In this document: positions 1 through 64,000 of the stretch, one piece after another
Position numbering within the stretch: position 1 is the stretch's first letter
How the letters are laid out: every line of letters begins with the position of its first letter
NCBI RefSeq assembly: GCF_000473325.1
Contig: NZ_KI421513.1
Location: 2,861,217 to 2,925,216, forward strand
Direction: 5' to 3'
DNA from: Leisingera caerulea DSM 24564
GTDB taxonomy: Bacteria; Pseudomonadota; Alphaproteobacteria; Rhodobacterales; Rhodobacteraceae
DNA: 64,000 nt
Made by a program: the position numbers and the translations under genes
The notes under the pieces: model-generated
What the model was told of the DNA's origin: nothing
What the model saw: only the letters and a program-made list of their open reading frames with translations
Databases searched by the model: none

Positions 1-3000
1 TTGCAGCCCCAATACTCAGAATTGCCGCTGATGCCGCCTGGCGCCGTCGCGCTGCCGTCGAAGGCCGCATAGGCCAGGTAGGTTTTGTTGGACGCCATCC
101 AGACCTGATCCACCGGCACTTGCAGCCCGGTTTCCACCAGCTCCCACGTCTCCACCTGGTACAGGCCGGAATTCGGATCCACGGTGATCGGTCCGCCAGT
201 CCAGAAGCTGCCCGCGGCCGCTTCAATGTTGCGGCTGATGACAGGCCCTGCCAGCTTCACCACGTCGTTACGGAAGTCGATTTTCACGCCTTCCGTGGGA
301 ATGCCATCGGCGTCCTCGGCGTAATTGTCAGATTGCAGGCTGCCCGCAATTTCAGCGTTGCCGATGGAGCCGTTTCGGATCGCTGCCTTGCGCATGTAGA
401 CGCCCGCGGGCACCAGCACGCCACCTATCGTGGTGTCCTCGGTGTAGACCACAAAGGGGCTGCGTTTTTGCGACCCGTCCGCTGAGACAATTGCGAACTT
501 GTCCGACTGAAACGCCACCTCAGAGGCTGGCTGGCCCTGGTCATCCAACTCAGAGCGCACCACCATGCCCGAGACGTGGCCGTTATTGTCAATCCGCAGG
601 GTGTATTCACCCATCACCCCGTTCACGGCCTGCATGGTCTGCTGAATGCTGGCGCTGTTGCTCCCCACATTGGATTGCAGTGTGGTTATCGCCGTGGCCT
701 GGCTGGAGATATCCCCTTCGGCATCCGCGACCCTCGTATCCAGCTGGCTCACCGCCGTGGCGTTGCCGGAAATACTGCCCTCTGCCGTGGTCAGGCGGCT
801 GTCCAGGCTGGTCAGGCTTTGGCTTTGGCTGGTTATCGTGCCCTCGGCATCCGTGACGCGGGTAGTCAGAGCAGACAAAGCCGTGGACTGCGCTGCAATA
901 TCCCCGTCCAGCCGCACCTCCAGGGCATCTATTGTGCTGGCCAGCGCATTATCACCGCTCGCGCGCACCAGCTTTTCCGCTTCAACCAGCGCCACGCTGT
1001 TCTCAATCGCAACCCCCAGCGCCGCGGTGATGGCGGCGGTGGCCGCGCGCTCATCGTCTACCCGCGCCCGAATGTCTTGGGTGGCATAGGCAATTTGGGT
1101 TTTGAGTGCCTCACGCTGATCATAAGCCAGCAGAAGCTGCTCCAGTGTAGCCACGTCCTGCGCCGCTAGCTGTTCGTGAATGGTGCGCACATCGCTCACC
1201 GTCTGGGTGATGGAAGGCCCCTCCAAAGTGCTGATCTGAAATTCAGCAGTGGAAAGGCGGCTTTCGGCGGCATCAAACTTGGCCTGATCTACCTTCAGGC
1301 CAATCGCCGCCCCGGCCGCGTCAATGTCGACCTCCGCCGAAGTCAGGCGGGTTTCCATCCCGTCCAGTTCGGTCTGGCTGGCCTTGAGGGTAATTGCCGC
1401 CTCAGCAGCGTCCAGGTCCGCTTCGACCTGATTGACCCGCACCTGCAGATCGTCCACTACCGGGATTTGACTGGGGTCCAGAACTGCATTTGAAATCTGC
1501 TGATTGACCCAAGCCTGGGTGGCAGACAGGGAAATACTCGCCTCCGCGGCGGAAAGCCGGATCTCCGCCTCGCTGATCCGCTCCGCTTCAGCCTCGATCC
1601 CGTAGATGCGCACAGTGCCGGTTTCGGGGTCCTTGAATATCCCGGCATCTGCCATGCGGCCGTCAATTTCGGAAACCTTGGTGAGCGCCCAGAGCACTTG
1701 GTCCCCGATCAACCCTAGCGCTTCGGCGGCATGGAAAGACTGCACGTCGCGGATCTGCAGCTCCCGCTGCACCGCACTCTCCAGCGGATCAATGCGGTCC
1801 AGGACCAGTTGATCGTCCAACCCGGCCGCAATCGAAGCCGCATCATCGGAAACCGCCTGCCAAACCGTCTCGTCCAATACGTCTGGCTGAAGCCGGAACT
1901 CCGGAGTGGTGACCGGCAGCCAGCCGGTCCAATTTGTCTTCCTGCTCCTGGAGATGGCCTTTGCCCGCGCTTCGTAGTCCGTCGCGCCTTGCATCGGTTC
2001 CAGCCGGAAGGTGCCGAGTTTCAGGTCCGAAGCGCTGGCGCTGAACCGTTCGTCGTCGCCATTCTTGACCCGTACCTGGAACGAGATCCCTTCGGCGGAA
2101 TAGGCGAGGTCGGGATCCCAGACCGCACGGATCGCCACGCCGCGGACTACGCCGTCTGCGTCTTTGATCTCGACACCAGACACGCCGAAACCAGGCACAC
2201 CGGCATCTTCGACGATGATCGGTGTGGTCACCTGGGGCGCTTCAGGGATTTCAAGCGCAAGGTCCGGATCATAATCGCTGTGGTCCCATTCGCGCAGGCT
2301 CACAGACACATTCAGCGTGAGTAGATCATAGGCCATTTCCGTAATGGTGAAGGCCTTCGCGCCGTACCCGTACCAGTCCGAGGTGAACCGGACTTTCAGC
2401 AGCGGCCGCAGGCGCGCAAACTCCGGAGGAAGCGGCAGGCGGTGGGTGCGGAAGCGGCGGTTTTCCTTTAGCAGCGCGTTGCCGAGCTGGCGCGCCTGCT
2501 GTGCGTTGAAAACCATCGGCAGCTTGAGACTGAACATCCTCTGGCCGCCATCTTCGGCTTCCCATTCAGGCTTAGTCAAAGTGATCGGAGCGGCAGGGTT
2601 CCAGAGCGCATTGGGCGACGTGTGGGTGACGGTCACGGCGTTGTAAGCGGTTTCGAGGCCGGGAAAGGGATCGTGTTTCCAGCCCTCTGAGACCAACAGG
2701 TCCCCCTCCGTCAGGTCAGCGGCAATTGTGTTCTCAGAACCGACCAGCGGATACCAGTACCCGCCAAGTTCCAGGATATCAGCGTTGGCCGAAGCGAACA
2801 CTTCTTCCAGAAAGTCGGCCGGCGCCTCTTCGAAGCGGATCTCCATCCCGCCGCGGAACTGCGGGCGGGAGTTGCCGCCGACGCCCAGGTCGCAGGCGTC
2901 CATGGCGGCCGCCCACTCCTGGTAAGGCAGGTCCTCAGCCGGGAAGCCACCGCCCCAGACGCTGCCGCAGGGCAGGGTGATCCCGCGCATGACGTTGTAG

Positions 3001-3785
3001 GCGATCACCATTAGGTTTTCGGTTTCGGACCAGGTGGAGGGGTCGTTCCAGCGGTGCGTTCCGCTGCCCCCGGCCGTGGTGTCCTGCCGGGGATCGTACA
3101 GAGGCGGGGACCCCAGTTCGAAGCGGACTTGCGGCCTGCCGTTCGGGTAGACGCCGTCGTTCCGCTTGAAGATGACAATTGCGTAGCAGATGCCGGTAAG
3201 GATGTGGTTTTCGGTCCACGGCCGGTCTTCCTTATCCTGCAGCTCGGACACGATATAGGGATCGGCCGCAGTTTGCGTCCCGTCATAATAGTGGATCCAG
3301 CCGAACGGGACGCCGGCGGCGTCCTTCTTGCCCAGGAGCTGCGAGTTGCCGAACTGATCGGCTTCTTCAGCGATGTCGGTGTATTCCCCGTCGACGATAA
3401 GTCGGCGAAGCTTGACGCCTGGAAGATCGCTGACCTCGATGATGTGGACCAGGTAGCAGTTATTCTCCAGGTAGCTGTTCTGGTAGACCAAGTGCCCGGC
3501 CGTTGCGTGACGGCCCAGAACAGTCCCTTGGGGATCCGTTCCGCCGGATGTCGTTGCGGTCGTCTGAAGGCCGGGCTTGCGCTGTTTGCGCTGCTTGAAC
3601 TTCTTCACCAGCTGAGAAACGCCCGCACTGATCAGCGTTCTCAGGGCAAATCCAGCGATTGCATTCGCGGCGACGTAGGCTTTAAACGCGGTGCCCAGAG
3701 CCACCAGTGCGGCCCCGATTGACGCCGCGTCTGCAGGCTGGGTGAGTGCCAGCAGCGCCAGCAGGGAGGCAAACAGCAGCTTCAT
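1..3785 (-). CDS. Tail tip / host-specificity protein (lambda J-like), 3' end cut off
   Basis: The frame is open from the ATG at 3785 to the window edge, at least 1261 codons. The N-terminus has a signal-like hydrophobic stretch (MKLLFASLLALLALTQPADA) and then a basic segment. The middle contains FNIII-like and tail-hub-like sequence. Roughly residues 700-1080 are long heptad-like repeats (LTSLDSRLTTAEG, VSQLDTRVADAEG), consistent with a coiled-coil shaft. The last visible part, with FAIVSADG, AAIRNGSIGNAEI and VKIDF, matches the DUF1983 C-terminal pattern of lambda J-like central tail fibres. The start overlaps the stop of the peptidase gene in an ATGA, as expected for translational coupling in a K-I-J type tail tip module. 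It probably determines receptor binding; the host range part lies beyond base 1. Confidence 0.85.
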   Translation of the reverse strand, partial: MKLLFASLLALLALTQPADAASIGAALVALGTAFKAYVAANAIAGFALRTLISAGVSQLVKKFKQRKQRKPGLQTTATTSGGTDPQGTVLGRHATAGHLVYQNSYLENNCYLVHIIEVSDLPGVKLRRLIVDGEYTDIAEEADQFGNSQLLGKKDAAGVPFGWIHYYDGTQTAADPYIVSELQDKEDRPWTENHILTGICYAIVIFKRNDGVYPNGRPQVRFELGSPPLYDPRQDTTAGGSGTHRWNDPSTWSETENLMVIAYNVMRGITLPCGSVWGGGFPAEDLPYQEWAAAMDACDLGVGGNSRPQFRGGMEIRFEEAPADFLEEVFASANADILELGGYWYPLVGSENTIAADLTEGDLLVSEGWKHDPFPGLETAYNAVTVTHTSPNALWNPAAPITLTKPEWEAEDGGQRMFSLKLPMVFNAQQARQLGNALLKENRRFRTHRLPLPPEFARLRPLLKVRFTSDWYGYGAKAFTITEMAYDLLTLNVSVSLREWDHSDYDPDLALEIPEAPQVTTPIIVEDAGVPGFGVSGVEIKDADGVVRGVAIRAVWDPDLAYSAEGISFQVRVKNGDDERFSASASDLKLGTFRLEPMQGATDYEARAKAISRSRKTNWTGWLPVTTPEFRLQPDVLDETVWQAVSDDAASIAAGLDDQLVLDRIDPLESAVQRELQIRDVQSFHAAEALGLIGDQVLWALTKVSEIDGRMADAGIFKDPETGTVRIYGIEAEAERISEAEIRLSAAEASISLSATQAWVNQQISNAVLDPSQIPVVDDLQVRVNQVEADLDAAEAAITLKASQTELDGMETRLTSAEVDIDAAGAAIGLKVDQAKFDAAESRLSTAEFQISTLEGPSITQTVSDVRTIHEQLAAQDVATLEQLLLAYDQREALKTQIAYATQDIRARVDDERAATAAITAALGVAIENSVALVEAEKLVRASGDNALASTIDALEVRLDGDIAAQSTALSALTTRVTDAEGTITSQSQSLTSLDSRLTTAEGSISGNATAVSQLDTRVADAEGDISSQATAITTLQSNVGSNSASIQQTMQAVNGVMGEYTLRIDNNGHVSGMVVRSELDDQGQPASEVAFQSDKFAIVSADGSQKRSPFVVYTEDTTIGGVLVPAGVYMRKAAIRNGSIGNAEIAGSLQSDNYAEDADGIPTEGVKIDFRNDVVKLAGPVISRNIEAAAGSFWTGGPITVDPNSGLYQVETWELVETGLQVPVDQVWMASNKTYLAYAAFDGSATAPGGISGNSEYWGC

Positions 3786-4186
3786 GGTCTGAACACCCTT
3801 TCAGCGCGATCCAGGTAGACGTAATCCAGCCCTTTAAGCCCCAGAACATGGATCTGAGGGCCGCCGATGATCCCCAGCGCGATGTGGCCCTGGTCGCGGA
3901 TCGCAGCGACATCGCCGGGCTGTGAGCTGCCCCAGCCGCTGATCTCGCGCAGATGCGCTGCAGCCAGCTCGTCCAGATCCCCGTATCCGGCGGCCTTGAG
4001 CTTGGCCCGGCCTTCGTCGAGGCTGCTGTACTGGCCGCGCCAGTCAGCAGCCAGGTCGGCGCCCGAACAGGCCTTCACCCACCCCGCGGCGAAATGGGCG
4101 CAGTCGAAGACCGACGGGCGGAGGGCGGCCGCCCTGGCACGGACGCCGCTCAAATAGTCAAAGAGGAGTTCGGCCCGGGTCATCAT
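3782..4186 (-). CDS. NlpC/P60-type tail peptidase (lambda K / GTA gp14-like)
   Basis: A 134-residue protein. It has a cysteine in FDCAHFAAGW near residue 28 and a histidine in QGHIALGII near residue 98, the spacing of the Cys-His pair of NlpC/P60 peptidases carried at phage tail tips, which help cross peptidoglycan. Three possible starts lie close together; I chose the ATG at 4186 because it overlaps the upstream stop as TGATG. An ATG at 4210 would add eight residues. The gene sits between the 197-residue tail protein and the J-like tip protein and overlaps both. The family assignment rests on the two catalytic residues and the position; a third catalytic residue was not identified. Confidence 0.72.
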   Translation of the reverse strand: MMTRAELLFDYLSGVRARAAALRPSVFDCAHFAAGWVKACSGADLAADWRGQYSSLDEGRAKLKAAGYGDLDELAAAHLREISGWGSSQPGDVAAIRDQGHIALGIIGGPQIHVLGLKGLDYVYLDRAERVFRP

Positions 4187-4779
4187 CAGCCGCCCCACGG
4201 GACAGGCCATTCGCCCGCGACATCGCTGTATTCCCGGCCGAGGTCATTCGGGTTGCGGCGCTGCAGCTCCGAATTCGAGCGCTTCAAGGGCAGGCCCTGG
4301 GTCAGCTTTCGCGCAGGCGAGACCAGAACAAGCTGGGTATGGCTGGGTTTGCCTTTGGGGCCGAGTTCTTCCGGCGCCTTGTTTAAATAGCCCTTAAACC
4401 GGCGGTTAACGGGGGGCATCAGATTGCCGGTGTCGATATCGAAAGCGGCGGAATGGATGTGAACCTCGGCGTGGCGCGGCTCATACTGCTGCAGGAGCTG
4501 CTTCACCTCGTCCAGCATCGGCGGCAGCTTCACCCTGTATTCGCGAACACTGAACCCCGGCGCGGCGATGATAGGCGGTACGTCAATCACGCTGCCCGCA
4601 CCGAAGTAGGTGCGGATCTCGCCGTCGACCAGGAATTCGCGGTGATCGTCACCGGACCAGAAACCAAGGGTCTCAGGGGCGCCGGTGCTGCGGTTGCGCG
4701 CTTGGAACCACAGCAGGACATGCGCATCCGTGCCGCGGCGTTCTTGAAGCTGCTGCTGTGCTGCTTCTGAATAGGCCAT
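4186..4779 (-). CDS. Minor tail / baseplate hub protein, family uncertain
   Basis: A 197-residue soluble protein without signal or membrane segment. The region around residues 100-140 (VHIHSAAFDIDTGNLMPP, then FKGYLNKAP) and the placement just before the NlpC-type peptidase resemble the tail proteins that occupy this place in the Rhodobacter gene transfer agent (DUF2163-like) and lambda L. I infer a hub or distal tail role. Sequence alone does not give a firm family match, and a DUF2460-type distal tail protein would be an alternative. Confidence 0.6.
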   Translation of the reverse strand: MAYSEAAQQQLQERRGTDAHVLLWFQARNRSTGAPETLGFWSGDDHREFLVDGEIRTYFGAGSVIDVPPIIAAPGFSVREYRVKLPPMLDEVKQLLQQYEPRHAEVHIHSAAFDIDTGNLMPPVNRRFKGYLNKAPEELGPKGKPSHTQLVLVSPARKLTQGLPLKRSNSELQRRNPNDLGREYSDVAGEWPVPWGG

Positions 4780-4781
4780 TG

Positions 4782-5438
4782 TTACCTCAGCGTTTGGAGC
4801 CAGTTGAAGGAGCCGCCTTCGGTGACGCCGGATCTGCCTTCGCCGTACTGGGCGGTGGTGAGCACGGCTTTCAAAACCGGATTGCCAAGTGTGACCGCGG
4901 TGCCTGTCGCGGCACCGGGCCGGATGAAGGGGGTGACCTCGATGTTGGCCGCCGTCCCGGCGCCGTCCGCTGCCGCACCTGTCACGACACGGTGATAGGC
5001 GTGGCGGGCGGGGTTTGCGCCATAGGTGAAGCCCAGCAGGTCGCCGCGGCTGATCTCATAGCCTGCGGGCAGGCCGGAGATGCCGAGTTCCCGGTTGTTC
5101 TGGTTCAAGCTGTCTATGACCGGCGCGGCGGAGCCGAGGATGAGCTTTTGAGGGTCCGCAAGCGGGTGAGGCTGCCGCGTGTCCCACATCATGAACGATG
5201 CGCCGGGCTCGTCCAGCAGGGACAGGCAGGCTTCAATAGCTGCGACGGCGCCATGGTGGTCCATGTCCAGGACAATGCGGCCGCCCCACAGCCGACTGCC
5301 GTGGCCGTGCTTGATGACATCGCCGCTGAAAGTCTCGGAGATGGTGTTGGCGGCGGCGGCCCGGGAAGTGATCCGGGCAATGGGCAGGCGGTCGAAAAAC
5401 TCGCTGACGGGAAGGGGGTAAGCCAGGGCCATGATCAA
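4782..5438 (-). CDS. Minor tail protein, distal tail-like
   Basis: A 218-residue protein (a few residues shorter if the second Met is used) following the tape measure gene with a 4-bp overlap, the place of lambda M or GTA gp12. It is soluble, rich in Gly and Ala, and has no motif I recognise with confidence. Position between the tape measure and the tip proteins makes a distal tail role likely. No catalytic residues are evident. Confidence 0.6.
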   Translation of the reverse strand: MIMALAYPLPVSEFFDRLPIARITSRAAAANTISETFSGDVIKHGHGSRLWGGRIVLDMDHHGAVAAIEACLSLLDEPGASFMMWDTRQPHPLADPQKLILGSAAPVIDSLNQNNRELGISGLPAGYEISRGDLLGFTYGANPARHAYHRVVTGAAADGAGTAANIEVTPFIRPGAATGTAVTLGNPVLKAVLTTAQYGEGRSGVTEGGSFNWLQTLR

Positions 5439-7891
5439 ACCTTGTATGGGTCTTCGAGGGTGTCTTTGACGGTGGCACGGGCGGGGCCGTGGTCGTAATC
5501 CTGGATCAGCTCGACACCGATCTCCGAGGCGCGCTCGTCGACCACAGCTTCGAACATCGGCGAGGGCAGGATCCGCACAGTGAGCTGGGACCGGCCCTGA
5601 TTTGCGGCGGCGGGGGCGCCAGCACCGGCGGGGGCGGGGGGGATCAAACCGGTTGCGAACCCGGGGATCTCCACGCCGTCATTCATGGCCTGCAGAAGCG
5701 GGCGGTAGCGGCGGGTAGCCTTTGCGGTGATTACGCTTTCGCCTGCGGAGAGCATGACCGGCACCCTGTCGTCGCGGTTGCCGCCGTCGCCGTAGATCAT
5801 TGTGGGAGGGACCCTGCCGTCAGCAAACCCCAGAAGGCCGGTGACAAAGTCCCCGAACAGGTCTGCGCCGCCTCCGGAGCTGCCGCCGCCGCCCAGCAGA
5901 CCGCTGCCAAGGTTCAGAAATTCAGCAAGGGGGCCTTTGCCGAACAGAACAGCCTCCGCCGCGGCGCGCAGGATCGCCTCTTTGACCCGGTCCCAGGCTG
6001 CAGCGGCAGTATCGCCTTCGGTTCTCAGAGCTTCGCCCAGGTCCTGCCCTGTCGCTTTCAGCCAATCTGAGGCCTCCTTGGTCCGCCGCAGGGCCTGTTC
6101 TTCTTCCACCCGCTCACGGATGATGGCTTCAACCGCCTTGCGTTCGGCTTCGGTGGCGTCCTTCAGAACTTCGCGGTGCCGGATCATTTCCTGCATCACC
6201 GGGTCGGTCTCTTTCAGGATCTCGAGACGCTCCCGCTCTCTGGCGATCAGCCGTTCAATGGCCTTGCGTTCCGCATCATGCTGGCTGGCGCCGCCGCGCT
6301 TCGTGCTTCTGGATTTGCTCGGGTTCGGGGGCAGGTCGACGCGGGGCAGTCCCTGGTCGCGGTAGACGTGGTCGGGGTTGCCAGCGCCCGCGCTTTCGCC
6401 TCGCGGGTCGTTGAAATCCGGGTTCGCCCGGATCCGGCCCATGATGTCCTTGCCCTGCGCCGCCAGCAGGTTGGTCTTCAGGCGGTGGGCCTCATCAGCG
6501 GCCAGGGTGATATTGCCCGCCATGTCGGCGGAGGCCACTCCGTTGGCAGCATCCCAGGCCGCCATCAGGGCGTCTTTCAGCTCGTCGGATATTTCCTGGG
6601 CATCGACCTGCGCCTGGTAGGCTTGGCGCTCCGCCTGAAGGCGCAGTTCGGCCACCTGCAGGCTGCCTTCGCCGTGGATGGCAATGGCCTCCTGCAGCGC
6701 GGCTTCGGCCTGCAGCTGGGCAATGGTGTTCCGGGCAGCTGTCTCGATCTTCAGGCGCTCGGCCAGGTAGTCTCCGGCGGCAGTTTTCAGGCTCGCCCAA
6801 AGATCGCTGCCTGTGGATTTCAGCTCCTGCCATGGCGCCTGAAGGCGGCCGGCGAACACTTCAAGATCCCGGATCACTGCCGCCAGGCCGTCGTAGAACT
6901 CCCGCTGCCGGGTGTTCAGGCCGTCGAGGCCGCCAGCCGCCTCCAGCAGCATTTCCCGCACGTCCAGAGCCGCGCTGAGGCGCTTGGCCGGGTCTTCGCT
7001 GCTGTTCAGCAGGTCCAGATTGCGAGCGAAGATGTCGCTCATCTCCCGATGTGATGACAGCATCGAGCTAAGCCCAAGAAAATCCCGGGCAAGGCCGCGC
7101 GCGTTGCGGTCGTCGAAGAAGGAGGTTTCGAGCACCAGGTTCCGGACGCTTTGCGCGGTGGCATCAATGGCCTTCTGCGCATCAAGTTTGGCGAGAGCCG
7201 CCATGTCGGCCAGCACCAGGCGCAGTTCCGGAGACGCGGAGCCGAACTCCTCGACCATGTCCGCCACGCTCAGGCGGGTTTTCTGGGACTTGCTGTGAAA
7301 CGCCTCAATGGCGTCCCCGGCCGCCTCGATCCGGTCCTCCAGGGTTTCGGCCGCCTCGGAGGAGCCGGTCATCCACTGGATCATTGCCGCGCCCGCAGCG
7401 ATCCCGCCGATGGTGATCAGGTTCAGCGGGCTGATCATGCGCACCAAAGCCTGGCGCAGCATGGCGACAGCGTCGGCGGCCCCCGCGCTTCCGAACACTT
7501 GGGTGATCTGGGTGCCCTGCTGAATAGCGAGCTGAAGCGGGTTTTGGCCCGCCGCCAGCATCACGCCGATGTCGTTGAACTGGGCGGTGAGGTTGCCGAC
7601 CTGACCGGCTGCGAGCTGGTGGCTGGTGCCAACTTCATCGGCTCCACGCGAAATAACGGTGAAAGCGGAACGCTGAGCCTCCGCCCGCTTATCGGCCAGC
7701 TCTTGCGCCTGGCGGGCTGCTACCCCTGCCGCCGTGCCTGCCTCCTTAATCTGGCGCGCGATCTTGGCTTCCTCGAAACTCAGGACCTTGGCGGACTTCC
7801 CGGCGGCGTCTTTCGCGCCCTTCAGCTCCTTCAGCTCCTGGATGCCCTGGGAGGCATCCATCAAGACTTTTCCTGAAACAACAAAGGGCAT
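5435..7891 (-). CDS. Tail length tape measure protein
   Basis: An 818-residue protein, the longest complete gene of the tail module. Residues 15-75 and 370-620 are Ala/Glu/Lys/Arg-rich and predicted helical; a hydrophobic Ala/Gly-rich segment lies around residues 110-180. The C-terminal part has a glycine-rich patch (LLGGGGSSGGGADLFGDF) and the sequence RVPVMLSAGESVI, which is characteristic of lambda-H/TMP_2 type tape measure proteins. In this family the length of the helical part sets tail length, and the protein is thought to enter the cell envelope during ejection. It is directly preceded by the frameshifted chaperone pair, which is the normal order in siphophages. Confidence 0.9.
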   Translation of the reverse strand: MPFVVSGKVLMDASQGIQELKELKGAKDAAGKSAKVLSFEEAKIARQIKEAGTAAGVAARQAQELADKRAEAQRSAFTVISRGADEVGTSHQLAAGQVGNLTAQFNDIGVMLAAGQNPLQLAIQQGTQITQVFGSAGAADAVAMLRQALVRMISPLNLITIGGIAAGAAMIQWMTGSSEAAETLEDRIEAAGDAIEAFHSKSQKTRLSVADMVEEFGSASPELRLVLADMAALAKLDAQKAIDATAQSVRNLVLETSFFDDRNARGLARDFLGLSSMLSSHREMSDIFARNLDLLNSSEDPAKRLSAALDVREMLLEAAGGLDGLNTRQREFYDGLAAVIRDLEVFAGRLQAPWQELKSTGSDLWASLKTAAGDYLAERLKIETAARNTIAQLQAEAALQEAIAIHGEGSLQVAELRLQAERQAYQAQVDAQEISDELKDALMAAWDAANGVASADMAGNITLAADEAHRLKTNLLAAQGKDIMGRIRANPDFNDPRGESAGAGNPDHVYRDQGLPRVDLPPNPSKSRSTKRGGASQHDAERKAIERLIARERERLEILKETDPVMQEMIRHREVLKDATEAERKAVEAIIRERVEEEQALRRTKEASDWLKATGQDLGEALRTEGDTAAAAWDRVKEAILRAAAEAVLFGKGPLAEFLNLGSGLLGGGGSSGGGADLFGDFVTGLLGFADGRVPPTMIYGDGGNRDDRVPVMLSAGESVITAKATRRYRPLLQAMNDGVEIPGFATGLIPPAPAGAGAPAAANQGRSQLTVRILPSPMFEAVVDERASEIGVELIQDYDHGPARATVKDTLEDPYKV

Positions 7892-7893
7892 GT

Positions 7894-8151
7894 TCAGCTT
7901 CCGTTCATTTCGGCCAGAGCGCCGCCTTCGATCATCTGGACTTTGGCAAACAGGGCGGGGGTCATTTCGGTGCCGCCGAGTGCCCAGGCGGCCTGTGCGC
8001 CGGGGTAGTTCAGGCCGGTTGCGCGGATCCGGCCGTCAGCCAGGGCGATCCGGTTGAACTGTGTCGCGGCGTCCAGAAAGGCTTCCACCGCCTCCACGTT
8101 CTGCCGCCAGACCCCTTCAGCCTCCTGGTGGCCGGGCCGCCCGGCCACCAT
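7894..8151 (-). CDS. Tail assembly chaperone C-terminal extension (lambda T-like, DUF1799)
   Basis: The 85-residue reading from the ATG at 8151 contains VWRQNVEAVEAFLDAATQFN and TGLNYPGAQAAWALGG, the pattern of the DUF1799 phage family found before tape measure genes. The same frame stays open upstream without a start codon all the way to 8259, inside the end of the chaperone gene, and meets a GGGAAAC slippery heptamer. I therefore read this as the T part of a G-T fusion made by -1 frameshifting, giving about 121 residues added to the chaperone. An AGGA about six bases before the ATG at 8151 means independent initiation is also possible. Confidence 0.75.
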   Translation of the reverse strand: MVAGRPGHQEAEGVWRQNVEAVEAFLDAATQFNRIALADGRIRATGLNYPGAQAAWALGGTEMTPALFAKVQMIEGGALAEMNGS

Positions 8152-8255
8152 CAGTTCCTGGGGAATGCCGAGGGCGGCCGCGTCTTCGTCATCCTGGCAC
8201 CGGGCGGAGGAGTGCTGGAACAGGGTGCCCTTGGCCCAGGCCCGCCCGGCCCAGA

Positions 8256-8585
8256 TCAGTTTCCCGGCAGCAGCCCGTTCATGCTGAGGTGGTAGGCCCC
8301 CATCAGGGCGATCCGGGCGTAGGGCTTGGCGATCACCGCTTCGCGGATCTCATCGCTGTAGGGGATAGGCTTGCCGTCTTCGCCCGCCAGGTCATCCATC
8401 GACAGAACCGCCCGGCGCAGGAAGTCTTTGGTCTCATCGGCGGTGGCCATGGACAGGCCTTCCAGTTCGGCTTCATCCAGCGCATTGAAGGTGGCTTTGA
8501 ACACCTGTTCTTCGACGCCGTCGCCTTTGGGAACCTGGACTTTCACCGGGCGGGTAAAGGTGGGGCTTTCAAGCACATTGAACAC
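8256..8585 (-). CDS. Tail assembly chaperone (lambda G-like)
   Basis: A 109-residue acidic protein when started at the GTG at 8585, which has a good AAAGGAG ribosome binding site seven bases away; an ATG at 8627 would overlap the end of the tail tube gene and lacks such a site. The protein is of the size and position of phage tail assembly chaperones, lying between the tail tube and the tape measure gene. The last codons read G GGA AAC TGA, a slippery heptamer immediately before the stop, so part of the ribosomes should shift into the DUF1799 frame. In lambda the fusion recruits the tail tube subunit to the tape measure. Confidence 0.8.
   Translation of the reverse strand: MFNVLESPTFTRPVKVQVPKGDGVEEQVFKATFNALDEAELEGLSMATADETKDFLRRAVLSMDDLAGEDGKPIPYSDEIREAVIAKPYARIALMGAYHLSMNGLLPGN
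8259..8265 (-). promoter_or_regulatory. Programmed -1 frameshift site (GGGAAAC)
   Basis: On the minus strand the sequence is G GGA AAC followed directly by TGA in the chaperone frame. It fits the X XXY YYZ slippery rule and differs in one base from the GGGAAAG used in lambda G-T. After a -1 slip the next codons are CTG ATC TGG and the frame is open for 121 residues to the end of the DUF1799 reading frame at 7894. Confidence 0.82.
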
Positions 8586-8605
8586 GGGAATGCTCCTTTC
8601 TGGGG

Positions 8606-9541
8606 TCAGGTGAGGGTCATCGACCACTGGCCGTTTTCAGTTGCGGCGCGGGGCACCAGGCGCAGGGACCATTCCTTGATGCCTTGGGATTGCGACAGCC
8701 CCGGCCGCTGCATCTGCGCGGTCGGCAGGGACAGGCTGGCGATCTTGCCCGCCTCGGTGCCGTGGGTCACAGCGACAGGCACCTGGGTCATCGCCATCGC
8801 CATCTGGAACGGGTTGAAGGCGGCCAGCTGCTGGGCTTCCACGGTGGTCTCGAACAGCTCCGACTTGTCGGTGATCAGCACCCGCTCAGCACCCACCAGG
8901 AAGCGCGGCTCCACCTTGTTGCCCAAGGCCAGCTTGGCGGTTTTCATGACCAGGGCGGTGCCGCCGATGGTGAACACCGGGGTGTTGTTGTGGCTGACCA
9001 CCAGCGGCTCGGTCCACGACGCCAGATCGACGGCGGGTGCGGCGGTGTCTGCCGGAAGCGTGAATAGGCCGGTCAGGTCGAACTTGATCTTCGGCGTGGC
9101 CTGCGCATCGAGCATGAACTCTGCGGTGCCGCGGGTGCCCAGCATGACGTAGCGGGTGCCGCCGATGCTGATATGCACCGTGCCCGACTCTTGGCCGTTC
9201 ACAATGGGGGTGTACTCAACAGAGGTGCCGGCGGTGATGGTTTCGGCCACAGCACAAGCGCGCAGGAGCGACCCCCAGGCCGGTGCGGTGCCCGCGGCGC
9301 CGGAGGTGCTGAGATCAACGGTCAGGGTTAGCTTGGAGTGCAGGTCCAGCGGAATGGTGCCGTTGGCGCTCATGCCGGGCTGTTCCAGATCGCGCTCCTG
9401 GTCTTGGCCTTCCATCGGCTTCAGGGTGACGTCGAAGCCCAGGATAGCATTGGCCGCGCCGGTCGGGGCGGCGTCGGTGCCGTAGGTGCCTTCCAGCTTG
9501 AACAGGATGCGCTTATCGCGCCAGTACATCGGGGCGGCCAT
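8606..9541 (-). CDS. Major tail tube protein
   Basis: A 311-residue beta-rich protein with the opening RDKRILFKLEGTYGTDAAPT and later IGGTRYVMLGTRGTAEF, typical for siphophage tail tube subunits, and repeated segments rich in Thr, Val and Gly. It is preceded by a GGAGG inside the 51-residue upstream gene and followed by the chaperone pair, the canonical order tube-chaperone-tape measure. There is no contractile sheath gene next to it, so the tail should be long and non-contractile. Confidence 0.85.
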   Translation of the reverse strand: MAAPMYWRDKRILFKLEGTYGTDAAPTGAANAILGFDVTLKPMEGQDQERDLEQPGMSANGTIPLDLHSKLTLTVDLSTSGAAGTAPAWGSLLRACAVAETITAGTSVEYTPIVNGQESGTVHISIGGTRYVMLGTRGTAEFMLDAQATPKIKFDLTGLFTLPADTAAPAVDLASWTEPLVVSHNNTPVFTIGGTALVMKTAKLALGNKVEPRFLVGAERVLITDKSELFETTVEAQQLAAFNPFQMAMAMTQVPVAVTHGTEAGKIASLSLPTAQMQRPGLSQSQGIKEWSLRLVPRAATENGQWSMTLT

Positions 9542-9697
9542 TTATGCCTCCTTTTCCTTGCGGGGCGCAGCGGCGAGTTTGGCCGGAGCGGGGGATTTGG
9601 GTTTCGGGTCCGCGGCGGGCTTTTCGACCTGCTGCAGCTTGCCGTCAGGCTTGCGGATGAAGCTGCCGCCGGTTTGGGGCAGGGGGTTCTTGCTCAT
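9542..9697 (-). CDS. Small basic Pro/Lys/Ala-rich phage protein
   Basis: A 51-codon gene too short for most gene finders. Its ATG overlaps the stop of the upstream tail gene (ATGA) and its TAA is followed immediately by the ATG of the tail tube gene; the last codons provide the GGAGG ribosome binding site for that gene. The C-terminal half is rich in Lys, Pro and Ala (KPAADPKPKSPAPAK). No family recognised. The perfect overlap on both sides supports that it is translated, if only to couple its neighbours. Confidence 0.6.
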   Translation of the reverse strand: MSKNPLPQTGGSFIRKPDGKLQQVEKPAADPKPKSPAPAKLAAAPRKEKEA

Positions 9698-10122
9698 TGC
9701 GCGATCCTCAGTTGCGTGTTGATGGAAAAGACCAGCTCGTAGAACATCCGGCCTTCCTTGAAGCCGAGCAGGCGGCCGCCGCCGACCTGAAACACCCCGG
9801 GCCCCTGTTCCGGCGCCCAGCCCGCGACGGCCCCGATCACGGCCTTGATCAGAGGGCTGGCCTCCGCCAGGGCTTTGCGCCCGGCCTTGTCTTGGGAAGA
9901 CGCCACCAGGACCACGGAATAGCTCTCAGCCAGCTCCTGGCTGAACACTCCGGTTCCATCCTGGGCCTTGCCGCCCTTGATGCCGTTCGGGCAGACATAG
10001 GCGTTGGCGTTTTGGGGCAGGCGCTTGCTGTTCATCAGCTCGGTGAAGGACAGCACGCCAGATGCGCGATGGTGCAGTGCGGGCACCTCAGAATTCAGCC
10101 GGGCAATCAGCGCGTCGATCAT
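9694..10122 (-). CDS. Tail terminator / head-tail completion-like protein
   Basis: A 142-residue protein placed between the gp36-like connector and the tail tube genes, where siphophages encode the tail terminator. It begins MIDALIARLNSEVPAL and ends with a predicted beta segment (FYELVFSINTQLRI), consistent with terminator folds that cap the tail tube. It overlaps both neighbours by a few bases. The function is inferred from position and size. Confidence 0.6.
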   Translation of the reverse strand: MIDALIARLNSEVPALHHRASGVLSFTELMNSKRLPQNANAYVCPNGIKGGKAQDGTGVFSQELAESYSVVLVASSQDKAGRKALAEASPLIKAVIGAVAGWAPEQGPGVFQVGGGRLLGFKEGRMFYELVFSINTQLRIAQ

Positions 10123-10550
10123 CAGATAAACCCTTTCAGGTTATCCGGGGTCAGCGGCCGCTTCCGGTCGTTGACGCGCACCCCGTTGCCGGGCTGTGTG
10201 GCCGGTTCCACGCCTTGCACCGGCAGGCGCACTTCACCCTTGGCAATCTGGCGCAGGGTGGCCTTGGCGTCCTTGTACTCTTCCACCTTCTTGGCGTCCG
10301 GCTCGTAGAGGTGCAGCTTGTAGATGGCGATCTGCTCCGCCAGCTCCTCGATGAGGGGCGGGGTTTCCGAGAGCGGCAGCACATAGCGGCCCTGCAGGTG
10401 GCCGTCGATCAGGGCCGCGGCGCCGGTGATGGCATCGGTGACCACCGTGGGGTCGATCTGGCCGGTCGGCACTTCGGCGCGGTCGGTCAGCTCGATCAGC
10501 AGGCTCTCGCCGTAGCGCTTAATCAGCTTGTCCTGGGTGCTGTAGGTCAT
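10122..10550 (-). CDS. Mu gp36-like protein (DUF1320), head-tail connector
   Basis: A 142-residue protein beginning MTYSTQDKLIKRYGE, with LIDGHLQGRYVLPLS and LAEQIAIYKLHLYEP, the signature of the DUF1320/gp36 family. In Mu-like phages it lies downstream of the major head gene and is thought to be an adaptor between head and tail, similar to gp6-type connectors. It overlaps the terminator-like gene by one base. Confidence 0.87.
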   Translation of the reverse strand: MTYSTQDKLIKRYGESLLIELTDRAEVPTGQIDPTVVTDAITGAAALIDGHLQGRYVLPLSETPPLIEELAEQIAIYKLHLYEPDAKKVEEYKDAKATLRQIAKGEVRLPVQGVEPATQPGNGVRVNDRKRPLTPDNLKGFI

Positions 10551-10605
10551 GACGCTCTCGGGGTTCGGGAAGGGGGAGGCGGCGCGCGGGGCGCCGCCTG
10601 CAAGG

Positions 10606-11091
10606 TCAGCGGACGGAGACGATCAGCTCCGGGTCGTTCATCAGCGCCGCAATGTCGTCGTCGCTCAGATCTGCGCGCGGGATTTTGGTCTCGTCGCGGC
10701 TGAACTTGCGCCCGATCCGCCAGCGGCCACGCTCCGGCCCCTGGACAACCACAAAGCCTTCAGCAGCTTCGTCCTGGCCGTCCTGGCCGTCCTGGCCGTC
10801 CTGGCCGTCCTGGCCGTCCTGGTCGCCCTGGTCGCCCGGTGCGGCGTCCTCGTCGCCGGACTGGGTCGCCGGGGCGGCGGGGGAAGGTGCCGCCCCGGTG
10901 TCCGGCTGCTGTCCCGTTTCAGCAGCCTTGGCGCCCGTCTCCGGATCGCCATTCGCGTCCTTTGCCTGAGCGGCCGCCTTGGCTTCAGCCTCGGCAATCG
11001 CTTTCTTCAGGTTGTCGGTGGACGTGTTTTTCGCCAGATCCAGCTTGAGTTCAGCGGCGCGGGCGAACAGAGCTTTGCGTTCTGCGTTCAT
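10606..11091 (-). CDS. Mu gp35-like head-associated protein with GQD repeats
   Basis: A 161-residue acidic protein. Residues 1-40 form a LEM/HeH-like helical unit (LFARAAELKLDLAKNTSTDN). The middle is Ala/Pro/Asp-rich and contains five tandem Gly-Gln-Asp triplets. The C-terminal part (RWRIGRKFSRDE and IPRADLSDDDIAALMNDPEL) matches the conserved end of the gp35 family that follows the major head protein in Mu-like phages. The low-complexity stretch is encoded by near-perfect 9-bp repeats, so length variation between related phages is likely. Confidence 0.8.
   Translation of the reverse strand: MNAERKALFARAAELKLDLAKNTSTDNLKKAIAEAEAKAAAQAKDANGDPETGAKAAETGQQPDTGAAPSPAAPATQSGDEDAAPGDQGDQDGQDGQDGQDGQDGQDEAAEGFVVVQGPERGRWRIGRKFSRDETKIPRADLSDDDIAALMNDPELIVSVR
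10771..10833. repeat. Seven tandem 9-bp repeats (GTCCTGGCC) in gp35-like gene
   Basis: Five exact and two one- or two-base variant copies of gtcctggcc follow each other. They encode the Gly-Gln-Asp triplets of the gp35-like protein on the minus strand. Confidence 0.9.
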
Positions 11092-11103
11092 CAGATCAGC
11101 TCC

Positions 11104-11994
11104 TTACGCCAGCCAGGGAACCATCAGCACCTCAGCGGTGCCGCGCCATTCGTTGTCCGAGCCGTTGATCTGCTCGTTCTTCATCAGGCGATTGGCTGCG
11201 CCCTCGTTGGAGGGGCCAACGACCAGCAGGTTCGGGGTGATGCCCAGCGGGCGGCCATGGTCACCCTTCAGGCTGGTGAGCGCCACGCGGGCGGCCTCAT
11301 AGTTGGCGGCGTCCAGCGTCTGCTTGGAGCCATGCGCCATCTGCCAGTAGCCGAAGCCGACGTTGGAGCGGCCATCCACCCCGTAGATGAACTTCTTCTT
11401 GCTGAAGACATTCGGGTCCTGCGGGTTGTCCAGGGCGACGAAGTTCGGTTTTTCGCGCTCCTGGAACAGGATCGGCTTCAGTGCCCGGCTGGTATCCAGC
11501 AGGAACCAGGGAGCGCCAGCGCCGCCGGAAGTGTTCGAGACGGTGATCACCTCGCCGTTTTCGTCCAGCACCGGATGGTCGGTGTCGAAGAAGTTCTGGC
11601 CGTCGTAGCAGGGCGAAGTGAAGCCGTTCTTCAGCAGGCTGAAGACCAGCTGGTCCGGGTGTGCTTTGGTCGAGCGGCCCATCTCTTCGAACATCGGAGC
11701 GTAGACGCCGATCTTGTCATCCTTGATCGCGTTCCGGTCCACGCCGATGGTCAGTTCGTGGTCCTTGTTCTTGATGGTGTAGGCGTGCTCCGAAATACCA
11801 TGGACATGGCGCTCGCCGACCCATTCGCGCATGTTCGGCATCTGGCCGAGCCAGCCGTAGGTCTCCTCGCCAGCGGTCGATGGAACCACCGTTGCGACCC
11901 GCTCGTACTGCGAGGCAGCCTGGCCGAGACCGCGGTTAAAATGCGCTTTAAAGCCCCTGCGAACGGCTTCAAGAGTTGAGGAATTGATGTGCAT
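11104..11994 (-). CDS. Major head subunit (Mu gpT-like)
   Basis: A 296-residue protein. LVRR-like opening is absent, but SSTLEAVRRGFKAHFNRGL, YGWLGQMPNMREWVGER, YDGQNFFDTDHPVLDENG and the C-terminal PLGITPNLLVVGPSNE are the typical landmarks of Mu gpT major capsid proteins, and the length is near the usual 300 residues. It forms the T=7-type icosahedral shell in this family. It follows the protease/scaffold and decoration genes in the normal order. Confidence 0.93.
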   Translation of the reverse strand: MHINSSTLEAVRRGFKAHFNRGLGQAASQYERVATVVPSTAGEETYGWLGQMPNMREWVGERHVHGISEHAYTIKNKDHELTIGVDRNAIKDDKIGVYAPMFEEMGRSTKAHPDQLVFSLLKNGFTSPCYDGQNFFDTDHPVLDENGEVITVSNTSGGAGAPWFLLDTSRALKPILFQEREKPNFVALDNPQDPNVFSKKKFIYGVDGRSNVGFGYWQMAHGSKQTLDAANYEAARVALTSLKGDHGRPLGITPNLLVVGPSNEGAANRLMKNEQINGSDNEWRGTAEVLMVPWLA

Positions 11995-12004
11995 TGCGGC
12001 CTCC

Positions 12005-12436
12005 TTAGCCTGCGTTGGTCAGCGCTTCATCGAAGCGGACCCAGACGCCCTGGGCGTCCACATTGTCGATGAAGCCGGCGCGGGAGCGGGTGCCAGTGCC
12101 GTCCGTCTTGGCGACGGTCTGGTCGTCCACGACGAAAGACATCTGCCCGATGTCGGCGATGGTGATTTCGTCGGCACCTGCGGAGTTGGCAAATCGGGAG
12201 ATGCCGGGATCGTAAGGCACATCCAGATCGCCATCAGCACCCAGGCGGTTGTCCACATGCTCGCTGGCGCGGCCAACCGCTACCAGGTTCAGGGCGGTTT
12301 GGCCCTTGGTCAGGTAGCCGGCAGCGTTGCGCATGACGATGGCGCCGGTGAAAATCCGGACGGCTGCGGCGGCCTTGCCGACCTTGTTGCCGCCCAGGGC
12401 TTTCGGGGTGTTGCGGTCACTGGTCAGGGCGGTCAT
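12005..12436 (-). CDS. Head decoration-like protein
   Basis: A 143-residue Ala/Gly/Asp-rich protein with predicted beta structure (ALNLVAVGRASEHVDN, FVVDDQTVAKTDGTGTR). It sits between the protease/scaffold and the major head gene. Proteins of this type in Mu-like phages of alphaproteobacteria are annotated as capsid decoration or DUF2190-like. It shares its first base with the stop of the scaffold gene. The role is inferred from position and composition. Confidence 0.6.
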   Translation of the reverse strand: MTALTSDRNTPKALGGNKVGKAAAAVRIFTGAIVMRNAAGYLTKGQTALNLVAVGRASEHVDNRLGADGDLDVPYDPGISRFANSAGADEITIADIGQMSFVVDDQTVAKTDGTGTRSRAGFIDNVDAQGVWVRFDEALTNAG

Positions 12437-13005
12437 CAGCTTGCCTCCTCTGCTTTGGCGAACTCCTCGGCGCTGAGACCGAGCTGGGTGGTGACGCTGC
12501 TCTCTTCCGAGTTCAGCGAAACCTCACCTTCCTTCGGCGCAGGCGGCAGGATTGTGGTGCCGGACTGGGTGAGCTTCGGCAGGCCGTTGATCAGCTTTTC
12601 AGCCATCGCCGGATCCTGCTGATGCAGGGTGATGTAGTGGTCCCGGCTGGCCTGGACGCCGACACGCATTTCCTTGATGGCGCCGTCGACAAAGGCCTCG
12701 GCCGAGGACTTCTTGTTGCCATCCTGGAGGGAGGTGACGGTTGCGCTCAGCTCGGTGAGAGTGGACTGCAGCGCCTCGATGGTGGCGTCCTTGCTGGTGT
12801 CCGCACCCGCGGTCTTGGCCGCGGCCACGATGTCGACCGCCTTGGCGCCCTCTGCACAGCCCAGGGCAATGCCGATTTCGCCCATCTGGGACTGCAGCTC
12901 ATCATTGCCGCCTTCCAGGCGGGCGTTCAGTTCAGTTCGCAGGGTCTCCTCGCTGGCATCGGGCTTGAGGCCCAGCAGCGTGGCGACGAATTGCTGAAAC
13001 TCCAT
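12436..13005 (-). CDS. Nested in-frame scaffold protein (Mu gpZ-like)
   Basis: The ATG at 13005 opens the helical half of the protease gene (MEFQQFVATLLGLKPDASEE). A GGAG lies nine bases before it. In Mu the protease gene contains exactly such a nested scaffold gene, ending at the same stop. The product here would be 189 residues. Evidence is the ribosome binding site, the domain boundary and the Mu precedent; expression is not shown. Confidence 0.55.
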   Translation of the reverse strand: MEFQQFVATLLGLKPDASEETLRTELNARLEGGNDELQSQMGEIGIALGCAEGAKAVDIVAAAKTAGADTSKDATIEALQSTLTELSATVTSLQDGNKKSSAEAFVDGAIKEMRVGVQASRDHYITLHQQDPAMAEKLINGLPKLTQSGTTILPPAPKEGEVSLNSEESSVTTQLGLSAEEFAKAEEAS

Positions 13006-13497
13006 GGTTTCGGTCTCCTGGTGATGAAGCGCGGTCATGCCCTGCAGGTTCGGCCGGTTGACCAAAGACGCGCGCGGGATGGCCAGGATCTCCCGGCCTT
13101 TGGGTTTTTGCAGGGTGATGACGGGAGAAATCCCGTTGTAGGCGCGGTCCTTCAGAAGCGCCTGGCCAGCTTCGGTCCATTCGACCTTGCCCCAGATGCC
13201 GTCTTCGCGCGCCTGCATTTCGGTGATCCAGCCGCGGGCGGGGGCGGGCAGCCCCTTGGGTGCGGCAAGATCCAGTGCGTGGTTTTCGTCAATGGGCAGC
13301 TTGGCCGAGCTGGCAAAGCTGCTGTCGATCACTTTCTGAGCGTCGGCTACATTGTAAGGCCCCCGGCTGTCGTTGGTGCGAACCACACCGGACGCCGCAG
13401 GCAGAAGCTGCACCCACTCCGGAACCCCGTCGCCGTCCTGGCTGGCGGGGATCTCGGATTGCAGCGCGATAGTGGTGGTTTCAAACTCTTTTCCCAT
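12436..13497 (-). CDS. Prohead protease/scaffold (Mu gpI-like)
   Basis: A 353-residue protein when started at the ATG at 13497 (MGKEFETTTIALQ); the longer reading from 13554 would run through the upstream terminator hairpin and is rejected. The N-terminal half carries protease landmarks of the gpI family: LPIDENHALDLAAPKG with an Asp-His pair, ARGWITEMQAREDGIWG and a Ser in PRASLVNRPNL. The C-terminal half is helical and acidic and acts as the internal scaffold. An in-frame internal start at 13005 would give the scaffold alone. It begins about 35 bp after the terminator-like hairpin at 13532-13553. Confidence 0.88.
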   Translation of the reverse strand: MGKEFETTTIALQSEIPASQDGDGVPEWVQLLPAASGVVRTNDSRGPYNVADAQKVIDSSFASSAKLPIDENHALDLAAPKGLPAPARGWITEMQAREDGIWGKVEWTEAGQALLKDRAYNGISPVITLQKPKGREILAIPRASLVNRPNLQGMTALHHQETETMEFQQFVATLLGLKPDASEETLRTELNARLEGGNDELQSQMGEIGIALGCAEGAKAVDIVAAAKTAGADTSKDATIEALQSTLTELSATVTSLQDGNKKSSAEAFVDGAIKEMRVGVQASRDHYITLHQQDPAMAEKLINGLPKLTQSGTTILPPAPKEGEVSLNSEESSVTTQLGLSAEEFAKAEEAS

Positions 13498-13519
13498 GTC
13501 CGCCAATGTCGCAGGACCG

Positions 13520-13554
13520 GAAAACAAAAAATGCCCGCAACGGTTTGCGGGCAC
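13520..13554 (-). terminator. Rho-independent terminator between gpG-like and protease genes
   Basis: A 9-bp stem TGCCCGCAA/TTGCGGGCA with loop CGGT (13532-13553), followed on the minus strand by ATTTTTTG. Its core is almost identical to the hairpin at 22880-22899. Confidence 0.8.
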
Positions 13555-13602
13555 TTTTCTGCGGGAGCGCTTCGGGCAGGTTGGCGCGGCTGGCGCCGCC
13601 GG

Positions 13603-14094
13603 TCAACCCTCGCCGTCAGCGGCGTCCTGAAGCCATTCTTCCAGCTCCAGGACGATGTTGGACTGATCCTCCTCCGAGATCCCGATGAACTCCCGCGCCG
13701 GGATGTCCCCCCAGGGGATTGAAGACCCGTTTGAGGCGGTGCCGAAAGCACCCTTCGCGGCCCCGAACTGCATCACGGCTGATTGAATCGCATTGGAGCC
13801 GTATTCGACGCCGTCCTTGCTGGCCTCGTAGAACAGGTGGTTTCGCATATCACCGCTGACATTCAGCGGCGCGCCGAAGGTCAGCCCCAGCTTGGCATAA
13901 CGGGCCAGCGTTGCCGGTGACCGTGGCGCGAAGGGGCTGCCGTCGGGGTTTTCGCCGCGCTGCATCCGGTCCTGGCTGGAGCTGAGCAACAGCTCGCCAA
14001 TATCGGCCATGGCCTCAGACGGGTCTTCCAGCGCTTCACGCACCGCCTGGAGCATCGGGTCAAGGGTGTCGGTGTTGTAAACAAGTCCGGTCAT
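13603..14094 (-). CDS. Virion morphogenesis protein (Mu gpG-like)
   Basis: A 163-residue protein with SEAMADIGELLLSSSQDRM followed by GENPDGSPFAPRSPATLARY, the standard signature of the Phage_tail_S/gpG family. In Mu, gpG is a tail-length or head-tail completion factor needed to join heads and tails. The C-terminus keeps the IPAREFIGISEED pattern common to the family. It is followed by the terminator at 13.53 kb and preceded by the methylase gene, an unusual neighbour. Confidence 0.9.
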   Translation of the reverse strand: MTGLVYNTDTLDPMLQAVREALEDPSEAMADIGELLLSSSQDRMQRGENPDGSPFAPRSPATLARYAKLGLTFGAPLNVSGDMRNHLFYEASKDGVEYGSNAIQSAVMQFGAAKGAFGTASNGSSIPWGDIPAREFIGISEEDQSNIVLELEEWLQDAADGEG

Positions 14095-14170
14095 GGCTAT
14101 CTTTCTCCTGCAGGCGCGACACGGTGATATTCTCCCGGCCGTAGCACAGTCCTAGCGGCTGGAGCGTTAT

Positions 14171-14206
14171 GCGGGGTTTCCGGCATTGCCGGGTGGGAGG
14201 CCCCGC
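14171..14206. other. Two-part hairpin in the gap between methylase and gpG genes
   Basis: GCGGGG (14171-14176) pairs with CCCCGC (14201-14206), and inside it CCGGCA pairs with TGCCGG (14180-14192). There is no T run on the minus strand, so it may be an mRNA-stabilising or attenuating structure between the methylase stop and gpG. The 129-bp gap holds no gene. Confidence 0.45.
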
Positions 14207-14223
14207 CGCCTGTTTCTCTCCTC

Positions 14224-15039
14224 CTAAAGCAGCGTCAGCCGCGGTTCGAAATTGGTGATGAACAGCTCCGCTGCGTCCGTCGCCGCTTTCTGTGCGACGG
14301 TGTATTTCAGGCGGACCTCCTCAAAACGGAATGCAGCAAAGATCTCGCGGATCTCCGGCCGGTCGTTGATCGACAGCAGGAACTTGCCGTTGATGCCCGC
14401 CAGCAGGTCGGCCATTTTCTGAAACTGGCCGCGGTCGAACATGTCTTTGCCGTAGTCGTTCTCGCCGCCGAAGTAGGGCGGATCCAGATAGAACAGCGTG
14501 CCGGCGGTGTCGTAGCGCTGCACCAGCTCCGCCCAGTCCAGATTTTCGAACACCACGTTCTGCAGCCTCTCGTGGGCTGCATCCAGAATTGGCTCCAGGC
14601 GGCTGAGACTGAACCGGGGGCCATGGGTTGGTGAGACGCCAAAGGTGCCGTCGTGCTGGCCCCCGAATGCCTGTTTCTGCAGGTACAGAAAACGCGCAGC
14701 GCGCTCCAGGTCGGTCAGCGTTTCCGGGTTGACTTGGCGCAGCCGCTCGTACTCCCGGCGCGATGAAATCTGGAACCGCATCACGTCCATGAGCTGCGGG
14801 AAATGGCGCTGCAGGATCCGGAACAAGTTGGTGATCTCGCCATTGATGTCGTTGGCCACTTCCAGCTTGGGTTTCCAAGCCCGCCGCAGGAACACGCCGC
14901 CCATGCCGACAAAGGGTTCGGCATAGGTGGAGTGCTCCACTGTTTCGATCCGCTCAATAATCCGGCGGCTCAGGGCTTTTTTGCCGCCAAGCCAAGGCGC
15001 TACAGGCGCCGCGGGTGCTACTTTCTCCATTGTAGTCAT
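14224..15039 (-). CDS. DNA N6-adenine methyltransferase, Dam-like D12 class
   Basis: A 271-residue protein from the ATG at 15039 (MTTMEKVAPAAPVAPWLGGK). It has the AdoMet-binding PFVGMGGVF at about residues 42-50, the catalytic DPPYFGG motif near residue 185, and INGEITNLFRILQRH, all of the D12 class that includes E. coli Dam and phage methylases. It would methylate adenine in DNA; the target is not readable from the sequence. No restriction enzyme gene is adjacent, so it is a solitary phage methylase that may protect progeny DNA, a role filled by Mom in Mu. It interrupts the gpF-gpG order of the Mu head cluster, suggesting later insertion. Confidence 0.9.
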   Translation of the reverse strand: MTTMEKVAPAAPVAPWLGGKKALSRRIIERIETVEHSTYAEPFVGMGGVFLRRAWKPKLEVANDINGEITNLFRILQRHFPQLMDVMRFQISSRREYERLRQVNPETLTDLERAARFLYLQKQAFGGQHDGTFGVSPTHGPRFSLSRLEPILDAAHERLQNVVFENLDWAELVQRYDTAGTLFYLDPPYFGGENDYGKDMFDRGQFQKMADLLAGINGKFLLSINDRPEIREIFAAFRFEEVRLKYTVAQKAATDAAELFITNFEPRLTLL

Positions 15040-15190
15040 TGGTGATTCCCAAATAGAAGCCGCCTTGCTCTCGCGGGAGCCGGGCGGCACTGAGCTTTCT
15101 TGTGCCGGCGCAGACGCTTTGAACGGATGTTTGCGCGGGAAAGGGTGGTGAGACACCCGATCCCCCCGCCTGGCGGCGAGGGAAGTGTTC

Positions 15191-16348
15191 TTAGAGGCGA
15201 CCGCTCTTACGCAGCAGGCGCTGCAGCTCACGGTCGCGTTTGGCGGCATCGCCGCTCAACCTTCTGAAACTGGTGACGAACAGGCCCTGGCCGGTCTGAG
15301 TGGCCTTGACCACCAGCACATGGCCGTCGGCATCTGCTGCGCGAACAAACACCAGGCTGCGCGCGCCGTCCGGAATGCGGTGGGTCGCCTGGCTGACCGT
15401 TGCCTGGGCCATTGCATAGTCGGCTGCCGTCAGCTCCGGATGTTCGCGGAGCTGCTTTGCGGCGGTCTGGGGCGAAATGTCCGCCACCATCCGCTGGGCG
15501 CCTATGGCCTTGGCGTCCTCTGCCTTCAGGCGGACCAGGGGGAAGTTGCCCTGCGGGTTTTTCAGCCAGGTGTCGAACGGGCCGCCGGCCACCCAGCTCT
15601 GGATCAGGTCGACCGAAGGGCGCTCGTTCAGCTTGTCCAGCTTCTCGCGGAGCTGCAGCACGGTTTCGCTGACGGTTGAACCTGGCGCGTAGCCCCAGCC
15701 CTTTCCAATCCCGGCGGGCGCCCCGGTCCTTGGGTCCAGCTTGTCCCAGCCCGGCTGCAGCTCCACCTCTGGCTTGCCGCCGCGCCGGATGGCCCCGGCG
15801 ACGGAGCGGGCACCGAACACCCGGCAGGAGCAGCCCCAGCCATTGGGCGGGTAGTGGGTGGCCCAGAATAGATGGTCTGCAGGCAAGATCAGCCCGTCCC
15901 AGGCAAGATGGTGCAGGCGCGGTTCGGCCGAGCCGCCATGCCGGTAGACCCAAAACGGGAAATTGCCGTTCCGGAGCTGCGCCAGGCGCCCGGCCATATA
16001 GCTGGTGCGCATGTTGGTGCGGTAGATGGTCCGCATCCGCCAGGCTTCACCTTTGGGGGTGCCTTCGCCAGTCCAGCCGTGCCAGCCGTGCTTCTCGACA
16101 ATGGCCCTGAAATCCGCCTTGAAGGTCTCAAAGCCGGTGCCGTCAGCGATAGCCTTGTCCACGGCCGCTGCCAGGTCTGACAATAGATCCGCGTTCGTGG
16201 CGCCCGCGACCATGAAGGCGCGGTCATGAGCGCTGTGGCGCAGATCCTCCCAAGTGGAGGTGGGCACCAGGTCGCCAAGCCGCAGCCGGAAGGCGGCAAC
16301 CTGTTCCTTGAACGGCTGCCGAAAAATGGCTGAGAACTGATCAGGCAC
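15191..16348 (-). CDS. Minor head protein gpF-like with C-terminal PBECR-type domain
   Basis: A 385-residue protein. The N-terminal two thirds carry the gpF/SPP1 gp7 head morphogenesis pattern: FETFKADFRAIVEKHGW, then MRTIYRTNMRTSYMAGR and the Cys-containing HYPPNGWGCSCRV. The last 75 residues (THRIPDGARSLVFVRAADAD, VVKATQTGQGLFVTSFRRL) resemble the PBECR nuclease-like domains often fused to gpF proteins. gpF is packaged in the head near the portal. It overlaps the portal gene by eight bases. Confidence 0.88.
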   Translation of the reverse strand: MPDQFSAIFRQPFKEQVAAFRLRLGDLVPTSTWEDLRHSAHDRAFMVAGATNADLLSDLAAAVDKAIADGTGFETFKADFRAIVEKHGWHGWTGEGTPKGEAWRMRTIYRTNMRTSYMAGRLAQLRNGNFPFWVYRHGGSAEPRLHHLAWDGLILPADHLFWATHYPPNGWGCSCRVFGARSVAGAIRRGGKPEVELQPGWDKLDPRTGAPAGIGKGWGYAPGSTVSETVLQLREKLDKLNERPSVDLIQSWVAGGPFDTWLKNPQGNFPLVRLKAEDAKAIGAQRMVADISPQTAAKQLREHPELTAADYAMAQATVSQATHRIPDGARSLVFVRAADADGHVLVVKATQTGQGLFVTSFRRLSGDAAKRDRELQRLLRKSGRL

Positions 16349-17987
16349 CGGCTTCGTCCTCGACCGCTGCCATCCCGGCGGTGACGCTGGCGGTGATCGC
16401 CTGGGCCATTACCTGTGTCAGCTGGCCGGTGCTCAGTTTCGGGAAGGCGCTCAGCAGATATTCGCGGAACTCCTCCAGATCCGAGGAGGCTTCCAGCATT
16501 CCTTCAATTTGCTTGATGGTGTCATCCATCGCAGGCGCCATTTCCCGCTCCAGCCGGCCGGTCAGAGCCGAAACCGGCGAGAACGGCTCAGAGGCCCCAG
16601 AAGGGGCTTGTTCGGCCTGCAGCGCGTCTTCCCCTTCCGCACCCCCGCTTACCCCGTTTAAACCCCGTTTAAATTCGCTCTCAGGGCGCTTGCCGCCCTT
16701 TTCCGGGGTCGGCACATCGTCCTGCGGTGGGGTTTCGGGCTTTTTGCCCAGGGTTTTCTCTCCGCTCTCAGGCGCGGCCAGGCCGAACTTGCCGCGAACC
16801 TCCTGTTCCGACACCACCAGCCCGCGGTCCACCCAAGGCGTTACGCCCTCGGTCCAGGCCACCAGGTCCTCCTCCTCCGGGCGGCCGATCTTCAAGCGCG
16901 GATAGATCTTCTGCGGCCCGTAGTTCAAATCGACGAAGGCGCGCACCAGCTGCTGGTTGATGTGCCCGCGCAGCTGCACCGCATCCGCCCGCTCAATGTC
17001 CTCCTGGACTTCCCGGTGCTCTTTGCCCGATCCCAGGCCTCCGGTCTTGGCGTCGGTGGTTGCGGTCTGCCCCAGGACGGCTTTGGAGGTCTGTTCGTCC
17101 AGCCAGACTGCGCGTTCCTTATAGAGGTCGCTGGAGGAGCTGGCGCTCTTGGCCTCGATGAACTCGATGGCCATGCCTTCCGGGATGATCGCCGCGCAGT
17201 CACCGGCGATGTTCGCAACCGCGCCGAAAAGGGTGTCCTTCTCCGCCTCCGACGCGGACGAGTTGTATTTGCCGACCCGGATCGGCTGGCCGTAGGTCTG
17301 GGTGAAGATGGCCCAGTCCCGCTGCGTGAAGGCCTTGAACATCCACGTCCAGGCCGCTACGCGGGCGAGGCCGCTGCGGAGCGGCAATCCGGACTTCGCC
17401 TTCATGGTGGTGAATACGAACTTGAAGGCAGGCAGATCCTCCTCCTGGCCGCCGTTGGACAGCATCACCGGTGTGCGCAGATCCTCCCGCTTGAAGCGGA
17501 ACCAGCGGGGGTCGCGCCATTCAAGCCGGGCGGGGATGGTCATGCCGCCGGAGTGCTCCCAAATGATTTCCGTGAAAGAGTAGCCTTTGCCGACCGCGTC
17601 CAGCATATCGAACAGCTCGGTTTGCAGCTCGTCGCGGGTCAGCCAGTCGCGCAAGGCATCGGCGTGCTTCTCGCAGTCCTTGGTCGTGCCCTTGGTCTCA
17701 ACGGTGATGTCCAGCTGGCTCACAGACCGCTTGCGGGTGCCCAGCACTGCCAGGTAATGCGGATCGCGCTCCTCCAGGGTCTCCGCCAGCTCCAGATAGC
17801 TGACCGGGTCACCCTGGTCGGCCTGGCGCAGGATGGTGGCGAGGCGCACCGGGTCCAGCCCGTCGGCCGGGTAGCCGGTGGCTGGCGAGCGGATCGTGCC
17901 GAATTCCGCTTTCGCCACTTCCTGGTTCAGCAGCTCCCGCTTGACCGGCCGTCCGTAGGGATCCACGAGCTGGTAGCGTTCGGCCAT
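16341..17987 (-). CDS. Portal protein (Mu gp29-like, DUF935)
   Basis: A 548-residue protein. The start is the ATG at 17987 that overlaps the stop of the small basic gene; a GTG one codon earlier is possible. Landmarks of the DUF935/gp29 family are SYLELAETLEERDPHYLAVL, GKGYSFTEIIWEH, YGQPIRVGKYN and AVLGQTATTDAKTGGLGSGK. The portal forms the dodecameric ring through which terminase packs DNA. The C-terminal 150 residues are variable, Pro/Glu/Gly-rich, then helical. Confidence 0.92.
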   Translation of the reverse strand: MAERYQLVDPYGRPVKRELLNQEVAKAEFGTIRSPATGYPADGLDPVRLATILRQADQGDPVSYLELAETLEERDPHYLAVLGTRKRSVSQLDITVETKGTTKDCEKHADALRDWLTRDELQTELFDMLDAVGKGYSFTEIIWEHSGGMTIPARLEWRDPRWFRFKREDLRTPVMLSNGGQEEDLPAFKFVFTTMKAKSGLPLRSGLARVAAWTWMFKAFTQRDWAIFTQTYGQPIRVGKYNSSASEAEKDTLFGAVANIAGDCAAIIPEGMAIEFIEAKSASSSSDLYKERAVWLDEQTSKAVLGQTATTDAKTGGLGSGKEHREVQEDIERADAVQLRGHINQQLVRAFVDLNYGPQKIYPRLKIGRPEEEDLVAWTEGVTPWVDRGLVVSEQEVRGKFGLAAPESGEKTLGKKPETPPQDDVPTPEKGGKRPESEFKRGLNGVSGGAEGEDALQAEQAPSGASEPFSPVSALTGRLEREMAPAMDDTIKQIEGMLEASSDLEEFREYLLSAFPKLSTGQLTQVMAQAITASVTAGMAAVEDEAGA

Positions 17988-18157
17988 CACCGTCCCCCCC
18001 GCAGCATAGCGCCCAGGAAAAGGCGGGTTGCGCTGAAGGCGGAGCTGCCCGCCTGCAGCTGGGGCCGGTTCGCCGCTCCCGGCCGCAGCTCCTTGGCCTT
18101 TTGCTCAGCGCGCTTCTTGGCCTGGATCTGCTTCCGGCGGTTCTTCTTGTGAGGCAT
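17987..18157 (-). CDS. Small very basic phage protein between terminase and portal
   Basis: A 56-codon gene with TGATG overlaps to both the terminase upstream and the portal downstream. The N-terminus is extremely basic (MPHKKNRRKQIQAKKRAEQK). It has no recognised family; nucleic acid binding would fit the charge. The double overlap supports translation. Confidence 0.65.
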   Translation of the reverse strand: MPHKKNRRKQIQAKKRAEQKAKELRPGAANRPQLQAGSSAFSATRLFLGAMLRGGR

Positions 18158-19857
18158 CACACCCCTCCTCGGATACGGGCGCCGAGCGGTCCGGCCCAGG
18201 GGCTGCGGGCGGCATGGTCTGCGGCGCGGTTGCGGGCCAGGCGCTCGGCGCTGGTCATGGCCATCCCTTCGCTGCCCTGGGGTTTCTTGACGGCGCGGTA
18301 GCCGATTTCGCCGAACGGCTGATTGCTGGCGTAGAAGGCCAGGGCGCTGGCGATGGCGCTGTCGCCGTGCCGGGTCAGCCCGTCGGTGCCCTTCATCCGG
18401 AAATCTTCGGGGACCTTGATGATGCCGCCGACGAACTGCAGCGACTGGTGGTCCTGGACAACATCGGCATGGGCCACCAGGACGATGGTCTTGTCGCTGA
18501 AGGCCTCAATGTAAGGCGGCATCTCGCGGGCGTACCATTCCCGGCTGAGGCTCACCTCCATGATGATCTGGCTGCCGTAGCGCTGAGTGGCCTTTTCCGC
18601 CAGGTAGGCGCCATTGCCGGTCTTATCCAATGCGCCTTTAACGAAGTTCGGCAGCCGGTCGCAGATGTAGTAGAGGATGTCCCGCTGCTGGTCGAAGGGG
18701 ATGTTGCGCAGCTCCACCAGCAGTTTGGTCTCGCGCACCAGCGCGGGGGTGATCTCCTTGATCACGATGTCTGTGGCGTCACCGGAGCGGGCAAAGTCTT
18801 CGCCCATCACATGCTTGCTGTCGGGGTTCAGCCTGTCGAGGACCGGCTTCAGCTTCAGTTTGCACCACTCAAGGGCAGCGCGCTTGCGCACATCGTCGGG
18901 CTTGTTCTTGAACTCGTCCGGCTGGGTCCAGCGCTCGTATGGAATGCCCTGCTTGGTGCAGGCCTCGATCTGGACGCGGGTCAGGGCTGCGCCCTCGGCT
19001 TCGGCCGGGATGGCGTCCAGCTCCTGGCGCATTGCCGCGGTGCGGGAGCCATAGGAGCTGCGGATCTTCTTTTCCCACGCCTCCTGCGCCTCCTGAGACC
19101 AGTCGTCGCCTTTCATCAGGCAGACGCGCTTGAACAGTCCGTTCTCGACGGCCTGGCTGAATGGGATGTGGTGGACCTTGAAGCCGTTCTTCCCGGCCTT
19201 GGCCTCGCGGATCAGCTCGTTAAAGGCGTTCAGCACGCCTTTGTGGGTGGAGATCACCCGCACCTTGCCGCCCCAGATCAGCAGCGCGTTCACCGCGTCG
19301 ATGACTTCCCGCACATCCCGGTGATAGGCAGCCTCGTCAATGACCACCACGCCCTGGAGGCCGCGGATGTTGGCCGGGTTCGAGGACAGCGCCTCAACCC
19401 GGAAGCCGCTGGCACAGGTGATCCGGTAGGCCGAGATATCTTTGGAGGAACCGTCTTCGCGCTGGTCCTTGAAGATGAACTCCTCAATCTGCGCCAGCTC
19501 GTCGGCCACCACCTTCAGGAAGTGAGAGACATAGCCGATGAACTCCCGGCCCTTGTCCTTGGTGTCGCCGATGTAGAAGACATTGCTGCCGCCGCCGGTG
19601 CGGCTGGTGGAGGCGGTGATCGCGCAGTCCAGGGCCTCGGCGAAGGTAATGCCGGTTCGGCGCCCCTTCTCAGCGATTTTCAAGTCGCTCTTGTCTTCAA
19701 GCCAGGCGCTCTGGTGCGCCATCAGGATCCCGTCTGCCAGCGGATCCAGATCCTCCGGCAGATCGGTGCCGAGGTTCAGCCCCTCCGGCAGCTTCGCGGC
19801 ATCCCGGGAGAGGACAGGCTTTTCCGGTGCCAGGTCTGCAGGGTTTTGTGCGGTCAC
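18157..19857 (-). CDS. Terminase large subunit (Mu gp28-like)
   Basis: A 566-residue protein started at the GTG at 19857, which overlaps the gp27 stop as GTGA; the longer frame to 20283 is an artefact running inside gp27. The ATPase part has an atypical Walker A region (IAEKGRRTGIT) and Walker B VVVIDEAAYHRD; RVISTHKG follows as coupling motif. The C-terminal nuclease part includes GEDFARSGDATD with the first acidic residues of the RNase H-like fold and ends with HGDSAIASALAFYA. It cuts and packages phage DNA, headful-wise in Mu. Terminase, portal and gpF lie in the standard Mu order. Confidence 0.92.
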   Translation of the reverse strand: MTAQNPADLAPEKPVLSRDAAKLPEGLNLGTDLPEDLDPLADGILMAHQSAWLEDKSDLKIAEKGRRTGITFAEALDCAITASTSRTGGGSNVFYIGDTKDKGREFIGYVSHFLKVVADELAQIEEFIFKDQREDGSSKDISAYRITCASGFRVEALSSNPANIRGLQGVVVIDEAAYHRDVREVIDAVNALLIWGGKVRVISTHKGVLNAFNELIREAKAGKNGFKVHHIPFSQAVENGLFKRVCLMKGDDWSQEAQEAWEKKIRSSYGSRTAAMRQELDAIPAEAEGAALTRVQIEACTKQGIPYERWTQPDEFKNKPDDVRKRAALEWCKLKLKPVLDRLNPDSKHVMGEDFARSGDATDIVIKEITPALVRETKLLVELRNIPFDQQRDILYYICDRLPNFVKGALDKTGNGAYLAEKATQRYGSQIIMEVSLSREWYAREMPPYIEAFSDKTIVLVAHADVVQDHQSLQFVGGIIKVPEDFRMKGTDGLTRHGDSAIASALAFYASNQPFGEIGYRAVKKPQGSEGMAMTSAERLARNRAADHAARSPWAGPLGARIRGGV

Positions 19858-20420
19858 GACCGCACCCCCAGGAGCTTCTTGCGCAGGTCCGCCGCGCGCT
19901 CGGCACTCAGGCCAGCCTCCGCCACAGCCCCTTCCACCCGGCCGGCCATCTCGTCCTGGGCCTGACGGCGGGCCTCGGCCGCGATACGCTCGCGCTCCGC
20001 CTCCATGATCTTTTCCCGAAGCCCGGCCGAGTGCATCAGATCCTTCAGGGTGCGCGCCAGGTTTGCCAGGCTTTTGGCGTCGATGTGCTCGCCTTTCTCG
20101 GCCACGGCCTGCATCAGCTGGAACATCGCAGCGGCGATCATCTGCATGAGCGCCCGGTGCATCCCGCTTTCCGCCTCGATGTCCATGTCCGAGAGCAGCG
20201 TCTCCGCAATGGCGAAGGCCTCGCGCTGTGTCTTCAGCAGCTTGGAGAACTCGCCGACGGCCGTCTTCCCGACTGTCAGGCAAAGCCCTTCCTCCTCAAG
20301 CCAGAAGTTCAGGTCCTCGGTCACGCCGATAATGTCCCCAAAACCGCGGTCCTGAAGCGCCTTGGCCAGCCGGTGGCGGATCTCCACCGGGACCAGATCA
20401 AGTTTCTTGGGAGGCGGCAT
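19854..20420 (-). CDS. Terminase small subunit-like (Mu gp27, DUF3486)
   Basis: A 188-residue helical protein starting MPPPKKLDLVPVEIRHRL, the opening of the DUF3486 family, with a HTH-like segment at its N-terminus and coiled coil rich in Glu/Ala/Arg toward the C-terminus. In Mu-like phages this protein precedes the large terminase and is considered the DNA recognition subunit. It overlaps the large subunit gene by four bases. Confidence 0.88.
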   Translation of the reverse strand: MPPPKKLDLVPVEIRHRLAKALQDRGFGDIIGVTEDLNFWLEEEGLCLTVGKTAVGEFSKLLKTQREAFAIAETLLSDMDIEAESGMHRALMQMIAAAMFQLMQAVAEKGEHIDAKSLANLARTLKDLMHSAGLREKIMEAERERIAAEARRQAQDEMAGRVEGAVAEAGLSAERAADLRKKLLGVRS

Positions 20421-20423
20421 GGG

Positions 20424-20720
20424 TTACCTCCCGGGGCGGGGGCGCTGGATGTTCGGATGGCGGGCAATACCTTGGGCAATCTCCACGCCGCGGGTCGTCG
20501 CAGTGGCCACGATGAAACCGCTGTTGTCTTCCAGGGAGACCAAGCCCTGCTCCTGCAGCCAATGCAGTTCGGTTGCGACCTGGTCGCGCGTGAAAGCGAT
20601 GCCGAGCCTAGGCAATTGGGTACCCAGCATCGAGGCGTTGGAGGTGTATGCCGGCGCATCTTCCAGAAAGCGGAGAATGGCAATTCGTGCGTGCTCGCGC
20701 ACGGTTTCGTGGTAACTCAT
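20424..20720 (-). CDS. Mu gp26-like small winged-helix protein
   Basis: A 98-residue protein with a winged-helix pattern (ILRFLEDAPAYTSNASML, DQVATELHWLQEQGLV). Proteins of this type occupy the gp26 place in Mu-like phages, between DUF2730 and DUF3486 genes. Its role in packaging or regulation is unknown. It shares its first base with the stop of the upstream gene. Confidence 0.75.
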   Translation of the reverse strand: MSYHETVREHARIAILRFLEDAPAYTSNASMLGTQLPRLGIAFTRDQVATELHWLQEQGLVSLEDNSGFIVATATTRGVEIAQGIARHPNIQRPRPGR

Positions 20721-21076
20721 CAGCGGCTCCCTTTAAGTAGGTGGTCTTCGTGGCGGGAGACGATGCTTTCCAGGCGGCCCATAATTTGCTGGTTCCCCTC
20801 CAGCACGGCTTCCATGCGGCCCATGGTTCCGTTCACCCGCTCCATCGCCAGTTCAATCTTGTGAACGTCCTCCCGGCTCGGCATCTCCTTGACCGTATGC
20901 TCCAGGGCGAGCAGCCGGTTTTCGTGCCGGTCCATCCGGTCGGACCCTTGCTTGAAGCGCTCTTCGACATTCGTCCGGCGGGAGCTGATCCAGGCGTAAA
21001 CGGCGGTTCCGAGAGAAACCGCCAGTGTCACGAAGGCCACGATGTTGGACCACGTGAAGGTCGGGTCAAACTCCAT
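20720..21076 (-). CDS. Mu gp25-like protein (DUF2730)
   Basis: A 118-residue protein from the ATG at 21076 (MEFDPTFTWSNIVAFVTLAV). One N-terminal membrane segment (residues 10-30) is followed by a charged, coiled-coil-like region with RLLALEHTVKEMP and VHKIELAMERVNG. This is the DUF2730/gp25 layout. The longer frame to 21409 is opposed to the next gene and lacks coding character. The function is unknown; a link with lysis or packaging is suggested by its place. Confidence 0.82.
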   Translation of the reverse strand: MEFDPTFTWSNIVAFVTLAVSLGTAVYAWISSRRTNVEERFKQGSDRMDRHENRLLALEHTVKEMPSREDVHKIELAMERVNGTMGRMEAVLEGNQQIMGRLESIVSRHEDHLLKGSR

Positions 21077-21402
21077 CAGTGCAGCTCCCCGGTGTGCTCC
21101 GGACCAGGAGGCCCGAGAGCCTGAAAGTCTGCGCCGTAGCCGAGCGCACAGGACACGCCGCCCGGTTCCGTGGAAACGATGGTCCAGGTGCCGTCGTTTG
21201 GAGCAATGAACAGGTGAATGGTGTTTCCGTTCTTTGCCAGCATCTCCGCAATGGGCAGCTCGCTGTATTGATCCAGCAAAGCGCCGGCCATGAGGTCGAA
21301 CGTTGAAAAACAGGTCACGGCAACCGCGGGAGACGCTGCCCAGCCGAATTGAACGGCGGAGCCAATGGCGATGGCGGCTGCAAGGGCGATGATCCGGATC
21401 AT
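21076..21402 (-). CDS. Exported small protein in the lysis region
   Basis: A 108-residue protein with a clear signal peptide (MIRIIALAAAIAIGSAVQFG, cleavage probably after WAA) and two cysteines in the mature part (VTCFSTF and GVSCALGY) that could form a disulphide. It overlaps the holin gene by four bases and DUF2730 by one. It lies where Mu-like phages encode spanin or envelope proteins, but it has no spanin-like coiled coil, so the role is open. Confidence 0.65.
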   Translation of the reverse strand: MIRIIALAAAIAIGSAVQFGWAASPAVAVTCFSTFDLMAGALLDQYSELPIAEMLAKNGNTIHLFIAPNDGTWTIVSTEPGGVSCALGYGADFQALGPPGPEHTGELH

Positions 21403-21932
21403 GCTGCACCGCCTGTCATGCTGGCGGCGATGATCTGCTGCTTTTCCTTGGAGCCGGTCGAAGAGCCAAAGAAGTAGTTGCCCACCTGGCTGGTCATGGC
21501 ACCAAGCGCGCCAACCATGATCAGCAGCACTTCGCCGCCGTCATCGGGCAGGCCGAGGTAGAAGATCGCAGACAGGACGCCGAAGAAACCGGCGATGATC
21601 AGCACGCCGAGGACGGCCGGGGTCCAGTCCCGCATCTTGACCTGCCGGTCGCGCGCGCTGGCCCGGTCCCCGGCGGCGATGCGCTCCAGCTCGATGCCGG
21701 CTTCCTGGAGCTGGGCGGCAAACTCGGCTTCGATCTGCTTCAGCTTCACCAGGTCGGCGGGCGCAGCATTGAGCAGCGCCTCCTCGACAGCCGCTTCGCT
21801 GGCGTCCTCATTGCCCTGCAGTCCCTTTGCCAGTGCTTTAACCGCAACCCCCGCCATAGGGCCGCCAAGGGCGGTGGCGATGGTCGGGGCGATGCCGCCC
21901 AGGAACCGGATGATTTTGTCCTTGTGCTTCAT
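21399..21932 (-). CDS. Holin, three-membrane-segment type
   Basis: A 177-residue protein. The first hydrophobic stretch is around residues 10-35 (GGIAPTIATALGGPMAGVAV), followed by a long charged helix, then two membrane segments near residues 105-128 (PAVLGVLIIAGFFGVLSAIF) and 135-155. This is the layout of 3-TM holins next to amidases in phages of alphaproteobacteria. It makes membrane lesions that release the endolysin. Overlaps of four bases join it to the amidase and the exported protein gene. Confidence 0.8.
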   Translation of the reverse strand: MKHKDKIIRFLGGIAPTIATALGGPMAGVAVKALAKGLQGNEDASEAAVEEALLNAAPADLVKLKQIEAEFAAQLQEAGIELERIAAGDRASARDRQVKMRDWTPAVLGVLIIAGFFGVLSAIFYLGLPDDGGEVLLIMVGALGAMTSQVGNYFFGSSTGSKEKQQIIAASMTGGAA

Positions 21933-22816
21933 TTGGGGCCTCCCTTGAAGCCGGGTTCAGAAAAGGTGACGGGGTCGGCGTAGCGCTTGACGATCCAGCC
22001 CACGGCGCCGCCGTAGAAGACCTTCAGCCACTGGCGGCCGCTGAAAGAACCCGAAGCAATCACCGGGAGCGGTGTGCCATCGGGGATTTCCGTGATGATG
22101 TTCGGATTGAAGCTGGGCCACTTGCGCATGTTCAGCGCCCCGCCGGGGACGTTGACGATGGCCATCTCTTCCTCGGCGGAGGACACCGACCGCTCCTCCA
22201 ACTCCGCCTCGGCCGGATCGTCCCGGCCGAGGATGCGTGCCCGGACGTGCTCCAGCGGGAACAGAGGATTTGAGTCCACTTTGCGGCCCGGCGAAATGTA
22301 CCAGTGGGTAGTGATGTCTTCGAGAGTCGGGATTGAGGAGAACAGCGTCTGCAACAGCTTCAGCAGGGCACTGATCTGCGCCTCCGGGTAGGGCATCCAC
22401 AGGCCGCGCCCGTGTTCGAGGGTCTCAGCCTCCTCGATGCCGTGCAAGCCGATGTCGAGCTTCTGGCCGAACCAGGTGCGGGCGTAGGTCGCCGAGCTGC
22501 GGGTCATGCGGCCGGGGTTCACCAGCTCGATACCGATGGAAAAGCCGTTGCACCATTTGCGCCCGTGATATTCGGACGTGCCGGCATGGAAGGCCCTGTC
22601 GCCAGTCCGAACCTGCTGCACAGTGGTCCCGTCCAGTTCGATCACGAAATGAACGGACACCTTGGCGTCATTGTTCTGGAGGTAATAGGCGGCGCTGCCG
22701 GGCTTCAGGCTGCTGGCCGTGTCATGCAGAACGACCAGGCTCGGCGTGATCTGACCGCCTGACCACTTTGCCTCCTGAAATTCGATGCCTGTAACCTTGC
22801 CGCCTTGGATGCCCAT
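21929..22816 (-). CDS. Endolysin: N-acetylmuramoyl-L-alanine amidase with SH3 domain
   Basis: A 295-residue protein. Residues 20-190 are an Amidase_2 domain with zinc ligands in LVVLHDTASS (His), AFHAGTSEYHGRK (His) and a late His in ITTHWYISPGRK, plus the Lys/Asp of PGRKVDSN. Residues 215-280 form a bacterial SH3 cell-wall-binding domain (MAIVNVPGGALNMRKWPSFN, WLKVFYGGAVGWIVKRY). It cleaves the bond between MurNAc and L-Ala. It has no signal peptide and so depends on the holin. It is the first gene after the terminator and should start the lysis/late operon. Confidence 0.92.
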   Translation of the reverse strand: MGIQGGKVTGIEFQEAKWSGGQITPSLVVLHDTASSLKPGSAAYYLQNNDAKVSVHFVIELDGTTVQQVRTGDRAFHAGTSEYHGRKWCNGFSIGIELVNPGRMTRSSATYARTWFGQKLDIGLHGIEEAETLEHGRGLWMPYPEAQISALLKLLQTLFSSIPTLEDITTHWYISPGRKVDSNPLFPLEHVRARILGRDDPAEAELEERSVSSAEEEMAIVNVPGGALNMRKWPSFNPNIITEIPDGTPLPVIASGSFSGRQWLKVFYGGAVGWIVKRYADPVTFSEPGFKGGPK

Positions 22817-22830
22817 TTCCGGCCCCTTTA

Positions 22831-22850
22831 AACCCCGTTTGAATGGGGTT
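22831..22850. promoter_or_regulatory. Inverted repeat in front of the endolysin gene
   Basis: AACCCC-N8-GGGGTT lies 15-34 bp before the endolysin ATG, between the terminator and the late operon. A Mor-type activator binds dyads, so this is a candidate site, but it overlaps the likely leader and could instead be an mRNA structure around the AAAGGGG ribosome binding site. Confidence 0.35.
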
Positions 22851-22870
22851 CAGGATGGCGGGCGCGGCGC

Positions 22871-22906
22871 AAAAAAAATGCCCGCAACGGCTTGCGGGCT
22901 ATTTTT
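22871..22906 (-). terminator. Rho-independent terminator of the middle operon
   Basis: Stem GCCCGCAA/TTGCGGGC (22880-22899) is followed on the minus strand by an A-T step and eight T residues. It lies directly behind the Mor-like gene. The core repeats the hairpin at 13532-13553. Confidence 0.85.
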
Positions 22907-23280
22907 CAGAAGAAGGAAAGTTGCGCCTCATCGCCTGGCGGCCGTTCGTCCAGGTACTTTCGAACCGTGACGTCGGACACGCTGAGCTTGCGGGCAATGT
23001 CGGCAATATTCAAGCCCTTTGAGCGGTAGACCCGGGCGCGCCATTCTTTGGCAATTGGGGTGCGCCGCTGCAAGCGGTGCGACACAGAGCCGAGCGCCTT
23101 TGCCTTTGCATAACCGACAACGCCCACAAGCTTTGAGGTTTGCCGGGGCTTCAGGGAGTACCTGACTTCGGTGCCGCCGAACGCCTCCAGGAACTTCAGG
23201 GTGTCCTCAAGGCCCAGCACTTCGAAATAGGGCTGCACCTGGGCGGTCGGCCGCGGAAAGGTCGGGGTGACGTCGCCCAT
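22906..23280 (-). CDS. Mor-family transcription activator
   Basis: A 124-residue protein. An N-terminal dimerisation-type segment (LEDTLKFLEAFGGTEVRYSL and a second GYAKAKAL repeat) is followed by a HTH (LNIADIARKLSVSDVTVRKY, residues 88-108). This two-part design and the size match Mor/C of Mu, which activate middle and late promoters. It is the last gene of the middle block and stands just before the terminator and the lysis/late genes, as expected for the late switch. I see only this one member, so it may serve both middle and late steps. Confidence 0.78.
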   Translation of the reverse strand: MGDVTPTFPRPTAQVQPYFEVLGLEDTLKFLEAFGGTEVRYSLKPRQTSKLVGVVGYAKAKALGSVSHRLQRRTPIAKEWRARVYRSKGLNIADIARKLSVSDVTVRKYLDERPPGDEAQLSFF

Positions 23281-23534
23281 CAGCCCCTCCCTTTGCGGTG
23301 CTTCCGTCTGGAGCGCTTGCCCAGGGTGCTTGCTGGAGTGACGGTCGTCACCACGCCATTTTCGAGGACGTACCGGCGGCCGCCGCTGATTACGGCGGTT
23401 GCCTCCGGGTGGCCCTCAGCCAGTTCGACCTTGCGGCGGATCTTCCGGCGCACGGCGTTGACATTCAGCCCTTCGGCCAGCTCCAGGTGCCGGATCACGG
23501 CTTTGTCGGAAACGAAGTAGCGGGGGGGCTTCAT
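23280..23534 (-). CDS. Small basic phage protein, unknown
   Basis: An 84-residue protein starting MKPPRYFVSDKAVIRHLELA; it ends in a very basic tail (GKRSRRKHRKGRG). N-terminal HTH-like character is possible (LNVNAVRRKIRRKVELAEG). It shares one base with the Mor-like gene and follows GemA by four bases. No family recognised. Confidence 0.65.
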   Translation of the reverse strand: MKPPRYFVSDKAVIRHLELAEGLNVNAVRRKIRRKVELAEGHPEATAVISGGRRYVLENGVVTTVTPASTLGKRSRRKHRKGRG

Positions 23535-23537
23535 GAT

Positions 23538-23978
23538 CTACTGCTCCAGCTCGATGCCGGCGCGCCAGCACCAGTCTGTAAGCGCGTTGATCACGTCGCT
23601 GATCTGCTCATGCTCGATGAGCATGTCCACGTCCGCCACCTCCGCGCCCCAGGTATCGCCGAAGCGCGACCGGATGAACTTGTTCAGGCCTGCGCGGGTC
23701 GGGTCCTTCAGTTCGCCGCGGGAACCAAGCAGGCTCCACAGCACATGGATGAACCGCACGCCGCCGTGCTTGGCGCGCGGGTGCTTTTTCTTGCCGCCGG
23801 GGCGGGTGCTCGCCCCGGCTTCCTTCAGGTGGCTGACCACCCTCAAAAGGTCAGCTTGGCCCATGTCGGTCAGCGAGCTTTTGCCGGTGACCTGCAGCTG
23901 CATTTCCTGGCGGGCGTCATTGTCCATGCCGAGTTCCCGGCATTGCGCGAAGATCTGCCTTTTCAGGTTGGCGGTCAT
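23538..23978 (-). CDS. gemA: GemA-like protein (Mu gp16, DUF1018)
   Basis: A 146-residue protein with MTANLKRQIFAQCRELGMDN at the start, LTDMGQADLLRVVSHLKEAG in the middle and a C-terminal WCWRAGIELE segment; this is the DUF1018/GemA layout. Mu GemA modulates host gene expression and DNA supercoiling during early growth and is dispensable. It overlaps the next upstream gene by four bases. Confidence 0.87.
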   Translation of the reverse strand: MTANLKRQIFAQCRELGMDNDARQEMQLQVTGKSSLTDMGQADLLRVVSHLKEAGASTRPGGKKKHPRAKHGGVRFIHVLWSLLGSRGELKDPTRAGLNKFIRSRFGDTWGAEVADVDMLIEHEQISDVINALTDWCWRAGIELEQ

Positions 23979-24238
23979 GACAGCACCTCTTCGATGTCAT
24001 GCACGGGCGCCACCGGGTGGAACGCCTGTTGCTGGGCCTTCATGCGCTGCATGGCGCGCTCCATTTCCTCCCTGGCCAGCGCGTCGAACTCGTCGTCGGG
24101 CATCTTCGCCAGAGCAGCGTTCTGCTTTACCACGGACAGGCGCCCGCCCAGCACCAGTCCGGCGCGATGTTGCTTCGTTGCGTAGGCGCTGAAACCGCGT
24201 CGCAGGCTTTCCCTGATTTCGTCTTTCGTCATTGCCAT
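23975..24238 (-). CDS. Small helical phage protein, unknown
   Basis: An 87-residue mostly helical, charged protein (EIRESLRRGFSAYATKQH, EFDALAREEMERAMQRMK). It overlaps gemA by four bases, which supports co-translation. No motif points to a function. Confidence 0.62.
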   Translation of the reverse strand: MAMTKDEIRESLRRGFSAYATKQHRAGLVLGGRLSVVKQNAALAKMPDDEFDALAREEMERAMQRMKAQQQAFHPVAPVHDIEEVLS

Positions 24239-24255
24239 GTTCCGGCTCCAATTCT

Positions 24256-24471
24256 TCAGGATTGGGTTGAAGGGGCTTGGCTTTGGGTGATTGCGGATTT
24301 TGGCTGCAGCCAGTGGACGGTGAAGCCGTCGGCCTCCATATCGCGGGCCTGCTCCAGCGGGATTTCCATGCTCCAGGGGCAGTCCTGGCCCTCCAGTTTG
24401 ACGTGAACGGCAGCGGCCACCGGGGGGATAGTGAGATCTGCGAATTTTGCAGGTACTGAAGGCTCAGACAT
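24256..24471 (-). CDS. Small phage protein, unknown
   Basis: A 71-residue protein started at the ATG at 24471 (MSEPSVPAKFADLTI), which has an AGGAGAGAAAG ribosome binding site just before it; an ATG at 24486 is less likely. It contains VHVKLEGQDCPWSMEIPLEQ and is probably a small beta/alpha fold. No family recognised. Confidence 0.6.
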   Translation of the reverse strand: MSEPSVPAKFADLTIPPVAAAVHVKLEGQDCPWSMEIPLEQARDMEADGFTVHWLQPKSAITQSQAPSTQS

Positions 24472-24492
24472 TCTTTCTCTCCTCATCTTGGG

Positions 24493-24753
24493 TTAGCCGG
24501 CAATCTGCCGGGCCAAAGCGGCCTCCAGCATTTCGCTGCGGCGCTGCAGGATGCTCAAAGGCAGGCCCTGGGCGCGGGAAAGGTCCTTCAGCTCCTCTGG
24601 GGTGGCGGCCAGCAGTTCGGTGTCCAGGCGGCCGGAATTCACCCGCCCGCCATAGCCGCGTTCCAGGACCGCCCGCACCCCGCCCGACACCGGGGTGTCA
24701 TCGCCGGAAACCTCAACGGACGTGCGGCGGTCGAAGAAGGTCAAAGCGCTCAT
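24493..24753 (-). CDS. Small phage protein, unknown
   Basis: An 86-residue protein beginning MSALTFFDRRTSVEVSGDD and ending in a helix (LPLSILQRRSEMLEAALARQ). It lies nine bases after DUF3164 in the middle operon. Nothing in it points to a function. Confidence 0.6.
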   Translation of the reverse strand: MSALTFFDRRTSVEVSGDDTPVSGGVRAVLERGYGGRVNSGRLDTELLAATPEELKDLSRAQGLPLSILQRRSEMLEAALARQIAG

Positions 24754-24762
24754 CGGGGCACC

Positions 24763-25443
24763 TCACGCTTTGGCCAGGTCGATGGAGATATGCTCCCAGG
24801 GAGCGTCAGGGGCGGGGCGCTGATGGCAGTTGACATAGGTCGCCTTGCCCACCGCGCGCTCCGCGTCCTTGATAGCCTTCATGGCGCGCTGCCAGCGTTC
24901 GTCCTTGATCTCCAGCTTCTTCAGCTTCAGCAGTGCCGCCCGGTTGATCTTGCCTTCCTTGTCAACATTAAAGGCGTCGGTAACGACCGCGCGCAGCTCG
25001 GCCTGGGCGCCGGACGTCCAGTCGCTCAGGCATTCGTCCACCAGGGACTTGGCAATCTGCAGCTCTGGGCCGAAGTCAAAGCGATCCGCGGTGCGGACGC
25101 TGACCTTGAACAGCCCGTCATAGCTCATCAGCGTTTTGTTGCCCTTGGGGCCGCCCAGGGTGGCGCCATATTCCATCGCCAGCACATCTTCAAAGGTCGA
25201 AATGTCCTCGAACACGTGAGCCTTGAAGCGCGCCGTCTGCTCGCTCAGTGCGATGGCATAACCGATGATCTTGCGCACGGTTTCGTCCTGGAACTGGTCC
25301 TGGGCTTTCACCAGCTCCAGCGGCACCAGCGCCCCTTTGGCATCCGCCATGTAGGTTTTGCCGTTGGCTTCGACTTTGCCACTGGGGATCTCCGCAGGCT
25401 TGAACTCGCTCTGTGGTGTGTCTTGGGGGGAGTATTCAGTCAT
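24763..25443 (-). CDS. DUF3164 family phage protein
   Basis: A 226-residue protein from the ATG at 25443 (MTEYSPQDTPQSEF). YMADAKGALVPLELVKAQDQ, DETVRKIIGYAIALSEQ, EYGATLGGPKGNKTLMSYDG and FNVDKEGKINRAALLKLKKL are the landmarks of DUF3164, a family common in the early or middle region of transposable phages. Its activity is unknown. The longer frame to 25596 is rejected because it overlaps the upstream gene and has no ribosome binding site. Confidence 0.85.
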   Translation of the reverse strand: MTEYSPQDTPQSEFKPAEIPSGKVEANGKTYMADAKGALVPLELVKAQDQFQDETVRKIIGYAIALSEQTARFKAHVFEDISTFEDVLAMEYGATLGGPKGNKTLMSYDGLFKVSVRTADRFDFGPELQIAKSLVDECLSDWTSGAQAELRAVVTDAFNVDKEGKINRAALLKLKKLEIKDERWQRAMKAIKDAERAVGKATYVNCHQRPAPDAPWEHISIDLAKA

Positions 25444-25480
25444 GAGTGATGCTTTCGGTTTTGCGCGGGTGGCGCGGGGT

Positions 25481-25852
25481 CTAGGTTTCCTTGTTGAACT
25501 TCGGGCAGGCGCGGCAGGCCCGCTGCATCCGGACCCGGAACGGGTTCGAATGGGACCAGGTCTCGGCGCGGCGGCGGTGGGCCAGGCAAGCGGCACTGGA
25601 GATCTCTGTTTTCAGGGCAGGGCAGTGAACCGGCGCGTTCATGAAGACGTCGCGCACGACCTGTTCGACCATTGCAATGCTGCCGGGATAGGCATTGCGA
25701 ATGGTCTGGCTTACCACCGTGGCGCTGAGATCCAGTTTCGCGGCGACTTTCTTCTGCGAAGACTGGTCGCACTCCTGCACCAGAACCCGGATCCAGTCGG
25801 GCAGCTCGTCGCCCCAGGCATCCTTGGCAACAATCAGGCGGTCGCTCATCAC
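25481..25852 (-). CDS. HTH regulator with C-terminal Cys cluster
   Basis: A 123-residue protein (start GTG 25852 or ATG 25849; GGAGG lies 7 or 10 bases before). Residues 30-65 look like a phage HTH (QKKVAAKLDLSATVVSQTIR). The C-terminal half holds HCPAL, ACLAHRRR and ACRACPKF, five to six Cys/His residues that could bind a metal. It overlaps the upstream gene as TGATG. It is probably an early regulator; whether the Cys cluster binds zinc or a Fe-S centre cannot be decided. Confidence 0.68.
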   Translation of the reverse strand: MMSDRLIVAKDAWGDELPDWIRVLVQECDQSSQKKVAAKLDLSATVVSQTIRNAYPGSIAMVEQVVRDVFMNAPVHCPALKTEISSAACLAHRRRAETWSHSNPFRVRMQRACRACPKFNKET

Positions 25853-26721
25853 AGGCGCCCTCCAGGTGCGTAGACAATTTTGTCATCGTTGGTGTCGATG
25901 ACGACTGTCATGCTCCGCTTCTGCGGGGGCAGCGGGCCGGTGTTCTTCATCAGGACCAGAGGGGTTTCGTTCTGCAGAATGCGGGTGCGGGCAGCGGTGC
26001 GGAGGTAGCCTGCACGGCGCAAGGTCCGGCAATAGTCCAGAATGCACTTCTGGGAGATGTCCGGGCGGGCTGGGGACAGTGCGGCAAACAGGTCAATCGG
26101 CCGGAACCGCTTCTGCTGACGCATCGCGGACCAGATTGAGCCTTCCTTCGTGCCGCGCTTGCCTTTCGCATCTTTCCGGGCTTCTGCCGGGGACTTAACG
26201 GTGAGGAAGGTTTTGCCCTGGCTGCGGCCCCACACCCTCATGATGCCGGCTTGCTTCAGACGGTTCAGGAACCGCGTCCGGATGGCTTCAGACGCGCAGA
26301 TGGAGGCTACATCCGCCGATGTGAAATAGGGGCGCTCCGAAACGTACTTCCAAATCTGCTGCTCTTCCGGGCCGCGTGGTTCGGTGGTGGGCAGTTCAAC
26401 CTCAGTGCCGTTCTGGCGCATTTTTTCCAGCAGCTTGCTAAGCCGCTCCTGCGACCAGGCGGTATCCAGCTCGCGTCCTTGCGCGGCCGCGATGATATCC
26501 GCGGCCTCATCTTTGCCCCAGACAGTATAGTACTGCGTGGAGCCTTCTTTGCCGCATTCGGTCACAAGGCCTTTACGCTGCAGCGAGCGTAAGAAATTCT
26601 GACGCGCCCAATCGCTCGCTTCGCAATAGGTAGCGACGTCTTGGTGGGTGAACCGCAGGCGGGTCTGGATGAATTCCAGGATCTCTTTTTCAGCGGCGTT
26701 GCGGGTTGTGATCCGGATCAT
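25849..26721 (-). CDS. Winged-helix phage protein downstream of MuB, unknown
   Basis: A 290-residue protein from the ATG at 26721 (MIRITTRNAAEKEILEF), which overlaps the muB stop as ATGA. At least three winged-helix-like units are visible: residues 10-60 (RFTHQDVATYCEASDWARQN), about 125-175 (YFTSADVASICASEAIRTRF) and 205-260. Repeated winged helices suggest DNA binding. Tight coupling with muB suggests a part in transposition or its control, but no known Mu protein matches. Confidence 0.7.
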   Translation of the reverse strand: MIRITTRNAAEKEILEFIQTRLRFTHQDVATYCEASDWARQNFLRSLQRKGLVTECGKEGSTQYYTVWGKDEAADIIAAAQGRELDTAWSQERLSKLLEKMRQNGTEVELPTTEPRGPEEQQIWKYVSERPYFTSADVASICASEAIRTRFLNRLKQAGIMRVWGRSQGKTFLTVKSPAEARKDAKGKRGTKEGSIWSAMRQQKRFRPIDLFAALSPARPDISQKCILDYCRTLRRAGYLRTAARTRILQNETPLVLMKNTGPLPPQKRSMTVVIDTNDDKIVYAPGGRL

Positions 26722-27461
26722 TTCAACCCCCGGCGCGGGCTGGGTGCGTCCTTGCGGCGGAATTCGATGCCGCCCCAATCCTGAAGGGATATAGCGGTCT
26801 GGCCCATCTTACGCGCCTCGCTCTTGACCTGGGCAAGATCTGTCACCATGCGCCGAACGTTGCCGGTGTTGCGCTCCAGGATGGCGTCCAGAAGATCATC
26901 GGCAACCTCCACGCCTTCGGCGTAGACGCTGGCCAGCAAGCCCGCGTCTTTCAGGGTCGCGGGCTGGGCAGCCACCCAGGACATGACCCGGCTGTCGATG
27001 AGTTCGTATTTACGGAGCTTCTGCGGAAATTCCTCCATGCCGATCATGATGACCGGTGTGTCCGACCCATCGTGCAGGTCCCGGATCAGCTCGATGACGC
27101 CGCGGCGGAAGGCATAGTCAGCCTCGTCAACGATCAGAGTCCGGCCGTCCTGCGCCAGCGCCTCGCAAGCCTGCAGAACCATATCAGGCACGACCCGCTT
27201 GGGCGGGAGGCCCAGTTCGTGCAACAGCCGTTCCAGGAAGGTCTTCTTAGTCCAGTCGCCCTGCATGGAAATATGGATGACGTCAAACGCCGACGCGCAG
27301 AAAATCGCCCCGAACGTCTTGCCATAGCCCGGATAGCCGTAAAATACGCCCAATCCAGGCATTCCAAAGGTCCGGTTCTGCAGCTCCTTTACCAGTGCTG
27401 CCATCGTTGCAACGTTGGTCAGCGGCTGTACGCTATTGCCGATTTCCAATGTCTGTGTCAT
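26718..27461 (-). CDS. DNA transposition protein B (MuB-like AAA+ ATPase)
   Basis: A 247-residue ATPase with Walker A GYPGYGKT (residues 42-49) and Walker B TLIVDEADYAF (about 113-123), followed by a sensor-like VIMIGMEEFP. The C-terminal part has LDAILERNTGNVRRMVTDLA as in AAA+ lids. MuB-type proteins form filaments on target DNA, choose the target site and stimulate MuA; they also give target immunity. Compared with Mu B (about 312 residues) it lacks the long N-terminal domain, as is common in transposable phages of alphaproteobacteria. Confidence 0.93.
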   Translation of the reverse strand: MTQTLEIGNSVQPLTNVATMAALVKELQNRTFGMPGLGVFYGYPGYGKTFGAIFCASAFDVIHISMQGDWTKKTFLERLLHELGLPPKRVVPDMVLQACEALAQDGRTLIVDEADYAFRRGVIELIRDLHDGSDTPVIMIGMEEFPQKLRKYELIDSRVMSWVAAQPATLKDAGLLASVYAEGVEVADDLLDAILERNTGNVRRMVTDLAQVKSEARKMGQTAISLQDWGGIEFRRKDAPSPRRGLK

Positions 27462-27527
27462 GCTCGCTCCTAGTCAATCAATGCCGTCGCCGTGGGGTCC
27501 ATCCAGGCGGCGGCTTTCTTTTGTGAT

Positions 27528-29660
27528 CTACCCGGCGTTATTGCCGCCGAATGCCTGCTTCAGCGCTGCCAGCGCCTCGTATTCCGAATGGCTTTGGTAG
27601 CCCTCCAGCCAGGCCGCTTCGCGGTCCCCGACAGGGTCGCCGTTCTGCTGCCTGCGCTCGATGTCCTGCGCCTGGCTGAACCGTTCTTCCGGTGTACCTG
27701 CCACCTTGAATTCCTCCTGTTTGCTTGCAGGCGCAGGCTTCTTACGCCCGCCATCCATTTCCAGGATAAGTGCTTCCTGCGCGGCTTCCGCGTTGGGGTC
27801 GGAATGCTGCCGGAAGTTTGAAACCCTGGGAGTCTTCGCGAACACTGGCTTCACCACCTTGGCTTCCATCAGGGCCGTGGTTTCCTCGCGATGCTTGTTC
27901 AGGTCGGCGGCAAGCTGCTCTGGCGAGTGCGGGGCGTGCAGCTCGGCAAGTTTCTTCTCCGCCTTGGCAATCTGACGCTTTCGCTTTGCGGTGGCACGTG
28001 CGCCTTCCAAGTCGAAGAAACCGATCTTCTGCTGGCACTCGGCAAAGCCCAGGTAACCGCCTTCGGGACCGTAGATATGGACGCCGCTGTGCAGGTCCTC
28101 CGGGTCAAAGCGCACCACGATCTTGCGGTTGGCTTCCTGGCTCATCCAGTCGCAGTGGTAGACATTGCCGTGGAAGGTCAGGCTGCCGTTGTGCTTGTGC
28201 AGCTTGGCGGTGTCTTGGCCCATCAGCCAGAGATTGCGCTGTTCCTCCGTCGCCTTCAGAACCGGCGCCGAGGCGTAGCTTTCCGCGAAGGTCTCGTCGA
28301 AGGACCGGCCTTTTGCGGTATCGGAGCGACGCCCGGTGCGGGCATTGTGCTCTTCAATGCCCTCTTCAAACACTTCCAGGAACTCGGCCGCATTGATCGC
28401 GCGGCTGCCGTAGTTTTCCGGCTTGGCGGTCGGGCGGTTTCCGACATAGGCGCCTGCGAACCGGGGGTCCTTGGCGATAACCTTGGCCACGTCCCCAAAG
28501 CCGCGTTCAATCGGCTTGGACTGGCCGCTGGCGAGGTTTGCCCAGTGCATCTTGATGCCCAGCAATGGCAGAACGCCGACCGGGTCATCCTCGCGGATCT
28601 TGAACCGGAACCGGGTAGGAGCGCCGGCGGTCATCCACTTGTTCGCAAATTCGTGGCCGTTGTCGAACAGGCAGCGCTTGGGGATGCCCCAGGTGTCGAC
28701 CATTTCGCCGAAGGCGGCCATCACCATGACCTTGTTGGGGTCGTGGTCCACACGCCAGGACAGGAACTTGCCGGAATACAGGTCCTGGAACACAACGATC
28801 TGAGGCCGGTTCACGGTGCCGTCGGGCCATTTCACAAAGACGTCGATCTTGTGGCAGTCCGCGTTCACGGCTTCCATCGCGTGAAGGCCGGTGCGGTCGC
28901 GGATCTGAGCCGGGAAGCAGCGCATAAGGCCTTTGACGCCTTGGCGCAGATAGGCCTGGGTTGTGCGCTGCACCTCGGCATCCAGCCAGCGCTTGGCAGT
29001 TTTTTGGATCGGGTAGGGCCAGCCTTCCCGCTCCGCGATTTTCACCGCGGATCTGTAGGAGGGAGCGAAGTCCGGGCCTTCCAGCCGCAGGTAGGCGCTC
29101 TTGAGCCAGTCCATGAAGGGCTTGTACTGGGTGCGGTCTTCCTTCCTGACACGCTTCCTGGGCGGCTGAGGCGCCAGGTATGCGAGACGGTCTTCGGCCG
29201 CGACACCTTCGGCCAACTCCATCCAGTTATACACCGTGCGAGGGCTGACGCTCACCTCCGCCGCGATGATTGCCACAGCCTGCACTTGGGTCGTTCCGCT
29301 GCTGTGCAGCAGCTCCACCTTGTTCAGGGCATCCAGGCGGCGTTGGCCTTCAGCTTTGGCAGCGTCGGAGAGCTTTTCGTAAGCCAGCCAGGCCGTCGTC
29401 CGGTCGGGAGGTTCTGCAGGGGCTTTAACGCCCTGTTCAAAGAGCTTTAAACGGGCTTCTAGCGGCAGCAAAGACCAGTGGAAGAACAGACCGCCGCCGC
29501 GGCCCGGCCTGCGCTTCAGCGCCTCCTGATTGTCCTTCCAGCCTTCCCGCTCGGCATAGGCATTCACGCCGCGGACGCTGCCGGGCAAACCGGGCAGGCG
29601 CGCAGCGGCAATATCCGCAGCGGACCACCATTCCTGTGCTGGAGACAGATCGCCGGTCAC
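27528..29660 (-). CDS. DDE transposase (MuA-like)
   Basis: A 710-residue protein. Residues 8-75 are the Mu-type winged DNA-binding domain (WWSAADIAAARLPGLPGSVR), 85-230 the HTH domains binding the ends, and 255-420 the RNase H-like catalytic core. The catalytic triad is D268 (VNADCHKID), D333 (KRCLFDNGHEF) and E385 (SKPIERGFGD), close to D269, D336 and E392 of Mu. The C-terminal 200 residues hold the beta-barrel and the region that contacts MuB and ClpX. It overlaps the ParB-like gene by four bases. All catalytic residues are intact, so the prophage may still transpose. Confidence 0.96.
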   Translation of the reverse strand: MTGDLSPAQEWWSAADIAAARLPGLPGSVRGVNAYAEREGWKDNQEALKRRPGRGGGLFFHWSLLPLEARLKLFEQGVKAPAEPPDRTTAWLAYEKLSDAAKAEGQRRLDALNKVELLHSSGTTQVQAVAIIAAEVSVSPRTVYNWMELAEGVAAEDRLAYLAPQPPRKRVRKEDRTQYKPFMDWLKSAYLRLEGPDFAPSYRSAVKIAEREGWPYPIQKTAKRWLDAEVQRTTQAYLRQGVKGLMRCFPAQIRDRTGLHAMEAVNADCHKIDVFVKWPDGTVNRPQIVVFQDLYSGKFLSWRVDHDPNKVMVMAAFGEMVDTWGIPKRCLFDNGHEFANKWMTAGAPTRFRFKIREDDPVGVLPLLGIKMHWANLASGQSKPIERGFGDVAKVIAKDPRFAGAYVGNRPTAKPENYGSRAINAAEFLEVFEEGIEEHNARTGRRSDTAKGRSFDETFAESYASAPVLKATEEQRNLWLMGQDTAKLHKHNGSLTFHGNVYHCDWMSQEANRKIVVRFDPEDLHSGVHIYGPEGGYLGFAECQQKIGFFDLEGARATAKRKRQIAKAEKKLAELHAPHSPEQLAADLNKHREETTALMEAKVVKPVFAKTPRVSNFRQHSDPNAEAAQEALILEMDGGRKKPAPASKQEEFKVAGTPEERFSQAQDIERRQQNGDPVGDREAAWLEGYQSHSEYEALAALKQAFGGNNAG

Positions 29661-30544
29661 TGTGCCGCCTCCCGCTTACTGGAAAAAGGCACGACTTCAC
29701 CCGCGGCGGCTTGCTGCTGGGCCTCGGCCAGCAAGGCAGCCAGGTCGTCGAAGTGGGTGCGGACAAATTGCAGCCGCGCGGCCTTTGATGCCCGGGAAAA
29801 GGCGTCGCCGATCTTGCCGGACTGCGCTTCCGCGGAAGACACCGTCGCCGCTCCGGGGGCCTTCTTCCGGTCCAGCACCTCTTTCGCGGATTTCGCCTCG
29901 CCTGCTCCCAAGGCTGCGCAGATCTCGCTGCGGTCTGACTGCGCACCGCATTTGGCGATGTGTTCCAGGTCCTTAAATTGCACCCTGTTCGGGGCGCAGC
30001 GGAGTTGGCCGATTTCCTCTTTGGACAGCTTTTCGCCGACGCTAATCAGGCGGAAGATCTGGCGCTCTCCCTTGCCGAACACCTCTGCGGCGTTGGCGGC
30101 GAACGATGCAACTGACATTTTGTCAGTTGCATTCCAGCGGCCGCGCGCCCCAGCTTTGCCCCGGGTGCTATCCGGATTGTCCAGCTCATACAGCTTCTTG
30201 TGCTCCGCCAGGAACACCGCCATGTCCAGCGGGGTCAGCGGAGCGCCGGCGACGTTGGCGTCAACCTCAATGCGGATCGCCTCGTCATTGGTGCATTCGG
30301 TGACCTTGACTGGCACTTCATCCAGCCCGGCCTCCCTGGCGGCGGTCAGCCGGTGCAGGCCGTCCATCAGCCGGTAGCCGTCCTTGATCCGGCGCACCAG
30401 CAGCGGCTGCAGGATGCCGCCCACCTCTTGGATGGATGAAACGATGCTGGCCACCGCCGTGGCGGAGGCGGTACGCAGGCGTTCCTCCACCTGGATGTCG
30501 GCAACGGGCAGCGTTTGAATTTTCTGCCAATTCGGAGGGGTCAT
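29657..30544 (-). CDS. ParB-like N-terminal domain protein in the early operon
   Basis: A 295-residue protein from the ATG at 30544 (MTPPNWQKIQTLPVADIQVE). Residues 10-100 form a ParB/sulfiredoxin fold with VSSIQEVGGILQPLLVRR and the nucleotide-binding DGLHRLTAAREAG. Residues 140-200 have HTH-like character (AEVFGKGERQIFRLISVGEK). The early position in front of muA, with a four-base overlap, is common in transposable phages of Rhodobacteraceae. It may bind DNA as a CTPase clamp or act as an early regulator; partner sites (parS-like) were not found. Confidence 0.8.
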   Translation of the reverse strand: MTPPNWQKIQTLPVADIQVEERLRTASATAVASIVSSIQEVGGILQPLLVRRIKDGYRLMDGLHRLTAAREAGLDEVPVKVTECTNDEAIRIEVDANVAGAPLTPLDMAVFLAEHKKLYELDNPDSTRGKAGARGRWNATDKMSVASFAANAAEVFGKGERQIFRLISVGEKLSKEEIGQLRCAPNRVQFKDLEHIAKCGAQSDRSEICAALGAGEAKSAKEVLDRKKAPGAATVSSAEAQSGKIGDAFSRASKAARLQFVRTHFDDLAALLAEAQQQAAAGEVVPFSSKREAAQ

Positions 30545-30672
30545 TGGGGATGCTCCTTCGTGTTGAATTTGAGGGTGTTCATGGGCCGGTGTGCCGTTCT
30601 CTGCAGCTTGACCGGGGGACTGGGCGTGCAAGCCAGGCGTTACACCGCCTTTTATGACCTGCGCGCCGGGCA

Positions 30673-30966
30673 TCAGGGGCGGCCTGCGGTAGCGGCTGCC
30701 AGAAGCTCGCTGAGGTCGTGCAAGGCACCGTCCACCGTCAGTGCCACCGTCAGATCAGCCACCCGCTGCTGGGTGGCGCCGAGCCGGTCAGCGGCGGCGT
30801 CAAGTTCGTCGCTGAACTGCCCGGTGTCGCGCTGACCGGACTGCGCCAAGGTCTTATCAGCCGCGTCAAATGCCTCACGTGCGCGGGCATACTCTTTGGC
30901 GGCCTCGATCACCGCTTTGGCGCGTTCATGCGGTGTCTTGGGAAAGTCGAAGATTTCGGCACTCAT
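30673..30966 (-). CDS. Small helical early protein, unknown
   Basis: A 97-residue helical protein (AVIEAAKEYARAREAFDAAD, TQQRVADLTVALTVDGALH), possibly coiled coil. It overlaps the upstream membrane-protein gene by four bases. The 128-bp gap to the ParB-like gene holds only a 13-codon open frame (30541-30582) ending on the parB start. Confidence 0.62.
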   Translation of the reverse strand: MSAEIFDFPKTPHERAKAVIEAAKEYARAREAFDAADKTLAQSGQRDTGQFSDELDAAADRLGATQQRVADLTVALTVDGALHDLSELLAAATAGRP

Positions 30967-31268
30967 GTCAGGAAGGCTCCAAACAAAAACAGGAAGGGCA
31001 GGGCGAGCACACAGGCCGCGCCAATGATGTCACCGGCCAAGTCAGCCGTGCGGGGCCACCACGCGCGCGTCCGCTGGCCCCAGCCCGCCAGAAATGCGGC
31101 AAGGCTGGGACCCGTTCCGGCGAGTGGTAAGCGGGAAGAAAAAGGCCCCGGCAGCGCATCCCCATGGCTGCCGGGAAGTTGAACCAGGCCGCTACCGGCA
31201 GGCGGGCGGGACTGGCTATAAAGCAGCGGCGAGCAACTCTTTTCGGCCGCTGAGGTCGAATGACGCAT
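30963..31268 (-). CDS. Small early protein with C-terminal membrane segment
   Basis: A 101-residue protein from the ATG at 31268 (MRHSTSAAEKSCSPLLYSQ). The last 25 residues are hydrophobic (GDIIGAACVLALPFLFLFGA) and should span the membrane; the rest is Ser/Pro/Gly-rich. It is the second gene of the early operon. The start is uncertain because the whole upstream frame is open. Function unknown. Confidence 0.5.
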   Translation of the reverse strand: MRHSTSAAEKSCSPLLYSQSRPPAGSGLVQLPGSHGDALPGPFSSRLPLAGTGPSLAAFLAGWGQRTRAWWPRTADLAGDIIGAACVLALPFLFLFGAFLT

Positions 31269-31282
31269 ATCCAACACTCCGC

Positions 31283-31579
31283 TCAGGAAGCGCGAATTAT
31301 TGAAGCGAGTTGCTCGATCTTTATCGGATCGAGGTTTACGCCATAGCGCACTGCATCTGTCAGGATCTGACGTTGCAGCTCGTATGCAAGCTCCAGTCGC
31401 AGGTTGTTCGGGTTCTTCAGGAAGTTCGAAACCCGGTTTTTTGAGCCGGGCTTTCCCTCGACTAAGAGGTAGTGACTTGCGCGGGTGGGGAGCCGGTCCA
31501 GTGATCCTTCCACCCACCGCGCAAACTGTTCAGGGGAGGGGATCACGGGGACAATGTGCTGGTGAGGTGTGTTGATCAT
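31283..31579 (-). CDS. Ner/Cro-like early protein
   Basis: A 98-residue protein, first gene of the leftward early operon and divergent from the repressor, the position of ner in Mu. Residues 30-75 could form a HTH (GSKNRVSNFLKNPNNLRLEL). In Mu, Ner represses both the early and the repressor promoter after infection. Assignment is by position plus HTH-like sequence; identity with Ner proteins is not evident. Confidence 0.6.
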   Translation of the reverse strand: MINTPHQHIVPVIPSPEQFARWVEGSLDRLPTRASHYLLVEGKPGSKNRVSNFLKNPNNLRLELAYELQRQILTDAVRYGVNLDPIKIEQLASIIRAS

Positions 31580-31590
31580 CGTTGTCTCGC

Positions 31591-31659
31591 ATTATGATTG
31601 ATGCAAGAAAATCATAAGAGATTATGATTTGCAACGGAAAATTATGACAAAAATCATAA
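31591..31659. promoter_or_regulatory. Cluster of five repressor/Ner operator half-sites
   Basis: TTATGAT or its complement occurs at 31592-31598 (+), 31611-31617 (-), 31622-31628 (+), 31642-31648 (+, last base C) and 31653-31659 (-). Starts are 19, 11, 20 and 11 bp apart, i.e. on one face of the helix. 31611-31628 is a perfect dyad ATCATAAGAGATTATGAT. The -10 element of the early promoter lies within the fourth half-site. Confidence 0.75.
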
Positions 31660-31669
31660 AATCGGTTAA
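31634..31669 (-). promoter_or_regulatory. Inferred leftward early promoter
   Basis: On the minus strand TTAACC (31669-31664), 17 bp, then CATAAT (31646-31641), giving a start near 31634, 55 bp before the Ner-like ATG. The weak -35 abuts the lux box, as in promoters activated by LuxR. Confidence 0.5.
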
Positions 31670-31688
31670 CCTGCAAAAAAATACAGGT
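31669..31688. promoter_or_regulatory. lux box in the phage switch region
   Basis: The 20-bp sequence ACCTGCAAAAAAATACAGGT has perfect inverted ACCTG/CAGGT arms and agrees with the Vibrio fischeri lux box (ACCTGTAGGATCGTACAGGT) at 14 of 20 positions, including all ten arm positions; flanking A and T extend the symmetry to 22 bp. Its centre is at -44.5 relative to both inferred starts at 31634 (early operon) and 31723 (repressor). It is the likely target of the LuxR protein encoded 0.5 kb away. Confidence 0.8.
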
Positions 31689-31723
31689 TGAGAAAATCAC
31701 ATGCCAGCGTGATAACCTTGCTC
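31688..31723 (+). promoter_or_regulatory. Inferred repressor promoter
   Basis: TTGAGA (31688-31693), 17 bp, GATAAC (31711-31716), start near 31723 and GGAG before the repressor ATG at 31742. The first T of the -35 is the last base of the lux box. Confidence 0.5.
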
Positions 31724-31741
31724 CAAATATGGAGACTGGAC

Positions 31742-32077
31742 ATGGATGGCGTGGATTGGGAAAGGCGGCGGCGCAACATACGCATCTTGATGGCCGCACA
31801 AGGGACTAACCCGACGAAGGTGGCCAACTCTGTTGGGCTTTCACCGAATACGCTGTCGAAGTTCACAAGCGGCTCAACTGCCACACTAAGCCACCGGTCT
31901 ATTACCAAAGTCGTTAGTGCGCTCGGCCTATCGGCAGTCGAGGATCTCGATACCGATAACCCTTTGAACAACCCTCGAGCTGTTTTGCGTCAACTTATCG
32001 AAGACCTGCCTGACGAAGTTCTCGACCCGCTGCTTCGGGAGCTGGAGGTTCGGTTTTCTGAGCACCTTCAGGATTAG
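31742..32077 (+). CDS. Phage repressor, small HTH protein
   Basis: A 111-residue protein with a HTH_3/XRE-type domain at residues 8-65 (RRRRNIRILMAAQ, TKVANSVGLSPNTLSKF). The C-terminus is a short helical part (LRQLIEDLPDEVLDPLLREL), probably for dimerisation. Start at 31742 is set by GGAG seven bases before; the longer frame from 31688 begins inside the lux box. It is divergent from the early operon like Mu c, and is followed by a strong terminator. It is shorter than Mu c and has no protease-like domain, so induction by RecA-driven self-cleavage is not expected. Confidence 0.82.
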   Translation: MDGVDWERRRRNIRILMAAQGTNPTKVANSVGLSPNTLSKFTSGSTATLSHRSITKVVSALGLSAVEDLDTDNPLNNPRAVLRQLIEDLPDEVLDPLLRELEVRFSEHLQD

Positions 32078-32108
32078 CGCGTTCAATAACAACCAGGATA
32101 GCTTCTAA

Positions 32109-32141
32109 GAGCGCCTCCCGTGGGAGGCGCTCAATTGTTTT
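32109..32141 (+). terminator. Terminator behind the repressor gene
   Basis: Perfect 11-bp stem GAGCGCCTCCC/GGGAGGCGCTC with a two-base loop (32109-32132), followed by AATTGTTTTG. It separates the repressor transcript from luxR, so luxR needs its own promoter. Confidence 0.88.
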
Positions 32142-32187
32142 GTCGATGTTGCCGCGGGGACACCTCATTTCGGGTCCTTTGTTGGTG

Positions 32188-32221
32188 TTGACACGTTATG
32201 AAAAATCACGCTAGATTATGA
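32188..32221 (+). promoter_or_regulatory. luxR promoter with two operator half-sites
   Basis: TTGACA (32188-32193), 18 bp, TAGATT (32212-32217). Half-sites TTATGA at 32196-32201 and 32216-32221 are 20 bp apart, the same sequence and spacing as two half-sites of the switch region, and lie over the spacer and -10. The 12-bp CTCATTTCGGGT at 32164-32175 is repeated before luxI. Confidence 0.62.
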
Positions 32222-32233
32222 AAATGCTCATTT

Positions 32234-32854
32234 ATGGAGATTGTTTTCACAGTGATGCAATTTATGCAAGAGAGATTTTCCGGGTACGGGTATGTCATCT
32301 TGGCTCCTGGTGAGGTGCCGAGTTCAGCTGAAACCAACTTCGGGGAAGAGTGGCACAAGCGGTACTTTGACTTAAAATTCCATACGGTTGACCCAGTTTT
32401 CCATTTTACCAGGCAGTGCCGGGGGAGGTCTTCGGTCCGCTTGCTGGCGGCAGATGAAATGGCTTCACCACTTTATGAGGAAGCTCGGTGTTTTGGTGCG
32501 GACAGCAACTTCATTTCCATCTCAGTAATAGGAGGCAGCAAGATGGTGTTTGGCGGGGTTAACCATGACCTGAACAATCATTCTGCACAAGAACTGCACG
32601 GGTATTGCCACACAGCACACCAGACTGCTCTACTAAAGAGGGTAGATGAACTGACTGATGCTCAAATCGACTTTTTGGAGATGTGCGAAGAAGGGTTGCT
32701 GGACAAGCAGATCGCTTGTGAACTCGGTGTTACTGTATCTGCCATCGCACAGCGCAAGAAGGCAGTATGCGGAAAGCTGGGGGTGGCTCACTTCAGGGCC
32801 GCTCTTTCCCTCTACTCACTTAGAAAGTGGAGCGGTATCATACCTTTGATATAG
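32234..32854 (+). CDS. LuxR-family acyl-homoserine-lactone receptor
   Basis: A 206-residue protein. The N-terminal autoinducer-binding domain keeps W40, Y44, D53 and P54 (WHKRYFDLKFHTVDP), with exactly the spacing of W57, Y61, D70 and P71 of TraR. The W85 position is Val. Residues 140-200 are the LuxR HTH (EGLLDKQIACELGVTVSAIA, then KLGVAHFRAAL); the usual Glu of the LTxxE motif is Gln. It is about 20-30 residues shorter at the N-terminus than typical LuxR proteins and no earlier in-frame start exists (TGA at 32219). Base composition is visibly more AT-rich than the phage core. luxI follows after 51 bp. Confidence 0.93.
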   Translation: MEIVFTVMQFMQERFSGYGYVILAPGEVPSSAETNFGEEWHKRYFDLKFHTVDPVFHFTRQCRGRSSVRLLAADEMASPLYEEARCFGADSNFISISVIGGSKMVFGGVNHDLNNHSAQELHGYCHTAHQTALLKRVDELTDAQIDFLEMCEEGLLDKQIACELGVTVSAIAQRKKAVCGKLGVAHFRAALSLYSLRKWSGIIPLI

Positions 32855-32857
32855 TAT

Positions 32858-32894
32858 CTCATTTCGGGTAAAATCATAATCCGTTATGTAATAT
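32858..32894 (+). promoter_or_regulatory. luxI upstream region with operator dyad
   Basis: ATCATAA (32873-32879), four bases, TTATGTA (32884-32890) matches the switch dyad ATCATAAGAGATTATGAT at 31611-31628 in arms and spacing except for two arm bases. The 12-bp CTCATTTCGGGT repeat lies at 32858-32869. A TAATAT -10-like element overlaps its right side. I see no lux box here. Confidence 0.6.
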
Positions 32895-32905
32895 GGATAC
32901 TTCGG

Positions 32906-33532
32906 ATGATTTCCACACATCTCGTCGACCTTACCAACCCAAAAAGCAGAGCGGATCTATATACCGCTTGTCTTCGTTTGCGCAGAGACGTGTTCATTTC
33001 GTCAATGGGCTGGAACCTGCACGAAAGCTTCGGCTGCGAGTTTGATCAGTATGACATTCCTGCGTCGATTCATATTGCAGCAGTTGCCGACGGGAAGCTA
33101 GTTGGGTGCATTCGCCTGCTTCGTACAGACAGCGAGCACAGCGGTACTACCTACATGATACTGGATGCGCACAGGGGCAACATTCCCAACCTACCTGCAA
33201 ACATCATGTATAAAGAGCTCGCTTCTAGCAACGTTTGGGAGGCGTCGCGGCTGGCGATTTCCTCCTCGGTTGACCGAGCAGAGAGAAATGCCGTGTTGAT
33301 TGCTTTAGTTTCAGCTGCTCGGGAGCATGTGCTTTCGAAGGGCGGTGACACAATGTTGGGTCTGATGAACCCAGTATTTATCAGAGTGTTCCGCAGAGCA
33401 GGGTTCGAAGTGGTACGGTTCGGTCCGGTAACCGATCAGAGAGATGGGCGCATTTGCGTTCTCCGTTGGGACTTTGAGAAGCGTCCGACACATGCCCAAG
33501 ACACCGGAGCAGCCGCCCTCGCCCTTCAATGA
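32906..33532 (+). CDS. LuxI-family acyl-homoserine-lactone synthase
   Basis: A 208-residue protein with all residues conserved in LuxI enzymes: R26, F30 and W36 (RLRRDVFISSMGW), D47 and D50 (EFDQYD), R70 (GCIRLLR), E112 and R115 (WEASRLAIS). It should make an N-acyl-homoserine lactone from S-adenosylmethionine and an acyl carrier protein; the acyl chain cannot be read from sequence. It is encoded 51 bp after luxR on the same strand, so receptor and signal form one unit. It lies between the phage repressor and the phage left end, with operator-like sequences shared with the phage switch. Confidence 0.95.
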   Translation: MISTHLVDLTNPKSRADLYTACLRLRRDVFISSMGWNLHESFGCEFDQYDIPASIHIAAVADGKLVGCIRLLRTDSEHSGTTYMILDAHRGNIPNLPANIMYKELASSNVWEASRLAISSSVDRAERNAVLIALVSAAREHVLSKGGDTMLGLMNPVFIRVFRRAGFEVVRFGPVTDQRDGRICVLRWDFEKRPTHAQDTGAAALALQ

Positions 33533-33576
33533 ACATAAGGTTGATTACAACACCGACTTTCGCGAAAGCTAGGCAC

Positions 33577-33951
33577 TTAATTTGTCACCCGAGCAGAACC
33601 GACCGCATCTTCAAGAACATGCATCACGAATGCTTCGACGGGGACGCCTCGCTGGCGCGCTTGCTCTCTCAACCAACGCAGCGTCAGTTCATCAATCTCG
33701 ATGGTCAGCTCTCGAACGGGTTCTTTCGGCGGCTCGGGAGGAACGTCAATTGTAATCGGCTCCTCGTCTGGCACAATCGGGTCTCCAACTTTATCAGGCG
33801 GCACCTTATGTGCCGGTCCCTCAAGTAGGGACCGCACCGCCTCATCAAGGCGATCTTGGTCGCCAAACGCAACCAGAGCAGATGCGAGCGCTACCGGAAG
33901 GGAAAGATTGATCCGCCCTGCAGCCTCGGAGCAATTCTCCTTCTCAGACAC
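33577..33951 (-). CDS. Tandem ribbon-helix-helix-like protein
   Basis: A 124-residue protein. Two units of the form strand-helix-helix are visible: residues 13-45 (INLSLPVALASALVAFGDQD) and 80-118 (ELTIEIDELTLRWLREQARQ), joined by a Pro/Val-rich linker (residues 50-78). This suggests two MetJ/Arc-type folds in one chain and thus a DNA-binding regulator. It converges on luxI with a 44-bp gap that contains the palindrome CTTTCGCGAAAG, and diverges from the next ribbon-helix-helix gene. Function unknown. Confidence 0.62.
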   Translation of the reverse strand: MSEKENCSEAAGRINLSLPVALASALVAFGDQDRLDEAVRSLLEGPAHKVPPDKVGDPIVPDEEPITIDVPPEPPKEPVRELTIEIDELTLRWLREQARQRGVPVEAFVMHVLEDAVGSARVTN

Positions 33952-34093
33952 AATAAAGTCCTCATAACAACCCCGTCAGAATAATGCGCTCTAAGCGGCG
34001 TAAAAGCAACTTTATTAATAATAACCGAGGTGAGCATTCGATTTTTCTTGGCAATGTGGTTGTTTGCGCGCAGTGTCATACATATATACTTAT

Positions 34094-34106
34094 TTTGTCT
34101 GACAAA
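34094..34106. promoter_or_regulatory. Palindromic operator TTTGTCTGACAAA
   Basis: TTTGTC/GACAAA around a single T, 40 bp before the ribbon-helix-helix ATG and beside the TATACT-like -10 at 34085-34090. It is a candidate autoregulatory site for that protein. The rest of the 194-bp divergent gap (33952-34145) holds no gene. Confidence 0.5.
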
Positions 34107-34145
34107 TTGGCTGACCTCCAGCGGGAAGCGGAAAAGGAGATGATC

Positions 34146-34412
34146 ATGAGTTCGGATAGACAAGACACTCCGGAGGAGGCTTCGCGTGATCGCATTTCCC
34201 TCAGGTTGTCGCGGGGTGCTCAGGAAGCGCTTCGTGAGATCAAAGAAGCCTACGATCTCACGTCGGACGCAGAAGCGGTTAGGATAGCCCTGGGAACTGA
34301 GCGGCGCATGGTCGAGGCCTTCAAAAAGTTCGAGCATGTACTAGTCGCCGATCAAAACCGTAAGAACGTGCGGGAGCTCGTGTTCAGCCATTGGCAGACG
34401 GCTAGAAGATGA
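34146..34412 (+). CDS. Ribbon-helix-helix DNA-binding protein
   Basis: An 88-residue protein; start at the ATG at 34146 with AAAGGAG eight bases before. Residues 15-55 (RDRISLRLSRGAQEALREIK, SDAEAVRIALG) form a CopG/Arc-type ribbon-helix-helix. The stop overlaps the start of the membrane protein gene (ATGA), so both are translated together. Such pairs resemble antitoxin-toxin or regulator-effector modules, but no toxin family is recognised in the partner. Confidence 0.72.
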   Translation: MSSDRQDTPEEASRDRISLRLSRGAQEALREIKEAYDLTSDAEAVRIALGTERRMVEAFKKFEHVLVADQNRKNVRELVFSHWQTARR

Positions 34413-34798
34413 GTGAGTCAGGCGTCAATCCTCCTGGACCTAGAGAGGGGCCTCCCGAAAACATTGTTAATGACCCAGTTGATGCTGGCGAAAAAGATTT
34501 AGTTAAATTTCCGAATGTACCGGACGAAAAGGCCTTTGATCCTCAGCAGGCCGCCCATGACGCACGAGTCAGTCTTGCGAACAGAATTTACTGGCTCTTG
34601 GTGGGCGTCATTTTGTTGATCGGCCTCTTGGTTTCTGCGTCACTGTTTGTCGCGCCGAACCTGAACGATCCCGATGGTACATCACCTCGCGAGGCGGCCA
34701 ATTTTTTGGCGACGTCTTTGTTACCCGCAGTAATCGGCATTTTTGGCTCAGTCGTTGGGTTCTATTTTGGGAAGGAGACCCGCGATCCGCCGAGTTGA
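34409..34798 (+). CDS. Small membrane protein with two TM segments
   Basis: A 129-residue protein. The first 55 residues are Pro/Asp/Glu-rich and probably cytoplasmic; membrane segments are at about 60-83 (IYWLLVGVILLIGLLVSASL) and 100-122 (LLPAVIGIFGSVVGFYFG), with a loop NLNDPDGTSPRE between. Coupled to the ribbon-helix-helix gene by an ATGA overlap. A lysogen membrane protein such as a superinfection-exclusion factor would fit the place near the phage end, but this is inference. Confidence 0.7.
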   Translation: MSESGVNPPGPREGPPENIVNDPVDAGEKDLVKFPNVPDEKAFDPQQAAHDARVSLANRIYWLLVGVILLIGLLVSASLFVAPNLNDPDGTSPREAANFLATSLLPAVIGIFGSVVGFYFGKETRDPPS

Positions 34799-35214
34799 TA
34801 GAGCGGCGTTGACTAGATGAGCGGTAGTTCTGCCCACGCGGTGAAAAGTCTGCATAGGGAGCTGCTGCTTATGAGATGGGCGCTTCCGAACTGATGTCGC
34901 TTTCGCTCCCTGGGCTTGGGCCCCTACTAATACGCTTCGGCTATAAGGTGCGCAGGGAGCCCACCCGCTACGTCTGCAGTGATGACGGAAGAGAGTATCG
35001 GGCTTTCCGCATGGGTTGCGACCCCAGCGTGAACAATAGCCTCGTTGTCCGTCATTGCCTTCCTTGTTTGGCTCCGGCATTGGAATGTGAGCTGGAAGGG
35101 GCCGCGTAGTGAAACATGGCCGTCAATATTGAACATAACTGCGCTTATCGGGAGCCTAGCCTCCCTCGCGCCAAAATAAGCCTACTCAATTACAATCTGT
35201 ATCGGTGGCTAGGG
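34799..35214. other. 416-bp stretch without a convincing gene
   Basis: Only overlapping short frames on opposite strands (34876-35109 plus, 34748-35080 minus) with no ribosome binding site and no recognisable product. The composition and Cys/Arg-rich translations suggest a decayed gene or an old insertion remnant. No inverted repeats of an IS were seen. Confidence 0.5.
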
Positions 35215-36291
35215 CTATGTTCGATAGTTGTGCTTCTTACCTCCGACGGTGGTCACACGGTAGTTGTGGAAACCGTGCTGGAATGTTGCAACGGTTTCGT
35301 GCGGTTCGCCGTACATATCACTGTATTCCACACGGATTTTTAGAAACACAAAGGCTTGATTGGAGTTGACTTGAGCGTATTCAGGTTCGCGCAGTCTCAT
35401 TAGGACACTTCCCGTGCTGGGCTGAAAATGCTGTCTAGGCAATAACAATAGATCTTCAGGCACACCGGGGGCCATGCCATTCAGTTTCGCAGCTTGCTCC
35501 CCGCTCCAATTTTGGTTTGAATCCAACTCTTCGGATATCGTAGCGCGTATCAATACCTTGGTTATGACCGCTGCGGAGTGACCAAGGTTTTTAATTGTGA
35601 CAGGCCAAGAGAGGGGGCGGTCACCTGTAAGCCAATCAGCAAAATTGCTTGCGTTCGGCTCGACATACAAAAAAGGCCTGCTTTGCTCACGTATAGAATT
35701 CCGAGCAAGCTGATTGGCTTCGTTAGCTGACTCAATCTGCTCTCGACCAATGGTATGAGTGATCCGAAGCGTTTCCTCCGCAGCTCGAGTTGCAGTCGCG
35801 GCTTCTTCTACCATATCGACCGAAGCGTTCGCGGCTTTGCGAGTGTAGTGCAAAGTTATCGCGATGGTGAGTAGCGCAAGAGCAGTTAAGACGACTGTTG
35901 CCCCTGTGGCATAATACATCAACTCGGCCCATTTCGCCATTTTCTCCTGGGCGTTCAGATCACGAGTTGCGTGTTCAATCCGGAGGGCTTCATCAACTTG
36001 GTCTTTGACTGGTACAAGATCCCGGATCGCATCTTCGATAAGGTTGAGAGCTGGCACAAGATCAATCTCAGTTTGATTATTTTCTCTTGCCAGGTCACGG
36101 ATAGCCTGCTCAATAAGGCGAAGCGAGTAGGTGGGATCAAATGTTTTAGGAGATGCAACATGATCTGTCGTATCTATATATTGAGCGTCGGGTGTTCCTG
36201 TGGAATTCTGCGGTAACGATGACTGGGGCCAGGCTGGGCCGCAGATTGCCGTGATCTGAAGCCCTAATACAAAAAGAAAACGTGTTAGCAT
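35215..36291 (-). CDS. Membrane-anchored protein of unknown function near phage left end
   Basis: A 358-residue protein from the ATG at 36291 (a TTG precedes it). It has a signal peptide (MLTRFLFVLGLQITAICGPA), a region with repeated charged helices (LIEQAIRDLAREN and LIEDAIRDLVPV), one membrane segment near residues 125-150 (MYYATGATVVLTALALLTIA), a coiled-coil stretch (AAEETLRITHTIGREQIES) and a beta-rich C-terminal domain of about 150 residues (WPVTIKNLGHSAAVITKVLI). This looks like a sensor or exclusion-type envelope protein. It is AT-richer than the phage core and reads toward the accessory genes. Confidence 0.72.
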   Translation of the reverse strand: MLTRFLFVLGLQITAICGPAWPQSSLPQNSTGTPDAQYIDTTDHVASPKTFDPTYSLRLIEQAIRDLARENNQTEIDLVPALNLIEDAIRDLVPVKDQVDEALRIEHATRDLNAQEKMAKWAELMYYATGATVVLTALALLTIAITLHYTRKAANASVDMVEEAATATRAAEETLRITHTIGREQIESANEANQLARNSIREQSRPFLYVEPNASNFADWLTGDRPLSWPVTIKNLGHSAAVITKVLIRATISEELDSNQNWSGEQAAKLNGMAPGVPEDLLLLPRQHFQPSTGSVLMRLREPEYAQVNSNQAFVFLKIRVEYSDMYGEPHETVATFQHGFHNYRVTTVGGKKHNYRT

Positions 36292-36992
36292 CAAGGGCTA
36301 CCTGTTTGTGGTTCGACGGGTTCAACTTTTGGCAAACCTCTGACCCCAAGGTACAACTGTCAAGCTGTTATCCGGCAGCCTTGAGTAGGACTCTCCAAGC
36401 GGAAAAACAGTTCCAAGTTCCGGAAGCCGAGGTTGCCCGCAAATTTTGCTTAAGGTCATGTTATCTAAAGAGTAATCCAATACTAGGAATTGCCCGCGGG
36501 TTTTTGGAGCCAGTTCAAAGTTCGGGACCGCGATTTTAGCAGACTTCCTGCCGCCGCTTTCGCGTTAAAACCCTGTTTTACGGGCCTTTCAGGGGTGTTT
36601 GCGAGTTTGCAACGGTAAGTGTCCCAGAATTGCCTTCAGGCGCCATGTCGGCCATTTTGCCGAGTATTGAAGGACAAACGCTCCGGGCCTGCCCTCAGCC
36701 GCAAACCTTCCTGAAAGCCCTTTTTTATATGCCGCCATCCGGCTTCATTCGGCTTCATCCTGCCTCATCCGGTTACTGCAATATCAAGTGTCTCCTAACA
36801 GCGCAATCCGCCTGCCCGCAGCGGGCAAACTGCCGGCGGACACCCTGGCTGGGGCTCCCGCACCGGCACCGATCACAGGCTGGAGCGGGAGGAGGGAAAT
36901 CCCGAAGGTGCGCGGCGGCACCTGGGCCGGGGCCCTGCCGCGCGGCATTTCGGCCATTGACGCGGCGGTGCCGCGGGAACAGTGTCAGGGGC
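36292..36992. other. Gene-free region holding the phage left end and glnE upstream sequence
   Basis: No gene is convincing; the glnE frame is open back to 36630 only by chance. An imperfect inverted repeat lies at 36582-36603 (GGGCCTTTCAGGGGTGTTTGCG) and, in reverse, 36700-36720; these could be transposase-binding sites, which are multiple and not all in one orientation in Mu. Candidate terminal CA dinucleotides are 36736-36737 and 36779-36780. Everything after about 36.78 kb is GC-rich host sequence. Confidence 0.5.
36737..36776. repeat. Four tandem 10-bp repeats at the phage/host boundary
   Basis: ATCCGGCTTC, ATTCGGCTTC, ATCCTGCCTC and ATCCGGTTAC follow each other without gap. The 10-bp period is one helical turn. 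They lie between the two candidate phage termini. Confidence 0.7.
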
Positions 36993-39797
36993 ATGACGAC
37001 CGCCCTGCAGATCACCCGCATTCCCCGCCCCTTTGACCCTGAGCTTGGCGCCGAAGCGCGCGCGCTGGTGCCGGCGCTGTCCGGCGAACTGGCCGATCTG
37101 GTGGCCGGGGCCTGCGGCTCCAGCCCCTATCTCTCGGAACTCACCGGACGGGAGGCCGGGTGGCTGCCGGAGGCGCTGCAGGATCCCGGCGCGGCGCTGG
37201 AAACCATTCTGGCGGATTGCCGGACGCTGGAGGGCGCGCAGCTCAAGCCCGGCCTGCGCCAGGCCAAGCGGCGGCTGGCGCTGCTGACCGCGCTGTGCGA
37301 CCTCAGCGGCGGCTGGAGCCTGGAGCAGGTGACCGGCGCGCTGACCGAATTCGGCGGGCTGAGCGCGGATGTCGCCATCAAGGCGGAAATCGCCAACCTG
37401 ATCCGCCGCAAGAAACTGCCGGGCCTGACAGAGGACGACGTGGAAACCGCTGGCGGCCTCACCATCCTGGCGATGGGCAAGATGGGCGCGCATGAGCTGA
37501 ACTACAGCTCCGACATCGACCTCATCTGCCTGTTCGACGAAACCCGGTTCGATCCGGATGACTTTTATGAGGCGCGCCAGGGCATGGTGCGCGCGACCAA
37601 GAACATGTGCGCAGCCCTCAGCGACCGCACCGGTGACGGTTACGTGTTCCGCACCGACCTGCGGCTGCGCCCCGATCCAGCGGTCACGCCCGTCTGCCTG
37701 GCGATGGAGGCGGCGGAGCGGTACTATGAGAGCCTGGGCCGCACCTGGGAACGCGCCGCCTATATCAAGGCCCGCCCCTGCGCCGGCGACATCGCCGCGG
37801 GCCAGCGGTTTCTCAAGACCCTGCGCCCCTTTGTCTGGCGGCGCCATCTGGATTTTGCCGCCATCCAGGACGCCCATGACATCCGCCTGCGCATCCGGGA
37901 AAGCAAGGGCACCGGCGGTGCGCTGAGCGTGCCGGGGCACGACATGAAACTGGGCCGCGGCGGCATCCGCGAAATCGAGTTCTTTACCCAGACCCGGCAG
38001 CTGATCGCGGGCGGGCGCGATGAATCCCTGCGCCTGCGCGGCACCGTCGAGGGGCTGGCGGCGCTGGCGGGCAAAGGATGGGTGCCGCAGGACGCGGCAG
38101 AGCAGCTGGCGGCGCATTACCGGGCCCACCGGGAGGTCGAGCACCGCATCCAGATGGTGCATGACGCCCAGACCCACCGGATGCCGAAATCCGATGACGG
38201 CATCGCCCGTATCGCCTGCCTGATGGACCGCGACCCGGAACCGCTGATGGCGGAAATCAAGGAACGCCTGGAAGACGTGCATGCGCTGACCGAAGGGTTC
38301 TTTTCCGCAGGCGCCGTGCCGCCGCCTGCTGCGCTTCCTGCGGAAACGGCGGAACTCGACGGCGCCGTCATCGCCCGCTGGCCGACCTACCCGGCGCTGC
38401 GCTCAGCCCGCGGTGCGCAGATCTTCGAACGGCTGAAACCGGAACTGCTGGCCCGGGTTGCCAAGACCGCCAAACCGGCAGAGACGCTGCTGGCGCTTGA
38501 CGGCTTCCTGGCCGGGCTGCCTGCCGGGGTGCAGCTGTTCTCGCTGTTCGGCGCCAACCCGCAGCTCATCGACCTGCTGATCGATATCGCCGGCACCTCC
38601 AGCGAGCTAGCCAGCTTCCTGTCCCGCAACTCCGCCGTGTTTGATGCGGTGATTGGCGGATCCTTCTTTGATCCCTGGCCGGGCGCGGCCGAACTGCGGG
38701 GTGAACTGGCCCGCCGCCTGGCCCTGGAAAGCGATTATGAATCCCGCCTCGACGCCACCCGCCGCTGGTGCAAGGAATGGCACTTCCGTATCGGGGTGCA
38801 TCACCTGCGCGGGCTGATCGACGGCCACCAGGCCGGGGCGCAATACGCCGAACTGGCAGAGGTGGTGATCGCCGGGATCACCCCGGAAGTGGTGGATCAC
38901 TTCGCCCGTAAACACGGCCCCGCACCGGGCCGCGGCGCGGCGGTGCTGGCGATGGGCTCGCTCGGGGCCGGGCAGATCAACGCGCAATCCGATCTCGACA
39001 TCATCGTGATCTACGACCCCGGCACGGCAGAGATGTCAGAGGGCAAACGCCCGCTGGCCACGCGCCCCTATTACGCCCGTCTTACCCAGGCTTTTGTCAC
39101 CGCGCTGTCGGCGCCAATGTCGCAGGGCCGCCTCTACGAGGTCGACATGCGGCTGCGCCCCTCCGGCACCCAGGGTCCGGTGGCGGTCAGCCTGGCGGGT
39201 TTCACCCTCTACCAGCAGAACGAGGCCTGGGTCTGGGAGCATCTGGCGCTGACCCGCGCCCGGGTGGTTGCAGGGGAGGACAGCCTGGCCGCGGAAATTG
39301 AGGATTTCCGCGCGGGCTTCCTGGCGCAGCCGCGGCCGCGCGGCGAGGTGCAGCACGAGGTGGCGAAGATGCGCGAAAGGCTGGCCGCCGCCAAGGCTCC
39401 GGCGGGTGTCTGGGACGCCAAGAACGGGCCCGGGCGGATGATGGATGTGGAGCTGATCTCGCAAGCGGGGGCGCTGACCTCCGGCTCCGGCGCGCGCGAT
39501 GTGCCCGCAGGCCTGGCCGGGGCTGTCGCTGCCGGATGGCTGAGTGACGCGGATGCAGAATACCTCGGCGCCAGTTACCGGCTATTCTGGTCCGTGCAAT
39601 GCGCAGCGCGGCTGCTCTCCGGCAAGGCCATCGAGGCTGATGCCATCGGCGAGGGCGGGGCGCAGTTCCTCTGCCGCACCACCGGCTATGCCCGGCTGGA
39701 TGCTCTGGAGCAGGAGCTGCAGTCCCGCTACACAGGCTGCGCTGCGATCATAGCGGAAGCCTTGCAAGGAGAAGGGGCGGATGAAGGGCAGCAGTGA
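36993..39797 (+). CDS. glnE: Bifunctional glutamine synthetase adenylyltransferase/deadenylase
   Basis: A 934-residue protein from the ATG at 36993 (MTTALQITRIPRPFDPELG), with ATG preceded by CAGGGG. It has two nucleotidyltransferase domains: the deadenylylating one with GKMGAHELNYSSDIDLI (about residues 160-177) and the adenylylating one with GSLGAGQINAQSDLDIIVIY (about 653-672), joined by a helical regulatory part. The enzyme adds or removes AMP on glutamine synthetase in response to PII, setting ammonium assimilation. Length equals that of other Rhodobacteraceae. The prophage ends about 0.2 kb upstream, so its native promoter region may be interrupted. Confidence 0.96.
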   Translation: MTTALQITRIPRPFDPELGAEARALVPALSGELADLVAGACGSSPYLSELTGREAGWLPEALQDPGAALETILADCRTLEGAQLKPGLRQAKRRLALLTALCDLSGGWSLEQVTGALTEFGGLSADVAIKAEIANLIRRKKLPGLTEDDVETAGGLTILAMGKMGAHELNYSSDIDLICLFDETRFDPDDFYEARQGMVRATKNMCAALSDRTGDGYVFRTDLRLRPDPAVTPVCLAMEAAERYYESLGRTWERAAYIKARPCAGDIAAGQRFLKTLRPFVWRRHLDFAAIQDAHDIRLRIRESKGTGGALSVPGHDMKLGRGGIREIEFFTQTRQLIAGGRDESLRLRGTVEGLAALAGKGWVPQDAAEQLAAHYRAHREVEHRIQMVHDAQTHRMPKSDDGIARIACLMDRDPEPLMAEIKERLEDVHALTEGFFSAGAVPPPAALPAETAELDGAVIARWPTYPALRSARGAQIFERLKPELLARVAKTAKPAETLLALDGFLAGLPAGVQLFSLFGANPQLIDLLIDIAGTSSELASFLSRNSAVFDAVIGGSFFDPWPGAAELRGELARRLALESDYESRLDATRRWCKEWHFRIGVHHLRGLIDGHQAGAQYAELAEVVIAGITPEVVDHFARKHGPAPGRGAAVLAMGSLGAGQINAQSDLDIIVIYDPGTAEMSEGKRPLATRPYYARLTQAFVTALSAPMSQGRLYEVDMRLRPSGTQGPVAVSLAGFTLYQQNEAWVWEHLALTRARVVAGEDSLAAEIEDFRAGFLAQPRPRGEVQHEVAKMRERLAAAKAPAGVWDAKNGPGRMMDVELISQAGALTSGSGARDVPAGLAGAVAAGWLSDADAEYLGASYRLFWSVQCAARLLSGKAIEADAIGEGGAQFLCRTTGYARLDALEQELQSRYTGCAAIIAEALQGEGADEGQQ

Positions 39798-40050
39798 ACA
39801 CGACCCGCGCGGTCTGATCTACGAATCCTACCGGATCGACGGCATCACCGGCGCGCAATGCCGCAGCATCTTCTTTGACTGGGCGCTGGGCATGGATGCT
39901 GCACGTGACAGCCGCGCCGACATTCAGGCGCTGTTGGAGCTTTACGGCACCGACCAGCCGGACCACCCGATGACGGCGGTGCTGCGCGACGGTCTGGCAG
40001 GCTCGGAAAAACCGCGCCGCCGCGGCGGCTGGCGCTCGCGCGAGCGGTGA
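39781..40050 (+). CDS. Conserved small protein downstream of glnE
   Basis: An 89-residue protein overlapping the 3' end of glnE by 17 bp. It starts MKGSSEHDPRGLIYESYRID and has an Arg-rich C-terminus. The pattern DPRGLIYESYRIDGIT is conserved in Rhodobacteraceae proteins of unknown function. Likely co-transcribed with glnE. Confidence 0.75.
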   Translation: MKGSSEHDPRGLIYESYRIDGITGAQCRSIFFDWALGMDAARDSRADIQALLELYGTDQPDHPMTAVLRDGLAGSEKPRRRGGWRSRER

Positions 40051-40150
40051 CAGGCCCGGACGCGCAGGGGCGCAGGCCGCCGCGCCGGTTCTGCGGCCGG
40101 GGGCGAAACGGCCTCTTTCCCTGTTTGGGGCTTACGGATATGAGGGGGGC

Positions 40151-41365
40151 ATGACAGCCTCCCCTGATGCGCCGCAGCGCCCCCGCGTGAAAATGAAGCC
40201 CAAGTCCAACGCCCGCGCCATCCGGCACGGGTTTCCTTGGGTTTATGCCAACGAGCTGGTCACCGACCGGCGCACCCGCAATCTGGCGCCCGGCACCCTG
40301 GCGGTGCTGGAAGACGAGGCGCAGCGCCCGCTGGGGCTGGTTTCGGTCAATCCCGAAAGCAAGATCATTGCCCGGATGCTGGACCGTGACCCGGAGGCGC
40401 AGATTGATCAGGCCTGGTTCGCCGCACGCCTGACCCGCGCGCTTGAGATGCGCGAACGGCTGTATGATGCGCCGTTCTACCGGCTGGTCCATGCCGAATC
40501 CGATGGCCTCCCCGGCGTTGTGATAGACCGCTTCGGCGGCACTTGCGTGGTGCAGCCCAACGCCGCCTGGGCCGAGGCGCATCTGGACATGCTCGCCGCC
40601 GCCCTGGCAGACGTGACCGGCGCTGAAGTTATCCTGAAAAACGCGACAGGCCGCACCCGCGGGCTGGAAGGCCTCGATGACGTGAACCAGACCCTGCTGG
40701 GCGAGGCGCCCGCCGCGCCGGTGCCAGTCATGATGAACGGCGCCACCTATATGGCCGACCTTACCGGCGGCCAGAAGACCGGCCTGTTCTTCGATCAGCG
40801 CGAAAACCACGCCTTTGCCGCGCGCCTGACCGCGCCGGGCGCCAAGGTGCTGGATGTGTTCTCCCACGTCGGCGGCTTCGGCCTGGCGATGCTGGCGGGC
40901 GGAGCAGGGCAGGCCACCTGCGTCGACGGCTCTGCCGCCGCGCTGGAACTGGCCGTCCAGGGCGCTGAGGCCGGAGGCTTCAAAGACAAGCTCACCGCCC
41001 GCCAGGGCGATGCGTTCGACGTGCTGGCGGCCCTGGGGCAGGAGGGCGAGACCTTTGATGTGGTGATCTGCGACCCGCCCGCCTTTGCGCCCTCGAAGCA
41101 GGCGCTGGAAGCGGGCTTGCGCGCTTATGAGCGCGTGGCCAAGCTGGCCGCGCCGCTGGTAAAGCCGGGCGGCTACCTCGGCCTGTGCTCCTGCTCGCAC
41201 GCCGCTGATCTGTCCCGGTTCCGCAACGCCTCGGCCCGCGGCATCGGCAAAGCGGGCCGCTGCGGCGCGCTCATCCACACCGGTTATGCAGGCCCCGACC
41301 ACCCGCAGCTGCCGCAGCTGGCCGAAAGCGGCTATCTGAAGGCCGTGTTCTTCCGGCTGGACTGA
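40151..41365 (+). CDS. Class I rRNA methyltransferase, RlmI-like (23S rRNA m5C)
   Basis: A 404-residue protein. An N-terminal PUA domain (residues 15-90, AIRHGFPWVYANEL) is followed by a Rossmann methyltransferase with LDVFSHVGGFGLAML as AdoMet motif I, ICDPPAFAPSKQ as catalytic motif IV and LGLCSCSHAADLSRF near the end. This is the architecture of E. coli RlmI, which methylates C1962 of 23S rRNA. The exact target here is inferred. It follows a 100-bp gap after the small glnE-linked gene. Confidence 0.88.
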   Translation: MTASPDAPQRPRVKMKPKSNARAIRHGFPWVYANELVTDRRTRNLAPGTLAVLEDEAQRPLGLVSVNPESKIIARMLDRDPEAQIDQAWFAARLTRALEMRERLYDAPFYRLVHAESDGLPGVVIDRFGGTCVVQPNAAWAEAHLDMLAAALADVTGAEVILKNATGRTRGLEGLDDVNQTLLGEAPAAPVPVMMNGATYMADLTGGQKTGLFFDQRENHAFAARLTAPGAKVLDVFSHVGGFGLAMLAGGAGQATCVDGSAAALELAVQGAEAGGFKDKLTARQGDAFDVLAALGQEGETFDVVICDPPAFAPSKQALEAGLRAYERVAKLAAPLVKPGGYLGLCSCSHAADLSRFRNASARGIGKAGRCGALIHTGYAGPDHPQLPQLAESGYLKAVFFRLD

Positions 41366-41370
41366 CGCAG

Positions 41371-41919
41371 GTGAAGCTGCTCCTCGACACTTGCGTGCTC
41401 TACCCGACGGTGATGCGGGAGATGCTCCTGGGCGCGGCGCGCCTGGGCCATTTCACCCCGCTGTGGTCCGCCCGGATCCTGGGTGAGTGGGAGCGCGCGG
41501 CGCTGAAACTCGGCCCCGAAGGCGCGGCGCAGGCATCGGCAGAGATTGCCCTGGCCCGCGCCAATTGGCCCAAGGCCGAAGTCGCCCCCGCACCGGGGAT
41601 TGAGGCGCGCCTCTGGCTGCCCGACAGCGGTGACACCCATGTGCTTGCCGCCGCCATCGCAGGCCATGCCGACGCCATCGTGACGGTCAACAACAAGGAC
41701 TTCCCCCGCCACACCCTGGCGGAGGAAGGGCTGGAGCGCCTTGGCCCGGATGAACTCCTCTACCGCTTCTGGCTTCAGGACAGCAGCGGCATGGAGGCGC
41801 TCGGCGCGCAGGTGCTGGCCGAGGCCAACCGCCTCTCCGGTGGCGCCTGGCAAATCCGCCCGCTGCTCAAGAAAGCCCGCCTGCCGCGGCTGGCCAAGGC
41901 CCTCTCGTCTTCTTTGTGA
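41371..41919 (+). CDS. PIN-domain protein (RSP_2648-type)
   Basis: A 182-residue protein with the four acidic positions of PIN nucleases: D6 in LLDTCVLYP, E in ILGEWERAA, D in SGDTHVLAAA and D in VTVNNKDFP. It lies five bases after the RlmI-like gene, a conserved pair in Rhodobacterales. No antitoxin gene is next to it, so it is probably not a VapC-type toxin but a housekeeping RNase or RNA-processing partner; this is inference. Confidence 0.85.
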   Translation: MKLLLDTCVLYPTVMREMLLGAARLGHFTPLWSARILGEWERAALKLGPEGAAQASAEIALARANWPKAEVAPAPGIEARLWLPDSGDTHVLAAAIAGHADAIVTVNNKDFPRHTLAEEGLERLGPDELLYRFWLQDSSGMEALGAQVLAEANRLSGGAWQIRPLLKKARLPRLAKALSSSL

Positions 41920-41935
41920 AAATCCTCCGGGGAGT

Positions 41936-41955
41936 TTGAGGGGACGGCCCCTCAA
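41936..41955. terminator. Hairpin between convergent PIN and M48 genes
   Basis: TTGAGGGG-ACGG-CCCCTCAA, eight perfect pairs. There is no long T run, so termination strength is uncertain. Confidence 0.45.
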
Positions 41956-41974
41956 TCCCGCCCTTGCCGCAGGC

Positions 41975-42661
41975 TCAGCCCCTGGACCATTTCGCTTCCA
42001 GCCGCTCCAGCGCGGCGATACGCTCATCTGTCTTGGGGTGGCTCATCAGCCAGGCAGGCGCCATGCCGGCCCGCGCCTGGGTCAGCTCTTCCAGCTTGGC
42101 AAACAGGCTTTTCTGCGGGGCCAGCCCGATCCCCGCCTTGGTCAGCAGCGCTGCGGCATATTCGTCCGCCTCATATTCATCCCCGCGCGACAGCCGCGCC
42201 GCCAGCAGCGAGGTCAGCGCCCCGGCAATCCAGGGGCCGATAAAGGGGATGTAACGTCCCAGGATCAGCATCAGCGCCGTGCGCAGCGCATTCTGGCCGG
42301 AAAAGTCGATGATCCGCTTACGCGCATGCCCCAGCGCGACATGGCCCAGCTCATGCGCGATCACGCTGGCCAGCTCCTCTGCGCTCACCTCGCCGTTCTG
42401 GTATTTGCGGTAAAAGCCGCGGGTGATGAAAATCCGCCCGTCCGGCGCCGCCAGCCCGTTCACCGGGTCGACTTCATAGATATGCACCGGGATGCGGGCG
42501 ATGTTCAGCGCCGCTGCCAGCCGGTCGGTCAGCCGCTTCAGCCGCGGGTCCGCCAGCTCGGTTGAGCGCTGGTCCAGCTCGCGGCTGGTGCGCCAGACGG
42601 AAATCCGGTACATCACAAGGCCATAAAGCACGGCCAGCAGAATTGGCATGAGGCGCAGCAT
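41975..42661 (-). CDS. M48-family zinc metalloprotease
   Basis: A 228-residue protein from the ATG at 42661 (MLRLMPILLAVLYGLVMYR). An N-terminal membrane anchor is followed by the zinc-binding HELGH (in VIAHELGHVALGH, about residue 128) and the third ligand in EYEADEYAA. M48 enzymes degrade membrane or envelope proteins. It is short for the family (HtpX about 290) and lacks the extra membrane segments, as in related alphaproteobacterial proteins. Divergent from the ThrE-type gene over 161 bp. Confidence 0.88.
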   Translation of the reverse strand: MLRLMPILLAVLYGLVMYRISVWRTSRELDQRSTELADPRLKRLTDRLAAALNIARIPVHIYEVDPVNGLAAPDGRIFITRGFYRKYQNGEVSAEELASVIAHELGHVALGHARKRIIDFSGQNALRTALMLILGRYIPFIGPWIAGALTSLLAARLSRGDEYEADEYAAALLTKAGIGLAPQKSLFAKLEELTQARAGMAPAWLMSHPKTDERIAALERLEAKWSRG

Positions 42662-42822
42662 GCTCCAGATATGGGCCGAAACCGCGCCGCCAGCAAGAGG
42701 CAGCGGCCCGGAAGCCTTGCATCCAGCGCAGGCCGCCATGCAAAATCCGCACTCGCCGCCGCTTGCCGCATCCATTAAGGGGGCTGAACCCCAACACACT
42801 CCAGAACAACGGCATCCGGTAC

Positions 42823-43995
42823 ATGGCACCCCTGTCTCAGCTCCGCAACATCGCAGACACAGGCGAGACCCTGCACCGCAGCGGCTGCGCGCCCTACAAG
42901 ATCGAGAAGTACCTGCAGTTCTATGCCAGAAAGCAGGGCATCAATGTGATCGTGCAGGCCACTCCCACCTCTATCTCCTGCCAGTTCCCGGATGAGGACA
43001 ACCAGTTCATCATCCGCCGCCTGGAACCCGCCCAGATCAACCTCAGCCTGCTGGCGCGCACCATCATCCGCATCAACGCGGTGGAGGACCCGGGGATCGA
43101 GGAGCCGGGCCGCTATCCTGCCTGGCTGATCATGCTGGCCAATATTGCCATTCCGCCTGCCTTCCTGACCCTGATCGGCAGCGCGCTCACCACCATTGCG
43201 CTGTCGGCGGTGCTGGGTTTTCTGGTCTGGCTCTGCCAGCTGTTCTGCCGCGGCGACCGGGTGATCCTGGTCGAATTTCTGTCGGCGCTGGTAGCGGGGC
43301 TGGCGGTGTCGCTGGTCAGCAGCATGGGGGTGGAGGTTCCGGTCTGGGGCACCTGCATCGCCGCCATCGTGCTGTTCGTGCCGGGGCTGTCGATTGCCAA
43401 CTCCCTGGAATGCCTGGCCTTCAACGACGTGATCTCCGGCTCCAGCCTGTTTGCCCAGTCGATCTTCGTGCTGATGAAACTTTTCATCGGCATCTACATC
43501 GGCGTCAGCATCGGCGCGGCACTGTGGGGGGCAACGCCGCATGTGGAGAATGTGAACGAAGTTTTGTGGTGGATGCCCTATCTGGCGCTGCCCGCGCTGT
43601 CGTTCTCGATCGGGGTGATCTTCAATGCCCGGCTGGTGGATATCGTGCGGGCACTGCCGGTTACGGTGCTGGGCATGTGGGGGCCGCTCTACCTCGGCTT
43701 CGGCGGCGGCTGGATCGTCGGCACCTGGGTCACCGCCATGTGCATCACGCTGTACGGCACCTGGCTTGCCAAAACGCTGAACCTGACCGGTGCGATCTAC
43801 ATCGTGCAGGGCATCCTGATTCTGGTCCCCGGCAGCCGGGTGCTGATGAGCGCGACGCAGTCGCTGTTCAATGAAACCCTGATGGCGGACGCCAGCATCG
43901 GCCTGTCGGCCCTGCTGATGTTCTCGGCCATCGTGGCGGGGCAGGTGACGGCGCTGGCGCTTTATGCGCAGAAGAACCGCAACCTCGCCAGTTAG
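42823..43995 (+). CDS. Threonine/serine exporter family protein (ThrE-like)
   Basis: A 390-residue protein from the ATG at 42823 (MAPLSQLRNIADTGETLHRSG). The N-terminal soluble DUF1212 domain (residues 1-110, SGCAPYKIEKYLQFYARKQG) precedes about nine to ten hydrophobic segments from residue 118 on. ThrE of Corynebacterium has the same fused layout and exports threonine and serine. A start 60 bp earlier is open but unlikely. It overlaps the convergent HD-GYP gene by four bases. Confidence 0.85.
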   Translation: MAPLSQLRNIADTGETLHRSGCAPYKIEKYLQFYARKQGINVIVQATPTSISCQFPDEDNQFIIRRLEPAQINLSLLARTIIRINAVEDPGIEEPGRYPAWLIMLANIAIPPAFLTLIGSALTTIALSAVLGFLVWLCQLFCRGDRVILVEFLSALVAGLAVSLVSSMGVEVPVWGTCIAAIVLFVPGLSIANSLECLAFNDVISGSSLFAQSIFVLMKLFIGIYIGVSIGAALWGATPHVENVNEVLWWMPYLALPALSFSIGVIFNARLVDIVRALPVTVLGMWGPLYLGFGGGWIVGTWVTAMCITLYGTWLAKTLNLTGAIYIVQGILILVPGSRVLMSATQSLFNETLMADASIGLSALLMFSAIVAGQVTALALYAQKNRNLAS

Positions 43996-45443
43996 GCGCT
44001 CTGTTCTGCCGCGGGCAGTTCCCAATCCCCGCCGGTCAGGGGCGCATCGGTGGCCGCGGGCCAGCCGCTGGCCGTCACCGCATCCTGCAGCGCGGCATAA
44101 CACTCGGGATCAATGCCGGGACCGGCCAGTTCATCCATGATGGCATAGGTCTTCTCCAGCGGCAGCGCTGCGCGGTAGGGACGCTCGGCGGTCAGCGCGT
44201 CAAAGATATCGGCCACCGCCATCACCCTCATTTCCTGCGACAGCTGGCTGGCGTCCAGCCCGTAGGGGTAGCCCTTGCCGTCAAGCCGTTCGTGATGCGC
44301 AGCGCTCACATCCGCAAGCTCGCGGAAGGCGGCAATCCGGCTCAGCACCTCATGGCCCAGCACCGGGTGGCGCTTCATCAGGGCAAACTCCTCATCGGTC
44401 AGCTTGCCGGGCTTGTCCAAGATGGTGTTGGAGATCCCAAGTTTGCCGATGTCATGCAACAGCGCGCCGCGCACCATCCAGCGGCGCCGCTCGGGAGAGT
44501 ACCCCAGCTGGTCGCAGATCAGCCCGGTGTAACGCGCAACCCGCTGCGAGTGGCCGTGGGTAAAGGGGCTCTTGGCGTCAATAACCAGCGAAAACGCCCG
44601 GGCGATCTCATCCAGGTAGTCTTCATTCACGGCGTGGATATGCTGCGCCTGCGGGGTGGCAAAGACCTCTGCCTCCAGCCCCGAGTCCTGCAGATCAGCC
44701 AGGAAGCCGGGACGGCGGATCACTTCGGTGAAGACCGGTACAAGATCCGGGTCGAACCAGCTGCCTGCGCGGGCTTCCAGCTCCGCCGCTGCGGCCTCCG
44801 CCCCTGCACTGGCGGTAAAGACGTCTGCCACCTGCGCCATCAGCGCGATGCGCGCAAACAGCGGGATTGCTGCGCCTTTCAGGCCCTGCGGCTGGCCGCC
44901 GCCGTCCCAGTGCTCATCCAGACTGGCGATGCCCTCCGCCACATCCTCGGAGAAGCGCATCTGCCGGGCGATACTGGCGCCGCGGTTGCAGCGGGTCTGG
45001 ATCAGCTCGCCCGCCAGCTGGCCGTTCCGGGCAATCACATGGCCCAGCGTTTTCAGCTTTTGCAGCGGGCTGGACCCCAGCGCGGTGTTGCGCAGCAAAA
45101 ACTCGATGCCCTGGCGTGCGCCGCTCACCGTCTTGAAGTTCTGTTTGAAGGACAGATCATCGGTCAGGTACAGCTGGCAGATGCGGGCCGCGTTGGAGCT
45201 GCACCCGAGATCCTTCAGCAGCAGTGTGAAATAAAGGTCGGAGCGCGCCTGCGGCGGCAGCTCCAGCTCCCGCGCGGCCTGCATGCCGATCCAGCAGCAG
45301 CGGACGCAATGGCCCTCAGGCTGGCCTTCGGTCAGATCGAGGGCATGGCTGAGCGCTCCCAGCAGCTCCCCCAGCCGCAGGGTGCCCTGCGGTGCGGCTC
45401 TGCCGGACTGGCCGGGACTGGAGGGGGAGAAGATATATGTCAT
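43992..45443 (-). CDS. HD-GYP domain protein (c-di-GMP phosphodiesterase-like)
   Basis: A 483-residue protein. Residues 280-450 hold the HD-GYP domain: HGHSQRVARYTGLI, LLHDIGKLGI, HHERLDGKGYPYGL with the GYP signature. The N-terminal 260 residues form another, degenerate HD-type domain (LLLKDLGCSSNAARI, SLDEHWDGGGQPQGLKG). It should hydrolyse cyclic di-GMP. The two possible starts (45443 and 45476) both lie in arms of a 12-bp inverted repeat, so initiation may be controlled by RNA structure. Confidence 0.9.
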   Translation of the reverse strand: MTYIFSPSSPGQSGRAAPQGTLRLGELLGALSHALDLTEGQPEGHCVRCCWIGMQAARELELPPQARSDLYFTLLLKDLGCSSNAARICQLYLTDDLSFKQNFKTVSGARQGIEFLLRNTALGSSPLQKLKTLGHVIARNGQLAGELIQTRCNRGASIARQMRFSEDVAEGIASLDEHWDGGGQPQGLKGAAIPLFARIALMAQVADVFTASAGAEAAAAELEARAGSWFDPDLVPVFTEVIRRPGFLADLQDSGLEAEVFATPQAQHIHAVNEDYLDEIARAFSLVIDAKSPFTHGHSQRVARYTGLICDQLGYSPERRRWMVRGALLHDIGKLGISNTILDKPGKLTDEEFALMKRHPVLGHEVLSRIAAFRELADVSAAHHERLDGKGYPYGLDASQLSQEMRVMAVADIFDALTAERPYRAALPLEKTYAIMDELAGPGIDPECYAALQDAVTASGWPAATDAPLTGGDWELPAAEQSA

Positions 45444-45479
45444 GGGCCTTCGGCAGGGCAATTGCGAAAGGCCCATGAC
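45439..45479. repeat. 12-bp inverted repeat over the HD-GYP start codons
   Basis: GTCATGGGCCTT (45439-45450) and AAGGCCCATGAC (45468-45479) are perfect complements with a 17-base loop. Both arms contain a potential ATG of the HD-GYP gene and the inner arm its AAGG. It can be an operator or a translation-blocking hairpin. Confidence 0.7.
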
Positions 45480-45629
45480 AGCACGGGCAGGATTAACCTG
45501 CCCTTACCCGGCGCAGGATAAGGGTGGGGTCTCTGCGCCGGATTTTCTTAAAATTTCCGGGGCCGCCGTTTGGCAGCCCCGCAGTCTGAATTCAGAGGCC
45601 GCCGCTAGGCAGCCCCCAGGGCCCCGGCC

Positions 45630-45893
45630 CTAGTTCACACCCAGTTTTCCCGGGAATTCGATGTTGATTTCGAGGCTGGACAGCTCATCGCCGCGCTCCA
45701 TCCGGATGTCGATCGCCTCGTCGCCGATCTGCATGTGGCGGCGGATCACTTCCAGGATCTCGCGCTGCAGCTGCGGCAGGCAGTCGGGGCGGGCGCCGCC
45801 GCTGCCGCTGCGCTCATGCGCCAGCAGGATCTGCAGCCGTTCCTTGGCAGTATTGGCAGAGGCTTTGCGGGGGCGGAGGGAAAATCCGAACAT
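45630..45893 (-). CDS. minE: Cell division topological specificity factor MinE
   Basis: An 87-residue protein: N-terminal amphipathic segment (MFGFSLRPRKASANTAKERL), the MinD-contact helix (RLQILLAHERS) and the dimerisation part (LEVIRRHMQIGDEAIDIRME). It stimulates MinD ATPase so that the division inhibitor oscillates from pole to pole. It lies three bases after minD. Confidence 0.95.
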   Translation of the reverse strand: MFGFSLRPRKASANTAKERLQILLAHERSGSGGARPDCLPQLQREILEVIRRHMQIGDEAIDIRMERGDELSSLEINIEFPGKLGVN

Positions 45894-45896
45894 TGC

Positions 45897-46745
45897 TTAC
45901 ACCGCCCGGCGGAACAGCCGCTGCAGCAGGCCGCGGCGGGGATCTGCGGCAATCCGCATCTCGATCTGCTCGCCGATCAGCCGGCCCACCGCGTCCTCAT
46001 AGGCCGCAGCCGCCGCCGACGGGTCGTCCAGCACCACCGGCACGCCCAGGTTGGAGGCGCGCAGCACCGCCGGGCTTTCGGGGATGATGCCCAGGAGCGG
46101 CACCGCCAGAACCTCCAGCACATCCTCCACCGTCATCATCTCGCCGCTGTCGATGCGGGATTTGTCGTGGCGGGTGATCAGCACCTGCGCCTTCACCGGC
46201 TCTGCGCCGCTCTTGCTGGCGCGTTCAGTGATGCTGTTCAGCAGCCCCAGAACCCGGTCACTGTCCCGGACAGACGACACTTCGGGGTTGGTGACCACAA
46301 TCGCCTCATCGGCAAAATGCATCGCCATCTGGGCGCCGCGCTCGATCCCTGCCGGGCTGTCGCAGATGATATAATCGAACTCCTGGCGCAGCTCTTCCAG
46401 AACCCGTTCAACACCCTCTTTGGTCAGCGCGTCCTTGTCGCGGGTCTGCGAGGTCGGCAGCACCGACAGGTTTTCCAGCCGCCGGTCGCGGATCAGCGCC
46501 TGCTTCAGCTTGGCGTCGCCCTGGATCACGTTGATAAAGTCGAACACCACCCGGCGCTCGCAGCCCATGATCATGTCCAGGTTGCGCAATCCGACGTCGA
46601 AGTCGATCACCACCGTCTTGTGGCCGCGCCGCGCCAGCTCGGCGCCTACTGCCGCCGAGGTTGTGGTCTTACCGACACCGCCCTTGCCCGAGGTGACAAC
46701 GATCACCCGGCCCAGCGGTTCTTCCAGTTTCAGGTCCTTGCTCAT
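45897..46745 (-). CDS. minD: Septum site-determining ATPase MinD
   Basis: A 282-residue protein from the ATG at 46745 (MSKDLKLEEPLGRVIVVTSG). It has the deviant Walker A GKGGVGKTT, FDVGLRNLDMIMG and the ICDSPAGIERGA switch region; the C-terminus (RGLLQRLFRRAV) is the amphipathic membrane-targeting helix. It recruits MinC to the membrane and is displaced by MinE. The longer frame to 46922 runs into minC and is rejected. Confidence 0.97.
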   Translation of the reverse strand: MSKDLKLEEPLGRVIVVTSGKGGVGKTTTSAAVGAELARRGHKTVVIDFDVGLRNLDMIMGCERRVVFDFINVIQGDAKLKQALIRDRRLENLSVLPTSQTRDKDALTKEGVERVLEELRQEFDYIICDSPAGIERGAQMAMHFADEAIVVTNPEVSSVRDSDRVLGLLNSITERASKSGAEPVKAQVLITRHDKSRIDSGEMMTVEDVLEVLAVPLLGIIPESPAVLRASNLGVPVVLDDPSAAAAAYEDAVGRLIGEQIEMRIAADPRRGLLQRLFRRAV

Positions 46746-46783
46746 TCGTCCTGCCTCTCTCATTCCAGCCCTCTTAACAGCCT

Positions 46784-47548
46784 TCATCCCAAGGCTTCCA
46801 CACACAGCCGCTCGTCCTGCAGGAACACCTGCACCGGGCGGTTCAGCAGCTCCGGCTCCAAATTCTCGTTTGTCCGGTACAGCCCGGCGACCGCCAAAAG
46901 CTCCGCGTCCAGGCTGTTGCAAAAGATCCGGGCGGTCTCGTCGCCCTCGGCGCCGGCCATGGCGCGGCCGCGCAGGCGGCCATAAACATGAATGCTGCCG
47001 CGCGCGATCAGCTCGGCGCCCGAGCTCACCGGCCCGACCACCACCAGATCGCCGCCTTCGGCCACCACCGTCTGGCCGGAGCGCACCGGCTGGGTGATCA
47101 GCCGGTTTTCCGGCGGCCTGAGTTTTTTGGGGATTTCGCGGCGCGGGCCGGGCCTGGTGCTGCCTTCCATGTTGAGCGGCGCATCCTTGCCGCTGGCGAT
47201 GGTGATCAGCCCGGCGTCCTCAGCCGCGGAGATCTGTTCCGGCGTGGCATTCTGCACCCCGAACACTGCCAGCCCGCGGCTGCGCAAGCAGTCCGTCAGC
47301 GCCCGCAGTTCGGCCGGGCGGGACAGGCCGGGCGCCTGCGCCAGATCCAGAATCAGCGGCGCGCCGTCGAAGAAGTGGGGGTTCCAGCGCAGCTGCGCGT
47401 CCAGTGCCGCGTAGAACGCCTGGTCCAGCGGCCCGTTCTCCGGGCGCAGCGCAACGGCGGTGAAATACCGTCCGCGGATCTGAAACGGCTTCACGGTGGC
47501 GGCGGGGGGCGCGCCACGGGGGGATATGTCTTGATGCGGCACGCTCAC
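46784..47548 (-). CDS. minC: Septum site-determining protein MinC
   Basis: A 254-residue protein with the N-terminal FtsZ-inhibiting domain (GRYFTAVALRPENG, LILDLAQAP) and the C-terminal beta-helix that binds MinD (VVAEGGDLVVVGPVSSGAEL, IHVYGRLRGRAMAGAEGD). First gene of the minCDE operon on the minus strand. The 199-bp gap before it (47549-47747) contains its promoter region and no gene. Confidence 0.96.
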   Translation of the reverse strand: MSVPHQDISPRGAPPAATVKPFQIRGRYFTAVALRPENGPLDQAFYAALDAQLRWNPHFFDGAPLILDLAQAPGLSRPAELRALTDCLRSRGLAVFGVQNATPEQISAAEDAGLITIASGKDAPLNMEGSTRPGPRREIPKKLRPPENRLITQPVRSGQTVVAEGGDLVVVGPVSSGAELIARGSIHVYGRLRGRAMAGAEGDETARIFCNSLDAELLAVAGLYRTNENLEPELLNRPVQVFLQDERLCVEALG

Positions 47549-47747
47549 GCGATGCTCCTGCTCGGGGAATGCGGTTTTGGTCCGCGGCTTCTTTTCCTCT
47601 TGCGTAGCGTCAGCGGCATGGCCCGTTCAACCGGGGCGCGGCTGCTTCGGCGGACATGCGCCGGATGCCGCAGGCACCGGCGGATTTCCGCACGCAGACT
47701 GCTTCAGGTTGCGCAGAAAACCGTTGGCAAACCGGGACTGGCGGCGG

Positions 47748-49178
47748 CTACAGCCGCAGCGGTTCGGACTGGCCCGAGGTTTCCAGATCCCAGATTGCGG
47801 CCCACTGCGTGTCCCGCCTTTCCAGGATCAGATAGTTCCGTTCCGCCGCATAGCGCCCGGCCTGACCGGGGATCTTGCGGATGCGGACCGGGTGGCCGGG
47901 CAGGGGGGCGTCCCCCAGCCAGGACAGCATTCCCAGCACCCGCGCCCAGGCCTTGGGCGGCGCCCGGTGGGAAATGCCGGAGGCGACCAGCTGGTGCAGC
48001 GTCTTGCCGCCGCCCAGGGGCATCTCGGCGCGCGCCGCCAGGTGGATCTCGCCGGACACGGCGGTGACCTGCTGGCCGTCCTTGGCGGCGGTATCCCGCA
48101 TCATCCGCAGCATCCGCCGCCAGGAGGCCCGGTGGGCCCGGCTTTGCCACTGGTCGCGCAGGTCGTCCTCATATTTTTGCATCCGCGGCGTCAGCACCAT
48201 CAGCAGCTCCAGCAGCGACAGCCGTGGCCCCAGCAGGGGCACGCTGGACAGCAGGAAGGTCTGCCCCGGTGCGCCCCGCTTGACCTCGGCCTTCATCATC
48301 CGCCAGCCGCCGCGCGCCATCACCCGGCGGCGGCTGCGCTCCGAGCGCAGATCGGGCGCCAGCAGCCGCAACCCCGGTGCCTCAATGCGCCAGCCCAGGT
48401 GGGTGCCATCAGGATCGGCAAACCGCGCGGGCAGGTCCCCGTGGCAGCAGCCGTGCTGAAACAGCAGCGCTGCTTGCCGGGCTGCCGCAAACAGTGTCTG
48501 GCCCACCGGCGAATAGGTGCTGGAGCGGCGCAGCGATCCCCAGCCGTCGCATATATCGTGGTCGTCCCATTGCATCAGCGAGGGCACGCGGGCCGCGAGC
48601 CAGGCCAGCTCCGGCGCGCTGTAGACCGCCAGGTAGCGGCGCAGAAAGCCCTCCCGCAGATGCGCGCGCAGGCTGTCCAGATCCTCCCGCGAGGGATCGC
48701 GCGGCAATTTGTCCGGCCAGCCCTCGCTCAGCCGGTGGCCGTCCGTCACCTCATCGGCATAGACCTGATCGCCGCCATGCAGCAGCAGCGAGAAGGGGCG
48801 CTTGCGGTGCTCCGCACCCATCCGCGCCAACATGGCGTTGCGCTCTTTCCCGTCGCGGTCCAGGTCGCCATGCTCCTCGCCGTTGCAGGAGGCATAGGCA
48901 ATCCGCATATCCCCGCCGAACCCGCCCGCGACCTCAAAGCGCTGCCCGTTCCACTGATAGCTGGAGGGCCGGTCCGCAGGCAGGGAAAAGCGCGCGCGCA
49001 GAACCGAAACGCTTGCGTATTCCGCCAGCGGCTCGGCCTGACGGTCCATGCCGTCGAGCGAGACAGGCGGCACGGTTTGCCCCTTGGGCGCAATGAACAG
49101 CGCCGCAAGCTGCATCTGGCCATCGCGCAGATCGTCAAGGATCAGAATGGGGCCGGTGATGGAGTGGTTGCTGCTCAT
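47748..49178 (-). CDS. PhoD-like alkaline phosphatase / metallophosphoesterase
   Basis: A 476-residue protein with the PhoD-type metal-binding motifs: YASCNGEEHGD, SLLLHGGDQVYADE and MQWDDHDICDGWGS, and a late AVSGEIHLAARAE. It has no signal peptide, unlike secreted PhoD enzymes, so it probably acts in the cytoplasm on an unknown phosphoester. A frame in minus orientation near 48 kb gives no other candidate. It is convergent with nothing and lies alone between minC and a small membrane protein. Confidence 0.86.
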   Translation of the reverse strand: MSSNHSITGPILILDDLRDGQMQLAALFIAPKGQTVPPVSLDGMDRQAEPLAEYASVSVLRARFSLPADRPSSYQWNGQRFEVAGGFGGDMRIAYASCNGEEHGDLDRDGKERNAMLARMGAEHRKRPFSLLLHGGDQVYADEVTDGHRLSEGWPDKLPRDPSREDLDSLRAHLREGFLRRYLAVYSAPELAWLAARVPSLMQWDDHDICDGWGSLRRSSTYSPVGQTLFAAARQAALLFQHGCCHGDLPARFADPDGTHLGWRIEAPGLRLLAPDLRSERSRRRVMARGGWRMMKAEVKRGAPGQTFLLSSVPLLGPRLSLLELLMVLTPRMQKYEDDLRDQWQSRAHRASWRRMLRMMRDTAAKDGQQVTAVSGEIHLAARAEMPLGGGKTLHQLVASGISHRAPPKAWARVLGMLSWLGDAPLPGHPVRIRKIPGQAGRYAAERNYLILERRDTQWAAIWDLETSGQSEPLRL

Positions 49179-49361
49179 TCAGCAACAGGACCTAGGTGCG
49201 GCGGCTGCCGCAATCAACCGTCTGCAGGGCTGCAGAGGGGGATTTGCAGGGGCTGCGGCGGAATTGCCCGTGGCGCGGCAAGGCAACGCGTGGTCAAGAT
49301 GCGCAATACGCCCGGCCCGGATGACCCCAAGGCCGCTTAAGCATTGATCCGGAGAAATTTT

Positions 49362-49730
49362 ATGCAATGGACTTTTCTTGCAGCGTCAGCGCTGGCAGCT
49401 TTGTGGATGGGGGTGCATGCCGTGATCGGCGGCCGCGAATGCGCCGTGCCGCTCGCGCAGGACCGCAGCCTGCCTGATGCGGTGCGCGAGACCACATTGC
49501 TTTGCTGGCATTTGGTGACCGGGTTCCTGGGCCTGATGGCCCTGTTTTTGTTTCTCGGCGCCCGCGGTTCGGCGGATATGGCCCTGGCCGGAACGCTGAT
49601 GGCAGCGGTCACGGCCGCGGCGGGCATCCTGGTGCCGCCGCTGCGCCGGGTGGGCTACGGCCTGCTGCCGCAGGGCTGGCTGTTCGTCCCAATCGCGGTT
49701 CTGGGCAGCTGGGGCTTGCTAGGCGGCTGA
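49362..49730 (+). CDS. Small membrane protein, unknown
   Basis: A 122-residue protein from the ATG at 49362, with GGAG 11 bases before. Four hydrophobic segments are visible (MQWTFLAASALAALWMGVHA at the start; about 45-65, 70-92 and 100-118). The pattern VHAVIGGRECAVPLA at residues 18-32 occurs in Rhodobacteraceae proteins of unknown function. Confidence 0.75.
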   Translation: MQWTFLAASALAALWMGVHAVIGGRECAVPLAQDRSLPDAVRETTLLCWHLVTGFLGLMALFLFLGARGSADMALAGTLMAAVTAAAGILVPPLRRVGYGLLPQGWLFVPIAVLGSWGLLGG

Positions 49731-49808
49731 CGTCCCGATCCGCGAAGCGAGGCGGTGCTCCCGCCCGTGCGGCCTGCATTGGAAATGCCGTCCTCCCGGT
49801 TGGGCCCG

Positions 49809-49862
49809 GCGCCGGACCTTAGGGTCCGGCGCGCATCCTGCTTGCCCCGGCAAGCAGGATGC
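49809..49862. terminator. Two adjacent strong hairpins between convergent genes
   Basis: First stem 10 bp with TTAG loop (49809-49832), second stem 14 perfect pairs GCATCCTGCTTGCC with a two-base loop (49833-49862). They touch each other. They lie between a rightward membrane protein gene and the leftward VWA gene and may stop transcription from both sides; without T runs they could equally be a REP-like repeat. No gene is seen in 49731-49964. Confidence 0.6.
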
Positions 49863-49964
49863 CATGCCCAAGGCCGCCAAGGGGACTGGCGCAAGCCAGC
49901 GCACCTGCGGGCGCGGGAGGGCCGCTTGGCGCGGCTGCACAGGTTTCTCAAAAATGGGGAAGGC

Positions 49965-51149
49965 CTAGCGGCTCAGCTCCCGCATGCCGCGTTCCAGACC
50001 GTCCAGCGTCATCGGCACCATGCGGTCCTCAAAGATCTCCCGGATCATGCTGATTGAATGGGTGTAGTCCCAATACTTCTCCGGCACCGGGTTGATCCAC
50101 AGGTTCGACGCCCAGGCGTCGCGCGCACGCTGCAGCCAGATCTGGCCCGCTTCCTCGTTCCAATGCTCATTGGCCCCGCCGGGATAGGCGATTTCATAGG
50201 GCGACATCGAGGCATCCCCCACAAAGATGCATTTGTAATCCGGCCCGTAGGTGCGCAGCACCTCATGGGTCGGGATCTTCTCGTCCCAGCGCCGCCGGTT
50301 GTCGCGCCAGACGCCCTCATACAGGCAATTGTGGAAGTAGTAGTATTCCAGATGCTTGAACTCTGCCCGCGCGGCAGAGAACAGCTCCTCCACCACCTGG
50401 ATATGCGGATCCATCGAGCCGCCGACGTCCAGGAACAGCAAGACCTTCACCGCATTGTGCCGTTCGGGGCGGGTCTTCACATCCAGATAGCCGTGCTCGG
50501 CAGTGGAGCGGATGGTGCCGTCCAGATCCAGCTCCTCCTGCGCGCCCTCGCGGACCCAGCGGCGGAGGCGTTTCAGCGCCACCTTGATGTTGCGGGTGCC
50601 GAGTTCGACATCGCCATCGAGGTTCTTGAACTCGCGCTTGTCCCAGACCTTGACCGCGCGCTGGTGGCGGCTCTTGTCCTGCCCGATCCGCACGCCCTCG
50701 GGGTTGTAGCCATAGGCGCCAAAGGGCGAGGTGCCGGCGGTGCCGATCCACTTGTTGCCGCCCTGGTGGCGGCCCTGCTGTTCCTTGAGGCGCTCCTTCA
50801 GCGTCTCCATCAGCTTGTCGAAACCGCCAAGCGCCTCGATCTCAGCCTTCTCCTCTGCGCTCAGATGCTTTTCCGCCATCTTGCGCAGCCACTCCTCGGG
50901 AATGTCCACCGCCTCCATCACGGCCTCGGCGGGGATCGCCTCCAGCCCTTCAAAGGTGGCAGCAAAGGCGCGGTCGAACTTGTCGATGTTGCGCTCATCC
51001 TTCACCATTGCGGCGCGGGCGAGGAAGTAGAAGGCCTCGATGTCATAGGTCGCCAGCCCCGCCTTCATTCCCTCAAGGAACGTCAGGTACTCGCGCAGGC
51101 TGACCGGAATGGACGCCTTGCGCAGGTTTTCAAAGAAGGGCTGGAACAT
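49965..51149 (-). CDS. VWA-domain protein (CoxE-like), partner of MoxR ATPase
   Basis: A 394-residue protein. The C-terminal half is a von Willebrand A domain with the metal-binding site DVGGS (LLFLDVGGSMDPHIQVV) and a later FVGDASMSPYEI. The N-terminal half is helical. CoxE-type VWA proteins work with MoxR AAA+ ATPases as chaperones that insert metals or assemble enzymes. The MoxR gene is 1.8 kb upstream on the same strand, separated by a lipoprotein gene and a small membrane-protein gene. Confidence 0.88.
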   Translation of the reverse strand: MFQPFFENLRKASIPVSLREYLTFLEGMKAGLATYDIEAFYFLARAAMVKDERNIDKFDRAFAATFEGLEAIPAEAVMEAVDIPEEWLRKMAEKHLSAEEKAEIEALGGFDKLMETLKERLKEQQGRHQGGNKWIGTAGTSPFGAYGYNPEGVRIGQDKSRHQRAVKVWDKREFKNLDGDVELGTRNIKVALKRLRRWVREGAQEELDLDGTIRSTAEHGYLDVKTRPERHNAVKVLLFLDVGGSMDPHIQVVEELFSAARAEFKHLEYYYFHNCLYEGVWRDNRRRWDEKIPTHEVLRTYGPDYKCIFVGDASMSPYEIAYPGGANEHWNEEAGQIWLQRARDAWASNLWINPVPEKYWDYTHSISMIREIFEDRMVPMTLDGLERGMRELSR

Positions 51150-51168
51150 CGCAGAGCCTCCGGCAGGG

Positions 51169-51336
51169 TTACGCCAGCACCCGGTGTGTCAGAATGGTTG
51201 CCAGCAGGCCGAGAATACCAAAAACGATGGCATAGACAGCCCCGTATTGCAGCATGTCCAGGGTGTTGCCGCCACGTTTGCGGGCCTTCATCGCGCCAAT
51301 CAGAGCGCCCAGCACCAAGCCGGCGATTACGATCAT
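51169..51336 (-). CDS. 55-residue membrane protein
   Basis: A 56-codon gene between the DUF2927 and VWA genes. Two hydrophobic segments (MIVIAGLVLGALIGAMKARK with a basic end, and YGAVYAIVFGILGLLATILT) are joined by a short polar loop. Similar small proteins are found in this place in Rhodobacteraceae, sometimes misnamed as acyltransferases. Function unknown. Confidence 0.7.
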   Translation of the reverse strand: MIVIAGLVLGALIGAMKARKRGGNTLDMLQYGAVYAIVFGILGLLATILTHRVLA

Positions 51337-51369
51337 GTCTCTATCCGTTTCTGTTCAGTCACTGCCGGA

Positions 51370-52791
51370 TCAGGGGGCAGAGGGGCGCAGCGCGGCGATT
51401 TCCTCCAGCCGCGCCTCGACCACCCAATCCGGACCAAAGCCGTACCTTGCCCATCCCAGGCTGTCCAGCCTGACCCGGCGGGCTTCGACGCTGCGGCCCT
51501 CCAGCTCCAGCGCCTCCGCCTGCAGCATCAGCAGCGTCGACAGCAGCGCCGCGTTCTCATGCGCTGCCGCGGTGTCCGCCGCCGGTCCCAGCCGCGCCAG
51601 CGCCGCCGCCCCGTTGCCGGTGGCAATCTCATAGGCGGCCAGCTGCACCGTCAGCTTGGCCTGATGCATCCGGGTGCCGGGCAGGCCCCGCAGGTAGCTC
51701 ATTGCGGTGCGGAAGTGCTGCAGCGCCAGCTCCGGCTCGCGGACGTGCAGCATCCGGCCCAGTGTATAATGGCTCAGGGCGCGGCGGTGGTCCTGCCAGC
51801 CCAGGTCGCGGGCAATCTCCGCAGCCCGGTTGGCGGCCCGCAGCCGGTCCCGCGGCGAGGCGCTTGGCCCAAGCGCCTGCTCATAGGCGGCGATCCAGGC
51901 CCGCGGCGTTTCCGGCAGCCAGACGGCGGCGGTGCGGGTGCCGCCCGGATTGAGCCGCGCCAGCACCGCGGGCAGCTGCTCTGCCACTTCGGCCCGGCTC
52001 ATGCCGGTGCGCAGCTCTGGCGCGTAGGTGGCGCGCAGGATCAGCATGTCAAAGCCTGTCAGCACCGCATGGATATTGTCATCGTTGAAGATCGAATCCG
52101 GCAGCCGGTAGAGATCGTTCAGCGGGCCGAGCGCCTGGGCCAGCTCCTCATGCAGGCAGTCGCGCACCTCCTGCGGGCTGGTGTCATTGGGGATGAACAC
52201 CGCCAGCCGCTCGCGGCTGCGCAACAGCGACCAGTTGGTGCGCGCGCTGCGCCGGTTGCGCCGGTACTCACTCAGCGAGGACACATTCGGCACCACGAAA
52301 CAGGCCGCCTTGGGCAATGCCCGCCGGATCTCCGCGCGGGAGACCGACTGGATGGTGATGCCGGCACTGTCGCCGGACACCCGGCGGATCGGGATCCCGG
52401 CCTCGTCCCGCAGCCGTGCCAAAAGCGCGTTGAGGTCGCGGCTGAACCCCGGGGCGGGGCTGCCCGTCACCCGCAGGGTGACTGGGCCTTCGAACCGGGT
52501 GAACTGGGGCAGGGTGCTGCCGCCTTCCAGCCGGAAATGCAGGTCCAGGAAATCGCGCGCAATATCTGCGTTGGAGCGCTGCGGCGGCTGCGGCCGGCGG
52601 GCGGGGAACACCTTGACCGGCGGCAGCGCGGCCGGGGCTGCTGCCGCCCGGGTCGGCGCCTCCACCCGGGCTGAGGGGACGGAACAGGCGGCCAGCGCCA
52701 GCAGCGCCGCTGCGGCGGCAGCGCCCCGCAGCAGGCGCAGGGCCTGACGGCAAGCGGGCAGGTGTGAAACCGGGGCAGCGTCAGCAGGCAA
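51370..52791 (-). CDS. Lipoprotein with DUF2927
   Basis: A 473-residue protein with a lipoprotein signal (LLRGAAAAAALLALAACS, lipid-modified Cys at about residue 36). The DUF2927 region follows (ARDFLDLHFRLEGGSTLPQF, GPVTLRVTGSP, then VNPSSLSEY-like sequence around FVVPNVSSLSEYRRN). The C-terminal 170 residues are helical repeats of TPR type (LSHYTLGRMLHVREPELALQ). It is exported to the envelope; the function of DUF2927 is not known. Confidence 0.85.
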   Translation of the reverse strand: MPADAAPVSHLPACRQALRLLRGAAAAAALLALAACSVPSARVEAPTRAAAAPAALPPVKVFPARRPQPPQRSNADIARDFLDLHFRLEGGSTLPQFTRFEGPVTLRVTGSPAPGFSRDLNALLARLRDEAGIPIRRVSGDSAGITIQSVSRAEIRRALPKAACFVVPNVSSLSEYRRNRRSARTNWSLLRSRERLAVFIPNDTSPQEVRDCLHEELAQALGPLNDLYRLPDSIFNDDNIHAVLTGFDMLILRATYAPELRTGMSRAEVAEQLPAVLARLNPGGTRTAAVWLPETPRAWIAAYEQALGPSASPRDRLRAANRAAEIARDLGWQDHRRALSHYTLGRMLHVREPELALQHFRTAMSYLRGLPGTRMHQAKLTVQLAAYEIATGNGAAALARLGPAADTAAAHENAALLSTLLMLQAEALELEGRSVEARRVRLDSLGWARYGFGPDWVVEARLEEIAALRPSAP

Positions 52792-52921
52792 TCAGGCGTC
52801 TCCTATCAGCCCGGACATGGCAGCCCGGCTCTTACCACTCTGATAGGGGAATGCGGCAGCAATTTGAAGGAAAACGGGAGGGCGCCGGACAACGGCGCCT
52901 GCCGGGTGGTGCAAGCGGGCG

Positions 52922-53761
52922 TCAGCGCCGCCCGCGGGCCATGAACGCGAGGCGTTCGAACAGATGCACGTCCTGCTCGTTTTTCAGCAGCGCCCCATGC
53001 AGCTTGGGCAGCGCGCTGGCGCCGTCGCGGGCGATGTCCTCCGGGCTCAGATCCTCGGCCAGCAGCAGTTTCAGCCAGTCGATCACCTCCGAGGTTGACG
53101 GTTTTTTCTTCAGCCCCTGGGTATCGCGGATCTCATAGAACTGGGTCAGCGCAGCGGTCAGCAGGGCGTCCTTGATGCCGGGGTGATGCACCTCGACGAT
53201 CTTCTTCATCGTCTCCGCATCCGGGAAGCGGATGTAGTGGAAGAAGCAGCGGCGCAAAAAGGCGTCCGGCAGTTCTTTTTCGTTGTTGGAGGTGATGATC
53301 ATGATCGGACGGTGCCTTGCCTTGACCGTCTCGCCGGTCTCGTAGACGTGGAACTCCATCTTGTCGAGCTCCTGCAGCAGGTCATTGGGGAATTCGATGT
53401 CGGCCTTGTCGATCTCGTCGATCAGCAAAACGACTTTCTCGTCCGCCTCAAAGGCCTCCCACAGCTTGCCCTTTTTGATGTAGTTCCTGACGTCATGCAC
53501 CCGTTCGTCGCCCAGCTGGCTGTCGCGCAAGCGGCTGACGGCGTCATATTCATAGAGGCCCTGCTGCGCGCGGGTGGTGGACTTCACATTCCACTCGATC
53601 ATCCGAAGCCCCAGCGCCTCTGCAACCTGCTTGGCCAGCTCGGTCTTGCCGGTGCCCGGCTCGCCCTTGACCAGCAGCGGCCGCTCCAGTGTCACTGCCG
53701 CATTGACCGCAACTTTCAAATCATCCGTTGCGACATATTCTTTAGTGCCCTGAAATTGCAT
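52922..53761 (-). CDS. MoxR-family AAA+ ATPase
   Basis: A 279-residue protein from the ATG at 53761 (MQFQGTKEYVATDDL). Walker A GEPGTGKTEL, Walker B VVLLIDEIDKAD, sensor 1 in MIITSNNEKELPDAFLRRC. The subgroup with short N-terminus pairs with CoxE-type VWA proteins. The longer frame to 53824 lacks a ribosome binding site. The 186-bp gap to dksA contains both divergent promoters. Confidence 0.92.
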   Translation of the reverse strand: MQFQGTKEYVATDDLKVAVNAAVTLERPLLVKGEPGTGKTELAKQVAEALGLRMIEWNVKSTTRAQQGLYEYDAVSRLRDSQLGDERVHDVRNYIKKGKLWEAFEADEKVVLLIDEIDKADIEFPNDLLQELDKMEFHVYETGETVKARHRPIMIITSNNEKELPDAFLRRCFFHYIRFPDAETMKKIVEVHHPGIKDALLTAALTQFYEIRDTQGLKKKPSTSEVIDWLKLLLAEDLSPEDIARDGASALPKLHGALLKNEQDVHLFERLAFMARGRR

Positions 53762-53947
53762 ATCTTTCCTGTTCCAGTCATGATCGGTGCCGCAGCGCCC
53801 AGTTCTTATCAAGGTTTTAACCAAACCGCGCCACTATTGTGTAGTGACATTCCTTCCCGATAGGGATAAACGCTGCGGCAGAGGGGGAGCCAAAATGTTC
53901 AGGTGCAAATTATGACCAGCATTATGGGCCAGACCGAAGGAGCCGAA

Positions 53948-54370
53948 ATGAAGCAAGAAGTGTTTCTGCCGGACGACTACCGACCGGCCGAAGATGAGCC
54001 GTTCATGAACGAACGGCAGCTTGAGTATTTCCGACGCAAGCTATTGAATTGGAAGCAGGAACTACTGTCCGACAGCCGCGATACAATCGAAGGGCTGCAG
54101 GACAACACCCGCAATATTCCCGATGTCGCCGACCGTGCCAGTGAAGAGACCGACCGCGCGCTGGAATTGCGCACCCGCGACCGCCAGCGCAAGCTGGTCG
54201 CCAAGATCGACTCTGCGCTGCGCCGCATTGACGAGGGCGAATACGGTTATTGCGAGGTGACCGGCGATCCGATCTCGCTGAAGCGCCTGGATGCGCGTCC
54301 AATCGCCACCATGAGCCTGGAAGCGCAAGAGCGCCACGAGCGCCGCGAAAAGGTCCACCGCGACGACTGA
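53948..54370 (+). CDS. dksA: RNA polymerase-binding protein DksA, single-Cys type
   Basis: A 140-residue protein from the ATG at 53948, with GAAGGAG before it. It has the coiled coil with the acidic tip (NIPDVADRASEETDRAL, including the D-x-x-D pair at the tip) and the C-terminal globular part GYCEVTGDPISLKRLDARP. Of the four zinc-finger cysteines only one is present; the others are Thr and other residues. Such zinc-less DksA proteins are known from Rhodobacter sphaeroides and act with or without ppGpp at rRNA and amino acid promoters. Confidence 0.93.
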   Translation: MKQEVFLPDDYRPAEDEPFMNERQLEYFRRKLLNWKQELLSDSRDTIEGLQDNTRNIPDVADRASEETDRALELRTRDRQRKLVAKIDSALRRIDEGEYGYCEVTGDPISLKRLDARPIATMSLEAQERHERREKVHRDD

Positions 54371-54405
54371 CCGCTGGCTGCAGCGGACAAACCGACAATT
54401 TGATG

Positions 54406-54436
54406 ACGCCGGGGTCTTTTGCTCCGGCGTTTTTTG
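54406..54436 (+). terminator. dksA terminator
   Basis: ACGCCGG/CCGGCGT stem with a T-rich loop, followed by TTTTTTG. Confidence 0.85.
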
Positions 54437-54472
54437 TTTCATTGGGAACAGGCGGAGAATCTGCAGGAGCCC

Positions 54473-55639
54473 ATGGAACTCAAAGGCCTGAAAATAACCG
54501 TTATCGGCGCCGGAATCGGCGGTCTGACCGCAGCGCTGGCGCTGCGCCGCCAGGGCGCCAGCGTGACCGTTCTGGAACAGGCCGAAGCAATCTCCGAGGT
54601 GGGCGCCGGTCTGCAGATCACCCCCAACGGGGTTGCGGTGCTGCAGGCTCTGGGGCTGGCGGATGACCTGGCCTGGTGCTCTCAGCGGGCGCGCGCCGTG
54701 GTGCTGCGCGGTCACCGCCGAGGCACTGAGGTGCTGCGGCTGGATCTCGATGAATACGCCGCCGGTTTGCGCTATTACTTCGTGCACCGCTCCGACCTGA
54801 TCGGCATTCTGGCCGGTGCCGCGCGGCGCGAAGGCGTGCAGGTGCGGCTGCTGCAAAAGGCGGAGCGGGTGGAGCCCGGGCCGCAGCCCGTTGTGCATCT
54901 TGGCAATGGCGCCCAATGCGGCGGCGATCTGGTGGTGGGCGCCGACGGGCTGCACTCCAAGGCCCGCGTGGCGCTGAACGGCGAGCGCAATCCCACGTTC
55001 ACCGGCCAGGTGGCCTGGCGCGCCACCGTGCCGAACCACCTGAACCTGCCGCCGGAGGCGCAGGTTTTCATGGGGCCTGGGCGGCATCTGGTGGCCTATC
55101 CCCTGCGCGATGGCAGCCTGATGAACCTGGTCGCGGTGCAGGAGCGCCGCGCCTGGGCCGAGGAAGGCTGGAACTTCAAGGACGATCCCGCCAATCTGCG
55201 CGCCGCCTTTGCCGGTTTCGGCGGCAGCGCCGCAGCGCTGCTGGAAGCGGTGGAGGAGGTGCTGCTGTGGGGGCTGTTCCGCCATCCGGTAGCGGCCAGC
55301 TGGCATGGGGAAAACACCGCGATCCTGGGCGACGCCGCGCATCCGACGCTGCCATTTATGGCCCAGGGCGCCAATCTGGCGCTGGAGGATGCCTGGGTGC
55401 TGGCCCGGTCCCTGCAGGAGTCGGCGGGGGTGAAGGCCGGGCTTGCGCTTTATCAGTCGCGCCGCCGCGACCGGGCGGAGAAAGTGGTGCAGGCGGCCAG
55501 CAGCAATGCCTGGAAATACCACCTGCGGGCGCCGCTCAGCTGGCCTGCGCATCAGGTGCTGAAACTGGGCGGCCGCTTTGCGCCGGACAGGATGGTCAGC
55601 CAGTTCGACTGGATCTACCGCCACGACGTCACCGCCTGA
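54473..55639 (+). CDS. FAD-dependent monooxygenase (salicylate hydroxylase-like)
   Basis: A 388-residue protein from the ATG at 54473 (MELKGLKITVIGAGIGG). It has the dinucleotide-binding GAGIGG and an acidic end (VTVLEQAEA), the DG motif VVGADGLHSKAR and the second FAD motif LGDAAHPTLPFMAQGANLAL. This is the class A flavoprotein hydroxylase family that uses NAD(P)H to hydroxylate aromatic rings. The substrate is unknown. It stands alone after the dksA terminator. Confidence 0.9.
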   Translation: MELKGLKITVIGAGIGGLTAALALRRQGASVTVLEQAEAISEVGAGLQITPNGVAVLQALGLADDLAWCSQRARAVVLRGHRRGTEVLRLDLDEYAAGLRYYFVHRSDLIGILAGAARREGVQVRLLQKAERVEPGPQPVVHLGNGAQCGGDLVVGADGLHSKARVALNGERNPTFTGQVAWRATVPNHLNLPPEAQVFMGPGRHLVAYPLRDGSLMNLVAVQERRAWAEEGWNFKDDPANLRAAFAGFGGSAAALLEAVEEVLLWGLFRHPVAASWHGENTAILGDAAHPTLPFMAQGANLALEDAWVLARSLQESAGVKAGLALYQSRRRDRAEKVVQAASSNAWKYHLRAPLSWPAHQVLKLGGRFAPDRMVSQFDWIYRHDVTA

Positions 55640-55740
55640 GGCGGGGCAGGCGGGGGTCTCCCGCCGGCCGCAGTCTCATTTGTGAAATGAGCCGCTCCCG
55701 TTGGGCCGGGCGCCGCGCCGGGGCGCGGCGCGGGCGGCGC

Positions 55741-56547
55741 CTAGATGTCCAGGTCGACCCACACCGGCACGTGGTCGGAGGGTTTTTCCCGGCCGCGCAC
55801 GTCCTTGTCGATCTGGCAATCCAGCAAGAGGTCGGCGGCCTGCGGCGTCAGCAGGAAGTGGTCGATGCGGATGCCGTCGCCGCGGTTCCAGGCCCCGGCC
55901 TGGTAGTCCCAGAAGGAATAGTGGCCCGGGCCCTGGTGCCGGGCGCGGAAGGCCTCTGTAAAGCCCAGGTTGACGATCCGCTGGAAGGCGGCGCGGCTTT
56001 CCGGGCGGAACAGCGCATCCTCGGCCCAGGCCTCCGGCCGCTTGGCATCTTCGGCTTGCGGGATGATGTTGTAATCGCCGGCCATCAGCGCGGGCATCTC
56101 ATCGGCCAGCAGCGCTTCGGCCCGTGCCTTCAGCCGCTCCATCCAGGCGAGCTTATAGGCGTATTTGCCGCCTGCCACCGGGCTGCCGTCCGCGTCCAGC
56201 TCCACCGGGTTGCCGTTGGGCAGGTACAGGCCGCAGATCCGGATCGCCTGCTTGCCCACCACCGTGGCCTCGATCCAGCGCGCCTGTTCGTCGCTGTCAT
56301 CGCCGGGCAGGCCGCGGCGCACATCCTCCAGCGGCAGTTTTGACAGGATCGCCACCCCGTTAAAGCTTTTCTGGCCGTGGGTCTCTACGTTATAGCCGCG
56401 CTCCTCGAAGATTTCGCGCGGAAACGCCTCATCCACGGATTTGATTTCCTGCAGCAGCACCACATCCGGCTGCGCCTCATCCAGCCACTCCGGCAGCGCC
56501 TGGGCCCGGGCCTTGATGCCATTGATGTTGAAGGTGGCGATTTTCAT
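55741..56547 (-). CDS. xth: Exodeoxyribonuclease III
   Basis: A 268-residue protein with all catalytic motifs of the AP endonuclease family: FNINGIKAR, LLQEIKSVDEAFP, AGDYNIIPQAEDAK, RIDHFLLTP and KPSDHVPVWVDL at the C-terminus. It repairs abasic sites and trims 3' ends. Length equals E. coli XthA. Confidence 0.95.
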   Translation of the reverse strand: MKIATFNINGIKARAQALPEWLDEAQPDVVLLQEIKSVDEAFPREIFEERGYNVETHGQKSFNGVAILSKLPLEDVRRGLPGDDSDEQARWIEATVVGKQAIRICGLYLPNGNPVELDADGSPVAGGKYAYKLAWMERLKARAEALLADEMPALMAGDYNIIPQAEDAKRPEAWAEDALFRPESRAAFQRIVNLGFTEAFRARHQGPGHYSFWDYQAGAWNRGDGIRIDHFLLTPQAADLLLDCQIDKDVRGREKPSDHVPVWVDLDI

Positions 56548-56639
56548 GGCTTGTCTCCGGCGCAGGTTGCGGTATGTGAAGCCGATCTATCGCTGAATCA
56601 GCGCTGGGGGGCAAGCCCGGCACCGGTGCCGCGAATCAC

Positions 56640-56907
56640 CAAGGCGCCGCCGAATCATCCGGTTTTGCGTTTGTGAAAAATAACCCTCAGGTTGATTATA
56701 TTTATTTTGCAAAAATAGACGTGTGAATAACGCGGTGAATATTCTGTGGATTAATTGAATTAAATTAAAATTCACAAAAAATAACGCGGCGAAGTTAAAG
56801 TTAAAAATCAAAGAAAATGCAATGTGAAATTGCATTTTATGTTTGCGCTGTATCCGGGCCGTGCCAGCGTCAAGGAGCCTTTTGTCAAAAACGAATGGGG
56901 TTCCAAC
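56640..56907 (+). promoter_or_regulatory. AT-rich leader of the FSSGS repeat gene
   Basis: About 200 bp are strongly AT-rich in a GC-rich neighbourhood. A perfect 10-bp hairpin AAAATGCAAT/ATTGCATTTT with five-base loop lies at 56814-56838. AATAACGCGGTGAA (56727-56740) is repeated as AATAACGCGGCGAA (56780-56793). No gene is seen in 56548-56907; the region suggests a strong, regulated or bent promoter. Confidence 0.55.
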
Positions 56908-57510
56908 ATGACTGCTCAGCTCAAAATCCAGCCCATCCATGCGACCCGCCCGGCCGTAAGCACGAGCCTGTTTGCGGGTGATGCCACAGAGATGTTTTCT
57001 TCCGGCTCAGCGCCGGAATGCACTGCGGATCTGACGGCCGGAGAGGGCGCGGCACTGTTTTCTTCAGGCTCGCTGCCGCAAACGGCCAAAAACTGGGCTG
57101 GCGGGGAAACCGGTTTGTTTTCGTCCGGCTCGGCACCCATGGCTCACGGCGGAACCGCAGCGGGCGACCTGGTGGAAATGTTCTCCTCCGGTTCGGCGCC
57201 GGCGGCGCAAGGCGATGCTGCCGCAGGTGATCTGGTGCAGTTGTTTTCCTCCGGGTCAACCCCGCAGGCTCAATCAGAAGTTGCCGAAGGCGGCCTGACT
57301 GAGATGTTCTCTTCCGGGTCCGCCCCTGCGGCGGGTGAAACTGCATCCGGGGATCTGACGGAAATGTTCTCTTCCGGCTCAGCGCCCGCGGCAACGGCAG
57401 AGGCCGGCACGGGCGAGGGCACCCATCTGTTCTCCTCTGGGTCCGCACTGGCAGCGGGTGCGCGCACCAGCGCTGGCGATGCCACCCGGCTGTTTTCCTC
57501 GGGCAGCTGA
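56908..57510 (+). CDS. Nine-fold FSSGS repeat protein, unknown
   Basis: A 200-residue protein from the ATG at 56908. After a 28-residue start (MTAQLKIQPIHATRP...) nine copies of a 20-21 residue unit follow; the Phe of FSSGS is at residues 30, 51, 71, 92, 113, 134, 154, 175 and 196. The unit reads roughly A-G-D/E-x-x-x-M/L-F-S-S-G-S-A-P-x-A. The last copy ends exactly at the stop codon. There is no signal peptide, Cys or membrane segment. The design resembles multi-core peptide precursors or a repetitive structural protein. A helical protein gene and an exporter gene follow. I cannot assign a function; a named DUF may exist in databases. Confidence 0.85.
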   Translation: MTAQLKIQPIHATRPAVSTSLFAGDATEMFSSGSAPECTADLTAGEGAALFSSGSLPQTAKNWAGGETGLFSSGSAPMAHGGTAAGDLVEMFSSGSAPAAQGDAAAGDLVQLFSSGSTPQAQSEVAEGGLTEMFSSGSAPAAGETASGDLTEMFSSGSAPAATAEAGTGEGTHLFSSGSALAAGARTSAGDATRLFSSGS

Positions 57511-57615
57511 GCGGAACGGGGCCGGTCTCCCTCCCGGCCCCCGACCAGGGGCGGCTCCGCCTGCGGGGCCGCTGCCGCGCCGCTTCGATCCGGTATCCAT
57601 CCGCAAGAGGTTTCC

Positions 57616-58677
57616 ATGGCCGAAATCATCCCGTTTTTCCCGCCCGCCGCCCGCCAGTCCCGGGCCGATGCCCAGAAGGCGCTGATCGCCGGTTTCGCCT
57701 CGCACCGGCGCAGTCAGGAGGACGTTTTCTGGCTCAAGGAAAACGCGGAGCTTCTCAACATTCTGGAATGCACAGGGGCGGATGTTGCCGCGGACGCCCT
57801 GCAGCCCCTGCTGCCGTTTTACGACGGCGCAGCGCGCCATATCAGTTTTTTCCGCCAGTACTACCGCTTTATACTGTCAATCTGCCTGGACCTGGAGGAC
57901 TTGGGTCTGCCGGGGCAGACCGGGGCGCAGATTGCCCAATGGGTTTCCGCCCAAGGGCTGGCCCAGGCAGAGCTGTCGGACCTGCAGCGGGCAGAGGCCC
58001 GCCGCCTGCTGGCGCGGCGCGGCATCGCTCTGCGGGACGAGGGGCTGGACGACCGGCTCCGCGGCTTTATCTCCCGTCCTCAAACCTTTGCTATTCCGAA
58101 CAAAAAGGCCGCCTATGAGCTGACCCATATCGTGTTTTACCTGTCCGAGTACGGGCGCCGGGATCCAGCCCTGCCGGCGGCTGCCGTGACCAGCCTGGAA
58201 TTTGCGGGCCTGGTGGCGTTTCTCGACCAGAATGCCGACCTGCTGGCGGAGATCTGCATCGCCATGCGTTACGCCGGGCAGCAGCCGTCGGCAGCGTGGG
58301 AGGCTTGGATCGACGGGCAAGTTTCCGCTTATATACTCGCTAAAGATGAATTTTCTGGACTTCATGATGCGTATCACGAGTACTTTGTAGTCAACTGGCT
58401 CATGCTGCTGTCTGGCCGTTCGGCCTTCCGGCAGCCGGTTCCCCCGGGGGCTTTGCATGTGTCGGCGCAGCAGGGAGGGAGCATTTTGAGGAGCCTGTCT
58501 GAAGCCGTGTTTGATGCCGGAGCGGCCCGCGCCAGCTGGAGCGCCGTGAAAGCCCGCGCCGAAGCGGCGCTGAGCGAGGAGCAGCATCGCATTCTTTCCG
58601 CGGCGGAGCGCAGCTGCGCCGGATTTGCCGGATTTTTCGAAGGCTTTGCCCGTGCAGGCAGCGCGGGAGCGGCATGA
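57616..58677 (+). CDS. Helical protein of unknown function next to FSSGS gene (DUF6902-like?)
   Basis: A 353-residue, mostly helical soluble protein starting MAEIIPFFPPAARQSRADA. Conspicuous sequences are AAYELTHIVFYLSEYGRRDP (about residue 160) and LHDAYHEYFVVNWLMLLSG (about 245) with three His residues. There is no radical-SAM, YcaO, ATP-grasp or lanthipeptide motif, so no known peptide-modifying fold is recognised. The stop overlaps the exporter start (ATGA), so both are translationally coupled. It starts 105 bp after the repeat gene with no clear terminator between. Confidence 0.7.
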   Translation: MAEIIPFFPPAARQSRADAQKALIAGFASHRRSQEDVFWLKENAELLNILECTGADVAADALQPLLPFYDGAARHISFFRQYYRFILSICLDLEDLGLPGQTGAQIAQWVSAQGLAQAELSDLQRAEARRLLARRGIALRDEGLDDRLRGFISRPQTFAIPNKKAAYELTHIVFYLSEYGRRDPALPAAAVTSLEFAGLVAFLDQNADLLAEICIAMRYAGQQPSAAWEAWIDGQVSAYILAKDEFSGLHDAYHEYFVVNWLMLLSGRSAFRQPVPPGALHVSAQQGGSILRSLSEAVFDAGAARASWSAVKARAEAALSEEQHRILSAAERSCAGFAGFFEGFARAGSAGAA

Positions 58678-59588
58678 TGCGCTGCTCCCGCAACCAGGCC
58701 CTGGCCGGGGCGCTGCTGGTGATCGCCTATACCGGGCTGATCGCCTCTGCCGACGGGATCACCAAACTGCTTGCGGGCCAATACGCAGCGGCCCAGCTCT
58801 ATGCGCTCTCCGGTGCCATGGTTGCGGGGTTTTGCCTGCTGGCGGACCGGCTGCCTGCTGTGCGCGGCGGCTTCCGCACCCGGTGCCCGCGGGCGATGGC
58901 CTTGCGCTCCGGTGCGACGCTGGTTGCGGCGGTGTGCTTCTTCTATGCCTTCCGGCTGCTGCCCTTTGCCGAGGTGTTTGTGTTCATCGGGCTGATGCCG
59001 CTGCTGGCGGGCGCCATGTCCGGGCTGGTGCTGAAGGAGCCGGTGCGCCCGGCCGCCTGGGCGGCGCTTGGCGCTGGTTTTGCAGGCGTGCTGTTTCTGT
59101 TTCCGGGCGGGGTTGCCTCCGCCTCGCTGGGCCATCTCGTGGCTTTGGCCGCTGCGGTTTCCGGCACATTTTCCATGACACTGGCGCGGTTTATCGGGCG
59201 GTATGAAAGCAATTCGCTGGCGCAGGTCTTTTATCCCAACCTGACCATCTGCCTGGTGATGCTGCTGCTGCTGCCCTTTGTCTGGATCCCGATGCCGCTG
59301 GTTGATGCGGGCTGGGCTGCGGCTTATGCCTTCCTGTTGTTCGGCGCACGCTGGCTGCTGGTGGTGGCGCTGCGGCTCTTGGCCTCCTACGCCGTCACCC
59401 CTTTGATGAATTTGCAGTTCATCTGGATGGCGGTGATCGGCGCGGTGTTCTTTGGCGAATTCCCGCCCGCGACCACCTATGCCGGCGGTGTTATCGTCAT
59501 TGCCTCGGGGCTTTATCTGGTCTGGGACCAGTTCGCCCCGGCGCTGCCGCGGCTGCGCAATCCGGGACGGCTGCAGACCGATCCGTGA
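58674..59588 (+). CDS. EamA/DMT-family transporter
   Basis: A 304-residue membrane protein with ten hydrophobic segments in two EamA halves (LLVIAYTGLIASADGITKLL at the start; SGTFSMTLARFIGRYES at the centre; TPLMNLQFIWMAVIGAVFFG near the end). DMT transporters export metabolites such as amino acids. Its start overlaps the helical protein gene, tying it to the FSSGS cluster. The substrate is unknown. Confidence 0.88.
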   Translation: MMRCSRNQALAGALLVIAYTGLIASADGITKLLAGQYAAAQLYALSGAMVAGFCLLADRLPAVRGGFRTRCPRAMALRSGATLVAAVCFFYAFRLLPFAEVFVFIGLMPLLAGAMSGLVLKEPVRPAAWAALGAGFAGVLFLFPGGVASASLGHLVALAAAVSGTFSMTLARFIGRYESNSLAQVFYPNLTICLVMLLLLPFVWIPMPLVDAGWAAAYAFLLFGARWLLVVALRLLASYAVTPLMNLQFIWMAVIGAVFFGEFPPATTYAGGVIVIASGLYLVWDQFAPALPRLRNPGRLQTDP

Positions 59589-59710
59589 CGCGCCAATCCA
59601 ACGGCCTGAGCCCCGAAAGGAGCGCTGGATTTATTCGATAATTGCGGCCCGGAAAACACGCGTTTTCCGGGTCGTTTCCCGCGCTGGGAAACGTGCCCGC
59701 AAGGGCGGGA

Positions 59711-60034
59711 TCACATTGAGAACGAGGTGCCGCAGCCGCAGCTGGAGGTGGCGTTGGGGTTCTCGATGGTGAACCGCGCGCCGATCAGTTCCTCGGTGAA
59801 ATCAATCACCGCGTTCTCCAGGAACGGCAGCGACACGGCATCGACCACCACTTTTTCGCCCTGTCCTTCAAGGACCAGGTCATCGGGTTTCGCCTCATCC
59901 AGCGCGATCTCATACTGGAAGCCGGAACAGCCGCCGCCTTCGACCGCGACGCGCAGCGCCTGGCCCTGATCCGCGGCGCCGATTTCGGCCAGCCGGGCAA
60001 AGGCGCGGTCGGTGACTTTCGGGGGCAGGTTCAT
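59711..60034 (-). CDS. A-type iron-sulfur carrier (ErpA/IscA-like)
   Basis: A 107-residue protein from the ATG at 60034 (MNLPPKVTDRAFARLAEIG). The three cluster-binding cysteines are in GGGCSGFQYEI and SSCGCGTSFSM. It hands Fe-S clusters to apo-enzymes. The longer frame to 60112 extends into the divergent promoter region of the dGTPase gene and is rejected. Confidence 0.93.
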   Translation of the reverse strand: MNLPPKVTDRAFARLAEIGAADQGQALRVAVEGGGCSGFQYEIALDEAKPDDLVLEGQGEKVVVDAVSLPFLENAVIDFTEELIGARFTIENPNATSSCGCGTSFSM

Positions 60035-60126
60035 ACGGTCTCTCTCCAAAGCTGATGTTGCAGCGCAAGACATTATATAGAAAGGTGCAATCCAGGCAGC
60101 AAGATTTGCCAAGGAAAAGATTTGAT

Positions 60127-61278
60127 ATGCATGCGCCTTTTGCCACGATGCCCGACCGCAGCCGCGGGCGGCAGGTTCCGGAGGAGGAAAGCTCCTTCCG
60201 CTCGCCCTATCAGCGCGACCGCGACCGGATTATCCATGCCAGCGCTTTCCGCAGGCTCAAGCACAAGACCCAGGTATTTGTGGAGCATGAGGGCGACAAC
60301 TACCGCACCCGCCTGACCCATTCGATCGAGGTGGGGCAGGTGGGCCGCACCATTGCCGGCGCGCTGGGACTGAATCAGGAGCTGACCGAGGCGGTGGCGC
60401 TGGCGCATGACCTGGGCCACACGCCGTTCGGCCACACCGGCGAGGACGCGCTGCATGCGCTGATGGAACCCTACGGCGGCTTTGATCACAACGCCCAGGC
60501 GATCCGCATCGTCACCCGTCTGGAGCGGCACTATGCCGCGTTCGACGGCTTGAACCTCACCTGGGAAACCCTTGAAGCGATTGCCAAACACAACGGCCCG
60601 GTGGTGGGGGAGCTGCCCTGGGCGCTGGCCGAATGCAACGCCGAGGTCGACCTGGAGCTGCACACTCACGCCAGCGCCGAGGCGCAGGTGGCGGCGCTTT
60701 CCGATGACATCGCCTATAACAACCACGACCTGCATGATGCGCTGCGCGCCGGTCTGTTCACCGACGATGACCTGGCCCGCCTGCCGCTGCTGGACAAGGC
60801 CTATGGCGAGGTGGACCGGCTCTATCCCGGCCTCGACCCGAACCGCCGCCGCCACGAGGCGCTGCGCCGGTTCTTCGGTGTGATGGTCAGCGACGTGATC
60901 GACACCGCCCGCGCCCTGCTGGCAGAAACCGGCGTCCAGAGCGTCGAGGAAGTCCGTGCGCTGGGGCAGCCGGTGGTGAAATTCTCCGATCCCTTGTGGC
61001 GCGACCTGAAGGACATCCGCGCCTTCCTGTTCACGCGCATGTACCGCGCGCCATCAGTGATGGAGAAGCGCGCCAAGGTCGCCAAGGTGGTGGAGGCGCT
61101 TTTCCCCTACTTTCTGGACAATCCGCTGGAGATGCCGGAGCGCTGGCACGCCGACATTGCCGCAGCCGAAGACCGCACCGCGCTGGCGCGGATCGTGTCG
61201 GACTATATCGCCGGCATGACCGACCGTTTCGCCCTGCAGCAGCATGAACGGCTGATCGGGGTGAAGGTCGAGGTATAA
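60127..61278 (+). CDS. dGTP triphosphohydrolase-like HD protein
   Basis: A 383-residue protein from the ATG at 60127 (MHAPFATMPDRSRGRQVPEE). Family landmarks are SPYQRDRDRIIHASAFRRLK, the metal site in RLTHSIEVGQ and AHDLGHTPFGHTGE, and a later DDIAYNNHD. Members of this type-2 dGTPase group hydrolyse dNTPs to nucleosides and triphosphate. Divergent from the A-type carrier gene. Confidence 0.93.
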   Translation: MHAPFATMPDRSRGRQVPEEESSFRSPYQRDRDRIIHASAFRRLKHKTQVFVEHEGDNYRTRLTHSIEVGQVGRTIAGALGLNQELTEAVALAHDLGHTPFGHTGEDALHALMEPYGGFDHNAQAIRIVTRLERHYAAFDGLNLTWETLEAIAKHNGPVVGELPWALAECNAEVDLELHTHASAEAQVAALSDDIAYNNHDLHDALRAGLFTDDDLARLPLLDKAYGEVDRLYPGLDPNRRRHEALRRFFGVMVSDVIDTARALLAETGVQSVEEVRALGQPVVKFSDPLWRDLKDIRAFLFTRMYRAPSVMEKRAKVAKVVEALFPYFLDNPLEMPERWHADIAAAEDRTALARIVSDYIAGMTDRFALQQHERLIGVKVEV

Positions 61279-61652
61279 GGGCTTCCGGCTGCTGTTTCTT
61301 TCCTTTCGCCAGTGCCGTTCATCGGCAGGGCAGGGATGGCGGCGCCGCCAACAGGGGCGGAGGATAGGGCCGGAACGCCAGCGCGCCCCGGGTCCGGTCA
61401 AAAGCTTCATCCGTCAGACGCCCCTGCACCTTTTGCCGAGGTGGTCTTTGGGGCCCTGGTCTCCTGTTCGCGCGGGGTGCCAGACCCGCGCCATGTGCTG
61501 CAGCGGGAGGGATCTTCGCAGCTTCCGGTTAAACCCGCGCTAGCGGGGCGTACGGTGCTGGCGGCCGCGGCGCAACGGGGGCGGGCGCCTTGTTTGCCTG
61601 TGAATGTTCCTGTAATGTTCTTAATCATTGGGTGATATGAAGGAACGCTGGA
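61279..61652. other. 374-bp region without a supported gene
   Basis: A 107-codon plus-strand frame (61312-61635) has no ribosome binding site and a low-complexity translation. I see no RNA gene or repeat here. Confidence 0.6.
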
Positions 61653-62045
61653 ATGATTGAGGGAAGCTGCTGTTGCGGTGCCGTGAAATTTGAGCTGCTG
61701 GCGCAGCCCGCGCTGATGGGCACCTGCCATTGCTCCCGCTGCCGCAAGGCCGGGGCCAGCACTATTGTCTTTGTGAAAAAGGACGACTTGCGCTGGGTTT
61801 CCGGCAAAGAGGAGGTGGCGCTGTACCAGCCCGCGCCGCCCTATAAGAACGGCCGCTGTTTCTGCCGGATCTGCGGCAGCTCGCTGGGGGAGATCCTGTC
61901 GGAGGAGGAGAGCTTCCCCATCGCCGCAAACGCGCTGGATGGGGTGCTGGAGGTGGCAAACAGCTTTCATGAGTTTGTGGGCGAGAAGCCCAGTTGGTAC
62001 GAAATCTGCGACGGTGCAAAGCAGTCGCAGGGGCATCCGGTTTAG
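61653..62045 (+). CDS. GFA (CENP-V/formaldehyde-activating enzyme-like) protein
   Basis: A 130-residue protein with the zinc-binding cysteines of the GFA fold: GSCCCGAVKFE, TCHCSRCRKAGAS and RICGSSLG. Relatives bind glutathione or act on small thiol adducts; the substrate is not known. AAGGAA lies about ten bases before the ATG. The following 266 bp (62046-62311) hold no gene. Confidence 0.9.
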   Translation: MIEGSCCCGAVKFELLAQPALMGTCHCSRCRKAGASTIVFVKKDDLRWVSGKEEVALYQPAPPYKNGRCFCRICGSSLGEILSEEESFPIAANALDGVLEVANSFHEFVGEKPSWYEICDGAKQSQGHPV

Positions 62046-62311
62046 GTATGGCAGCGTAGGGCGGGCGATTGCGCCCGCCGCGCGCGGTAGGAAAACCGGA
62101 ACGGGGTGGTGGGCAAATTGCCCGCCCTGCGTGCTCAGGGGGGGGCATTCGCGCCAGCCCAGGCAGGCGCAGACCTATCTGGTGTGTCCTGCCGGTCATC
62201 ACCGGGTTTTCTGAAGCTCCGCCAAATTGGCCGTAAGCCGTGCTATGATCTGGCCCTATGACGCCGCGGGGCATCGGCGGTATCCGCAAACGGAGCAGCA
62301 AGGGAAAAGCC

Positions 62312-62611
62312 ATGGCACGCTGGACCGTCACATTTACAGACAAGCCCGAGATGGACCGGGTGCGCGGCGACAGGAAGCGGCGTGAGGCGCATATCGCCTA
62401 CGTGCGCGCCCATCCTGAATTGCAGATCGGCGGCGCGCTGGCGATGCGGCCGATGCAGGACTTTCCCGGCGCGATCTGGAATGTGGAGGCCGAAACCCGG
62501 CAGGATGTCGAGCGGCTGATCCTGCAGGACCCGTATTACGTTGCCTCTCTGCGCCGTTACACGATCACGGAATGGGGCACCGCCTCAGCCGTTCAGGGCA
62601 TTTTGTCCTGA
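62312..62611 (+). CDS. YciI-like protein
   Basis: A 99-residue protein from the ATG at 62312, preceded by AAGGG. It has the dimeric alpha/beta barrel pattern (WTVTFTDKPEM, HIAYVRAHPELQIGGAL, VERLILQDPYYVASLRRY) with the conserved His and Asp of YciI proteins. Enzymatic role unknown. Confidence 0.82.
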   Translation: MARWTVTFTDKPEMDRVRGDRKRREAHIAYVRAHPELQIGGALAMRPMQDFPGAIWNVEAETRQDVERLILQDPYYVASLRRYTITEWGTASAVQGILS

Positions 62612-62797
62612 TCCGCCGGCGGCCAGGCCAGACGGCGCGCGCCGCAGCGGCGGCGCATATTTCCGGCGCGGAAAAATGGCCGGAAAATTTGAATTTTCCG
62701 GAGCGCTCCGCCTGAGGCCGCGGGCTGCCCCTGCAATGCTGTTGACCCTTCCTGCAGCCCCCGGTATCCGCTGTGCTGAACATATGGGACGCCAGAT

Positions 62798-64000
62798 ATG
62801 AACCTCTTTACCGATATCCGCACGCTTGTGATTGAAAGCCTGACCGCCATGACCGGCGAGGGCGCGCTGCCCGAGGGGCTTGATTTTGCCAATGTCGCGG
62901 TGGAGCCGCCGCGCGATGCCGCCCACGGCGACATGGCGACCAACGCGGCGATGGTGCTGGCCAAGCCCGCGAAAATGAAACCGCGCGACATTGCCGAGAT
63001 GCTGGCGGCCAAGCTGGCAGCGGATGACCGGATCACCAGCGCCGAAGTTGCAGGCCCCGGTTTCCTCAACCTGCGCTTGGCACCCGGCATCTGGCAGGGG
63101 GTGCTGAAATCCGTCCTGGACGCAGGCACGGATTACGGCCGCTCTGACTTTGGCGCGGGCAAGCGCGTGAACGTCGAATATGTCTCCGCCAACCCGACCG
63201 GCCCGCTGCACGTGGGCCATACCCGCGGTGCGGTGTTTGGCGATGCGCTGGCGGCATTGCTGGCCTATGCCGGCTATGACGTCACCCGCGAATATTACAT
63301 CAACGACGGCGGCGGCCAGGTCGACGTGCTGGCGCGCTCTGTCTACCTGCGCTACCTGGAGGCGCACGGCCAGGAGATCGCCTTTGCCGACGGCACCTAT
63401 CCCGGCGACTATCTGGTTCCCGTCGGCCAGGCGCTGAAGGACAAGGTGGGCGACGCCTATCTGAATCAGCCGGAAGAGGTCTGGCTGGCAGAGGTGCGCG
63501 CGTTTTCCACCGATGCGATGATGGCGCTGATCCGCGAGGATCTGGCCCAGCTTGGCATCGAAATGGACGTGTTTTATTCCGAGAAATCCCTCTATGGCAC
63601 CGGCAAGATCGAGGCGGCGCTGAAGGCGCTGGAGGCCAAGGGGCTGATCTATCAGGGCGTGCTGGAGCCGCCGAAAGGCAAGAAGCCGGACGACTGGGAG
63701 CCGCGCGAGCAGACCCTGTTCAAATCCACCGATCACGGCGACGACGTCGACCGGGCGGTGAAGAAATCCGATGGCTCCTGGACCTATTTCGCGCCGGACA
63801 TCGCCTATCACTACGACAAGGTGGAGCGCGGCTTTGACGAGCTGATCGACATCTTCGGCGCCGACCACGGCGGTTACGTCAAGCGGATGAAGGCGGCGGT
63901 GTCGGCGCTGTCCGATGGCAAGGTACCGCTGGACATCAAGCTGTGCCAGCTGGTGAAGCTGTTCAAGGACGGCCAGGAATTCAAGATGTCCAAGCGGGCA
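62798..64000 (+). CDS. argS: Arginyl-tRNA synthetase, 3' end cut off
   Basis: 401 codons are present from the ATG at 62798 ([20 protein letters not shown]). The N-terminal Add1 domain is followed by the class I HIGH-type motif HVGH ([18 protein letters not shown]) and, at the window edge, the KMSK motif (EFKMSKRA). It charges tRNA-Arg. The remainder with the anticodon-binding domain lies beyond base 64000. Confidence 0.97.

Follow-up and report, generated by a model that had tools for sequence, protein, structure and literature searches.

The window (the whole stretch of 64,000 nucleotides of Leisingera caerulea DSM 24564 DNA that was analysed) holds a prophage carrying the markers of a Mu-like phage, a MuA transposase and a MuB-like ATPase. 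Within this prophage xre, luxR and luxI run divergently from hth and the early genes, and a dyad resembling a lux box is situated between hth and xre-luxR-luxI; the coordinates of all features are collected in Table 1.

Table 1. Genes and sequence features at the prophage switch, in window positions (O_L and O_R, operator-like dyads left and right of the box).
Feature	Position	Strand	Remarks
MuB-like ATPase (AAA)	26718..27461	-	AAA
MuA transposase, 710 aa	27528..29660	-	PF02914, 2.8e-50
ParB-like early gene	29657..30673	-	early gene
hth, 98 aa, first gene leftward of switch	31283..31579	-	no family match
Operator-like dyad O_L	31612..31627	.	TCATAAGAGATTATGA; covers -10 of better leftward promoter
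Better predicted hth (lysis) promoter, TTGTCA-18-CATAAT, 10/12	31621..31650	-	box centre -64.5
Leftward promoter touching box, TTAACC-17-CATAAT	31641..31669	-	box centre -44.5; not conserved
lux box-like dyad	31669..31688	.	ACCTGCAAAAAAATACAGGT
Predicted xre (lysogeny) promoter, TTGAGA-17-GATAAC	31688..31716	+	box centre -44.5
Operator-like dyad O_R	31697..31712	.	TCACATGCCAGCGTGA; centre 26 bp from box centre
xre, 111 aa, Cro/C1-type HTH	31742..32077	+	PF13443
Intrinsic terminator-like hairpin between xre and luxR	32109..32132	+	-20.2 kcal/mol
Predicted luxR promoter, TTGACA-18-TAGATT	32188..32217	+	promoter prediction
Operator-like dyad before luxR	32206..32221	.	TCACGCTAGATTATGA
luxR, 206 aa, autoinducer-binding domain + HTH	32234..32854	+	likely start 32255
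Operator-like dyad before luxI	32874..32889	.	TCATAATCCGTTATGT; 9/10 positions
luxI, 208 aa, AHL synthase family	32906..33532	+	PF00765
Fragment of second, unrelated luxI type	34864..35106	+	residues 141-221, 65%

The first-pass annotation had spoken of divergent Ner-like and repressor genes. The divergent order of hth and xre stands; the name Ner-like, however, reflected position alone, as hth has no match in Pfam, PHROGs or NCBIfam; hth is the name given to the corresponding gene in a preprint on Phaeobacter inhibens T5 (PMC13345283). The best PDB match of a fold model of hth (pLDDT 80.7) is HipB, which at E 1.0 is not significant; xre is found in PHROGs only under the general heading 'transcriptional repressor', and neither gene has a Ner or c family homologue in Pfam, PHROGs or NCBIfam. 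The arrangement resembles the c/Ner switch of the transposing phage Mu, where divergent regulators lie between the early operon and the repressor, but differs from it in having no Ner or c match and in that a signal receptor and a signal synthase are encoded behind the repressor gene. The autoinducer-binding domain of LuxR (PF03472) scores 27.0 bits, over the cut-off of 23, and its GerE DNA-binding domain (PF00196) 19.2 bits, under the Pfam cut-off of 23.5 (E 9.6e-4); helices are predicted at residues 142-199 in the structure model. This model is confident (pLDDT 88.8), and its top PDB matches are AHL receptors, SdiA, RhlR and TraR among them (best E 3.6e-8, TM-score 0.46).

On the repressor side the prophage end reads ...GTGTCTCCTAACA at 36800, and the stretch at this end is, by eye, common to the window and loci L138 (1 difference), L139, L141 and L036, after which the sequences diverge. 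The listed glnE reading frame begins within this conserved prophage end (window 36630-36800), which places the prophage at the 5' end of glnE. Between the intact module and the prophage end lies the luxI fragment, seemingly the remnant of a quorum-sensing cassette that was once present and has since been replaced. A PF00765 search of the host genome found five AHL synthases; six are given in the text of the genome paper (PMC3910702).

The lux box-like dyad and its conservation

Re-reading of the sequence bore out the dyad as first annotated: its 5-bp arms are perfect inverted repeats, and it is identical at 14 of 20 positions to the 20-bp consensus of the classical lux box. Against the core CTGnA-N6-TnCAG it scores 8/8, as a 20-bp dyad with its arms at the lux spacing. 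The pattern ACCTG-N10-CAGGT has a single perfect match in the 64-kb window; with one mismatch allowed there are 4 matches versus 1.69 expected, a number reached in 12 of 100 shuffles of the window, so that the dyad by itself is merely mildly unusual. In the whole genome of 5,344,419 bases no site besides 31669-31688 matches CCTGYA-W6-TRCAGG with at most one mismatch. Rarity in the window was rejected as proof, and conservation was taken instead as the test of the dyad.

Eleven distinct xre-luxR-luxI modules, gathered by LuxI and MuA searches, were compared: those of the window, L138 (same genus), L036 (Phaeobacter sp. 11ANDIMAR09), L037-L040, L042, L044, and L053 and L055 (41-kb elements). The LuxR proteins are 39-71% identical to that of the window, and hth was recognised in all but L044. 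Repeats and near copies (L007-L011, L051, L054, L056, L093 and L152-L162) were dropped, L041 and L043, with no luxR, were kept out of the eleven, and L055 was kept out of the column averages. Among 21 genomes of the host genus this module type was found in G000 and G409 only. Phage records held no match, and viral contigs, searched with LuxR and Xre alignments, gave no further modules of this type beyond those already known.

A lux box-like site at the same place of the switch in related prophages with luxRI, the comparison proposed together with the original annotation, was looked for and found in 10 of the 11 modules. In these ten the region between hth and xre has its best match to CTGnA-N6-TnCAG, of 7 or 8/8, at a distance of 47-63 bp upstream of the start of xre (p 0.001-0.05 each versus dinucleotide shuffles); the eleventh, L042, has 6/8 at the matching place and a better 7/8 elsewhere. 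The 16 box columns carry on average 1.05 bits of information versus 0.38 outside, where single columns reach 1.53 (10 sequences). In ungapped comparison with the window, L038-L040 share 14 of 58 bases in the left flank and 13 of 16 in the box; L053 and L055 have 7 of 16 box bases as in the window with arms at 7/8, a low identity which is due to inversion of the A/T centre. It is this conserved place in related modules that lifts the dyad above chance.

Operator-like dyads around the switch

Each of the genes hth, xre, luxR and luxI is preceded by a copy of a second dyad, TCAYR-N6-YRTGA. The copies to the left (O_L) and to the right (O_R) of the box, counted where 9 or 10 of the 10 positions agree, are each present in 10 of the 11 modules, and a dyad of this kind is found within ~30 bp of the start used for luxR in 9 of 11 and of that for luxI likewise in 9 of 11. 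(The operator counts do not include a 9/10 match that L042 has 219 bp ahead of luxR, and of the tied O_L sites in L039 the one nearer the box was taken for the spacing.) The distance from box centre to O_R centre is 26 bp in 7 of the 11 modules and 28 bp in three, and that from O_L to the box varies from 30 to 69 bp. Such near-fixed spacing of the box and O_R could reflect joint action of LuxR and Xre, or the pinning of both sites to one promoter. L042, with its box match of at best 6/8 at the matching place, has no recognisable operators; the recognition regions of both Xre and hth differ in this module, and covariation therefore cannot tell which of the two binds TCAYR. Read from sequence, the recurrence of the operators and the box-O_R spacing are new here.

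The xre-luxR gap of 156 bp holds the hairpin, the TTGACA promoter and an operator-like dyad. By eye, TTGAC is present upstream of luxR in 8 of the 11 modules, and the strong xre-luxR hairpin of the window is found also in L138; on these grounds luxR and luxI may be expressed separately from xre.

The motif outside this module type

Eight further xre-luxR-luxI modules have the same gene order and LuxR proteins of other types. In seven of them (L089 with its likely copy L141, L139, L098, L103, L005, L150 and L149) the core motif reaches 5 or 6/8 in the switch or the stretch upstream, which indicates that the box goes with the LuxR type of the window. The eighth, L140, has a 7/8 match 93 bp before xre with no TTG behind it, and its close relatives L139 and L141 are matchless there. 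As judged from these modules, a quorum-sensing switch need not carry the lux box motif, and other LuxR types must use something else. MuA proteins 73-78% identical to that of the window accompany a different xre-luxR-luxI type in L139, L140 and L141/L089, and genome G409 holds one prophage of each module type. The window's host genome contains a third kind of xre-luxR-luxI module (L004/L150, G000:C8:16711), in whose switch the operator-like dyads are built around TCACC-N6-GGTGA and the lux box motif attains at best 5/8.

Retention of the dyad in prophages lacking luxR had been named beforehand as an observation that would refute the proposed role of LuxR. Thirty-five Mu-like loci without this LuxR type were scanned in the region upstream of parB (or, where no parB was found, upstream of MuA) over 3.6 kb, in L090 over 3.3 kb; no luxR was found in 30 of them and another type is present in 5. 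L107 and L124 were too short and, like L127, in which neither parB nor MuA was found, were left out; L091, L092, L094 and L096, having little or no sequence upstream of parB, were not called luxR-less. A 7/8 match followed by TTG, which recovers 6 of 7 modules of this LuxR type, is absent from 33 of the 35 loci and present in two: in L116 it lies outside the switch, and in L090, which is without luxR, it overlaps the start of the leftward switch gene and has CTGGT as its left arm. The loose 8-base pattern is common in these loci, with at least one 7/8 match in 29 of 35 within up to 3.6 kb and 8/8 matches without TTG in L099, L102 and L121, so that the box is distinguished solely by its place and the TTG. 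Two of the loci examined retain luxI fragments: L041, in which no luxR was found, combines one with an S24-peptidase repressor (PF00717, 3.8e-26) and has no 7/8 match between 8100 and 10500, and L122 has a single 7/8 match far from the repressor. Both fragments are of the window module's luxI type and lie behind other repressors. In L148 a relative of xre stands alone between host genes, with no luxR found and at best 6/8 in the 300 bp upstream, a case that proves little because its whole switch is missing.

In 394 genomes of the family, the box followed by TTG was found with one mismatch in 12 genomes versus 6 for the reversed control; of the 6 modules known from this sample it fails to recover 2 (G259 and G262). 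Four of the twelve are the switches described here, three lie before one host XRE gene and five elsewhere. The eight matches outside the modules, two of them perfect, have no luxR found within 1.5 kb. By this count the motif goes together with this LuxR type among the phages examined, but genomes also contain it elsewhere. In L168, L171 and L174, from three genera, a lux box-like sequence followed by GTTG precedes a seemingly orthologous host XRE gene.

Promoters beside the dyad and a proposed lysogeny switch

The TTGAGA (-35) element of the predicted xre promoter overlaps the last base of the box, and the box centre is at -44.5, where LuxR activators typically sit. TTG follows the box immediately, as the -35 of the xre promoter, in 7 of the 11 modules, and three modules (the window, L036 and L040) have a leftward promoter of 9/12 that comes within 3 bp of the edge of the box; from these counts the box is taken as a site of the xre promoter.

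According to the main text of a preprint on Phaeobacter inhibens T5 (Bunsick et al., preprint July 2026, PMC13345283), the lysogeny (xre) promoter of the Mu-family Phage A needs luxR, luxI and xre, and its inhibition starts lysis. The same text describes activation of the xre promoter by LuxR with signal in both Phage A and Phage B, strong repression of the lysis promoter in lysogens, lysogeny at high signal, and exchange of hth / xre-luxR-luxI modules among Roseobacter prophages. By this description the window switch is like that of Phage A in that hth is divergent from xre-luxR-luxI and LuxI-LuxR belong to the lysogeny switch, and like the modules of Phages A and B in that modules are exchanged between phages. 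It is unlike them in cis layout: the modules there are described as a three-gene operon, whereas here a hairpin and a separate promoter and operator precede luxR and another operator precedes luxI. The main text of PMC13345283 contains none of the terms 'lux box', 'operator', 'inverted repeat', Leisingera or caerul.

The reading we prefer, at a probability of about 0.77, is that the prophage's own LuxR with AHL binds the dyad and turns on xre, favouring lysogeny at high lysogen density. The prophage LuxI would make the signal, signal-bound LuxR would bind the dyad beside the -35 of xre and turn on what is likely the lysogeny gene, and the Xre so produced would, through O_L, repress the leftward hth promoter and thereby the genes of early transposition. 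A high density of lysogens would in this way favour lysogeny, and if the signal or LuxR were lost, hth expression and transposition could begin. What the sequences show directly is the dyad itself, its place, its conservation and its spacing; we infer as likely the binding of LuxR at the dyad, the sign of the switch here and the protein that binds the operators. The sign had been left open in the first-pass annotation; the P. inhibens systems, as described in the preprint, point by analogy to lysogeny at high signal. Of the earlier proposal that a lux box lies in the genetic switch and LuxR tips it, one part is supported by the conserved site abutting the predicted xre promoter and by the requirement for LuxR with its signal, and for Xre, in the sister prophage as described (PMC13345283); the part that had LuxR act equally on two promoters is not supported.

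Because the box and O_R lie at a near-fixed distance, a composite promoter element on which LuxR would act together with Xre (or with hth, to opposite effect) is likely. A more specific version, in which the box and O_R at 26 or 28 bp form a LuxR-Xre AND gate and the operators before hth, luxR and luxI let the phage regulator dose receptor and synthase, is tentative and has somewhat less than an even chance of being right.

The dyad might instead be an operator of hth or Xre that resembles a lux box and does not belong to LuxR. It shares the 5-N6-5 layout of the TCAYR operators and lies among them, and seven of the eight modules with the same gene order and other LuxR types do without it. However, a regulator of all the genes would be expected to have sites before luxR and luxI as well, and it is the TCAYR operator that has such further copies, whereas the box has no second perfect match in the window or the genome; the arms and spacing of the dyad moreover match those of the lux box, and its position is the one usual for LuxR activators. 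This alternative is accordingly judged unlikely. Binding by LuxR, the preferred reading, had originally been proposed to affect both divergent promoters equally and so to tip the switch either way. Both promoters are present in the window as they had been drawn, each touching the box and placing its centre at -44.5, and L036 has its 9/12 leftward match at the edge. The leftward promoter is not conserved, though: in the other 8 of 11 modules the sequence at the box edge scores merely 5 to 7/12 (7 in L138, despite an identical box), and the window and L138 have a 10/12 leftward promoter farther from the box, with its -10 inside O_L. Symmetric control was for this reason rejected, and since the lysis promoter of P. 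inhibens T5 is described as strongly repressed in lysogens (PMC13345283), equal action has very little probability. That the dyad has no function and is a palindrome left over or arisen by chance, as its merely mild rarity in the window and the two perfect box-TTG matches elsewhere in the 394 genomes might suggest, is scarcely credible given a place kept in 10 of 11 modules despite flanks as diverged as those of L038-L040.

A requirement for two regulators is also described for the Aeromonas phages ARM81ld and Apop (PMC10432266, PMC9894119), which are like the present prophage in encoding a LuxR with a partner XRE; the promoter there needs both LuxR with signal and XRE, by a mechanism that in the words of the source 'remains to be determined' (PMC10432266). 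They differ in responding to the host's signal and in being linear plasmid-like phages, and in them the target promotes lysis, the cI repressor being inhibited by a small protein. The Vibrio fischeri lux box at luxI (PMC5601948) is like the window dyad in its CTGTA-N6-TACAG core and is there described as a site of LuxR-AHL; the window dyad differs from it in lying in a phage switch, in its A-rich centre and in having a second operator at near-fixed distance. The V. fischeri box serves luxI, whereas the window box would drive xre and not luxI directly.

The module is of a known kind, and the cis layout is the new part. Counting of lysogens by phages through AHL has just been described, and the accounts consulted (PMC13345283, PMC10432266), in the text available, name no DNA site for a phage LuxR at the switch; a literature search of titles and abstract openings, with most subscription journals outside its coverage, showed no report of a lux box in a prophage switch among the papers listed. 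In the window there is now a defined 20-bp target with a second operator spaced almost constantly from it, and the operators are laid out over four promoters; these sites make the dual requirement for LuxR and XRE directly testable. The AND gate, if true, would be the cis basis of that unexplained requirement in phage quorum-sensing switches.

In Pseudovibrio (L046, L047 and L057) a distant luxI (26-27%) lies near MuA/MuB-like genes, possibly a further type of phage quorum sensing.
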